A stretch of 42,332 bases of DNA from Chloroflexota bacterium (GTDB taxonomy: Bacteria > Chloroflexota > Dehalococcoidia > JACQUD01). The notes below the pieces were generated by a model that ran no database searches, had not been told where the DNA came from, and saw only the letters and a list, made by a program, of their open reading frames with translations. The stretch spans positions 1 through 42,332 of the forward strand of contig JACQUD010000002.1 of the NCBI GenBank assembly GCA_016210485.1, read 5' to 3'. Every line of letters begins with the position of its first letter. Within the stretch, counting starts at the first letter, position 1. The position numbers and the translations under genes are program-made. Positions 1 through 42,332 of the stretch are shown piece after piece.

Positions 1-2
1 CC

Positions 3-1115
3 CATGATATACTCCTCGGCAGCACCAAATATGAGTTCATTCGAGAGGCGCGACGCAAGCTGGGTGCGAAGGGCTGGCTAGCATCGACCTGGCCCAAGGA
101 ATATGGCGGCGGCGGGCTTAGCCTGGAGGAAGCTGCTGTCATCGAGTTAGAGATAGTTAAGCGGCCGTGGTCGCGTTTCGGTGTAGGGGACTTTTTTACA
201 GCTTTCCTCAGTATTTTTGGCCCTATGCTCTATGCCCTGGGTACGGAGGAGCAGAAGAAGCGGTTCCTGCCGCCTCTACTAAGAGGCGAAATTATTGCGT
301 GGCAAGGTTACAGCGAGCCCGATTGTGGGAGTGATATAGCTTCAGTGAAGATGACAGCCATCCGCGATGGGGATGATTACGTCATGAATGGGTCGAAGAT
401 CTGGCTGGGCACCCAATATGATAACGCCGACTTTATCTTTCTCGTAGCCGTCACCGACCCCAAAGCACCTCGGCATCGGAACGTTGGTCTTTTCCTGGTC
501 CCGGTAGGCCTGCCGGGCATCAGCAAAGTTCGCGTGCCGTGGATGCACAATCCTCACACTGGGGCGTGGCAGATATTCTTTGAGAACGTTCGGGTGCCGG
601 TGGAGTATCTCATCGGTGGGCACGAAAACGCTACTAATGCCTGGCAAGCTATGAGAGGTACCGCAGTCCATGGGCGGAACCGTCCAGCCATAATGCCAGC
701 TCGGGATCATAATCAAGAGTTCGTCCTGGCCTATTGTCGAGAGACGAAACGAGATGGTCAGCCACTGAGCCAGGACTCTGATGTCAGAGAGGCTCTGGTG
801 GAAGTGGAGATTCAGCTTGAAATCAGGAGGCTCTTTGCTACGCGTCAGAACTGGGAGATCATGTCGGGGAAACGGCTTGTTGGGTACGAAGGCCCCCAGA
901 GCGCTGTGCTTGGAAAGGTTACTGACATAAAACAAGCAGCCGCTTATAGCGATATCCTGGGGCCTGCGGCATTGATTAAGGAGCCAGAGTGGGCTCTTTT
1001 TGGGGGCAACATTGAATACCAACAATTCCACCCTGTGGCCGATGCCTCTGGTGGAATGCCTCAAGAGGTTAGCAAGATGCTTATGGCACGTACGGCGTGC
1101 CGAGCCGGCGACTAA
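3..1115 (+). CDS. acyl-CoA dehydrogenase family protein, large paralog A (5' truncated by window edge)
   Basis: Frame is open from base 3 (HDILLGSTKYEFIREARRKLGAKGWLASTWPKEYGGGGLS...) and continues into ORF 225..1115. Contains EPDCGSDIASVK and GTQYDNAD motifs and is colinear with the other four paralogs. Confidence 0.93.
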   Translation, partial: HDILLGSTKYEFIREARRKLGAKGWLASTWPKEYGGGGLSLEEAAVIELEIVKRPWSRFGVGDFFTAFLSIFGPMLYALGTEEQKKRFLPPLLRGEIIAWQGYSEPDCGSDIASVKMTAIRDGDDYVMNGSKIWLGTQYDNADFIFLVAVTDPKAPRHRNVGLFLVPVGLPGISKVRVPWMHNPHTGAWQIFFENVRVPVEYLIGGHENATNAWQAMRGTAVHGRNRPAIMPARDHNQEFVLAYCRETKRDGQPLSQDSDVREALVEVEIQLEIRRLFATRQNWEIMSGKRLVGYEGPQSAVLGKVTDIKQAAAYSDILGPAALIKEPEWALFGGNIEYQQFHPVADASGGMPQEVSKMLMARTACRAGD

Positions 1116-1238
1116 TCAATGGGGGTGAATTTGGGGAGGCCAAAGGCCCTCTCTTGTAGAGGGATCGAGGGCGGGCCATCTGAGGTAGTATCATCCAGGC
1201 TGGCCATGATCTATCTCATAGGCAAGGTGAGCACAATG

Positions 1239-1267
1239 TTGACAAAAAGCTCAGAGTGTGGTAGAAA
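1239..1267 (+). promoter_or_regulatory. sigma70-like promoter for ACAD paralog B
   Basis: TTGACA (1239-1244), 17-nt spacer, TAGAAA (1262-1267); similarly placed boxes occur upstream of the other complete large paralogs. Confidence 0.55.
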
Positions 1268-1312
1268 GTAACTATCATAGGGAAACATAGGGAAAGAAAG
1301 AGGAGGGCAGCC

Positions 1313-2530
1313 ATGGATTTTGAATTTCGCGACACGCCGAAGCTGGCAAAGTTTCGTAAGGAAGTGCGAGCCTGGCTTGACCTTAATATGCCTATGGACT
1401 TTGAGATACCGGACAATCCCCACGATGTGTTGCCCCACAGCGCTAAGTATGAGTTCATCCTGAAGGCGCGGCACGCGCTGGGTGCGAAGGGCTGGTTAGC
1501 GCCGACCTGGCCCAAGGAGTATGGTGGCGGGGGGCTCAGTATGGAGGAGGCTGCCATCGTCGAGGGTGAGGTAGCCCAGCGGCCGTGGTCGCGCTTCGGC
1601 GTGGGAGACTTCTTCCCGAGCACTATCACGCAATTTGGTGTTCAGATCTATGCTATTGGTACGGAGGAGCAGAAGAAGCGGTTTCTGCCGCCTATACTTA
1701 AAGGCGAAATTATTCGGTGGAATGGTTCCACCGAGCCCGATTGTGGAAGTGACCTGGCCGCTGTGAAGACTACAGCTATCCGCGATGGGGATGAGTACGT
1801 GGTGAACGGGACGAAGGTCTGGCTGGGCACCCAATATGACAACGCTGACTACATCCAACTCATAGCTGTTACCGACCCCAAGGCAGCCCGGCATCACAAC
1901 ATCGGCCTTTTCTGCGTTCCGGTAGGCCTGCCGGGCATCAGCAAGGTTCGCCTGCCGATGATACGCAACTGTCACACTTCGGGATGGCAGATGTTCTTCG
2001 ATAACGTCCGGGTGCCGGTGGAGTACCTCATCGGCGGGCACGAGAATGCGACTAACGCATGGCGAGTTCTCAGTACAGCTACCAGATTCCCCCAGCCCAA
2101 CATGGGATGGTCGGTGCGGGACCGGAACCAGGAGTTTGTCCTGGATTATGTTCGTAAGACGAAACGCGATGGCCAGCTCCTGAGCCAGGACCCCGATGTG
2201 AGAGAAGCTCTGGTGGAAACGGAGATTCAACTCGAGATCAATAGGCTCTTCGGCATGCGCCAGAACTGGATTGCCATGACGGGCAAGCGGCTTGTGGGAT
2301 ACGAAGCCACCCAGGCTACTTTGCAGGGTAAGGTTACTACCGCTACACAGGCAGAGGCTTATGCCGATATCTTGGGGCCGGCGGCGTTGATTAAGGATCC
2401 AGAGTGGGCTCTCTTTGATGGCAATATTGAATATAAGCATTTCGCCCCCGTGGCCATGGCTTCTGCTGGAATCACCCAAGAGGTTAGCAAGATGATTATG
2501 ACGCGTTGGGCGTGCCGGGTCGGCGACTAG
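1313..2530 (+). CDS. acyl-CoA dehydrogenase family protein, large paralog B
   Basis: 405 aa, MDFEFRDTPKLAKFRKEVRAWLDL...EPDCGSDLAAVKTTAIRDGDEYVVNGTKVWLGTQYDNADY; RBS-like gaggaggg upstream. Confidence 0.95.
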   Translation: MDFEFRDTPKLAKFRKEVRAWLDLNMPMDFEIPDNPHDVLPHSAKYEFILKARHALGAKGWLAPTWPKEYGGGGLSMEEAAIVEGEVAQRPWSRFGVGDFFPSTITQFGVQIYAIGTEEQKKRFLPPILKGEIIRWNGSTEPDCGSDLAAVKTTAIRDGDEYVVNGTKVWLGTQYDNADYIQLIAVTDPKAARHHNIGLFCVPVGLPGISKVRLPMIRNCHTSGWQMFFDNVRVPVEYLIGGHENATNAWRVLSTATRFPQPNMGWSVRDRNQEFVLDYVRKTKRDGQLLSQDPDVREALVETEIQLEINRLFGMRQNWIAMTGKRLVGYEATQATLQGKVTTATQAEAYADILGPAALIKDPEWALFDGNIEYKHFAPVAMASAGITQEVSKMIMTRWACRVGD

Positions 2531-2670
2531 CAGGGGTACGAGTTTGGCGGAGGCCTAAAACTAGCTCCCTTAAGCAAATATAGTTGGCAGGTTGTTCCGT
2601 AGGCTTCTGGGGAGAGAAGTGTGTATTCATTGTCGGGACGAAAGGTAAAGTTTAGCCATAGGAGGTTGTC

Positions 2671-3819
2671 ATGGTCGATCTAGCCCTTAGTGAAGCACAG
2701 GAAATAATAAAGCGCACTGCTCATGACTTCGTCGAGCGGGAGTTCCCAGCGCCTTTAGCTATCGAGGTGAATGAGAGCGAGAAGGGATTCTCGCCGGAGC
2801 TTTGGCGCAAGATGGCAGATCTGGGGTGGGTGGGGATGATTCTTCCCGAGGCTTATGGGGGGACAGGTAGTAGCTTTGTTGATATGGCTGTTATCTTCCA
2901 GGAGCTGGGGTGGGCTGCTCTGCCCAGTCCGCTCCTTTCCTCGGGGGTACTTTGTGGGTTAACCATTTCAGAGGGGGGCACGGAGCAGCAAAAGAAACGA
3001 CTTCTGCCCTCTATTGCTAAAGGCCAGCGAATTCTGGCTCTGGCTTTGACTGAGCCGGACTACGGTTGGGGCCCTGAGACGGTTAAACTAACGGCGAAGG
3101 CCAAAAACGGGAAGTTTGTTCTCAATGGGACGAAGCGATATATTCCGGATGTCCACATCGCCGATCAGTGCATTTGTGTTGCCCGAACGAGCCAGGGCGC
3201 TGACCCCCAAGAAGGAATCACCCTTTTCTTGGTGGATAAGTCGGCTCAGGGTCTCTCTTGTCGTGACATGTCTGCGGGCGCTCAGATAGGAGAGAAACTG
3301 AATGAGCTGGCGTTCGACTCGGTAGAGGTTGACCATTCTGCTGTAATCGGCGAGGTGGATAAGGGATGGCAAGTCCTCTCACCAGTTCTGGAGAAAGCTA
3401 CGCCCGTTCTTTGCGCTTATATGGTGGGTGGTATCCAGCGGGCGTGGGAGATGGCTGTTTCGTATATTAACACCAGAGAGGCATTTGGCAGGACTATTGG
3501 TAGCTTTGAGCGGATACAGGACCATGTTATTGAGATAGTCAATGCTCTGGATTCGGCTCGCTGGACAACCTACGAGGCACTATGGAAAATAGATGAGCAA
3601 AAACCAGGCATTACCAAATCAGTAACGCTGGCCAAAATTGTTTCGAGTGAAGGTTACCGTAAGGCGGTCGACCTCACTTCGAGGATCCATGGTGCCGCAG
3701 GTGTAGACACGCGCTTTGTCTTGTATCAGTATATCAAGAAGTCTCGCAGCTTCTATCATTACCTGGGTGGTCCTATGGCTCTGCGCAAGCGCATGGCTCA
3801 CCTATTGTTTAATGACTGA
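2671..3819 (+). CDS. acyl-CoA dehydrogenase family protein, divergent smaller-type
   Basis: 382 aa, ACAD fold motifs (LGWVGMILPEAYGGTGSSFVDMAVIFQELG, ALTEPDYGW, REAFGRTIGSFERIQDHVIEI); AGGAGG RBS. Confidence 0.92.
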   Translation: MVDLALSEAQEIIKRTAHDFVEREFPAPLAIEVNESEKGFSPELWRKMADLGWVGMILPEAYGGTGSSFVDMAVIFQELGWAALPSPLLSSGVLCGLTISEGGTEQQKKRLLPSIAKGQRILALALTEPDYGWGPETVKLTAKAKNGKFVLNGTKRYIPDVHIADQCICVARTSQGADPQEGITLFLVDKSAQGLSCRDMSAGAQIGEKLNELAFDSVEVDHSAVIGEVDKGWQVLSPVLEKATPVLCAYMVGGIQRAWEMAVSYINTREAFGRTIGSFERIQDHVIEIVNALDSARWTTYEALWKIDEQKPGITKSVTLAKIVSSEGYRKAVDLTSRIHGAAGVDTRFVLYQYIKKSRSFYHYLGGPMALRKRMAHLLFND

Positions 3820-3860
3820 TCGGCCAGTTGAGGTTCCCTTAAGCATAACGACGATATGGG

Positions 3861-3905
3861 GAGGCGGTGACCGGATGGACTCATCCAGGAGCCGCCTCTT
3901 CTTTC
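3861..3905 (+). terminator. putative intrinsic terminator downstream of the ACAD genes
   Basis: GAGGCGG (3861-3867) pairs with CCGCCTC (3892-3898), with inner stem GGATG (3873-3877)/CATCC (3882-3886), followed by TTCTTT. Confidence 0.65.
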
Positions 3906-3990
3906 CAACTCTGATGTGCCGCTCCTGTCTTGCTTGAGTGTACTCCTTGGATAGCTAGGGATAGCAAGAATTTTGGCGCAATTCAGGGGC

Positions 3991-4020
3991 TTGACATCTG
4001 TGCTAAAGGCCTTCTAATAT
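3991..4020 (+). promoter_or_regulatory. candidate pyrG operon promoter
   Basis: TTGACA (3991-3996), 18-nt spacer, TAATAT (4015-4020); lies about 235 nt before the pyrG start. Confidence 0.6.
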
Positions 4021-4184
4021 AGAGATGTAGTCTTTGTGGATCTCCTAGTTTTGGGGAGAGTTCTTGTTCGCTCTCATCGAAAATCTCTGAGAGAGCATGT
4101 TTAAAATTCCTCGCCAGTCTAAGTGCGGTGTTGCTATAGTGCTACGTTTTTATGACACTAAGATAAACTGTTATGCTTCGAGGT

Positions 4185-4214
4185 GAGGGCTGCGCCCTCC
4201 TGCCAAGGAGGGCG
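4185..4214 (+). promoter_or_regulatory. alternative hairpins in pyrG leader
   Basis: GAGGGC (4185-4190) can pair with GCCCTC (4194-4199); the overlapping CGCCCTCC (4193-4200) can instead pair with GGAGGGCG (4207-4214). Confidence 0.45.
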
Positions 4215-4255
4215 TCTCTGGTTTCCAAACTTAGGGGCAAGGTGATAATGGCCGG

Positions 4256-5914
4256 GTGAAATTCATCTTCGTCACGGGCGGCGTGGTCAGCTCTGTAGGC
4301 AAAGGGATAACTGTCGCCTCCCTAGGTCGCATCCTCAAGAGCCGGAACCTCACTGTCTCTGTCCAAAAGCTAGACCCTTACCTCAATGTGGACCCGGGGA
4401 CTATGTCACCCTATCAGCATGGGGAGGTCTTTGTCACCGAGGATGGGGCCGAGACGGACCTGGACCTGGGCCACTATGAGCGGTTCATCGATATAAATCT
4501 CACCGCTGCCTCCAGTGTGGCTACGGGCCAGATCTATGCCGAGGTCATCGCCCGGGAGAGGCGTGGCGATTTTCTGGGGGGGACCATCCAGATAGTGCCT
4601 CATGTGACCAACGAGATAAAACGTCGCATTCATCTGCTGGCGGAGCAAAGTCAGGCTCAGGTGGTGATTGTGGAGGTGGGCGGCACAGTGGGAGACATCG
4701 AAGGCCAGCCCTTCCTAGAGGCCATCCGCCAGATGAGGAAAGAGGTGGGGCGGGATAATACGCTCTTCATTCACGTCACCCTGCTTCCTCTCATATCGGC
4801 CACCGGCGAGCTCAAGACCAAGCCCACTCAGCACAGCGTCAAGGAGCTGCGGAGCATGGGCATCCAGCCCGATGTCATCATATGCCGCTCCGACCGGCCC
4901 GTGCCTCAGGACGTCAGGTCCAAGGTATCCCTCTTCTGCGATGTAGAGCCCAAGGCGGTCATCCCCCTGCTCACCGCCGAAACCATCTATGAGGTGCCGC
5001 TGATGCTGGATGAGGCGGGGCTGGGGGGTCTGGTGGTGGAGAAGCTGAACTTGCCTCAAAGCCCGCCGGGCCTTGACCGGTGGCGTCTGCTAGTGGAACG
5101 GATAAAGGCCCCTGCGGAGACGTTGAACGTCGCCCTGGTGGGCAAGTACGTGGAGCTCCAGGACTCCTATCTCTCAGTGCGAGAGGCCCTGCGCCATGCT
5201 GCCCTCTACCACAGCCGGGATGTGAATATCTCCTGGATTCACTCCGAGGACCTGGAGAGGGATGGGGGCTGGGACCTCCTGGCCTCGGCCCAGGGCATTG
5301 TGGTTCCCGGAGGCTTCGGCTACCGTGGATTCGAGGGTATGGTGATGGCAGCCAAATATGCTCGGGAACGTCAAATCCCTTATCTGGGGTTATGCTTGGG
5401 GTTGCATGTAATGGTAGTGGAGTATGCTCGCCACACCCTGGGCACCTCCGAGGTCAACTCGGCCGAGTTTGACCCGAATACACCTCACCCAGTCATCGAC
5501 TATTTGCCAGACCAGAGAGACATCAGCAATAAGGGTGGCACTATGAGGCTGGGCCTTCATCCCTGTTGCCTGGTGCCGGGGACCAAGGCCGCCGCCGCTT
5601 ATGGCATGCCCATGGTATATGAGAGACACCGCCATCGCTTCGAGTTCAACAACAAATACCGTGACCCGTTGCTGGAGGCTGGGCTTGTACCCTCGGGCCT
5701 CTCCCCAGATGGCCGACTGGTAGAGATATGTGAAGTGCGCCATCATCCATTCATGATGGGCACCCAGTTCCATCCTGAGTTCCCCTCCCGCCCCGACCGT
5801 CCCCATCCCCTCTTCTGCTCCTTTATCGAAGCCGCCAAGAGGACGGTGCGCGAAGGCGGCCAGCATCCGCTTCCCCTGGAGGAAAAGGAGGAGCCTCATG
5901 CTCATTTTTCTTGA
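4256..5914 (+). CDS. pyrG: CTP synthase
   Basis: GTG start, MKFIFVTGGVVSSVGKGITVASLGRILKSR...; glutaminase motif YLGLCLGLHVMVVEYAR. Confidence 0.98.
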   Translation: MKFIFVTGGVVSSVGKGITVASLGRILKSRNLTVSVQKLDPYLNVDPGTMSPYQHGEVFVTEDGAETDLDLGHYERFIDINLTAASSVATGQIYAEVIARERRGDFLGGTIQIVPHVTNEIKRRIHLLAEQSQAQVVIVEVGGTVGDIEGQPFLEAIRQMRKEVGRDNTLFIHVTLLPLISATGELKTKPTQHSVKELRSMGIQPDVIICRSDRPVPQDVRSKVSLFCDVEPKAVIPLLTAETIYEVPLMLDEAGLGGLVVEKLNLPQSPPGLDRWRLLVERIKAPAETLNVALVGKYVELQDSYLSVREALRHAALYHSRDVNISWIHSEDLERDGGWDLLASAQGIVVPGGFGYRGFEGMVMAAKYARERQIPYLGLCLGLHVMVVEYARHTLGTSEVNSAEFDPNTPHPVIDYLPDQRDISNKGGTMRLGLHPCCLVPGTKAAAAYGMPMVYERHRHRFEFNNKYRDPLLEAGLVPSGLSPDGRLVEICEVRHHPFMMGTQFHPEFPSRPDRPHPLFCSFIEAAKRTVREGGQHPLPLEEKEEPHAHFS

Positions 5915-6572
5915 TACCGCTAACATGGAGGAGATTCGCCAGGCCGCTCGCTTGGGGGTGGTCTCAGGGATTACCACCAATCCCAGCCTGGTGGCCAAGG
6001 AGAGAGCGGGCGACTATAGGGCCGTGGTTCGGGAGATAGCCTCCATCATCCCTGGCCCCATCTCCGCCGAGGTGTTGAACTTGGAGACGGCTCAGGGCAT
6101 CGTTCGGGATGCTCGGGAGGTAGCCTCCTGGGCGCCCAACGTAGTGGTGAAGATACCCATCACAGCAGCGGGCCTGGAGGCGGCCTCAGCCCTCGCCAGG
6201 GAGGGGGTCAGGACCAATCTGACCCTTTGCTTCTCGGCCAATCAGGCCCTCCTGGCGGCCAGGGTTGGCGCTGCCTACGTCAGCCCCTTCGTGGGCCGCC
6301 TGGACGACGCCGGGCACGACGGCATGGCGGTGGTGGCCGATATAGTGGAGATATATAAGAGATACAGCTTCCCTACCCAGGTCATCGCTGCCAGCATTCG
6401 GCACCCCATGCACTGCGTGGCCGCGGCAAAGGCCGGGGCGGACATCTCCACTGTCCCCTACAAAGTCCTTAGGCAGATGATAGAGCATCCTTTGACCGAT
6501 GTAGGCATCGCTCGCTTTGCCCAGGACTGGGAGCAAGTATCGGCGGCGCTGGCGAGCAGAGCGGCACTATGA
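5898..6572 (+). CDS. tal: transaldolase / fructose-6-phosphate aldolase family protein
   Basis: MLIFLDTANMEEIRQAARLGVVSGITTNPSLVAKE...VVKIPIT; overlaps the pyrG end. Confidence 0.95.
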   Translation: MLIFLDTANMEEIRQAARLGVVSGITTNPSLVAKERAGDYRAVVREIASIIPGPISAEVLNLETAQGIVRDAREVASWAPNVVVKIPITAAGLEAASALAREGVRTNLTLCFSANQALLAARVGAAYVSPFVGRLDDAGHDGMAVVADIVEIYKRYSFPTQVIAASIRHPMHCVAAAKAGADISTVPYKVLRQMIEHPLTDVGIARFAQDWEQVSAALASRAAL

Positions 6573-7852
6573 AAACGGAGAGAAATCCTATGAACATCGC
6601 TGAACTGGAGGTAAAGAGCAAAGAGGAGCTAGCAGAGATGGCCCGGGAGTCGGGCATCTCTGGAGTCCAGAACATGTCCAAACAGGACCTCATTTTCCGC
6701 CTTCTTGAGATGCCCCCGGAGGCTCAGAACGACCAGGTGCGGGAGGGTATTCTAGAGATCATAGGCGAGGGTTATGGCTTCCTGCGCCAGCCCAACCTCC
6801 AGGTGAGCAGCCAGGATATCTACGTCTCCCAGTCGCAGGTCCGGCGCTTCCAGCTTCGATTGGCCGATCAGGTGCGGGGGCAGGTGAGGCCTCCCAGGGA
6901 GGGTGAGCGTTACTACGGGCTTTTGCGAGTGGACTCGGTGAATGGCCTGGATCCTGAGGAAGCCAAGGCCCGCCCTCACTTCGAAAACCTCACCCCCATT
7001 TTCCCTGACCAACTCTTCGACCTGGAGACCAACCCTAAGAACCTGTCCACCCGTCTCATGAACCTGGTGGCCCCCATAGGCCGGGGGCAGCGGGGCCTCA
7101 TTGTGTCTCCGCCCAAGGGGGGTAAGACTGTGGCTTTGAAGAACATCGCCAAGGCAATCGGTTCCAGGTATGATGATGTCCATCTCATGGTAGTTCTCAT
7201 CGGGGAGCGGCCCGAGGAGGTGACTGACTGGCGGAAGACGGTGGAGGCTGAGGTCATCGCCTCCACCTTCGACGAGGCGGTGGAGGCCCAGACCCGGGTG
7301 GCGGAGCTGGCCCTGGAACGGGCTAAGCGCCTGGTGGAGACCGGCAAGGACGTAGTCCTCCTCCTGGACAGCATAACCAGGCTTACCCGTGCCTACAACC
7401 TGGCGGTGCCCCCCTCGGGGCGCACTCTCTCCGGAGGGGTGGACCCGGCGGCCCTCTATCCTCCCAAGCGCTTCTTTGGCTCTGCTCGGAACCTGGAGGA
7501 GGCAGGCAGTCTGACCATCATCGCCGCCTGCCTCATAGATACCGGCAGCCGCATGGATGAGGTCATCTACGAGGAGTTCAAGGGCACAGGGAACATGGAG
7601 CTGCACCTGGACCGGGCCCTGGCCGAGAAACGCGTCTTTCCCGCAATAGATGTCCAGCGCTCGGGCACCCGCCGAGAGGAGCTCCTGTTGGATGAGAATA
7701 CCCTGAAGCAGGTGTGGCTGGTGCGGCGCATGCTTTCCCTGGTCAAGTCCAACTCCATCAGCACCACTGAGGCCGCAGAGAAGCTCCTGGAGCGCATGGC
7801 CCGGACCTCCAACAACCAGGAGTTCCTGGCCACCTTGACCAAAGAGGTCTGA
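6569..7852 (+). CDS. rho: transcription termination factor Rho
   Basis: Rho motifs: [68 protein letters not shown]. Alternative start at 6590 ([14 protein letters not shown]) is also plausible. Confidence 0.98.
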
Positions 7853-8202
7853 TCCCTGAAAAACTAAGGGGAGATACTACTCTTGTAGTGGATAAGCACG
7901 GAGGTTGCCTGGCAACGTCTCTCTATTAACATCGGTCCGTGCCGTGGTTTGCGCGTAGTGCCCTCTTGTTCTGCTAGTTGTCAAAGCCCGAAGCTGGCGT
8001 TCAGATGGAATGATATCCTGAGCGTGCAGCAGAAACGATGCTTTCTGCCTCGTGGAATAGCACCTCTATTTGAGAGAGTCTGCCGACTCTCCATTGCCCA
8101 TAGCCAGCTCTTTCGATGAGAACGCGCTTTTTATCAAGGAAGCCTATGTGAGCAATCTGCCTTCGCCAGATTCAGCCCTGCTATTGCTGGCTCATACCCC
8201 TG

Positions 8203-9423
8203 CTAGTCGCCAACCTTGCACGCTGAACGCGCCAAAAGCATCTTGCTAACTTCCTGGGTCATTCCAGCAGAAGCCATGGCTACGGGGACAAAGTGTTGGT
8301 ACTCCATGTTGCCCTCATAAAGAGCCCACTCAGGGTCCTTCATCAACACTGCTGGCCCCAGGATGTCGAAATAAGCGTTCGCTTGCTCTTCCTCCGCGAC
8401 CTTCCCATACACAGCGCTCTGGGGGCCTTCGTACCCCTCAAGTCGTTTGTCCGCTATGGTCATCCAGTCTTGGCGCAGAGCGAAGATCCTCCTGACTTCA
8501 AGTTGAATCTCCGTTTCCACCAGAGCATCCCTGACATCGGGGTCCTGGCTCAGCAGCTGGCCATCCCGTTTCGTCTTGCTAACATAATCAAGGACGAACT
8601 CCTGACCCCGGTCCCGAATCGGTATTACGATGGGACGATTCGCTCCATGGACCGCGGTCTCTCTCATACTCCGCCAGGCGTTGGTCGCGTTTTCGTGCCC
8701 GCCGATGAGATACTCCACCGGCACTCGGACGTTGTCAAAGAATATCTGCCAGCCAGAACTATGACAGTTCCGCATCAGTGGCAACCAAGCTTTGCTGATG
8801 CCCTGTAAGTTTGTGGGAACAAAAAAGAGGCCGACGTTTCGACGCCGAGGTGCTTTGGGATCGGTAATAGCTATTAGACTGAAATAGTCAGCGTTATCGT
8901 ATTGAGTGCCCAGGAAAACCTTCGTCCCATTCACGATGTAATCATCCCCATCGCGTAGAGCTGTAGTCTTTATCGCAGCTATGTCGCTTCCGGCATCGGG
9001 CTCACTGTAAGCTTGCCATCTAATAATTTCACCCCTCAGTATAGATGGCAGCCACCGTTTCTTCTGCTCTTCCGTCCCCAGGTTAAGCAGCTGAGCGCCG
9101 AAAGTAGTGATGGTGCTGGGGAAAAAGTCCCCTACACCGAAACGCGACCATGGTCGCTTGACTACTTCACTCTCGACGACAGCCGCTTCCTCGAAGCTGA
9201 GCCCCCCGCCACCGTACTCCTTGGGCCAGGTCGATGCTAACCAGCCCTTCGCACCCAGCGCGCGCCGAGCTTTCAGAATGAACTCATACTTGGTGCTGCC
9301 GGGGAGTATATCATGGGGATTATCCGGTATCTCAAAGTCCATAGGTATGTGGAGGTCAAGCCAGGCTCGCACTTCCTTGCGAAACTCTGCTAGCTTCGGC
9401 GTGTCGCGAAATTCAAAATCCAT
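8203..9423 (-). CDS. acyl-CoA dehydrogenase family protein, large paralog C
   Basis: 406 aa, MDFEFRDTPKLAEFRKEVRAWLDL...EPDAGSDIAAIKTTALRDGDDYIVNGTKVFLGTQYDNADY. Confidence 0.95.
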   Translation of the reverse strand: MDFEFRDTPKLAEFRKEVRAWLDLHIPMDFEIPDNPHDILPGSTKYEFILKARRALGAKGWLASTWPKEYGGGGLSFEEAAVVESEVVKRPWSRFGVGDFFPSTITTFGAQLLNLGTEEQKKRWLPSILRGEIIRWQAYSEPDAGSDIAAIKTTALRDGDDYIVNGTKVFLGTQYDNADYFSLIAITDPKAPRRRNVGLFFVPTNLQGISKAWLPLMRNCHSSGWQIFFDNVRVPVEYLIGGHENATNAWRSMRETAVHGANRPIVIPIRDRGQEFVLDYVSKTKRDGQLLSQDPDVRDALVETEIQLEVRRIFALRQDWMTIADKRLEGYEGPQSAVYGKVAEEEQANAYFDILGPAVLMKDPEWALYEGNMEYQHFVPVAMASAGMTQEVSKMLLARSACKVGD

Positions 9424-9454
9424 GTCTGCTCTCCTTTTTTCTTGGTGTTAATAT

Positions 9455-9483
9455 TGTATACTATATTCTGGTTTCGTTGTCAA
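9455..9483 (-). promoter_or_regulatory. sigma70-like promoter for ACAD paralog C
   Basis: Minus strand TTGACA (9483-9478), 17-nt spacer, TATACA (9460-9455). Confidence 0.65.
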
Positions 9484-9600
9484 CATTCCTGTGGATAACC
9501 CACCTTCTCTCCCCCTATAAGAGAGAGCTTTCGGACTCCGTCAAATTCAGTCCCGCTGTTATTGGCTCACACTCCTGCTAGTCGCCGATTCGGCACGCCC
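9478..9600. repeat. intergenic duplicate, copy 1 (paralog C/D junction)
   Basis: cctgtggataacccaccttctctccccctataagagagagctttcgg.ctccgtcaaattcag.cccgctgtta.tggctcacac is nearly identical to 10867-10989. Confidence 0.85.
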
Positions 9601-10807
9601 AACGTGCCATGAGCATACTGTCAACCTCTGCGGTAGTTCCAGCAGCAGCATGAGCCACTGGGATGAAGTGCTGGTATTCTATGTTGCCTTCAAAGAGAGC
9701 CCACTCAGGCTCCTTCATCAATGCCGCAGGCCCCAGGATGTCGTTATAAGCGTCTGATTGTTCTATAGCAGTGACGTCCTTGCGATGCAAATGAGTTTGG
9801 GCAGCTTCATACCCCACAAGTCGCTTGCCTGTCATGGCCAACCAGTTCTGGCGCATAGCAAAGAGCCTATTGAGTTCAAGCTGAATCTCCACTTCCACCA
9901 GAGCCTCTCTGACATCAGAGTCCTGGCTCAGCGGCTGACCATCGTGTTTCGTCTCTCGACAATAGGCCAGGACGAACTCTTGATTGTGGTCCCGAACTGT
10001 GAATCCGAGGTTTATTTGTGGAGGCATGGTACCTGAACTACCTGCACTGATAGCTCGCCAGCCATTAGTGGCGTTTTCATGCCCACCGATGAGATACTCC
10101 ACCGGCACCCGGACGTTCTCAAAGAATATATGCCATCCCCCAGTGTGGCAATTTCGCATCATCGGCACACGAACTTTGCTGATGCCCGGCAGGCCTACTG
10201 GAACCAGGAAAAGACCTATGTTTCGACGACGAGGTGCCTTGGGGTCGGTAACAGCCACGACAAAGATATAATCGGCGTTATCGTATTGGGAGCCCAGCCA
10301 GATCTTCGACCCATTCACGACGTAATCATCCCCATCGCGGATGGCTGTTGTCTTCACTGAAGCTGCGTCACTTCCACAATCGGGCTCGCTGTAACCTTGC
10401 CACGCGATAATTTCGCCTCTTAGTAGAGGCGTCCCGAATCGCTTCTTCTGTTCTTCCGTACCCATCATCAAGAGCTGAGGGCCAAAAAACCCGAGAGAGC
10501 TTACAAAAAAGTCCCCTACCCCGAAGCGCGACCATGGCCGCTGAGCTACCTCTGAGTCGACGACAGCAGCCTCATCCACGCTAAGCCCGCCGCCGCCGTA
10601 TTCCTTGGGCCAGGTCGATGCTAGCCAGCCCTTCGCGCCCAGCTTGCGTCGCGCCTCTCGGATGAACTCATATTTGGTGCTTCCGGGGAGTACATCGTGT
10701 GGGTTATCCGATATCTCAAAGTCCATAGGTATATTAAGGTCAAGCCAGGCTCGCACTTCATTGCGAAGCTTTGCTAGCTTCGGCGTGTCGTGAAATTCAA
10801 AATCCAT
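9578..10807 (-). CDS. acyl-CoA dehydrogenase family protein, large paralog D
   Basis: 409 aa, MDFEFHDTPKLAKLRNEVRAWLDL...EPDCGSDAASVKTTAIRDGDDYVVNGSKIWLGSQYDNADY. Confidence 0.95.
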   Translation of the reverse strand: MDFEFHDTPKLAKLRNEVRAWLDLNIPMDFEISDNPHDVLPGSTKYEFIREARRKLGAKGWLASTWPKEYGGGGLSVDEAAVVDSEVAQRPWSRFGVGDFFVSSLGFFGPQLLMMGTEEQKKRFGTPLLRGEIIAWQGYSEPDCGSDAASVKTTAIRDGDDYVVNGSKIWLGSQYDNADYIFVVAVTDPKAPRRRNIGLFLVPVGLPGISKVRVPMMRNCHTGGWHIFFENVRVPVEYLIGGHENATNGWRAISAGSSGTMPPQINLGFTVRDHNQEFVLAYCRETKHDGQPLSQDSDVREALVEVEIQLELNRLFAMRQNWLAMTGKRLVGYEAAQTHLHRKDVTAIEQSDAYNDILGPAALMKEPEWALFEGNIEYQHFIPVAHAAAGTTAEVDSMLMARWACRIGD

Positions 10808-10843
10808 GGCCGCCCTCCTCTTTTTCCTCTCTCTTTATGCTAA

Positions 10844-10872
10844 CGTCTATCACTTTTTGGTTTCCTTGTCAA
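10844..10872 (-). promoter_or_regulatory. sigma70-like promoter for ACAD paralog D
   Basis: Minus strand TTGACA (10872-10867), 17-nt spacer, TAGACG (10849-10844). Confidence 0.5.
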
Positions 10873-10989
10873 TACTCCTGTGGATAACCCACCTTCTCTC
10901 CCCCTATAAGAGAGAGCTTTCGGCCTCCGTCAAATTCAGCCCCGCTGTTACTGGCTCACACTTCTACTAGTCGCCGGCCCGGCACACCC
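10867..10989. repeat. intergenic duplicate, copy 2 (paralog D/E junction)
   Basis: Near-identical to 9478-9600 by direct reading. Confidence 0.85.
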
Positions 10990-12184
10990 AACGCGACATA
11001 AGCATCTTGCTAATTTCCTGGGTAGTTCCGGCAGAAGCATGAGCCACAGGGGCGAAGTGCTGGTATTCAAGGTTGCCCTCAAAAAGGGCCCACTCAGGCT
11101 CCTTAATCAATGCCGCAGGCCCCAGGATATCGCTATAAGCCTCTGCCTGTTTTATGGCAGTGACCTTTCCATGCACACCACTTTGGGCGGCTTCGTATCC
11201 TGCAAGTCGGCTGCCAGTCATGGCCTGCCAGTTCTGGCGTATAGCAAAGAGCCTTCTGATCTCCAGTTGAATCTCCACTTCAGCCAGAGCTTCTCTGACA
11301 TCGGAGTCCTGGCTCAGCGGCAGGCCGTCACGTTTTGTCTCCTGACAATAGGCCAGGACGAACTCTTGGTTGCGGTCCCGAATTAAGAAGCCGAACCTTA
11401 TTTGTGGAAGTCTGGTAGCTGAACTGACAACTCGCCAGCCATTAGCAGCGTTTTCGTGCCCACCGATGAGATACTCCACCGGCATCCGGACGTTCTCAAA
11501 GAATACCTGCCATGCTCCAGTGTGCATACTGCGCATCCAGGGCACATGAACTTTGCTGATGCCCGGCAGACCTATCGGGACCAGGAAAAGACCTATGTTT
11601 CGATGTCGAGGTGCTTTGGGGTCGGTGACGGCTACGAGAAAGATATAGTCGGCGTTATCGTATTGGGAGCCCAGCCAGATCTTCGACCCATTCACGACGT
11701 AATCATCCCCATCGCGGATGGCTGTCGTTTTCACTGCAGCTAGATCACTCCCACAGTCGGGCTCGCTTTCACCTGTCCATCCAATAACTTCGCCTCTCAG
11801 AAAGGGCGGCAGGAACCGCTTCTTCTGCTCCTCCGTACCCAGGGCATAGAGCATAGGGCCAAAAATATCGAAGAACCCTGTATAATAGTCCCCTATACCG
11901 AAGTGCGACCACGGCCGCTGAGCTACCTCTGACTCGATAACATAAGCCTCCTCTACGCTAAGGCCCCCGCCACCATACTTCTTGGGCCAGGTCGGTGCTA
12001 GCCAGCCCTTCGCACCCAGCTTGTGTCGTGCCGTTCGGATGAACTCATATTTGGTGCTGCCGGGGAGTATATCATGGGGGTTGTCCGGTATCTCAAAGTC
12101 CATAGGTATGTGGAGGTCAAGCCAGGCTCGCACTTCCTTGCGAAACTTTGCCAGCTTCGGCGTGTCGCGAAATTCAAAATCCAT
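10967..12184 (-). CDS. acyl-CoA dehydrogenase family protein, large paralog E
   Basis: ORF 10967..12292; start reassigned to the internal Met (MDFEFRDTPKLAKF) by comparison with paralogs and a gaggGCAGCC RBS context. Confidence 0.94.
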   Translation of the reverse strand: MDFEFRDTPKLAKFRKEVRAWLDLHIPMDFEIPDNPHDILPGSTKYEFIRTARHKLGAKGWLAPTWPKKYGGGGLSVEEAYVIESEVAQRPWSHFGIGDYYTGFFDIFGPMLYALGTEEQKKRFLPPFLRGEVIGWTGESEPDCGSDLAAVKTTAIRDGDDYVVNGSKIWLGSQYDNADYIFLVAVTDPKAPRHRNIGLFLVPIGLPGISKVHVPWMRSMHTGAWQVFFENVRMPVEYLIGGHENAANGWRVVSSATRLPQIRFGFLIRDRNQEFVLAYCQETKRDGLPLSQDSDVREALAEVEIQLEIRRLFAIRQNWQAMTGSRLAGYEAAQSGVHGKVTAIKQAEAYSDILGPAALIKEPEWALFEGNLEYQHFAPVAHASAGTTQEISKMLMSRWVCRAGD

Positions 12185-12340
12185 GGCTGCCCTCCGCTTT
12201 TTCCTCTTTGTGTTAACGTCTTTTATCATATTTTGGGTTTCTTTGTCAACATTGTGTGCTAGTTCACTACACATGAAACGGGTTATAGGCAACCCCTGTT
12301 TCGCTCCTTCTCATTAATAGGTTTAACAGCGTAGAGGCAA

Positions 12341-12370
12341 TTGCTGTCTTTGCTATTATTCTGCTACAAT
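12341..12370 (+). promoter_or_regulatory. candidate promoter for metV-like gene
   Basis: TTGCTG (12341-12346), 18-nt spacer, TACAAT (12365-12370). Confidence 0.4.
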
Positions 12371-12407
12371 GAAATTGATACGTTCTAGAGGCTTCAGGGA
12401 GGGCAAC

Positions 12408-13076
12408 ATGATTATAACAGAGCAGAAGACCGTTGAAGAGATATCCAAAGCCCTGGAGAAGCATAGTAAGGTCTTCATCTTCGGCTGCGGCTCCTGTGCC
12501 ACGGCCTGGCACACCGGGGGCGAGCCCGAGGTTAAGGAGATGGCAGCCAAGCTTATGGAGTTGGGCAAGACCATCACTGGCTGGACGGTCTCAGAGGAGT
12601 GCTGCGACGAGCGCAAGATAAAGCGGGAGATCCGCGGCCACAAAGGGGCTATCGAGGAGGCCGACGCCTTCTTGGTCATGTCCTGCGGGGCCGGGGTGCG
12701 CACCATTGCCCTGGTGGACGAGGAACGGCCCGCCTATCCCGCCCTGAACAGTCTCTACCTGGCCCGCCTGGAGAGGCTCACCAAGTCTGAGGAAGGGTGT
12801 GTCCTATGCGGCGATTGTATCCTGGACAAGACGGGGGGCATCTGTCCCATGACTACCTGTCCCAAGGAGCTCCTCAACGGCCCCTGCGGCGGCTATAAGG
12901 ACGGTATGTGTGAGGTGGACCCCGAACGCCCCTGTGCCTGGATACTAATTTACGAGCGGCTGAAGAAGTTCAACCAGATGGAGAAATACGAGGCCATTCA
13001 GGAGCCCAAGGACCAGTCCCGGCGCAAGCATCCGCGTCATGTGGACAAGGGGGCAGCTGAGAAGGTGGCAGTCTGA
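12408..13076 (+). CDS. metV: methylenetetrahydrofolate reductase C-terminal domain protein (MetV-like, Cys-rich)
   Basis: FGCGSCATAWHTGGEPEVKEMAAKL, GWTVSEECCDERKI, CVLCGDCILDKTGGICPMTTCPKELLNGPCGGYKDGMCEVDPERPCAW; ATG at 12408 preceded by gggaggg. Confidence 0.88.
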   Translation: MIITEQKTVEEISKALEKHSKVFIFGCGSCATAWHTGGEPEVKEMAAKLMELGKTITGWTVSEECCDERKIKREIRGHKGAIEEADAFLVMSCGAGVRTIALVDEERPAYPALNSLYLARLERLTKSEEGCVLCGDCILDKTGGICPMTTCPKELLNGPCGGYKDGMCEVDPERPCAWILIYERLKKFNQMEKYEAIQEPKDQSRRKHPRHVDKGAAEKVAV

Positions 13077-13124
13077 GGAGAGAGCGTAGCGACATGCTCA
13101 AGCCAAAGGATTCTAAATAGAATC

Positions 13125-13838
13125 ATGGGCTTTGCTCTCAGGAAGAGCACCATTAGCGCTTCTTTTGCCTCTCTCATAAGCGGTCTTATCCTTCTGACAG
13201 TATCTTGTAATCCCGCTGTTCCCATATCCCTAGATACACCTTCTCCCCATATTATCCTCACGCCTGCCCTAACTCCAACGCCTACACCGATAGCCACATC
13301 TCTTCCTCTTGCTCCCGCTATAACACCTTTGCCCACTCCTACGCCTACCCTGATGCCAATGCTCACACCATCAGCAACACCTGTCCCCACGTCTATGCTG
13401 ACCCTTTCCCCCACCCACACTCCAACTCCCACATCTATCCCGACACCAACGCCCACATCGACGGCCACACCTGCCCCTACGCCTGTGCCCACTGTCTCCA
13501 GCGTAGTCATCAGATGCATCCTTTATGACGGACTGGTGCCCAGGACTGAGGCCGATGAATACGTAGAGATCGAGAACGTGGGAGAGACTTCCCAGAGCTT
13601 AACGGGTTGGGTGCTCAGAGACATCTCCGAAGGATACCCCTTGTTCACCTTCCCTGACTTCGAGCTGAAGCCGGGGCAGAGGATAAGGGTCTATACCAAC
13701 GAGGTGCATCCGGAGTGGGGAGGGTTCTCCTTTGGCTATGGGAGCACTGTTTGGAACAACACCCAGCCCGATGCCGCAGCCCTGTTCGATGCCATAGGCC
13801 GGGAGGTATCTAGAAAAAGCTACCCGCCCGGGTGCTAA
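13125..13838 (+). CDS. predicted lipoprotein with Pro/Thr-rich linker and lamin-tail (LTD) domain
   Basis: N-terminal hydrophobic segment plus lipobox-like LLTVSC; long PTPTPT linker; C-terminal EYVEIENVGETSQSLTGWVLRDISEGYPLFTFPDFELKPGQRIRVYT is LTD-like. Confidence 0.8.
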   Translation: MGFALRKSTISASFASLISGLILLTVSCNPAVPISLDTPSPHIILTPALTPTPTPIATSLPLAPAITPLPTPTPTLMPMLTPSATPVPTSMLTLSPTHTPTPTSIPTPTPTSTATPAPTPVPTVSSVVIRCILYDGLVPRTEADEYVEIENVGETSQSLTGWVLRDISEGYPLFTFPDFELKPGQRIRVYTNEVHPEWGGFSFGYGSTVWNNTQPDAAALFDAIGREVSRKSYPPGC

Positions 13839-13857
13839 TCAGTCCCGGCCCTAATGC

Positions 13858-14727
13858 CTAAAGCCCCGCCGCGTCCAGGATGGCGGGCACCCGCTTCTCC
13901 CAGCCGATGGGCATGAGGTGCACCCCCTGGCACAGGCCCTTGAACTCCTTGATGAGCCGGGCCGTAACCTCGATGCACTTCTGGGGCTTGCTCTCCGCCT
14001 TCTCCATCTCCTCGATGAGGGAATCCGGGACCTTGATGCCAGCCACGTTCTTGTTCATGAATCGGGCCTGGGCGGGCGACTTTATGAGGACGATGCCGGC
14101 CATGATAGGCACTTTGAGATGCTTCACCTGGGCCATGAAGCTCTCTAGGAGCTTGGCGTCATAGACCGCCTGGGTCTGGAAGAATTGCGCCCCCGCCTTG
14201 ACCTTCTTCTCCATCTTCATTATCTGGGGCTCCAGGGGCACCGCCCCCGGCGTCACCACCGCCCCCAGACAGAACTTGGGGGCACCCTTCAGCTCCTTCC
14301 CCGCCATATCGAACCCCTCCTGGAGGCGCTTGGCCACCCGGAGGAGGGAGACAGAGTCCAGGTCGAACACGGGCTTGGCCTGCGGGTGGTCCCCCAGAGA
14401 GACATAGTCGCCGGTGAGGCAGAGGACGTTCTCGATGCCAAGGACATAGGCGCTGAGGAGGTCGGACTGGAGGGCGATGCGGTTGCGGTCGCGGCAGGTG
14501 AGCTGGAAGACTGGCTCCAGCCCCCGCTGCTTCAGCAAGCAACTGGTGGCCAGGGAGCCGTTGCGCATCACCGAGGACTGCTGGTCGGTGACGTTGAAGG
14601 CGTCGGCCCGACCCCGGACTAGCTCGGCGTCCTCCAGGCACTGGGCCATATCCACCCCCTTGGGTGGGGCCACCTCCGAGGTAACCACGAACTTCCCTGA
14701 CTTCAGCACATCTATGAGCTGGGCCAT
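13858..14727 (-). CDS. metF: methylenetetrahydrofolate reductase
   Basis: KFVVTSEVAPPKGVDMAQCLEDAELVRGRADAFNVTDQQSSVMRNGSL...NVLCLTGDYVSLGDHPQAKPVFDLDSV; start chosen at MAQLIDVL. Confidence 0.92.
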   Translation of the reverse strand: MAQLIDVLKSGKFVVTSEVAPPKGVDMAQCLEDAELVRGRADAFNVTDQQSSVMRNGSLATSCLLKQRGLEPVFQLTCRDRNRIALQSDLLSAYVLGIENVLCLTGDYVSLGDHPQAKPVFDLDSVSLLRVAKRLQEGFDMAGKELKGAPKFCLGAVVTPGAVPLEPQIMKMEKKVKAGAQFFQTQAVYDAKLLESFMAQVKHLKVPIMAGIVLIKSPAQARFMNKNVAGIKVPDSLIEEMEKAESKPQKCIEVTARLIKEFKGLCQGVHLMPIGWEKRVPAILDAAGL

Positions 14728-14757
14728 ATTAGAACTCCCCCTTATGCCCAAAATTTA

Positions 14758-14773
14758 AGGGGCTGACGCCCCT
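14758..14773. terminator. hairpin between coaBC and metF, possible weak terminator
   Basis: AGGGGC TGAC GCCCCT with T-rich flank on both strands (CTCTTTCT / TAAATTTT). Confidence 0.4.
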
Positions 14774-14798
14774 CTTTCTAACCTGGTCTTGGCAATAA

Positions 14799-16004
14799 TC
14801 AGTTTCCAGCTCCCCTCTCTTTGAGAAGCTCCACTATCTTATTCAGGATACGCTCGGCCAGCTCCGATTTCAACATCAGGGGCAGGGCCTCCTCCTTCCC
14901 TCGGCAGTCCATGAGGACAGCCCGATTGGTATCGGTGGCGAAGCCGGAGTCGGAGGCAGCCACATCGTTGGCAACTATGAGATCCAGCCCCTTCTCCCGG
15001 AGCTTTTTCCGAGCGTTGGCTACTAAGTTCTCCGTCTCGGCGGCGAAGCCCACCCGCAACACTCCTTTGGGCACCTCTGGGAAGAAGTCCTGGATCTTCT
15101 TCAGCTTAAGAGTCAGGGCTTCTCTACCGGGGCTTTTCTTGACCTTTTGCTTCGCCACCTCAGCGGGGCGGAAATCGCTCACAGCGGCTGCCATAATGAC
15201 GGCGTCGGCCCCTTGGCACGCCGAGAGGATGGCCTCGCGCATTTGGGCCACGGTCTGCACATGCCGCGTCTCCACCCCAAAGGGGTCGGGCAGGGTGGCC
15301 GCGGTCACCAGGGCCACCTGAGCGCCCCGATCTCGAGCGGCCTCGGCTAGGGCATATCCCATTTTACCGGAGGAGCGGTTGGTGATTACACGGACGGGGT
15401 CGATAGGCTCCTGGGTGCCCCCGGCGCTGACCACCACCTTACGCCCCGCCAGGTCGCCGCCCCTGCCCAGGACTTGCTTCAAGGCATCCATTATCTCCTG
15501 GGCGTCCACCAGGCGGCCCAGCCCCATCTCCCCACTGGCCAGGCGGCCATAGCCCGGCCCCACCATGGTGAAGCCTCGCTCCTTGAGCTTGGCCAGGTTC
15601 TCCTGAGTGGCCGCCGCCTGGAACATGGCCGCATCCATTGCCGGTGCCACCAGCACCGGGGCCTGAGTGGCCAGGACGGTGACGGTGAGCATGTCATCTG
15701 CCAGGCCCTGGGCTAGCTTGGCCAGGATGTTGGCCGTGGCCGGGGCAATGACCACCCCCTGGGCGCGGCGAGCCAGAGCTACGTGCTCCACGGCAAACTC
15801 TGAGCTTATATCGAACATATCGGTGATGACGGGGCGTCCGGTGATGGCTCTGAAGGAGAGGAGGGTGACGAACTCCTGGGCGGAGCGGGTCATGATAACG
15901 TTCACCTCGGCCCCGGCCTGGGTGAGTTTGGAGGCCAGGTCCACCGCCTTATAGGCGGCGATGCTTCCTGTGACCCCAAGGATTAGCTTCTTATCCTTAA
16001 GCAT
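14799..16004 (-). CDS. coaBC: bifunctional phosphopantothenoylcysteine decarboxylase / phosphopantothenate-cysteine ligase
   Basis: KKLILGVTGSIAAYKAVDLASKL, VVIAPATANILAKLAQGLADDMLT, VSAGGTQEPIDPVRVITNRSSGKMGYALAEAA. Confidence 0.97.
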   Translation of the reverse strand: MLKDKKLILGVTGSIAAYKAVDLASKLTQAGAEVNVIMTRSAQEFVTLLSFRAITGRPVITDMFDISSEFAVEHVALARRAQGVVIAPATANILAKLAQGLADDMLTVTVLATQAPVLVAPAMDAAMFQAAATQENLAKLKERGFTMVGPGYGRLASGEMGLGRLVDAQEIMDALKQVLGRGGDLAGRKVVVSAGGTQEPIDPVRVITNRSSGKMGYALAEAARDRGAQVALVTAATLPDPFGVETRHVQTVAQMREAILSACQGADAVIMAAAVSDFRPAEVAKQKVKKSPGREALTLKLKKIQDFFPEVPKGVLRVGFAAETENLVANARKKLREKGLDLIVANDVAASDSGFATDTNRAVLMDCRGKEEALPLMLKSELAERILNKIVELLKERGAGN

Positions 16005-16013
16005 TATCTACCG

Positions 16014-16793
16014 CTATCCTGGCGAAGCAGGGATATTTAGCTCATGGATGAGCCTGAGCCCCACCAGGGTCAAGTCCGGGTTCACAACATCGAAGGCGGT
16101 GGTCTCCTTGGCTATAATCTGGGCCAGGCCGCCTGTGGCCACCACCCTGACCATGCCCCCTATCTCCTGGCGGAAGCGTTGCACTAGCCCCTCCACCATG
16201 GCTACATAGCCGAAGATGAGCCCAGATTGCATGCTGGCCACGGTGTTCTTGCCTATGGCCGCCTTCGGCCGGGTCAGCTCGATGCGCGGGAGGCGAGCTG
16301 TCCTCTCGAAGAGGGCATCTGTGGCGATGCCCAGGCCAGGAAAGATAGCACCTCCCAGGTAGTCCCCTTCCTTGGAGACAGCATCGAACACCGTGGCAGT
16401 GCCGAAGTCTACTACAATGACCGGCCCGCCATAGAGCTTATAGGCCGCCAGAGCATCCACCACCCGGTCCGCCCCCACCTCCCGAGGGTTATCGTAAAGG
16501 ATACGCACCCCGGTCTTGATGCCCGTTCCCACCACTAGAGGTGAGACCTTGAGATAGCGCTGGCACATCTCCTCGAAGGTGGAGATGAGGGGTGGCACTA
16601 CGCTGCACAGGATGGCATCGCTAACGATAGATGAGGAGAGCCCTTGGGTTTTCAACAGATCGAAGAGCATCACCGCATACTCGTCAGGCATCTTGTGGAC
16701 ATCGCTATATAGCCGCCAGGAAGCTCTCAATGTCTCCCCATCGAAGATGCCCAGGACGATATTGGTATTTCCTATGTCCGCAGCTAGAAGCAT
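16014..16793 (-). CDS. coaX: type III pantothenate kinase
   Basis: MLLAADIGNTNIVLGIFDG, REVGADRVVDALAAYKLYGGPVIVVDFGTATVFDAVS. Confidence 0.97.
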   Translation of the reverse strand: MLLAADIGNTNIVLGIFDGETLRASWRLYSDVHKMPDEYAVMLFDLLKTQGLSSSIVSDAILCSVVPPLISTFEEMCQRYLKVSPLVVGTGIKTGVRILYDNPREVGADRVVDALAAYKLYGGPVIVVDFGTATVFDAVSKEGDYLGGAIFPGLGIATDALFERTARLPRIELTRPKAAIGKNTVASMQSGLIFGYVAMVEGLVQRFRQEIGGMVRVVATGGLAQIIAKETTAFDVVNPDLTLVGLRLIHELNIPASPG

Positions 16794-16896
16794 TAGCTCC
16801 TCCCACTGCTGGTAAACAGGCTTCAGAGGAATTATAGCTTACAGGAAGCAAAACAGGCAAGCTTACCTTCAGGGTCGTTTAGGAACACCCTGTACT

Positions 16897-17160
16897 CTAG
16901 TAGAAGGTGTCATGCCCTTGGCCGAAGGCCTCCACGGGGTCCGAGTCCGACCGGAGAGAGGCCCCCTGTTGCCAGATGTAAAAAGGCACTCCCAGGGGGT
17001 TCAGGTGAGCGTCCACGAACTCCTGCACCTGGGCCGCCACGTCGCGCCTCAAGGCTTCTTGGCTCCGGTAGGCGGGGCGCAAACGGGCATCAGCCAAATG
17101 CTCCGCCAGCCTCTCGGCGAAATCCGCCACACCCATATACTTCGGCCTCTCTATCTTCAC
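16897..17160 (-). CDS. hypothetical protein (87 aa), translationally coupled to MFS gene
   Basis: Start overlaps the stop of the upstream MFS gene by 4 nt (17157-17160). Confidence 0.6.
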   Translation of the reverse strand: MKIERPKYMGVADFAERLAEHLADARLRPAYRSQEALRRDVAAQVQEFVDAHLNPLGVPFYIWQQGASLRSDSDPVEAFGQGHDTFY

Positions 17161-18521
17161 CTCCTTGGCTCATGCCCCAGGCTTACCTGGCTGGCCCTCG
17201 CCAGGGATAGGCGCCGGGCCTGTCCCGCCACCAGCCTCACCTTGCGAGGGGCCGCCATCCAGATAAGAGATGCTGCCAGCACCAGACACACCATGACCGT
17301 CGCCAGGGCCACCCTGTAGTCCCCAGCGATATCGTAGATCAGACCTCCCAGGTAGGAACCCATGGCCCCTCCCACACCGAAGCCAGCCGTGACCACGCCG
17401 TTGATAGAACCGAAATTCTTGCCCTGGAACAGGTCGGCAGCGGTGGGGGCAAAGGTAGATGTATTGATACCTACCCCCAGTCCGAAAGCCACGGCGAAGA
17501 GATAGAGTAGCCAAGGATGGCGAGAGTCGCTGACGAAAAGCAGCATGCTCACCCCAATGACCATAAGGAAAATACCCAGGGTAACAGTTATCTCGCGGCC
17601 TATACGGTCCGAAAGGAGTCCGCCCAAATTCCCCACAGTGCTCATGGCCCCGTAAAGGGCGAAGATGAGGGTGGCGAAGACTTTGCCATAGCCAGCATCA
17701 ACAATCAAAGCTATCTGATGCACCAACAGGACGGTGAGGCCAATGCCCCAAAGGAAGAAGGAGGCAAAAAACAAAGCCCAGAACCGGCGGTTCCTCAGAG
17801 CCCTACCCAATGTCCACTCCGTTGTCACCCACTGGACATCCACAATGGTAGAGTCAGCGGGGGCTGGTCCAGCTCGGGAGGGTGCTTCCGGGCGCAGGCC
17901 ATCGATCTCCTGACCCACATCCCGGGGGTGGCGCTTGTGGAAGATAATGGCCAGAGGGATGATGATACCCGCAACTGCCACCCCCCAGATGATGTAGGCC
18001 ACCCTCCAGCTCCAGACGGCGATCATGAGTTGGGTGAGGAAGGGAGAAAAGAAGGCCAGGGCTGCCATGGCTTGGAACATGCCCATGGCGGCCCCCCGCT
18101 TTCGAACGAACCAGTTGGACAAGACCACACTGTGGGGAACATACCCCGTCAAGCACGCCCCCAGGGCCATGAGCATCCACAACAGATAAAACTGCCACAG
18201 GGCGCTGCCCCGGCTGGCGATGAGCGCCCCCAGGCCCAAGATGGCCGCCCCCACGGGCACTATCCTGCGCGTCCCCAGTCGGTCGGCCAAGGTGCCCACA
18301 ATGGGCGCTGACAAACCATAGACCACCACATTGGCCGAGTAGATGCCCGAGGCTGCAGCACGGCTCCAGCCGAGGTCATCCACCATGACCAGGAAGAAAC
18401 GGGAGAAGGAATGGCGGATGCTATAGCTGATGGCCATAGCAGTCCCCGAGACTGCCACTATGACCCAGCCATAGAATATAGGTGGGCTTTTGGCCTTACC
18501 CAAGGGCGTCACCTCCGCCAC
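17157..18521 (-). CDS. major facilitator superfamily transporter
   Basis: 454 aa, many hydrophobic helices; FYGWVIVAVSGTAMAISYSIRHSFS, GTLADRLGTRRIVPVGA, GLLSDRIGREITV. Confidence 0.92.
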   Translation of the reverse strand: MAEVTPLGKAKSPPIFYGWVIVAVSGTAMAISYSIRHSFSRFFLVMVDDLGWSRAAASGIYSANVVVYGLSAPIVGTLADRLGTRRIVPVGAAILGLGALIASRGSALWQFYLLWMLMALGACLTGYVPHSVVLSNWFVRKRGAAMGMFQAMAALAFFSPFLTQLMIAVWSWRVAYIIWGVAVAGIIIPLAIIFHKRHPRDVGQEIDGLRPEAPSRAGPAPADSTIVDVQWVTTEWTLGRALRNRRFWALFFASFFLWGIGLTVLLVHQIALIVDAGYGKVFATLIFALYGAMSTVGNLGGLLSDRIGREITVTLGIFLMVIGVSMLLFVSDSRHPWLLYLFAVAFGLGVGINTSTFAPTAADLFQGKNFGSINGVVTAGFGVGGAMGSYLGGLIYDIAGDYRVALATVMVCLVLAASLIWMAAPRKVRLVAGQARRLSLARASQVSLGHEPRR

Positions 18522-19222
18522 GGGCGCTGGAAGCGGAGCCTGAGCAGCCCCTGGATGTCCCGGTACACGGTGCTCCCTATCTTTACCCGGCTGTCGGGGT
18601 CCTCCGTCCAGGAGACGGGGATGTCTCTGATGCGGTAGCCTCGCTTCACGGCGATGATGAGGAGCTCAGTATCGAAGAACCATCCGGTATCCCGGGTCAG
18701 GGGGAGCAGGTCCTGGGCTGCCTTTCGGGATATGGCCTTGAAGCCGCACTGCGCGTCGGAGAAGGGTGTAAAGAACATGGCCTTTATGAGGAAGTTGTAA
18801 CTCCGGGATAGGACGTCCCGCTTCAAGGAGCGCCGCAGCCGGGAGCCGGGCAGGAGACGAGAGCCCACCGCCAGGTCATATCCCTCCTCGGCGATGGCTC
18901 TGATGAGGGGGGGATAGGCCTCCAGGCCTGTGGACAGGTCTACATCCATGTAGCTGAGGATGTCGGCGTCGCTCTCCAGCCAGGCGCGGCGCAGGGCACG
19001 GCCCCTCCCCCTCTCCTCTAGACGGATGCAGGAGACGGTGGGATGCTCCCTGGACAGCGCCTGGGCCAGGGCCAGAGTGCCGTCGGTAGAGCCGTTATCG
19101 GCGATGACTATTCGCCACTGCCACGGAAGATGCTCGCCCAGGAAAGCCCGCAGCCGGGCCACGCTGGGAACCAGAGCCTTCTCTTCGTTCAACACCGGAA
19201 TGACGACGTCTATGGCGGTCAC
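18509..19222 (-). CDS. family 2 glycosyltransferase (dolichyl-phosphate sugar synthase-like)
   Basis: IDVVIPVLNEEKALVPSVARL, IADNGSTDGTLALA, ILSYMDVDLSTGLEAYPPLI, DAQCGFKAISR. Confidence 0.93.
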   Translation of the reverse strand: MTAIDVVIPVLNEEKALVPSVARLRAFLGEHLPWQWRIVIADNGSTDGTLALAQALSREHPTVSCIRLEERGRGRALRRAWLESDADILSYMDVDLSTGLEAYPPLIRAIAEEGYDLAVGSRLLPGSRLRRSLKRDVLSRSYNFLIKAMFFTPFSDAQCGFKAISRKAAQDLLPLTRDTGWFFDTELLIIAVKRGYRIRDIPVSWTEDPDSRVKIGSTVYRDIQGLLRLRFQRPWRR

Positions 19223-19223
19223 G

Positions 19224-20351
19224 TTATTCTGTCAGCCCGCACGTTCGAAACATGAAGTGAGCTACTTGAAAGGGGTCTGAGGCGACGACGCTCTGGGCAT
19301 AAAGTTCCATGGTGCCGATATCCGAGGCCCGGCTGGTGAGGTCCCCTCTGTCCACCAGTCGGGCGACCATGGGGAAGCCTTCCCAGCTCTCCGGGGTGGG
19401 GGCCAGTGGGGGGCCGAAGATGGCCAGGTTGAAGGAAACAGCCCGCAGGCTTTGCCGGTAGCAGGTCAAGGCATCGAACACCAACTGCTTGAATCCCCTG
19501 CCCATCTCCGGGGTCAGGATGATGACCTCCTTCTCTTTTATGGGGGTGAGGTAGATCAGGAGCTGACATCCATCCCGCTCGAAGGCCAGGCCCAGAGCCT
19601 GGTGTACCCGGTAGAGGTCCTGGAAGTAGTCAGAGCCGTGCTCCTTTTTGTAGGCCAGGGCGGCGAGGCGCTGGGCCTCCACCTTGGCGTAGTGCTGGCC
19701 CCGGCCCAGCATCACCTGGGAGTGAGTATGGATGAGGGTGGCCCCGGCGCGCCACAGGCAGTTCCACAGGAAGAAGGGATATCGGGCTGAGGAGTCGGCT
19801 TTATGGGCCGCCGCCAGCCAGCGCCAGGCCACATCCAGCATGTCATCGAAGTGCTTCCAGGATACCACCAGGGGATTGTGCTCCCCCTCTATAACGATCA
19901 TGGCGTGCAGGCCGTCATATTTGGCGATGTTGGCGGCACTGAGACAGTATCGCCCGCGCACCCGCCCGAAGGTGTCCTCGGGTGTCTTGGCGAGGGGATT
20001 GTCCAGAGGCTCTACGATCCTGATGCTATCGTCGATGATCTGGGCCAGGGCGCCCAGGCGTTCCCTGGCGGAGACGGGCCGGCTGGCTCGCAGCTTGTTG
20101 AATAGGGTGCCCTCCAGGGTAACCTTGTTCAGGATTTTGATGATCTTCTGCTCTTTGACCGCTTGCACGGAGCCGAAGTTCTCCCTCACCAACTCCTCCA
20201 TATCGGGAGTGGGCTGGAGATAGCCCGTAACCGCCTGGAGGTGAAAGAGGCGGTGGAAAAGCTCCTTCTCCTGGGGAGGCAGCGCCCCCACCAGACGAGG
20301 CAGGTCGATGATGCTGGCAGTGTCTTTGTCCATAAAGATGCTCAGTGCCAA
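19224..20351 (-). CDS. GalT/HIT-superfamily-like protein (putative nucleotidylyltransferase/phosphorylase)
   Basis: 375 aa; GATLIHTHSQVMLGRG matches the HxHxQ motif of GalT-like proteins. Start may be the internal Met at 20333. Confidence 0.6.
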   Translation of the reverse strand: MALSIFMDKDTASIIDLPRLVGALPPQEKELFHRLFHLQAVTGYLQPTPDMEELVRENFGSVQAVKEQKIIKILNKVTLEGTLFNKLRASRPVSARERLGALAQIIDDSIRIVEPLDNPLAKTPEDTFGRVRGRYCLSAANIAKYDGLHAMIVIEGEHNPLVVSWKHFDDMLDVAWRWLAAAHKADSSARYPFFLWNCLWRAGATLIHTHSQVMLGRGQHYAKVEAQRLAALAYKKEHGSDYFQDLYRVHQALGLAFERDGCQLLIYLTPIKEKEVIILTPEMGRGFKQLVFDALTCYRQSLRAVSFNLAIFGPPLAPTPESWEGFPMVARLVDRGDLTSRASDIGTMELYAQSVVASDPFQVAHFMFRTCGLTE

Positions 20352-21904
20352 AAGGCCCGTTCGCCGGTGAGTACCATAGCCATGCCAGCGCTATCGGCGG
20401 CGGCGATAGAGGCCTGATCGTTGGCTGAGCCCCCCTGCTGGACGATGGCCGCGATGCCGTATTGGGCCGCCAACTCCACGCTGTCGGGGAAGGGGAAGAA
20501 GCTGTCCGAGGCCAGGATGGCTCCCCGTGCCCGTTCTCCCGCCTGCTCTAGGGCCAGGCGTGCCGCCCCCACGCGGCTCACCTGTCCGCTGCCGATGCCC
20601 AGGCTGACTCCGCCCGCGCCGTCCCACACCAGGATAGTGTTGGAGCGGATATGTCGCAAAAGCAGCCAGGCCTCCTCCATCCAGCGGAGTTGGTCGGGCG
20701 TGGGCGCCGCCTTGGTGACGACGCGCCACCCGGAGGAGCTAACGGGCCGAAGGTTGGCTTCCTGCAAGAGGAGGCCGCCTGGGATGTGTTTGAGGTTTAT
20801 GCTCCCGATAGGAAGGGGTTCTAGGGGAGGGACGGTGTATAGGATCATCCGGCGACGGGTATCGCGCAGGATGGCGACTGCCTCCTCCGCCGCGCCAGGG
20901 GCCACGATAGCGTCTATGTTGGAGGCCTCCTGCCCCTTGAACTTGGCCACCACCTGGGCTGTGGCCACGTCTATGGCCTGATTGAGGCCGATGATGCCGC
21001 CGAAGGCGGAAGTGGCATCGGCATGGATGGCCTTCTCTAACGCCTCTGCCAGGCTCCTGCCAAAGGCGAAGCCGCTGGGTGTGGCGTGCTTGATGACGGC
21101 CACCGCCGGGCGGTCGCGGAACTCGCGCACCGTCTCCAGGGCCGCCGAGAGGTCGTTAACATTGCAGAGGGAGAGCTCTTGCCCCAGGACCTGACTCCCC
21201 ACCGCCAGGCTGCTGTAGGCCACCCGAGGCTCTATGTAGAAGGCCCCCCGCTGATGGGGGTTCTCCCCGTAGCGGAGCACCCCGCGACGCTGGTAGGCCA
21301 GGGTCAGCTCCTCCGGGAAATAGGGCGCTGTCTTGTCCTGGCGCAGGTACTGGGCGATAACGGTGTCGTAGTAGGCCACGTGCTGGAAGGCCTTCTGGGC
21401 CAGGCGCTGCCGCTCCTCCAGGCCTACCAGCCCTTTTTCCAGGGCCTCCAGAATTTGAGGATAGTCAGCGGGGTCGCAGACCACCAGCACATGGGGGAAG
21501 TTCTTGGCTGCCGAGCGTAGCATGGTCGGGCCGCCGATGTCAATGTTCTCCAGGGCCTCATCCAGGGTGACGCCCGGCCTGGCCACGGTCTGGGCGAAGG
21601 GGTAGAGGTTCACCGCCACCAGGTCTATGCCCTGGAAGCCGTGCCTTTTCATCTGCTCCCGGTGGTCGGGGATGTCGCGGCGGAAGAGGATGCCGCTGTG
21701 GACGGCGGGGTGGAGGGTCTTTACCCGGCCATCCAGCATCTCGGGGAAGTCCGTCATCTCTTCGATGCCCCGGACAGCGACGCCGGCCCCCTCCAGGGCC
21801 CTTTTTGTGCCGCCGGTGGAGAAGAGCTCCATCCCCTGGTCCACTAGCCCTTTGCCGAAATCGACGATCCCTGTCTTGTCATAGACGCTGAGGATGGCGC
21901 GCAA
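20342..21904 (-). CDS. purH: bifunctional AICAR transformylase / IMP cyclohydrolase
   Basis: AILSVYDKTGIVDFGKGLVDQGMELFSTGGT, EMLDGRVKTLHPAVHSGIL, LRYGENPHQRGAFY, IKHATPSGFAFG. Confidence 0.97.
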   Translation of the reverse strand: MRAILSVYDKTGIVDFGKGLVDQGMELFSTGGTKRALEGAGVAVRGIEEMTDFPEMLDGRVKTLHPAVHSGILFRRDIPDHREQMKRHGFQGIDLVAVNLYPFAQTVARPGVTLDEALENIDIGGPTMLRSAAKNFPHVLVVCDPADYPQILEALEKGLVGLEERQRLAQKAFQHVAYYDTVIAQYLRQDKTAPYFPEELTLAYQRRGVLRYGENPHQRGAFYIEPRVAYSSLAVGSQVLGQELSLCNVNDLSAALETVREFRDRPAVAVIKHATPSGFAFGRSLAEALEKAIHADATSAFGGIIGLNQAIDVATAQVVAKFKGQEASNIDAIVAPGAAEEAVAILRDTRRRMILYTVPPLEPLPIGSINLKHIPGGLLLQEANLRPVSSSGWRVVTKAAPTPDQLRWMEEAWLLLRHIRSNTILVWDGAGGVSLGIGSGQVSRVGAARLALEQAGERARGAILASDSFFPFPDSVELAAQYGIAAIVQQGGSANDQASIAAADSAGMAMVLTGERAFWH

Positions 21905-22051
21905 AGTTTATTCCCCCTTCATTCAACAGAATCTCTTGCTTGTAGCGCAGGCTTCAAGCGCTCATACTCTTCCCGATGGCTTCGAGATATTCTTCTATTT
22001 CAGAGATAGAGGGTAACCCCGTATCTCGGCATGGGATATGTGGCAAAGAAC

Positions 22052-23845
22052 TTAGCTCACCAGACTCATAGATTTGAGCGCCGGGAGCAGGAAGTCGAGC
22101 CCTAGTCGCTCCAGGCCTTCTCTCGGTGGCAAGCCTTCCTCGGTCAGCCTCAGGTTTTTCACGTAATACCTTTTTTTCTCCGCCTCAAACTCCGCTTTAT
22201 CCCACACCCATGTATTGCCGTATTTGTCAGTAATGGGTTCATCGAAGGCCCGTGGGGGGAAGTTGTCATCTTTAGAGGGATGATACCCTTCCCTGAGGCT
22301 GAGACACCTGTTGAAGTAGTAGTTTCTCAGAGCTATATCCTTAACATCGTCCAGGGACAGATTCCATCCACAAGCAGCATTCAGGAATACCCTGGTAGCC
22401 TCCTCTATGGAGCCCCATATTTGCTGAAACGGAGGTGTGGTAAAAATGCATGCTGTCGCTGCCTCCGTCAAGGCTGATTCTATGCCGTGGCCCATGCGGG
22501 CGCCGTTATGGCTCGTGGCGAAGGGAATGCCCCAGGCAACCTCCTTATTGCGCACATCGTATGTTGGGGCAGCGCACCCATGAACCTCAAATGCATACCA
22601 CTTAGATTTCTCTCCGAAGACCTGGTAGGCTCGTCGGAATCCTTCGGCGAGAGCAGCGGGCGCCCGGCCTTGTTTATAGGCGATTTTCTTCATGAGCTCA
22701 CAGGTGGCCGCCACATCGCCCCAACGCAGGTCGATTCCGCCAAGGTCTTCTTTAGTGATGATCCCATGCTCGTAGAGGTCCATGGCCCAGGCTACTATCC
22801 CCCCCAGCTCCTCGCCGTCCATCCCCAGCTCGTCCTCTAGTGTCGCTATCTCCAGCATCTCTTCGAAGCCTACCATAATGTTGGCATTGAAGCCCCCCAC
22901 GTTATCGTGCCTTATCTCGCCTCCGAAGGCTCCCTTAGGCCCATTCTTAAAGTAAGGGACAAAACAAGCGGCGGCGCACCCGGGGCAACCGTCCGTCCAG
23001 ATATGGTACTTCAAGCAATGGTCGAGGTAGTTGCTTTCCTCAACAATTTCATGATACCCGAAGTGATTGTTCTTGATTCCCTCGGCGGCGTAGCGTAGCA
23101 GAGGGGCCGGCGACGCTGTGGCTCCCCACCGACTCCTGGACAGCTTGTGTAACGCTGTTTTTGAGCTGACAGCGTAGGTCCTGAATAGCTCCCAAACCTT
23201 CTGATGGTCGGCGTAGGAGGGGCCTTTAGTTCCCCTCACGGCGATAGCCTTGAGATTCTTGGAGCCCATCACCGCGCCGCACCCCCATTTGGAGGCGCTA
23301 TGGACAAACTCCGTGGTTGCGTTGGCGTATCTCACCAGGTTCTCGCCGGCAGGGCCTATACAGAGCACTCCGAACATCTCGCCGGTCTCCTCGTTCAATC
23401 TATCCCGCAGCATGACCTCAGTCTCTTGCTTCCACTTGCCCCACAGGTCCGAGGCATCTCGAATCTCTACCTTGTCATCATAGACGTAAAGATAGACCGG
23501 CCTCTTCGCCCTGCCTTTGAACAGAATCCCTGCCCCATATTGGGCTTTCACTATCTCATCGCCGATGTAGCCGGAGACAGTGCTTCTCCCAGCCCAGTTA
23601 GTCAGGGGGGATTTGAAGCTCAAAACCATCTTCGTTCCCAGGAGGCCCGTTAACGGCCCTACGCCGACGTGGAGGATGTTATCTGGACCGAGGGCATCTG
23701 CCCCCTGAGGCACCAAGTCCCACATCAGTTTGTTGGCTAGCCCCCTGGCTCCCAGGTATTTTTTGACATCTTCGGTGACGTCTAAGACCCGGCTGGTCTC
23801 TTTCGTCAAATCTACTTCTAATAGCTTGAAGTTGACTTCAGACAT
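22052..23845 (-). CDS. aldehyde:ferredoxin oxidoreductase family tungsten enzyme (AOR-1)
   Basis: LGARGLANKLMWDLVPQGADALGPDN, GPLTGLLGTKMVLSFKSPLT, CGAVMGSKNLKAIAVRGTKG, CPGCAAAC cluster motif; start set at MSEVNFKLLEVDL. Confidence 0.93.
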   Translation of the reverse strand: MSEVNFKLLEVDLTKETSRVLDVTEDVKKYLGARGLANKLMWDLVPQGADALGPDNILHVGVGPLTGLLGTKMVLSFKSPLTNWAGRSTVSGYIGDEIVKAQYGAGILFKGRAKRPVYLYVYDDKVEIRDASDLWGKWKQETEVMLRDRLNEETGEMFGVLCIGPAGENLVRYANATTEFVHSASKWGCGAVMGSKNLKAIAVRGTKGPSYADHQKVWELFRTYAVSSKTALHKLSRSRWGATASPAPLLRYAAEGIKNNHFGYHEIVEESNYLDHCLKYHIWTDGCPGCAAACFVPYFKNGPKGAFGGEIRHDNVGGFNANIMVGFEEMLEIATLEDELGMDGEELGGIVAWAMDLYEHGIITKEDLGGIDLRWGDVAATCELMKKIAYKQGRAPAALAEGFRRAYQVFGEKSKWYAFEVHGCAAPTYDVRNKEVAWGIPFATSHNGARMGHGIESALTEAATACIFTTPPFQQIWGSIEEATRVFLNAACGWNLSLDDVKDIALRNYYFNRCLSLREGYHPSKDDNFPPRAFDEPITDKYGNTWVWDKAEFEAEKKRYYVKNLRLTEEGLPPREGLERLGLDFLLPALKSMSLVS

Positions 23846-24512
23846 CTGACTGCCTCCACCCCGGATAGCCCATGCTGTCTTTCGGCAGCGGATACAATCT
23901 CTTGGCAATCAGCTCGGCCTTTTCATCCGGATGCTTCCGCAAGACGTCTTCTACTGAATAGCCGAAACGTGCCGCCGTGCTTTTGTAGTAGAGGGCATTG
24001 GTGGGACACACGTTGACGCACTGGGGATCGCGGTTGCCATTGTTCTCGACATCGCACAGGTCGCAGACGAAGGGCGTCTCAGTGACTGAGGGATAGGTTC
24101 GTATGGCTTTGGCTGAACATGCCTCACGACATAGTAAGCAGGACAGCCCGAGGCATCTCTCTTTGTCGATCACCATATGAGACGTACGACCATCGAAGTA
24201 GACTGCCGGTGGAGTTACAGGGCAGGCCTTTTCGCACTCCCTTTCTTCATCCGGGCAGTGAACGCACGTCATCTGGACTGCTTTAGGCAGGGGCAAGAGA
24301 TATTTTCGAACCTGTATCCTGGATAGGTCTTTATTGATTACGCCGAAATGCTGCATGGAGCAGGCCATCTGGCAGATCCCGCAGCCCACGCATTTCATCT
24401 CATCGCATTCGATGAAGGCAGGCCCTTGGGGATAGGGATAGTTCTCCTGACCCCAGCCCTTTTCCTTGTCTCTCTCCGCCATTGTGGAAGCCTCCTTCTT
24501 AAGTTTTGCCAT
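23838..24512 (-). CDS. 4Fe-4S ferredoxin-type electron-transfer subunit of AOR-1
   Basis: Several CxxCxxC clusters: CVGCGICQMAC, CVHCPDEERECEKACP, CLGLSCLLCREACS, CDLCDVENNGNRDPQCVNVCP; start overlaps no gene but is adjacent to the purM stop. Confidence 0.92.
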   Translation of the reverse strand: MAKLKKEASTMAERDKEKGWGQENYPYPQGPAFIECDEMKCVGCGICQMACSMQHFGVINKDLSRIQVRKYLLPLPKAVQMTCVHCPDEERECEKACPVTPPAVYFDGRTSHMVIDKERCLGLSCLLCREACSAKAIRTYPSVTETPFVCDLCDVENNGNRDPQCVNVCPTNALYYKSTAARFGYSVEDVLRKHPDEKAELIAKRLYPLPKDSMGYPGWRQSDV

Positions 24513-25544
24513 TCATGGTTCCCTCCCCACCTCCCCCACCACCATAGCACCGGGCAGGGCCTGGAGCAAGGCATCGGCGTCCGCCGGGGCGGCGGCCACC
24601 ACCATGCCCAGCCCCATGTTGAACACTCGATACATCTCCTCTTTGTCCACCTGGCCCCGCCTCTGGATTATACCGAAGATGGGCGGCACGGGCCAGGAGC
24701 CTTCTTTGAACTTGGCCGTCAGTCCTTTGGGTAGGACACGGGGCACGTTCCCCGGCAAGCCGCCACCCGTGATGTGGGCCAGGCCCTTCACTCTCCTCAA
24801 GACAGGCCCCACCTCCTTCAGATAGCAGCGATGAGGCTCCAGCAGCTCCTCCCCCAGTGTCCGCCCCAGCTCAGTGTAGCGCTTCTCCAGGGCCTTGGGA
24901 TTTTCATCCAGGTTGAAGATGCGCCTCACCAGCGAGTAGCCGTTGGTGTGGAGGCCGGAGGAGGGCAGCCCCAGGAGGACATCCCCCACCCTTATCCGGC
25001 TCTCATCGATGACCTCATCCCGCTCCACGGCCCCCACGATGAAGCCAGCCACATCGTAGTCGCCAGGCTTATACGTGCCGGGCATCTCCGCCGTCTCCCC
25101 GCCTATGAGGGCGCAACCCACTCCCCGACAGGCCTTAGCTATCCCTGAGACGATGGCCTCTACCACCTTGGGGTTCATTTTCCCCAGACCGATGTAGTCC
25201 AGGAAGAAGAGGGGGCGAGCGCCGCTGGTGAGGATGTCGTTGACGCAGTGGTGCACCAGGTCTAGGCCGATGCTATGGTGTCTCCCCATAGCCTGGGCGA
25301 TTTTAACTTTGGTTCCCACGCCATCGGTGGAGGCGGAGAGGACGGGGTCTCGGTAGCCTTTAAGCTGGAAGAGGCCGGAGAAGAGTCCAATGTCAGCCAG
25401 GACTTGAGGGCCGAAGGTGGAGCGGACGTGGGCCTTGAGACGCTCCTTGGCCTGCCCTGCAGCGTCCAAATCGACCCCGGCGGAGGAGTATGTCAGCTTT
25501 TCCACAGGGGTTTTCTTGTCTTGGAGTCGGCCCCGGCCCGCCAT
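24513..25544 (-). CDS. purM: phosphoribosylformylglycinamidine cyclo-ligase
   Basis: LTYSSAGVDLDAAGQAKERLK, DGVGTKVKIAQAMGRHHSIGLDLVHHCVNDILTSGARPLFFLDYIGLG, ALIGGETAEMPGTY. Confidence 0.97.
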   Translation of the reverse strand: MAGRGRLQDKKTPVEKLTYSSAGVDLDAAGQAKERLKAHVRSTFGPQVLADIGLFSGLFQLKGYRDPVLSASTDGVGTKVKIAQAMGRHHSIGLDLVHHCVNDILTSGARPLFFLDYIGLGKMNPKVVEAIVSGIAKACRGVGCALIGGETAEMPGTYKPGDYDVAGFIVGAVERDEVIDESRIRVGDVLLGLPSSGLHTNGYSLVRRIFNLDENPKALEKRYTELGRTLGEELLEPHRCYLKEVGPVLRRVKGLAHITGGGLPGNVPRVLPKGLTAKFKEGSWPVPPIFGIIQRRGQVDKEEMYRVFNMGLGMVVAAAPADADALLQALPGAMVVGEVGREP

Positions 25545-26990
25545 CTAAACTTCCAGGGCCAGCTTGTCCATCCCCTCCACCGCCCCCAGCTCTAGCTGGA
25601 CTGGGACGGGATATTCGCCGGTGAAGCAGGCCAGACAGAAAGAGTCGCAGGGCAGCCCCACCGCCCGGATGAGGCCCTCCAGGCTTAAATAGCCCAGGGA
25701 GTCAGCGCCGATGAAATGACAAATATCAGGGACGGACTTGTAGGCAGCGATGAGCTCCTGCCTGGTGGCCATGTCCACCCCGAAGAAGCAGGGGAAGCGG
25801 ATGGGAGGGGCGCAGATGCGCAGGTGAATTTCCCTGGCCCCAGCCCGGCGCAGCATGGCCACGATGTGGGGCGTCGTGGTGCCCCGGACGATGCTATCCT
25901 CCACCACCACCACTCGCTTGCCGCCCAGGACCTCAGGCAGAGGGTTGAACTTGAGCTTGACCCCCAGATCTCGGAGGCGCTGGTCGGGCTGGATGAAAGT
26001 GCGTCCCACGTAGCGGTTCTTCACCACTCCCTCGGCGAAGGGGATGCCCGAGGCATGAGCGTAGCCGATGGCCGCCTCGGTGGCCGAGTCGGGTACACCC
26101 ATCACCAGGTCGGCGTCCACCGGATACTCCTTGGCCAGCTCCATCCCCATGGCGGTCCGGGCCTGGTAGAGTAGCCGGCTCCCGATGACGCTGTCGGGCC
26201 GGGCGAAGTAGATATATTCGAAGATGCACGCCGCCTTCCGATGGGAAGGCTCTCGGAAGCTGGCCACACCATGTTGGTCGATGACCAAGAGCTCCCCCGG
26301 CTCCACCTCCCGCAGGAAATGGGCACCGATATGGTCCAGGGCGCAACTCTCCGAGGCCAGCACCCAGCCCCCGTTCAGGCTGCCCAGGCACAGAGGGCGC
26401 ACCCCCAGGGGGTCCCGCACCCCCATCAGGCAATCCTGAGTGAGGAGGGTCAGGCTATAGGCCCCCTCCAGGCGGCGCATGGCGTAGCAAACTTTCTCCA
26501 CCCAGCTCCGCCCCGGGGCCAGGGCGATGAGGCGAGCGATGACCTCGGAGTCTGTGGAGGAGGTGAAGGAGCATCCTCGGGCCATGAGGTCCCGGCTCAG
26601 AGTGCGACAGTTGACGATGTTGCCGTTATGGGCTAGGGCCAACTCCCCCAGCGAGCTCCGGACCAGCACGGGCTGGGCGTTGGCCGGGGTATTGGAGCCT
26701 TTGGTGGAGTAGCGGTTGTGGCCTATGGCGTGGCGGCCTTGGAGCTGACCCAGGGCCTCTTCTGTGAAGACCTGGGATACCAGGCCCAGGCCCGTGTGGA
26801 GGCGAATATCCTGGCCATTGCTAGTGGCGATGCCGGCGCTCTCTTGCCCGCGGTGCTGAAGGGCGAAGAGGCCAAAAAAGGTTACACGAGCCACATCCTC
26901 GCCGGGTGCATAAACTCCGAACACCCCGCAAGCTTCGCGGCCCCCCTCGGCCTCGTGAAAGCTAGAAGACCTCCCCTGCGCCAGAGGCAC
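25545..26990 (-). CDS. purF: amidophosphoribosyltransferase
   Basis: EACGVFGVYAPGEDVARVTFFGLFALQHRGQESAGIAT, GHNRYSTKGSN, VVVVEDSIVRGTTTPHIVAMLRRAGA. Confidence 0.98.
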   Translation of the reverse strand: MPLAQGRSSSFHEAEGGREACGVFGVYAPGEDVARVTFFGLFALQHRGQESAGIATSNGQDIRLHTGLGLVSQVFTEEALGQLQGRHAIGHNRYSTKGSNTPANAQPVLVRSSLGELALAHNGNIVNCRTLSRDLMARGCSFTSSTDSEVIARLIALAPGRSWVEKVCYAMRRLEGAYSLTLLTQDCLMGVRDPLGVRPLCLGSLNGGWVLASESCALDHIGAHFLREVEPGELLVIDQHGVASFREPSHRKAACIFEYIYFARPDSVIGSRLLYQARTAMGMELAKEYPVDADLVMGVPDSATEAAIGYAHASGIPFAEGVVKNRYVGRTFIQPDQRLRDLGVKLKFNPLPEVLGGKRVVVVEDSIVRGTTTPHIVAMLRRAGAREIHLRICAPPIRFPCFFGVDMATRQELIAAYKSVPDICHFIGADSLGYLSLEGLIRAVGLPCDSFCLACFTGEYPVPVQLELGAVEGMDKLALEV

Positions 26991-27020
26991 CCCCTAAGCT
27001 TTGTTCTTCCGAGCACTATC

Positions 27021-27050
27021 ATTATACCCTTTGTGCGGAGGAAAGGTCAA
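27021..27050 (-). promoter_or_regulatory. promoter of purF operon
   Basis: Minus strand TTGACC (27050-27045), 18-nt spacer, TATAAT (27026-27021). Confidence 0.7.
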
Positions 27051-27104
27051 CAGAAGATGCTCGCCGAGGTGTTCAGAGACCCGGTGCCCCGGCTGACAGA
27101 ATCA

Positions 27105-27133
27105 TTGACACCTCCACTACCTTTAGCTATAAT
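27105..27133 (+). promoter_or_regulatory. perfect consensus sigma70-type promoter
   Basis: TTGACA (27105-27110), exactly 17 nt, TATAAT (27128-27133); the tRNA-like sequence starts 11 nt downstream. Confidence 0.8.
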
Positions 27134-27143
27134 CCCTGGTGCA

Positions 27144-27212
27144 AGTGATGTAGCTCAGCGATAGGGCGACTGCTTCTCAATCAGGGAAGCGAGAAGTCGA
27201 GCCACTTCGCTA
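27144..27212 (+). ncRNA. degenerate tRNA-like RNA / tRNA pseudogene (closest by eye to tRNA-Glu CTC)
   Basis: AGTGATG ... CTTCGCT acceptor-like stem (6 of 7 positions pair, one of them G-T), TAGCTCAGCGATAGGGC D-arm with 4-bp stem, ACTGC-TTCTCAA-TCAGG anticodon-like arm with only 3 pairs, collapsed T-arm (GAAGTCGAGCCA). Confidence 0.45.
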
Positions 27213-27318
27213 ACCCCATGAAGCAAAGTCAAATCACTACGGCGGTGGTTTTGTCGCAGGCTAACAGCAGTCCGAAGCTGGCTTTCGGCCAATCTAGCCT
27301 TAGAGCCAAAGGGTAAGA

Positions 27319-28152
27319 GTGACACCTCAGCTGACGACCTTCCATTTCATCTTCCTTCCACTCTTCGGGTTTGCGGTAGGGGTCTTGGGGACTCTTATAG
27401 GGGCGGGTGGTGGGTTCCTGCTGGTGCCTGTGCTGCTCGTCCTTTACCCCCACTCATCCCCAGCTACCATTACCGCCATCTCTCTGGCCGTAATCCTGCT
27501 GAACGCCAGTTCGGGTACCTTTGGCTATGCTCGTGAGCGGCGCATCGACTATCGGACTGGCCTTATATTGACAGCTACGGCTGTGCCCGCGGCCGTAGCT
27601 GGAGCTTTGATGACGCGTCTGGTCAGCCGGCAACTCTTCGAGCTTATATTCGGGTTGGCCATGGTTCTAGGGGCTGTCTACGTCTTGTGGAAGAGCACCG
27701 GGGAGGGGCAGAGAGTCAACCTCACCCATCAAGTCCCCAACAGGCTGCTTCGGGACCGCCAAGGGACAACTTATTCCTTTCATGTTAGCCAGCTTCTGGC
27801 GGCAGTGATCAGCCCGGCGGCGGGGTTCGTGTCCAGTTTTCTGGGGATTGGAGGGGGCATAATCCATGTGCCCGCTCTGGCTTTGCTCCTGCGTGTGCCT
27901 GCCCGCGTGGCCACCGCCACTTCCCACTTTGTTCTGGTCTTTACATCGCTGACAGCCGTGCTGGTGCACATTTTCACAGGCCAGTTTCACGAGGGCTGGC
28001 GGCGGGCAGGATTGCTTGGGCTAGGGGCGCTCCTGGGAGCACAGATAGGCGTCTATCTGGCGAACCGAGTCAATCCCAGGTTAATCATGCTGATACTCTC
28101 CCTCGGGCTAGCAGCCGCTGGGATACGACAAGTGCTGGCCAGCATCGCCTGA
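27319..28152 (+). CDS. sulfite exporter TauE/SafE family permease
   Basis: GTG start; FGFAVGVLGTLIGAGGGFLLVPVLLVLYPH, ISPAAGFVSSFLGIGGGIIHVPALALLLRVPARVATATS. Confidence 0.93.
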   Translation: MTPQLTTFHFIFLPLFGFAVGVLGTLIGAGGGFLLVPVLLVLYPHSSPATITAISLAVILLNASSGTFGYARERRIDYRTGLILTATAVPAAVAGALMTRLVSRQLFELIFGLAMVLGAVYVLWKSTGEGQRVNLTHQVPNRLLRDRQGTTYSFHVSQLLAAVISPAAGFVSSFLGIGGGIIHVPALALLLRVPARVATATSHFVLVFTSLTAVLVHIFTGQFHEGWRRAGLLGLGALLGAQIGVYLANRVNPRLIMLILSLGLAAAGIRQVLASIA

Positions 28153-28174
28153 TTCAATAGTTACCTTCGGTTGC

Positions 28175-28531
28175 CTATGCTAGCTTGCCCTCATAGAGTA
28201 TCAGGCGTTGTGTCACCTTTTGGGCGGCCTCAGTGCGGGTTGGGCTTAGACTCAAACGCAGGGCTAGAGCCTCGTCTCCGATGACATCTCGGACCCAGTT
28301 GGCGAAGTCGGACTTATCCTGGTTGGAATGATAGCGGAAGACATCGTCGGACATGGCCTCCAGCCCTGTGCCCAGCTCCTTGAGGTTCTGAAACACCTTG
28401 CCATCGCAGCACCAGAACTTCTTCTCCGGCGATACGTTGGCCAGACGTTTCAAGGCGAGGTCCCTGGTGATCCTGGTTGCTTTGGGCATCTTCGCCTCCT
28501 TAGAGCCTTGAGTCGGTTTCTTCTCGCTCAA
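28175..28531 (-). CDS. small conserved protein, DUF5752-like
   Basis: FWCCDGKVFQNLKELGTGLEAMSDDVFRYHSNQDKSDFANWVRDVIGDEALA; family recalled by pattern, not searched. Confidence 0.65.
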   Translation of the reverse strand: MSEKKPTQGSKEAKMPKATRITRDLALKRLANVSPEKKFWCCDGKVFQNLKELGTGLEAMSDDVFRYHSNQDKSDFANWVRDVIGDEALALRLSLSPTRTEAAQKVTQRLILYEGKLA

Positions 28532-28629
28532 GGCTTCCTTAATTTTAACACTTTTTTAACTCTTTCGCCCCTGTGTTAGAATTTTATTGAATCCTCTAAT
28601 GTAATAAGGTCTATGTCAGGAGGGAATTT

Positions 28630-29823
28630 GTGGCCGGTCCTTTGGAAGGCATCAGGATTCTGGACCTGAGCTGGGTGCTCTCGGGTCCCTACTGCTCTAT
28701 GGCACTGGGGGACATGGGGGCCGAGGTCATCAAAGTGGAGAGGCCGATATCTGGAGATATGGCCCGGGGCAGCGGCCCCTTCATCAACGGGGAAAGCTCC
28801 TATTTTATAAGCCTGAACCGGGGGAAGAAAAGTCTGACCCTTAACCTGGCCCATCCCCGGGGCAAGGAGGTCTTCCTAAGGCTGGTGGAGCGAGCCGACG
28901 TGGTGCTGGAGAATTTTGTCCCAGGCACCATGAAGTCCCTGGGCCTGGACTACGAGGTGCTCCGAGCCTGCAACCCACGCCTGGTCTACGCCGCCATCTC
29001 CGGCTTCGGCCAGACGGGGCCTTATGCTCAGAGGCCGGCCATGGACGTCATTGTCCAGGGGATGGGAGGCATCATGAGCGTTACCGGGGAACCGGGGGGT
29101 CCTCCGATACGTCCTGGGGCCTCCCTGGGGGACATTGTGGCCGGGCTCTTCGCTGCCATGGCCATCCTGGCTGCCCTCCAGGAACGGGAGAGGAGTGGCT
29201 TGGGCCAGATGGTCGACATCTCCATGCTGGATTGTCAGGTGGCCCTCCAGGAGAACGCCTTCGCTCGCTACTTCGCCACGGGTGAGGTGCCACAGCCCCT
29301 GGGCACCCGCCACCCCGTCTTCACTCCCTTCCAGGCCTTCCAGACCAAAGACGGCTACATAGTGGTGGCCATGGTGGGGGGGATGAGCAACCGGTGGCCT
29401 CTCTTCTGCTCCGCCATCGATCGGGTGGACTTGATTGATGACCCCCGCTTCGAGACGGGGTGGAATCGCACCCAGCGCTATGGGGAGCTGGAGCCTATCC
29501 TCTCTGAGGCTATGCGACGTAAGACTACCCAGGAGTGGCTGAAGGAGCTATCGAACCTGGACATCCCCTGCGGGCCGGTGAACACTATTGATAAGGTGGC
29601 CGCCGACCTCCAGATAGCTCACCGACGGATGATTGTAGAGGTGCCTCACCCCAGGGCCGGGCCGGTGAAGGTAGTGAACACGCCCGTCAGGATGTCCCGG
29701 ACGCCGCCCAAAGTGGAGCGGGCCTGCCCCGACCTGGGGGAGCACAGCCGGGAGGTGCTGAGAGACCTGCTGGGGATGGGGGAGGAAGAGATAGAGGAGC
29801 TGGGCAGGGAGGGCGCCATTTAG
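28630..29823 (+). CDS. CaiB/BaiF family CoA transferase
   Basis: Non-ATG (GTG/TTG-type) start region; PLEGIRILDLSWVLSGPYCSMALGDMGAEVIKVERP, NRGKKSLTLNL, DVVLENFVPGTMKSLGLDYEVL. Confidence 0.95.
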   Translation: MAGPLEGIRILDLSWVLSGPYCSMALGDMGAEVIKVERPISGDMARGSGPFINGESSYFISLNRGKKSLTLNLAHPRGKEVFLRLVERADVVLENFVPGTMKSLGLDYEVLRACNPRLVYAAISGFGQTGPYAQRPAMDVIVQGMGGIMSVTGEPGGPPIRPGASLGDIVAGLFAAMAILAALQERERSGLGQMVDISMLDCQVALQENAFARYFATGEVPQPLGTRHPVFTPFQAFQTKDGYIVVAMVGGMSNRWPLFCSAIDRVDLIDDPRFETGWNRTQRYGELEPILSEAMRRKTTQEWLKELSNLDIPCGPVNTIDKVAADLQIAHRRMIVEVPHPRAGPVKVVNTPVRMSRTPPKVERACPDLGEHSREVLRDLLGMGEEEIEELGREGAI

Positions 29824-29954
29824 AGGAAGGATGCCCACGCTTCCAGGGAGTTCGCTGAAACGTTAGCCTGGCTCACTATACCCGCAATCGACGAAATGGC
29901 TTCTTGTAACTCGCAAGCGGTAGGTCACTGATCGTTCGTCCATTGAGAGCCGTG

Positions 29955-29983
29955 TTGACAACTTTTAAGGACAGACCTAAATT
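29955..29983 (+). promoter_or_regulatory. candidate promoter of the kinase gene
   Basis: TTGACA (29955-29960), 17-nt spacer, TAAATT (29978-29983); the ATG lies only 10 nt after the -10 box. Confidence 0.5.
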
Positions 29984-29992
29984 TAGACTGCA

Positions 29993-31258
29993 ATGACGGC
30001 AAGACAGAAGCTGAGTAAACCGTTTGTCTTCACCACCACATTCGCTACATATACTGCGACCCACATCATTGGTGAAGGCGGATCCGGGCGTATATTTGAG
30101 GCTAATGATGATGCAGGAGGCATGTGCGCAATCAAGTGGCTTGATCCAGCGAAAGCCACAAAGGAAAAGGTTAAACGCTTCAAGAATGAACTCCAGTTCT
30201 GCATCAGGAATAAGCACCACAACATTCTCACCATTGTAGACCACGGCGTTTTCATCGAAGGGGAAAGCAATTCACCATTCTATATTATGCCCCTTTACGA
30301 CAGATCTCTTAGGGACTTACTCAAAGATGGCATCTCTCCCGATAAGGTTCTCAACTACTTTGCGCAGATTTTAGATGGAGTTGAAGCTGCACATATTCAG
30401 GGCGTCGTGCACCGCGATCTAAAACCTGAGAACATTCTCTATGCTGCTGATAATGACCGCTTGGTCATAGCCGACTTTGGCATCGCACGTTTCGAAGAAG
30501 ATGAACTATATACAGCGGTGGAGACTAAAGACTCAACCCGGCTAGCCAATTTCCAGTACGCTGCTCCAGAGCAACGCAGTCGTGGCATTGAACCAGATCA
30601 ACGAGCTGATATCTATGCTCTGGGGCTCATATTGAATGAGATGTTCACCGGAGAGGTACCTTCTGGCACTGGCTACAAGACTATAGCTAAAGTAACCTCT
30701 GATTATGAGTATTTGGACAGCGTGGTTGAAGAAATGATGCGCCACTCGCCGGAAGACCGCATAGACTCAATAGAAAGGATAAAGAATGAACTAATCGGAC
30801 GGAAAAACAAATTCATAACGAGGCAAAGGATCAGCGAATTGAAGGGCACAGTTATTCCAGTCACTGAACTAGATGACCCACTCATCGCCGATCCTCCTCG
30901 GCTGGTCAATGCCGACTGGGACCATGGCATACTGACACTCTTCTTTCAACGGCCTGTAAATGAAAAATGGGTGTGGGCTTTACAGAATATGGGGAGTTAT
31001 ACTTCGCTGGCAGGTAAAGGGCCCACAGTTTTCAAGATCAGTGGAGACAAGGCTGTAATCGATGCCCGTGAAAACCAGGTTCAGCAGATCATAGAGTACT
31101 TCATGACTTGGCTACCTCAAGCAAATAGAGTCTATGAACAGCGCATACGTGAGGAGAAAGAACAAGCCGAGGAGAAGCAGCGAAAAGAACTTGAGCGCCA
31201 AATCGCAGAGCAAGAGGCACGCCAACGAGTTCTCAAGAACATCAAGTTGAATAAATGA
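29993..31258 (+). CDS. solitary Ser/Thr protein kinase with uncharacterised C-terminal region and terminal coiled coil
   Basis: IIGEGGSGRIFEA (P-loop), CAIKWL, VVHRDLKPENIL, ADFGIARF, APEQRSRG; C-terminal YEQRIREEKEQAEEKQRKELERQIAEQEARQRV coiled coil; no obvious TM segment. Confidence 0.92.
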   Translation: MTARQKLSKPFVFTTTFATYTATHIIGEGGSGRIFEANDDAGGMCAIKWLDPAKATKEKVKRFKNELQFCIRNKHHNILTIVDHGVFIEGESNSPFYIMPLYDRSLRDLLKDGISPDKVLNYFAQILDGVEAAHIQGVVHRDLKPENILYAADNDRLVIADFGIARFEEDELYTAVETKDSTRLANFQYAAPEQRSRGIEPDQRADIYALGLILNEMFTGEVPSGTGYKTIAKVTSDYEYLDSVVEEMMRHSPEDRIDSIERIKNELIGRKNKFITRQRISELKGTVIPVTELDDPLIADPPRLVNADWDHGILTLFFQRPVNEKWVWALQNMGSYTSLAGKGPTVFKISGDKAVIDARENQVQQIIEYFMTWLPQANRVYEQRIREEKEQAEEKQRKELERQIAEQEARQRVLKNIKLNK

Positions 31259-31382
31259 TACTTGAGCTTTTCGAATTCAGCCAGAAGAGATAACGAACGA
31301 TTGTAGAAAGATTCGCTAACAACTCCTTCAGGGATTCCACTTTCTGACGAAGTGTAACCCAACAAAACGCCCTATCGTTAAA

Positions 31383-31405
31383 GGCTCCCCGGGCAAGATT
31401 CGAAT
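31383..31405 (-). pseudogene. tRNA 3'-end fragment (tRNA-Asn-like), possible att-site remnant
   Basis: Minus strand ATTCGAATCTTGCCCGGGGAGCC looks like T-loop, T-stem 3' strand, acceptor 3' strand and discriminator; the 5' half is absent and replaced by the AOR-2 3' end. Confidence 0.5.
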
Positions 31406-31413
31406 CGGTCGGC

Positions 31414-33294
31414 TTAACGGTTCGCCTGCTGCTTCCCCCATACATCGGCTACGATATTATCCAGCCCCAGGGCTTTCAGGGTCTCGGGCAGGGGCTTGCC
31501 CGTCGCCTCGTCCCAGCCCATGAGGCGATAGTAGAGGCGCAGCATTCCCTCCCAGTGGGGAGCGACGTTCCTGCCCTGGGACGGGCCATCGCTGGGGATG
31601 GAGCTATAGCGAGGGGAGGGGGCATCCATCTCCTTGGTGATGCCGCAGCGGAGATTGTAAACCCTCATCATGTTCACCGTCCGCCTCCCCATGTCCATGG
31701 CATCCTGAAGAGTGAAGTCCCAGCCCGTGGCGGCGTTCAGGGCCTTGGCCAGGCGGTCCACATCGGTCCTGACAGTGAAGCGACATACCCCTAGCGAATC
31801 CTCAAACTGCATGGAACCCTTGCTCTTGGCCACAAAGGTGGCTATGCCATCGGAGTCGAACTGGCCTACTTGGGCAGGGAGGCCCAAATCCTCGGGCCGC
31901 AGCAAAATGGAGGTCGTCTCGATAGTGCTGGTGTTGGAGACGCAAGTATCGAACATCTCGAACCATCGAGTTCGGTGGTCGTGGCCCCTGGGTGCATTGC
32001 CCTTCCTGGTGAAGACAGCCATATTCCGGGCCTCCCCTCCCAGGCGCTGGGAGGCGCGCATAGTCCCTTCGGCCAGGATTTCGCCCAGGCCACGGCGATG
32101 GGCTATCTGTCGGAGCAAAGTGCGCGCGGCCTCGGCGTTGCCCCAAGTGAGCTCCAGTCCCCCCGTGTCCTTGCCGGTGATGATGCCCTTCTGGAAGCAC
32201 TCCATGGCGAAGCCCACCACCCACCCCGCCTCGTTGGTCTCCATGCCCAGCCGATCGACATCGTTGGCTAGGACGAAGGCAGCGTCCACATTGGTGTTGC
32301 CGATGACGGGCCCCCAGTTGGCCCACTGCTCATACTCTGGTTCCTCGCCCACAAAGCCGGCATAGGGGCCATCAGGGATCTTCATGATGTGGCAGTGGTG
32401 CATCTGGCAGGCCCAACACGGGTTAGGCTTGATCTGGTAGCGCTTCCGATAGTTCTCCCCCATGAAGGGGGCCGTCTCCGGGTAGATGTTGGTGGTGTAG
32501 TTCTTTACAGGAAGCGTCCCCGCCTTCTCTCCGTTGACAAAGCCCATGCTGGTGCCCCATTGATAGATATTCAGTCCGGGAGTATTCTTGGTATTCTCGA
32601 AGAGCTCATCGCCTACCGCTTTGAGGGCGGCTCTATCCTTGACCTGGAAGCCACCCCGACCCCGAGCGACAGCGATGGCCTTCAGATTCTTGGCGCCCAT
32701 GACCGCTCCAGGGCCGTTGTGGCCAGCTACGTGCCCTTTATCGCCGGCGATGGCGGCGAAACGAACCAGGTTCTCCCCCGCCGGCCCGATGCCGATGACA
32801 CTGCTTCCCTTCTCTGTCAGGCCCAACTCTTTCTTGATGGCCTCCTCGGTCTCCCAGGTATCCTTCCCTCGGAGGTGCTCAGCATCCCGAAGCTCTGCGG
32901 TGCCATCGTGGATATAGAGGTAGGCCAGCGATTTGGCTTTCCCCTGGATGACAATGCCATCGAACCCGGCGGTGCGCAGGTAAGCGCCAAAGAAGCCGTT
33001 GGCCTGGGTGGAGGTGGCCCCGTTGGTCTGAGCGCCCTTGGTGACCACGGAGTAGGTGCCAGAGCCCTTGATAGTGGTGCCGCCCAGAGGGCCCGAGGCC
33101 AGGACGAGCCGATTTCGAGGGTCGGCCCAGTTTAGCTCCGGAGGTACCTCTTCGTAAAGGACCTTGACCCCCAGCCCCGTCCCCCCGATGCATTTCTTTA
33201 AGGTATCTTCATTCAGTTCCTCCGCTGCAGCAGTGCCCTGGCTCAGGTCTACCCTGAGCAACTTTCCAGCGTAGCCATATATGCGCGATGCCAT
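31414..33294 (-). CDS. aldehyde:ferredoxin oxidoreductase family tungsten enzyme (AOR-2)
   Basis: YGYAGKLLRVDLSQGTAAAEELNEDTLKKCIGGTGLGVKVLYEEVP, ASGPLGGTTIKGSGTYSVVTKGAQT, NPCWACQMHHC cluster motif, GPGAVMGAKNLKAIAV. Confidence 0.95.
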   Translation of the reverse strand: MASRIYGYAGKLLRVDLSQGTAAAEELNEDTLKKCIGGTGLGVKVLYEEVPPELNWADPRNRLVLASGPLGGTTIKGSGTYSVVTKGAQTNGATSTQANGFFGAYLRTAGFDGIVIQGKAKSLAYLYIHDGTAELRDAEHLRGKDTWETEEAIKKELGLTEKGSSVIGIGPAGENLVRFAAIAGDKGHVAGHNGPGAVMGAKNLKAIAVARGRGGFQVKDRAALKAVGDELFENTKNTPGLNIYQWGTSMGFVNGEKAGTLPVKNYTTNIYPETAPFMGENYRKRYQIKPNPCWACQMHHCHIMKIPDGPYAGFVGEEPEYEQWANWGPVIGNTNVDAAFVLANDVDRLGMETNEAGWVVGFAMECFQKGIITGKDTGGLELTWGNAEAARTLLRQIAHRRGLGEILAEGTMRASQRLGGEARNMAVFTRKGNAPRGHDHRTRWFEMFDTCVSNTSTIETTSILLRPEDLGLPAQVGQFDSDGIATFVAKSKGSMQFEDSLGVCRFTVRTDVDRLAKALNAATGWDFTLQDAMDMGRRTVNMMRVYNLRCGITKEMDAPSPRYSSIPSDGPSQGRNVAPHWEGMLRLYYRLMGWDEATGKPLPETLKALGLDNIVADVWGKQQANR

Positions 33295-33312
33295 GAAGAC
33301 CTCCTTACTATA

Positions 33313-33612
33313 TTATCCACCAGCGTAGGCCGGGATCAGCACAACGGTGTCACCATCTCTCAGGGGTGAGCCTTGCTCTCCGGGCAGAGATACCAGCCTA
33401 TCGTTCAGCACAACGTTGACCAGGTCAGCGAGCTGCCCATCTTCCTGGAACATGGCTCGCTGGAAGTCCGGGTATTTCTGAGACAGGAGTTGCAGGAAAT
33501 CACCCACTGAAGTCTCCACCTCCACTGGCTCCTCCATATGAAGTCGGCCTGAGGCCCTCTCACCGAAGGCCGACCCCAGCCAGCCCACCACCTCCAGGCG
33601 AACCTGAGCCAA
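33313..33612 (-). CDS. MoaD/ThiS family ubiquitin-like protein
   Basis: 99 aa, ends in AYAGG (Gly-Gly tail), LVNVVLNDRLVSLPGEQGSPLRDGDTVVLIPAYAGG. Confidence 0.88.
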   Translation of the reverse strand: MAQVRLEVVGWLGSAFGERASGRLHMEEPVEVETSVGDFLQLLSQKYPDFQRAMFQEDGQLADLVNVVLNDRLVSLPGEQGSPLRDGDTVVLIPAYAGG

Positions 33613-33831
33613 CGTCCTCTCCTATCCTACCAGTTTAGTGGCCATCTCCGATCAGACCGACCTATCGCAATTTTTCACGAGTAAATATAAGGTTTTTCAA
33701 TGGGAAAATCAAGCTGGGGAGACAACAGGTCAATTAGGATAAGCGTTCTCATCCAGCACGCATGAGATAGTTTGGCAGTTGAGCTGGGAGCAGCCTTGAC
33801 ACTGTGGGGCCATCGGAGCCGAAGAGGCCAG

Positions 33832-34197
33832 CTACTTCTCAAGCTGCGTTGTCTTGTTGTCTGCCCCCATGACATAGAGGTGGGAGAACGCGGAGTCTTT
33901 GGTGGCCCCGTGCCAGTGCTTCTCGCCAGCAGGGATATGGATGATGTCTCCCACTCCTACCACCACTTCCTCTTTATCTGAAGCCACAATCCCCTTCCCC
34001 GAGGTTACTATGAGCACCTGATCAGTAGTGTGCGAGTGGAACTTGTTCCTGGCACCTTTGCTGAAGTTTACGATGTTCAGGTTGGCTTGCCCGCTAATCT
34101 GAGGGGTCACCACAGATTGACGAGTCACTTCGCCCCCCGTAAAAAGGGGGTCAGTGGCTGGCACCTTGGGTATTTGGCTCGTCTTGATCACTTTCAT
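33832..34197 (-). CDS. cupin domain protein
   Basis: NKFHSHTTDQVLIVTSGKGIVASDKEEVVVGVGDIIHIPAGEKHWHGA. Confidence 0.9.
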   Translation of the reverse strand: MKVIKTSQIPKVPATDPLFTGGEVTRQSVVTPQISGQANLNIVNFSKGARNKFHSHTTDQVLIVTSGKGIVASDKEEVVVGVGDIIHIPAGEKHWHGATKDSAFSHLYVMGADNKTTQLEK

Positions 34198-34226
34198 GGC
34201 TACCTCCTTAACTTAATGGGAATCGC

Positions 34227-34682
34227 CTAGCTTGTGAACTGAGAGATGGCTTGCTCCAGCGCCTCGGGCTCGTCAGTGCCGATGCGATAGGTCTTTCCGT
34301 TCCTCATCGTGAGCTCCACAGCATCCAGGCCAGAGACATTGAAGAGCCAGCCATGGGGCGTCAGGTGAATCCCCCAGCTATACCACCAGCGGTTCCTCAC
34401 CGCCTGGCAGGACTCGACATCCCGCAAGAGGAACCTCTTCTTGACCAAGCCCACCGGCCCGAAGCGGACCTCCAGGGCTTCCTCCCGGATAGCTACGGTT
34501 AAAGTAGTGAACAGCAGCAAGGATACAGCCAGCACCATCCCACTTCCAACTATGGCGGCAAAGGCTCCCCAATCGAACTCGGCTAGCAATGTCCCTGAGC
34601 CCACGATGACGATGGCCAGCAGGCCCAGGCCCACAGCGACCAGGACAAGGTGGCCGCTTTGAATATGCCGGTAATGTTCCAT
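34227..34682 (-). CDS. small membrane protein with PH-like domain (hypothetical)
   Basis: Start set at MMEHYRHIQSG; two hydrophobic segments followed by EEALEVRFGPVGLVKKRFLLRDVESCQAVRNRWWYSWGI. Confidence 0.6.
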   Translation of the reverse strand: MEHYRHIQSGHLVLVAVGLGLLAIVIVGSGTLLAEFDWGAFAAIVGSGMVLAVSLLLFTTLTVAIREEALEVRFGPVGLVKKRFLLRDVESCQAVRNRWWYSWGIHLTPHGWLFNVSGLDAVELTMRNGKTYRIGTDEPEALEQAISQFTS

Positions 34683-34837
34683 CATGTTTCCTGCCCGGTG
34701 CTCTCCCGACTTCTCTCCCCTCAACAGAATTCTAACAGCTTGTTAAAGCACCTTCAAGCCGTCGGTATCGTTTCCCGATACCCTTGACCTCTCTCCGCCT
34801 TTGGCCTATACTGGGGACAATTCCAAAAGGGGAGGTC

Positions 34838-34866
34838 AGAGCCTGTCTTGAGCCTGTCGAAAGAGC
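34838..34866. repeat. CPEPVEG-type intergenic repeat (single degenerate copy)
   Basis: AGAGCCTGTCTTGAGCCTGTCGAAAGAGC; translates as ACLEPVER in the ORF upstream of the likely nuclease start. Confidence 0.5.
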
Positions 34867-34873
34867 CGACTCC

Positions 34874-35584
34874 ATGAACTGGATGAGCTATACTCAGGTT
34901 TCCACTTACCTGGAATGTCCTCTGGAATACCGTCTCCGATACATAGACCATCTACCTGCCAAACCCAAAGGCTATTTCAGCTTCGGTTCTACGCTTCATC
35001 GCTGCCTGGCCTTTTACTTTCAGAAGAGGCGTCCGCCCTCTCTGACTCGGCTTCTCCGCTACTATGAAGATGCCTGGTCATCTCAGGGCTATCGTTCCTC
35101 GGCGGAAGAAGCTAAGGATAAGGCCTTAGGGGCTGAAATCCTGACTCAGTTCTGTCAGAGCCACAAATCTGAATACTACCCCTCTCTGGCTACAGAGCAT
35201 CCCTTTTGGGTGGACCTGGGAGCGATAGGTCTGAGAGGTTATATCGACAGGGTGGATATTTCAGAGGCAGGGGGGATTTGCATCACAGACTATAAATCGG
35301 GCAAGGACTTCCCCTCTCCCCGGGACCTGGAGGCCGATCTTCAGCTAACGCTGTATCAGCTGGCGGCTCAGAGTTTGTGGCTGCTGCCACTGGAGAAGCT
35401 CGTCATTTATCACCTGCGATACAACATGCCCATAGAGTGCCAGCCTCGGAGCCAGGAACGCCTGGACGAGGCGCGGGGACTGTTGATGAGAGTTCGAGAG
35501 GCCATCCTCCAGAGGCGATTCCCAGCCCGCCACCACCGCTTCTGCCCCTGCGATTACCCTGAGCGCTGTCCCCACTTCAGCTGA
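34874..35584 (+). CDS. RecB/Cas4-like PD-(D/E)XK nuclease family protein, probable 4Fe-4S
   Basis: SYTQVSTYLECPLEYRLRYID, SFGSTLHRCLAFYF, ICITDYKSGKDFP, C-terminal FCPCDYPERCPHFS; start set at MNWMSYTQ after the repeat. Confidence 0.88.
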   Translation: MNWMSYTQVSTYLECPLEYRLRYIDHLPAKPKGYFSFGSTLHRCLAFYFQKRRPPSLTRLLRYYEDAWSSQGYRSSAEEAKDKALGAEILTQFCQSHKSEYYPSLATEHPFWVDLGAIGLRGYIDRVDISEAGGICITDYKSGKDFPSPRDLEADLQLTLYQLAAQSLWLLPLEKLVIYHLRYNMPIECQPRSQERLDEARGLLMRVREAILQRRFPARHHRFCPCDYPERCPHFS

Positions 35585-35754
35585 GCCTCGGATGATGTCC
35601 TCGAGCAATCTTCCAAAGGTGATTGGCGGGCCTGCCTGGGGGGCATCATAGGCGGAGTTTGGGAGTATTTAGTTTCCCTGTTCATTGAAGCCGGAAAACC
35701 TGGCCGTCCCTGATTGCCAGGAAAAGGTAAAGAAGCTAAAGAAGGAGGAGGGAT

Positions 35755-36150
35755 ATGCCCATCACATTGCGTGAGGCAGAGAGAGTCCTCAAGGCGGCTG
35801 AGTCTAGCGCCATCTCTCAAGACCTTAAAGTCAGCATCGCCGTAGTGGACACCCGTGGAGATTTGGTGATTACCTGCCGGATGGACGGAGCGCGCTACTT
35901 CACACCGGACATAGCTCGGGGCAAGGCCATGGCCTCTGCCATGTTCAATGCCCCCAGTGGCACGCTGGCCGAGCGTGCCAATTCCCCTGTTATGCAAACT
36001 CTGAACCAGATGAACCTGGGCCGCCTGGTCTTTGGGCAAGGGGCTTTGCCTATTGTGCGGGGCAGCGAAGTTCTGGGAGCGGTGGGGGTCAGTGGGGCCA
36101 CCTCCCAGCAGGACGAGGATATAGCCAAAGCAGCCCTCGCCGCTTTGTAA
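35755..36150 (+). CDS. GlcG/HbpS family heme-binding-like protein
   Basis: LKVSIAVVDTRGDLVITCRMDGARYFTPDIARGKAMASAMF...QGALPIVRGSEVLGAVGVSGATSQQDEDIAKAALAAL; RBS gaaggagg. Confidence 0.9.
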   Translation: MPITLREAERVLKAAESSAISQDLKVSIAVVDTRGDLVITCRMDGARYFTPDIARGKAMASAMFNAPSGTLAERANSPVMQTLNQMNLGRLVFGQGALPIVRGSEVLGAVGVSGATSQQDEDIAKAALAAL

Positions 36151-36215
36151 GAGGTTTTCCTCTTCTTCCTCTTGTGCTATGAGGGGGCTGGCGATGCCCC
36201 TGTATTAGCTCGGCC

Positions 36216-36968
36216 TCAGTGCATATAGGTCCCACCGCTGATGCAGAGGGTCTCGCCGGTTATATGTTCAGCCTCATCGGAGGCCAGGAACAATATGGCG
36301 TTGGCCACATCTTGGGGCTGGCCCAGCCGGCCCGTGATGGCTTCCTTATGCCACTGCTGGATGGTCTCTGGAGGGTAGATCCGGGTCAGGAAGTCGTTCC
36401 AGGTTATTCCTGGAGCTACGGCGTTGACGGTGATGCCTTGTCGAGCTGTCTCCCGGGCCAGGCTTTTGGTAAAAGCTATGATGGCAGCCTTGGCTGCGCA
36501 GTAATGGGCTTGGTCAGCCTCCCCTATCCAGGCATAGATGGAAGAGAGATTGATAATGCGACCGAACTTCTGGGCTGTCATGGTGGGTAGGACGGCCCGA
36601 CAACAGTGAAAGGTCCCCCGGAGGCAGACGTTCATCACCGAGTCCCAAATCTCGTCGGTCATATCGGCTACAGGGGAGAGGCGGTTTGTCCCAGCATTGT
36701 TCACCAGGATATCTATCCTGCCGAGCTGCTCTACGGTCTGTTTGACCAGGTCCTCCACCTGCTTGGCATCAGCTACGTTGCATACGATGCCCAGGGTGCG
36801 CTGTCCTGTGGTGGCTTGAATATCCTGAGCTATCTGGGCCGTCCGTCCGGGATGGACATCGCTCACCACCACAGAAGCCCCTTCCCTGGCGAAGGTGCGG
36901 GCTACAGCCTGGCCGATGCCTGCCCCCGCCGCTGCAGTAACAATAGCCACCTTGCCTTTCAGTCGCAT
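36216..36968 (-). CDS. SDR family oxidoreductase
   Basis: MRLKGKVAIVTAAAGAGIGQAVARTFAREGASVVVSD, ILVNNAGTNR, YCAAKAAIIAFTKSLA. Confidence 0.94.
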   Translation of the reverse strand: MRLKGKVAIVTAAAGAGIGQAVARTFAREGASVVVSDVHPGRTAQIAQDIQATTGQRTLGIVCNVADAKQVEDLVKQTVEQLGRIDILVNNAGTNRLSPVADMTDEIWDSVMNVCLRGTFHCCRAVLPTMTAQKFGRIINLSSIYAWIGEADQAHYCAAKAAIIAFTKSLARETARQGITVNAVAPGITWNDFLTRIYPPETIQQWHKEAITGRLGQPQDVANAILFLASDEAEHITGETLCISGGTYMH

Positions 36969-37037
36969 ATATGCCCTCCTCAATCCCTACACTATTGGAC
37001 ATGGGCCTGGCTTTGTCAATCAGAATTAGTGGAAGCC

Positions 37038-38912
37038 TCAGCGATAGCTTTGCGCCTGCAGGGTGAAAAGGTGGGCATAGGTTCCGCCTTTGGCCAGCAG
37101 CTCGGCGTGGCTTCCCACCTCGGTGACGCGGCCAGCCTCCAGCACCACGATGCGGCCGGCCATGCGCACCGTGGAGAAACGGTGGGAGATGAGCACCGCC
37201 GTCTTGCCCTGCGTCAGCTCGCCGAAACGCCGGAATATCTCGTATTCCGCCTCAGCATCGAGGCTGGCCGTAGGCTCATCCAGTACCAGCACCTCGGCGT
37301 CCCGCATGAAGGCCCGGGCCAGGGCTACCTTCTGCCACTCGCCCCGGGATAGCTCCTGCCCCGTATCAAAGCGTCGTCCCAGCACCGTCTCGTAGCCCTC
37401 GGCCAGCCTTTCGATGACAGGGTGCGCCCCGCCCTTCCGGGAAGCCTCCACCACCCGCGGCCTGTCCTCCACCGCCTCTATCTTTCCGAATCCTACGTTC
37501 TCCCTGGCCGCCAGATGGTATTGGACGAAGTCCTGGAAGATGACTCCGATGCACCGGCGCAGGCTGTCCACATCGTATTCTTTCAGGTCCACCCCATCCA
37601 GCAGTATCTGCCCTTCCGTAGGGTCGTAGAGACGAGTGAGCAGCTTGACCAGAGTGGTCTTGCCAGCGCCGTTGAGCCCCACCAGGGCTACCTTTTCCCC
37701 GGTCAGGATGCTCAGATTGATCTCCCGCAAACTCCAAGCCTCGTTTCCGGGATAGCGAAAGGATACATTCCGGAACTCAAAACCCTGGCGGATGGGAGAG
37801 GGCGCTGGTCGCCCCGGGGCCGGCGCCGACATCTCCGGTGTCAGAGCCAGATAGCCGAAGAGGTTGTTCAGGAAGAGGTTATTCTCATAGAAGCGACCCA
37901 GTCCTTCGAATAAAGAGCGGAAGGAGGACTGCGTCTGACGGAAGACGACGATGTACATGGTCATGTCGCCCAGGGTAATGGCCGCGGCCAGCGTCCGCCA
38001 CAAAATCCAGGCATAGCTACCGTAATAGCTGAGGGTGGAGAAAAGGCCCAAGGCCAAGCTGACCACCGTCCGGCGCACGGCGATGGCCCGGTCCTCAATG
38101 TAGTATCTCCAAAAGAGGTTGTGATACCGGTCCAACAGGGGTTCCCCCAGGCTAAATAACTTCATCTCCTTAGCGCTCTCGTGTGTGGTCAGCAGTTCCT
38201 CCAGGTAGTTCATGCGGCGGGCCTCTGGCGCCCACCAGGAGACCACCTTGAAAGAGAGGCGAGAATACCTGGACTGGGCGATGAAGGTGGGCACGGCGGC
38301 ACCGAAGAGGATGAGGGCCAGCCAGGGGCTGAAACGCATCACCAGAGCAGCCATGGAAAGGAGGGTGATAACGTTCTGCACCAGGAGGAAGCCTTCGTTG
38401 ACGATGCGCACGGCATTCCAGTCGGCCTCCCGGCGGGCATTCTGCAACTTATCGTAGAAGTGGGCGTCCTCGAAGAAACGCAGATCGAGGGTAAGCGCCT
38501 TGCGAATGATGAGGGTATTGACATGGTTGACAAGCTGCGCGTGCAGCAGGTGCTCGGCCAGAGAGCGGAGCTGCCCTGCGACGGCCCCCACGAAGATCAG
38601 GCCGAACTCTATCCCCAGGTAGGGCATGACGTGGGCGAACCCCTGGCCCGGGGATAGCCCCTGGCGGATAGAAGAAACGACGCTATCGACGATGAGTTTG
38701 GCTACCCAGGCCTGGGCGGCGGGCAGAAACGCCGATAGCACCGTCACAGTGGCCATAGCCAGTGCCTCCAGCCGGCCGCATTCCCACACCAGCCGGAAGG
38801 CTCGAGGGGTGTTTCCGAAGGTCTGCCACACCTCTCGGGCCTGCCCTCGCCAGCTAGACCCCTCTTTGCCCATCGTTCGGCGGCCCCGGAGCCGCCGATA
38901 CAGGTTGAACAT
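37038..38912 (-). CDS. ABC transporter, fused permease/ATPase
   Basis: Walker A VALVGLNGAGKTTLVKLL, signature LSRGEWQKVALARAF, Walker B VLVLDEPTASLD, N-terminal TM domain. Confidence 0.95.
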   Translation of the reverse strand: MFNLYRRLRGRRTMGKEGSSWRGQAREVWQTFGNTPRAFRLVWECGRLEALAMATVTVLSAFLPAAQAWVAKLIVDSVVSSIRQGLSPGQGFAHVMPYLGIEFGLIFVGAVAGQLRSLAEHLLHAQLVNHVNTLIIRKALTLDLRFFEDAHFYDKLQNARREADWNAVRIVNEGFLLVQNVITLLSMAALVMRFSPWLALILFGAAVPTFIAQSRYSRLSFKVVSWWAPEARRMNYLEELLTTHESAKEMKLFSLGEPLLDRYHNLFWRYYIEDRAIAVRRTVVSLALGLFSTLSYYGSYAWILWRTLAAAITLGDMTMYIVVFRQTQSSFRSLFEGLGRFYENNLFLNNLFGYLALTPEMSAPAPGRPAPSPIRQGFEFRNVSFRYPGNEAWSLREINLSILTGEKVALVGLNGAGKTTLVKLLTRLYDPTEGQILLDGVDLKEYDVDSLRRCIGVIFQDFVQYHLAARENVGFGKIEAVEDRPRVVEASRKGGAHPVIERLAEGYETVLGRRFDTGQELSRGEWQKVALARAFMRDAEVLVLDEPTASLDAEAEYEIFRRFGELTQGKTAVLISHRFSTVRMAGRIVVLEAGRVTEVGSHAELLAKGGTYAHLFTLQAQSYR

Positions 38913-38970
38913 GGGTTCGTGCCCTTTCTTCCACTACGATTTTACATTGCTCAGCGGCGCGCTGCATTCC

Positions 38971-38999
38971 TTGACAGGGTTCGTGCCTCACCCTATCAT
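38971..38999 (+). promoter_or_regulatory. tRNA-Met promoter
   Basis: TTGACA (38971-38976), 17-nt spacer, TATCAT (38994-38999). Confidence 0.65.
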
Positions 39000-39017
39000 G
39001 AAATCAGCGACCTTTGG

Positions 39018-39089
39018 GGCAGCGTAGCTCAGTGGTAGAGCAGGGGACTCATAAGCCCTTGGTCGGGGGTTCAAATCCCTCCGCTGTCA
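39018..39089 (+). tRNA. tRNA-Met (CAT)
   Basis: GGCAGCG/CGCTGTC acceptor stem, D-arm GCTCAGTGGTAGAGC, anticodon loop CTCATAA, T-arm CGGGGGTTCAAATCCCTCCG; CCA not encoded; T-run follows. Confidence 0.95.
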
Positions 39090-39146
39090 CTTTTTGTTTC
39101 CGTTTCGGAATCAATGCAGTCTTTCAACCAGCGACAGCCTGTCCTC

Positions 39147-39350
39147 TCAGTCTTTGGTCTCATAGGCCACCACACGCAGGACGCCGATGGTGGCCCCGGT
39201 GCTGTCAGTGGTGGCGACATCGGAGACGGAGACGAGCCGGGTCGCATTGTTCTGAGCGAGAAACTGGGAAACTTCTTCGTCCAGGCGCGCCAGTTCTCGG
39301 GCGGTCTGGAGGACCTTGAGGGGTGTGCTGAAGGTCTTTATTCTGAGCAT
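39147..39350 (-). CDS. hypothetical small protein (67 aa)
   Basis: MLRIKTFSTPLKVLQTARELARLDEEVSQFLAQNNATRLVSVSDVATTDSTGATIGVLRVVAYETKD; intergenic, own start. Confidence 0.55.
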   Translation of the reverse strand: MLRIKTFSTPLKVLQTARELARLDEEVSQFLAQNNATRLVSVSDVATTDSTGATIGVLRVVAYETKD

Positions 39351-39442
39351 TGCTTTGTCCCCCCTATTTTAGTGGTCGGCAAAGGTTTCACCCATCCCAA
39401 CGAGTTCATCTCAGTATACCCGAAAGGTCGGGACAGGGGAAG

Positions 39443-39643
39443 CTAGGCTTTCTCCCTCTGCTTGGGCGGGCAGGGGACATCGGCGTAGGAGCAGAAGACG
39501 CAGCAGTCGCCGGGCTTGGGTCGGAGCACAGTCTTGCAGCTAACACATTGATAGAAGAACTGGCAGGCGTCCGTGGGCATGTCCGCTTCCTGGACGGCTC
39601 CGCACTGGGGGCAGGTAAGCCTGGCCCTGGTTACGATTTCCAT
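39443..39643 (-). CDS. Cys-rich zinc-ribbon-like small protein
   Basis: LTCPQCGAV...YQCVSCKTVLRPKPGDCCVFCSYADVPCPP, multiple CxxC pairs. Confidence 0.75.
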   Translation of the reverse strand: MEIVTRARLTCPQCGAVQEADMPTDACQFFYQCVSCKTVLRPKPGDCCVFCSYADVPCPPKQREKA

Positions 39644-39666
39644 TATTCACCATCCATCATGGGCAT

Positions 39667-40533
39667 CTAGTTAGCACTTCGCATACTTGCAGGCTTTGAT
39701 GCCAAAGATGTGTGCTTTTTGCGATCAGGGAAAACTAGTGAAATGACGTATCTTGGATCCCGACCAAAAGCCTTCGACTCTATATAGAAAGGGCGCGCGA
39801 CGCTACCAAGGGGAAAGCTTTCAAAACCACCTACCATCAAGTTGGTTTCGAGGGCACGGGACACGCTGGAATTGGGCTTTGGAGCAATAAGTTTAGGTAT
39901 GCCGTAAGGAGAACTTGGTAGCTCAAGCTCATCTGCATTATCAACTGCCAATATGAGACAAGGTTTCTCTTTGCGCCATCCCCGCCGTTGGGCCTTCCGC
40001 CAATAGAGGGCGATGCAAGGTTCTGGACACATTTCGGCAATCCGTATAGCGGTAGCAAGAACGGAGGTGTAGAAGATCTTTGCCAATGAAGAAATAGAAG
40101 TCACCGATGCACCAAGACTGAGCAAGGCGTTTCTAAAAGGTAATTCAGGCATAAGAAGTTCTGCCGCTATCCGGTTGCAAAGCTTTTCAGCAAAATGTGC
40201 TTCCCCTGACGCGTTTACGGAACGAAATTTGGGTACTGCAATTTGGGATTCATTTATGATCCTATTAAGAATCAGATGGCCAATCTCGTGTGCGCAGGAA
40301 AAGTTTTGCCTTACCGGATGGTGCTTCTCGTTTACTTTAATTCTATACCCGTCTTTCATCGGCAAGAGCAAAGCATCGAGTTCGCCAAGGTCTTCTCGGA
40401 TACTTTCTATGCCAAGTAGAGCCGCGTACTCATTTGCCAGAAAAGGGGGCTTGACTGACTGCCGAGTTTCTACTAGGCGTTCAAAGGCGTTCTGCGTTTG
40501 TTTCCTCGCAACATTGAGCAAGGTACCATTCAC
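39667..40533 (-). CDS. ImmA/IrrE family metallo-endopeptidase
   Basis: FSCAHEIGHLILNRII (HExxH) with the N-terminal region of COG2856-type proteins. Confidence 0.9.
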   Translation of the reverse strand: MNGTLLNVARKQTQNAFERLVETRQSVKPPFLANEYAALLGIESIREDLGELDALLLPMKDGYRIKVNEKHHPVRQNFSCAHEIGHLILNRIINESQIAVPKFRSVNASGEAHFAEKLCNRIAAELLMPELPFRNALLSLGASVTSISSLAKIFYTSVLATAIRIAEMCPEPCIALYWRKAQRRGWRKEKPCLILAVDNADELELPSSPYGIPKLIAPKPNSSVSRALETNLMVGGFESFPLGSVARPFYIESKAFGRDPRYVISLVFPDRKKHTSLASKPASMRSAN

Positions 40534-40841
40534 TAATAATTCCTCCCCAGTTCCTCTGGCTGTGGAGTTAACTCATAAATGCCCAGGAGTTCATCGTCTG
40601 ACAGATGGCTGAGGTCGCCAAAGTCTCGTCCCCTCCTGTAATACCGCCCACCAGCTGCCACTGCCTTGAACAGATCCTCTTTTTGGTGTCGACTAAGGGG
40701 GTTTTGTAACTGCCCGCTAATCAGCCCCGACACGAAAGATCCCGGCAGCCTAGCCATTTCTGCCAACTGTCCACCAGTCTTCCCCATTACCTCAAGATGT
40801 CGTCTGGTGGCCTTTGCCCATCTCTCGGTGTCACTTTTCAT
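40533..40841 (-). CDS. HTH/XRE-like small protein paired with ImmA/IrrE protease
   Basis: KTGGQLAEMARLPGSFVSGLISGQLQNPLSRHQKEDLFKAVA resembles an HTH; stop overlaps the protease start at 40533. Confidence 0.65.
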   Translation of the reverse strand: MKSDTERWAKATRRHLEVMGKTGGQLAEMARLPGSFVSGLISGQLQNPLSRHQKEDLFKAVAAGGRYYRRGRDFGDLSHLSDDELLGIYELTPQPEELGRNY

Positions 40842-40855
40842 ATGTTACAACCATC

Positions 40856-42332
40856 TCAGCACTTGGTATAGCCGCAGGAGCGGCAGACGTAGCAGCCCTC
40901 CTGGTAGACCAGCAAACTGGAGCACTCGGGGCACTGGCCCGCCAGATTGATGAAGCGCCCCGATATGTCTGAGGAGGCGTCTTGGGGGGACGAGAGAGCC
41001 ACGGTCGGTTCGGCAAGCTCACGATGTAGCTCGGACACTTTGTTGCCCTGACCTCCGTTCCCCTCCAGGTAACGTCCCAGGACGCTCCCCAGGGCATCGG
41101 GGCAGGAGAGGACGGCCTGGCCCTGGTCCCAGGCGATGGAGGGGCAGCGGATGGCCCGAAGCTGGCCCACGATGGAATCGGGGTCTATGCCGGAGCGCAG
41201 GGCCAGGGAGATGAGGCGGCTGGTAGCCTCCCCCTGGGCGGCGGCGCAGCCGCCCGCCTTCCCCAGGTGGGAGAAGACCTCGCACAGACGTCCCTCCTCG
41301 TCGGAGTTCACGGTGACGTAGAGATTGCCGCAGCCGGTAACTACTTTGTGGGTCTGGCCCCGGGTGACGATGGGGCGCTGGCGAGGCTGGATGCGGGTTG
41401 GAGCCGGCGCTGTCGCCTTCTCTTTCTTCTCGCCCTGACCCTGGGGCACGCTCAGCACCTGGCGGTCTCGGCTGCGGTCCCGGTAGATGGTGATGCCCTT
41501 GCACCCCTCGCGGTAGGCCAGCATGTAGGCCTTCTCCACATCCTCCACAGTGGCGTCGTGGGGGAAGTTGATAGTCTTGGACACGGCGTTATCGGTGTGG
41601 CGCTGGAAGGCGGCCTGCATCCGGACGTGCCACTCCGGCGAGATGTCGTGGGCGGTAACGAAGAGCCGCTTCACATCCTCGGGGATGCCCTCTATCTCCC
41701 GGGCGCAGCCCTTCTCCGACAGCTCCTTCATCAGCCCCTCGGAGTGGAAGCCCCGGGCCTGCGCTACCTCCTGGAACAGGGGATGGACCTCGATGAGCTG
41801 GTCGTTGTCCAGGATGTTGCGGACGTAGCTCAGGGCGAAGAGAGGCTCGATGCCTGAGGAGCACCCGGCGATGATGCTTAGGGTGCCCGTGGGGGCGATG
41901 GTGGTGCGGGTAGCGTTGCGCAGGAGCTCGCCGCCATCGTAGATGCTCCCCCGAAAGGCGGGGAAGGAGCCCCGCTCCTCGGCCAGGGCCGCCGAGGCCT
42001 TCCTGGCCCTTTCGTTGATGAAGCGCATGATATCCTCGCTCGTCTCCAGGGCCTGCTGGGAGTCGTAGGGGATGTCCAGCAGGATGAGCATGTCGGCGAA
42101 GCCCATGACCCCCAGGCCGATCTTTCGGTTGGCCTTGGTCATCCGGTCTATCTGGGCGATGGGGAAGCGGCTCATATCTATGACGTTGTCTAGGAAGCGC
42201 ACTGCCACGTCCACCGTCTCCTCCAGCTTCTTCCAGTCCATCTCCCAGTGGCCCCTCTTTAGTCGAAGCATCTTGGCCAGGTTGATGGAGCCCAGGTTGC
42301 AGGACTCGTAGGGTAGGAGGGGCTGCTCCCCG
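40856..42332 (-). CDS. nrdJ: adenosylcobalamin-dependent (class II) ribonucleotide reductase, 3' part (runs off window)
   Basis: Frame is open to the window edge (...ESCNLGSINLAKMLRLKRGHWEMDWKKLEETVDVAVRFLDNVID), TRTTIAPTGTLSIIAGCSSGIEPLFAL, KTINFPHDATVEDVEKAYMLAYREGCKGITIYRDRSR, C-terminal CPECSSLLVYQEGCYVCRSCGYTKC. Confidence 0.95.
   Translation of the reverse strand, partial: GEQPLLPYESCNLGSINLAKMLRLKRGHWEMDWKKLEETVDVAVRFLDNVIDMSRFPIAQIDRMTKANRKIGLGVMGFADMLILLDIPYDSQQALETSEDIMRFINERARKASAALAEERGSFPAFRGSIYDGGELLRNATRTTIAPTGTLSIIAGCSSGIEPLFALSYVRNILDNDQLIEVHPLFQEVAQARGFHSEGLMKELSEKGCAREIEGIPEDVKRLFVTAHDISPEWHVRMQAAFQRHTDNAVSKTINFPHDATVEDVEKAYMLAYREGCKGITIYRDRSRDRQVLSVPQGQGEKKEKATAPAPTRIQPRQRPIVTRGQTHKVVTGCGNLYVTVNSDEEGRLCEVFSHLGKAGGCAAAQGEATSRLISLALRSGIDPDSIVGQLRAIRCPSIAWDQGQAVLSCPDALGSVLGRYLEGNGGQGNKVSELHRELAEPTVALSSPQDASSDISGRFINLAGQCPECSSLLVYQEGCYVCRSCGYTKC

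What the first reader, a model, noticed from the sequence alone, without database searches (positions are those of the whole stretch)
27105..27240. Perfect consensus promoter driving a degenerate tRNA-like RNA between divergent operons
Seen: TTGACA-N17-TATAAT with no mismatches, then a 68-nt sequence with tRNA acceptor-like ends (AGTGATG/CTTCGCT), an intact D-arm and a weakened anticodon arm (TTCTCAA loop, CTC anticodon if read as a tRNA). The T-arm is shortened and does not fold canonically. A decayed gene would not be expected to keep a perfect promoter. Inference: it is either a recent tRNA-Glu(CTC) pseudogene, a T-arm-deficient tRNA, or a tRNA-derived regulatory RNA. A second pairing, AGTGAT (27144-27149) with ATCACT (27233-27238), could enclose a longer RNA.
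Basis: partly seen in the sequence, partly recalled or inferred. Interest (0 to 1): 0.62.

Follow-up and report, generated by a model that had tools for sequence, protein, structure and literature searches.

The report
Decayed tRNA-Gly gene with intact promoter
A worn-out spare copy of a bacterial glycine-tRNA gene still sits behind a perfect promoter, which probably survives because it now switches on the transporter gene next door; it is mostly ordinary gene decay.

Summary
The promoter at 27105-27133 is real: TTGACA-N17-TATAAT, 12/12. It is one of 11 such sites in this 1.24 Mb Dehalococcoidia MAG, where the control pattern gives none. The RNA behind it is tRNA-derived but degenerate: 18.3 bits against a 29-bit cut-off, and no ARAGORN call. 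It is not a 68-nt, T-arm-short tRNA-Glu(CTC). It aligns without gaps over 75 nt, CCA included (27144-27218, 47/75), to this genome's intact tRNA-Gly(CCC), which also has a perfect consensus promoter. Glycine tRNAs rank first among 119 tRNAs compared. Substitutions alone produced the CTC anticodon, broke 7 of 21 stem pairs and removed G19, G53 and T54. Pair retention does not differ from random substitution (P=0.27). No class relative examined has a tRNA here or a full-length match.

Best explanation: a decayed tRNA-Gly(CCC) paralogue. Its promoter probably survives because it is the only recognisable one for the downstream TauE/SafE gene at 27319, with no terminator between. That step is inferred. 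A functional tRNA-derived regulator is not excluded but has no support. In passing, the genome holds at least five more damaged tRNA genes; two of three relatives checked have none, and the third only weak candidates.

The parts
27105..27133 (+). consensus sigma-70 type promoter TTGACA-N17-TATAAT
   Evidence: 12/12; one of 11 in the genome; same hexamers and spacing precede the intact tRNA-Gly(CCC) on contig C4
27144..27218 (+). decayed tRNA-Gly(CCC)-derived gene in full-length register, including CCA at 27216-27218; anticodon position now CTC
   Evidence: gapless 47/75 to own tRNA-Gly(CCC); Gly isotypes rank first among 119 tRNAs; RF00005 18.3 bits
27080..27111 (-). possible trace of the upstream flank of tRNA-Gly(CCC), where a divergent NAD-dependent epimerase gene begins; weak
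   Evidence: with the hexamers masked the similarity is only P about 0.03
27319..28152 (+). TauE/SafE family transporter, the likely beneficiary of the promoter
   Evidence: Pfam PF01925, 2.4e-47; class homologues align from residue 1; no other promoter better than 7/12 and no terminator in between
27021..27050 (-). promoter of the divergent purF gene, TTGACC-N18-TATAAT
   Evidence: 11/12; similar TTGACC/TTGACT-N-TATAAT elements precede purF in many class relatives
25545..26990 (-). purF-like amidophosphoribosyltransferase (glutamine amidotransferase plus phosphoribosyltransferase domains)
   Evidence: Pfam; up to 71% identity to Dehalococcoidia MAGs

Best explanation
The locus is a decayed paralogue of the tRNA-Gly(CCC) gene. 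A second copy of the gene with its promoter came to lie between purF and a TauE/SafE transporter gene. It has since lost tRNA function by point substitutions only. The promoter most likely persists because transcription reads through the dead tRNA, as a leader of about 180 nt, into TauE. Shown: tRNA descent, Gly(CCC) as closest relative, loss of essential tRNA features, intact promoter, absence of another recognisable promoter or terminator before TauE. Inferred: transcription, read-through into TauE, and that this is what preserved the promoter.
For: Gapless 75-nt alignment to own tRNA-Gly(CCC), CCA in register, 47/75. Gly(CCC), Gly(TCC) and Gly(GCC) are the three best isotypes by mean score among 119 tRNAs of four genomes; Glu is not near the top. 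The best class-wide BLAST hits that ARAGORN could type are mostly Gly(CCC) and Gly(TCC), and the only phage hit is a tRNA-Gly. 7 of 21 stem pairs are broken, including three in the acceptor and the T-stem pairs next to the loop; G19, G53 and T54 changed; pair retention 14 against 12.3 expected, P=0.27. Of the 28 differences from the intact copy, 17 are changes on this branch and 3 on the other. The hexamers are 12/12 while spacer plus tRNA are 55/92 identical; at that rate 12/12 would be about 0.002 by chance (arithmetic), so the promoter itself looks selected. Nothing above 7/12 lies between it and TauE, and no terminator.
Against: No relative closer than class level is held, so neither age nor conservation can be tested within the genus. 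The covariance score alone is not significant (E=0.28). Homology of the sequence upstream of the promoter is weak once the hexamers are masked, so the promoter could have been acquired separately. TauE transcription from this promoter is not demonstrated. The gap between the best Gly and the best non-Gly match is modest (66 against 60).
Confidence: 0.74

Rival explanations
1. A tRNA-derived regulatory or non-translational RNA: the decayed tRNA-Gly is still transcribed from its strong promoter and has a new role, for example as an attenuating leader of TauE or a trans-acting small RNA.
For: Perfect promoter retained; fold slightly more stable than shuffles, z about -2 for the 73-nt piece; D-arm fully paired with one two-sided change.
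Against: No excess of preserved pairs over random substitution (P=0.27); no full-length counterpart in the class genomes searched; no Rfam family other than sub-threshold tRNA; the longer leader folds no better than shuffles (z=-0.74).
Confidence: 0.14
2. A still functional but aberrant tRNA reading GAG with Glu, or a non-translational tRNA-Gly used for example in cell-wall or lipid modification.
For: CTC in the anticodon position, CCA encoded in register, promoter kept; no intact tRNA-Glu was seen in this incomplete assembly.
Against: Three acceptor pairs, two anticodon-stem pairs and two T-stem pairs broken, with G19 and T54 lost. Glu identity is not supported by sequence. The missing tRNA-Glu is expected in a 69% complete genome that also lacks other isotypes.
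Confidence: 0.05
3. Chance: a random tRNA-like stretch behind an ordinary protein-gene promoter.
For: RF00005 E-value 0.28 for the 341-base piece and 0.24 for the genome, so the model alone is not decisive.
Against: The stretch starts 10 nt after a perfect -10 box, exactly where a tRNA should; 47/75 gapless identity with CCA in register; independent BLAST hits to tRNA-Gly(CCC) in relatives at E 5e-4 to 1e-3 per genome.
Confidence: 0.05

Closest known systems
tRNA-Gly(CCC) gene of the same genome (G000:C4:27185-27256, minus strand; L008)
   Same: 75-nt frame including CCA, 47/75 bases, promoter hexamers, 17-nt spacer and nearly the same promoter-to-gene distance (11 against 10 nt)
   Different: Intact (69 bits to RF00005, all 21 stem pairs formed, CCC anticodon); the window copy has 7 broken pairs, CTC, and lost G19, G53 and T54
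Bacterial tRNA pseudogenes in general
   Same: Sub-threshold covariance score, broken stems, an intact paralogue elsewhere in the genome
   Different: Full length without indels and behind a perfect promoter, which probably serves a protein gene
   Same: CTC in the anticodon position
   Different: The rest of the sequence groups with tRNA-Gly; Glu tRNAs are not among the best matches

Membership tests
tRNA (RF00005), functional | covariance score above the gathering threshold (29 bits) | tested here: not met
   18.3 bits
tRNA (RF00005), functional | cloverleaf with paired acceptor, D, anticodon and T stems | tested here: not met
   4/7, 4/4, 3/5 and 3/5 pairs in the homologous register
tRNA (RF00005), functional | near-invariant residues such as G18-G19 and T54-T55-C56 | tested here: not met
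   G19 to A and T54 to G
tRNA-Gly(CCC) pseudogene | closest relative is tRNA-Gly(CCC) by sequence | tested here: met
   supported
tRNA-Gly(CCC) pseudogene | an intact paralogue exists in the genome | tested here: met
   G000:C4:27185-27256, ARAGORN tRNA-Gly(ccc)
tRNA-Gly(CCC) pseudogene | no constraint on structure since duplication | tested here: inconclusive
   14 pairs kept, 12.3 expected, P=0.27: no constraint detected, but one sequence has little power
tRNA-Glu(CTC) | closest relatives are tRNA-Glu | tested here: not met
   Gly isotypes first; Glu not among the best
tRNA-derived regulatory RNA | conserved in relatives at sequence or structure level | tested here: not met
   no full-length match in about 390 class genomes; no tRNA at the purF or TauE loci in matching position; no closer relatives held
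tRNA-derived regulatory RNA | discrete transcript with a target or partner | not testable with these tools
   no expression data

The most novel reading that the evidence does not exclude
This lineage is losing or radically reshaping part of its tRNA set. Several tRNA genes, including ones that normally cannot be spared (Val-UAC, Arg-UCU), are damaged yet keep promoter elements. Either the damaged tRNAs are still used, perhaps with RNA repair or editing, or their promoters are being taken over by neighbouring protein genes, as proposed for TauE here.
Probability: 0.07. Interest if true: 0.65.

Novelty: new member of a known kind. Interest (0 to 1): 0.2.

Why it matters
It shows how a perfect promoter can outlive the tRNA gene it came with, and it corrects a misreading: in the right register this is a full-length dead tRNA-Gly, not a T-arm-deficient tRNA-Glu. 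The wider pattern of several damaged tRNA genes in one Dehalococcoidia genome may deserve a look once a complete genome exists.

Tried and rejected
tRNA-Glu(CTC): rejected by comparison with 119 tRNAs. Shortened T-arm and 68-nt length: rejected by the gapless 75-nt register. Longer RNA closed by AGTGAT/ATCACT: the predicted structure does not use it, and a 6-bp match 84 nt apart is weak on its own (judgement). Phage or plasmid origin: an exact 25-mer found nothing in viral contigs; phages gave one weak tRNA-Gly hit; plasmids none. Conserved synteny: no tRNA in the same place in the purF or TauE neighbourhoods of relatives. Extended upstream homology including a remnant of the epimerase start: looked strong at first (score 42, shuffle maximum 30), but with the hexamers masked only P about 0.03, so kept as a hint only. 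Three paper searches gave nothing specific to this; a fourth was malformed.

Full report
OBSERVATION. The window is contig C15 of a 1.24 Mb, 76-contig genome estimated 69% complete. purF relatives are Dehalococcoidia and other Chloroflexi MAGs at up to 71% identity, and the database holds nothing closer than class level. The promoter TTGACA-N17-TATAAT at 27105-27133 matches 12 of 12 positions. The genome has 11 such perfect sites and none for the reversed control pattern, so they are real signals. Three of them precede tRNA or tRNA-like genes: tRNA-Gly(CCC) on C4, tRNA-Gly(GCC) on C62, and this locus. ARAGORN finds no tRNA near the others, several of which run into open reading frames. The RNA behind our promoter is not called by ARAGORN and scores 18.3 bits against the Rfam tRNA model (cut-off 29; E=0.28).

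WHAT IT IS. Among the tRNAs of the same genome the best match is tRNA-Gly(CCC) at C4:27185-27256. The two align without a single gap over 75 nt, 47 identical, and the encoded CCA falls in register at 27216-27218. Against 119 tRNAs of this genome and three class relatives, the three glycine isotypes have the highest mean scores and Gly(CCC) is first; tRNA-Glu is not near the top. Class-wide BLAST hits that ARAGORN could type are mostly tRNA-Gly(CCC) or Gly(TCC), and the only phage hit is a tRNA-Gly. The CTC triplet is thus best read as a CCC anticodon with one substitution.

IS IT STILL A tRNA? In the homologous register 7 of 21 stem pairs are broken (acceptor 4/7 kept, D 4/4, anticodon 3/5, T 3/5), and the near-invariant G19 and T54 and the G53-C61 pair are lost. 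Random placement of the same substitutions would keep 12.3 pairs; 14 are kept (P=0.27), so no selection on structure is detectable, although one sequence gives little power. Of the 28 differences, 17 are assigned to this copy, 3 to the intact copy and 8 are ambiguous. The intact copy scores 69 bits.

WHY THE PROMOTER IS PERFECT. The intact tRNA-Gly(CCC) has the same hexamers and spacing. Outside the hexamers, spacer and tRNA are 55/92 identical; at that rate an unselected 12/12 would have a probability of about 0.002 (arithmetic). So the promoter has probably been kept by selection although the tRNA has not. The simplest beneficiary is the TauE/SafE transporter gene at 27319-28152, codirectional, 185 bp downstream. 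No site better than 7/12 and no intrinsic terminator lies in between. purF, on the other side, has its own promoter (27050-27021, minus strand), similar to those in front of purF in many relatives. That TauE is transcribed from here is inferred, not shown. The sequence just upstream of the promoter resembles the flank of tRNA-Gly(CCC), where an NAD-dependent epimerase gene starts, which would suggest duplication of the whole junction; but with the hexamers masked this is only P about 0.03, and I treat it as a hint.

CONSERVATION. No class relative has a full-length match, and the purF and TauE neighbourhoods of relatives carry no tRNA in the corresponding place. There is no sign of a mobile-element origin.

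ALTERNATIVES. A tRNA-derived regulator or TauE leader element cannot be excluded (0.14), but the fold is only about two standard deviations better than shuffles for the short piece and ordinary for the longer one. A functional aberrant tRNA (0.05) conflicts with the broken stems. Pure chance (0.05) conflicts with the position, the CCA register and the Gly match.

SIDE OBSERVATION. The same genome has at least five further damaged tRNA genes: Val(CAC) 38.7 bits, Arg(TCT)-like 32.6, Val(TAC) 28.4, Ala(GGC)-like without a proper D-arm 26.8, and an Ala/Pro-like remnant 13.1. Of three nearly complete class relatives, two have no sub-threshold tRNA match at all and one has five at 16.7-18.9 bits; none has a match between 20 and 47 bits. 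Whether this reflects real tRNA loss, assembly error or binning cannot be settled on a 69% complete assembly.

Noticed in passing
L023:152-224; L024:1501-1558; L025:1501-1574; L026:1501-1565; L028:1501-1563 (genome contigs C4, C42, C42, C41, C23): At least five further degenerate tRNA genes in the same genome (Val-CAC, Arg-TCT, Val-TAC, Ala-GGC without D-arm, an Ala/Pro-like remnant), several with TATAAT-like boxes upstream; three relatives have no tRNA match in the 20-47 bit range.
   Followed up: partly
window 27021-27050, minus strand: purF promoter TTGACC-N18-TATAAT; a similar promoter sits in front of purF in many Dehalococcoidia MAGs despite different neighbours.
   Followed up: partly
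L125 (G157:C94): A relative's tRNA-Gly(CCC) matches perfectly through the anticodon arm and then diverges after position 44, with no 3' half found nearby: probably a truncated tRNA-Gly(CCC) copy.
   Followed up: partly
window 22052-24512 and 31414-33294, minus strand: Two aldehyde ferredoxin oxidoreductase genes, one of them next to a 4Fe-4S protein and inside a purine-biosynthesis gene run.
   Followed up: no
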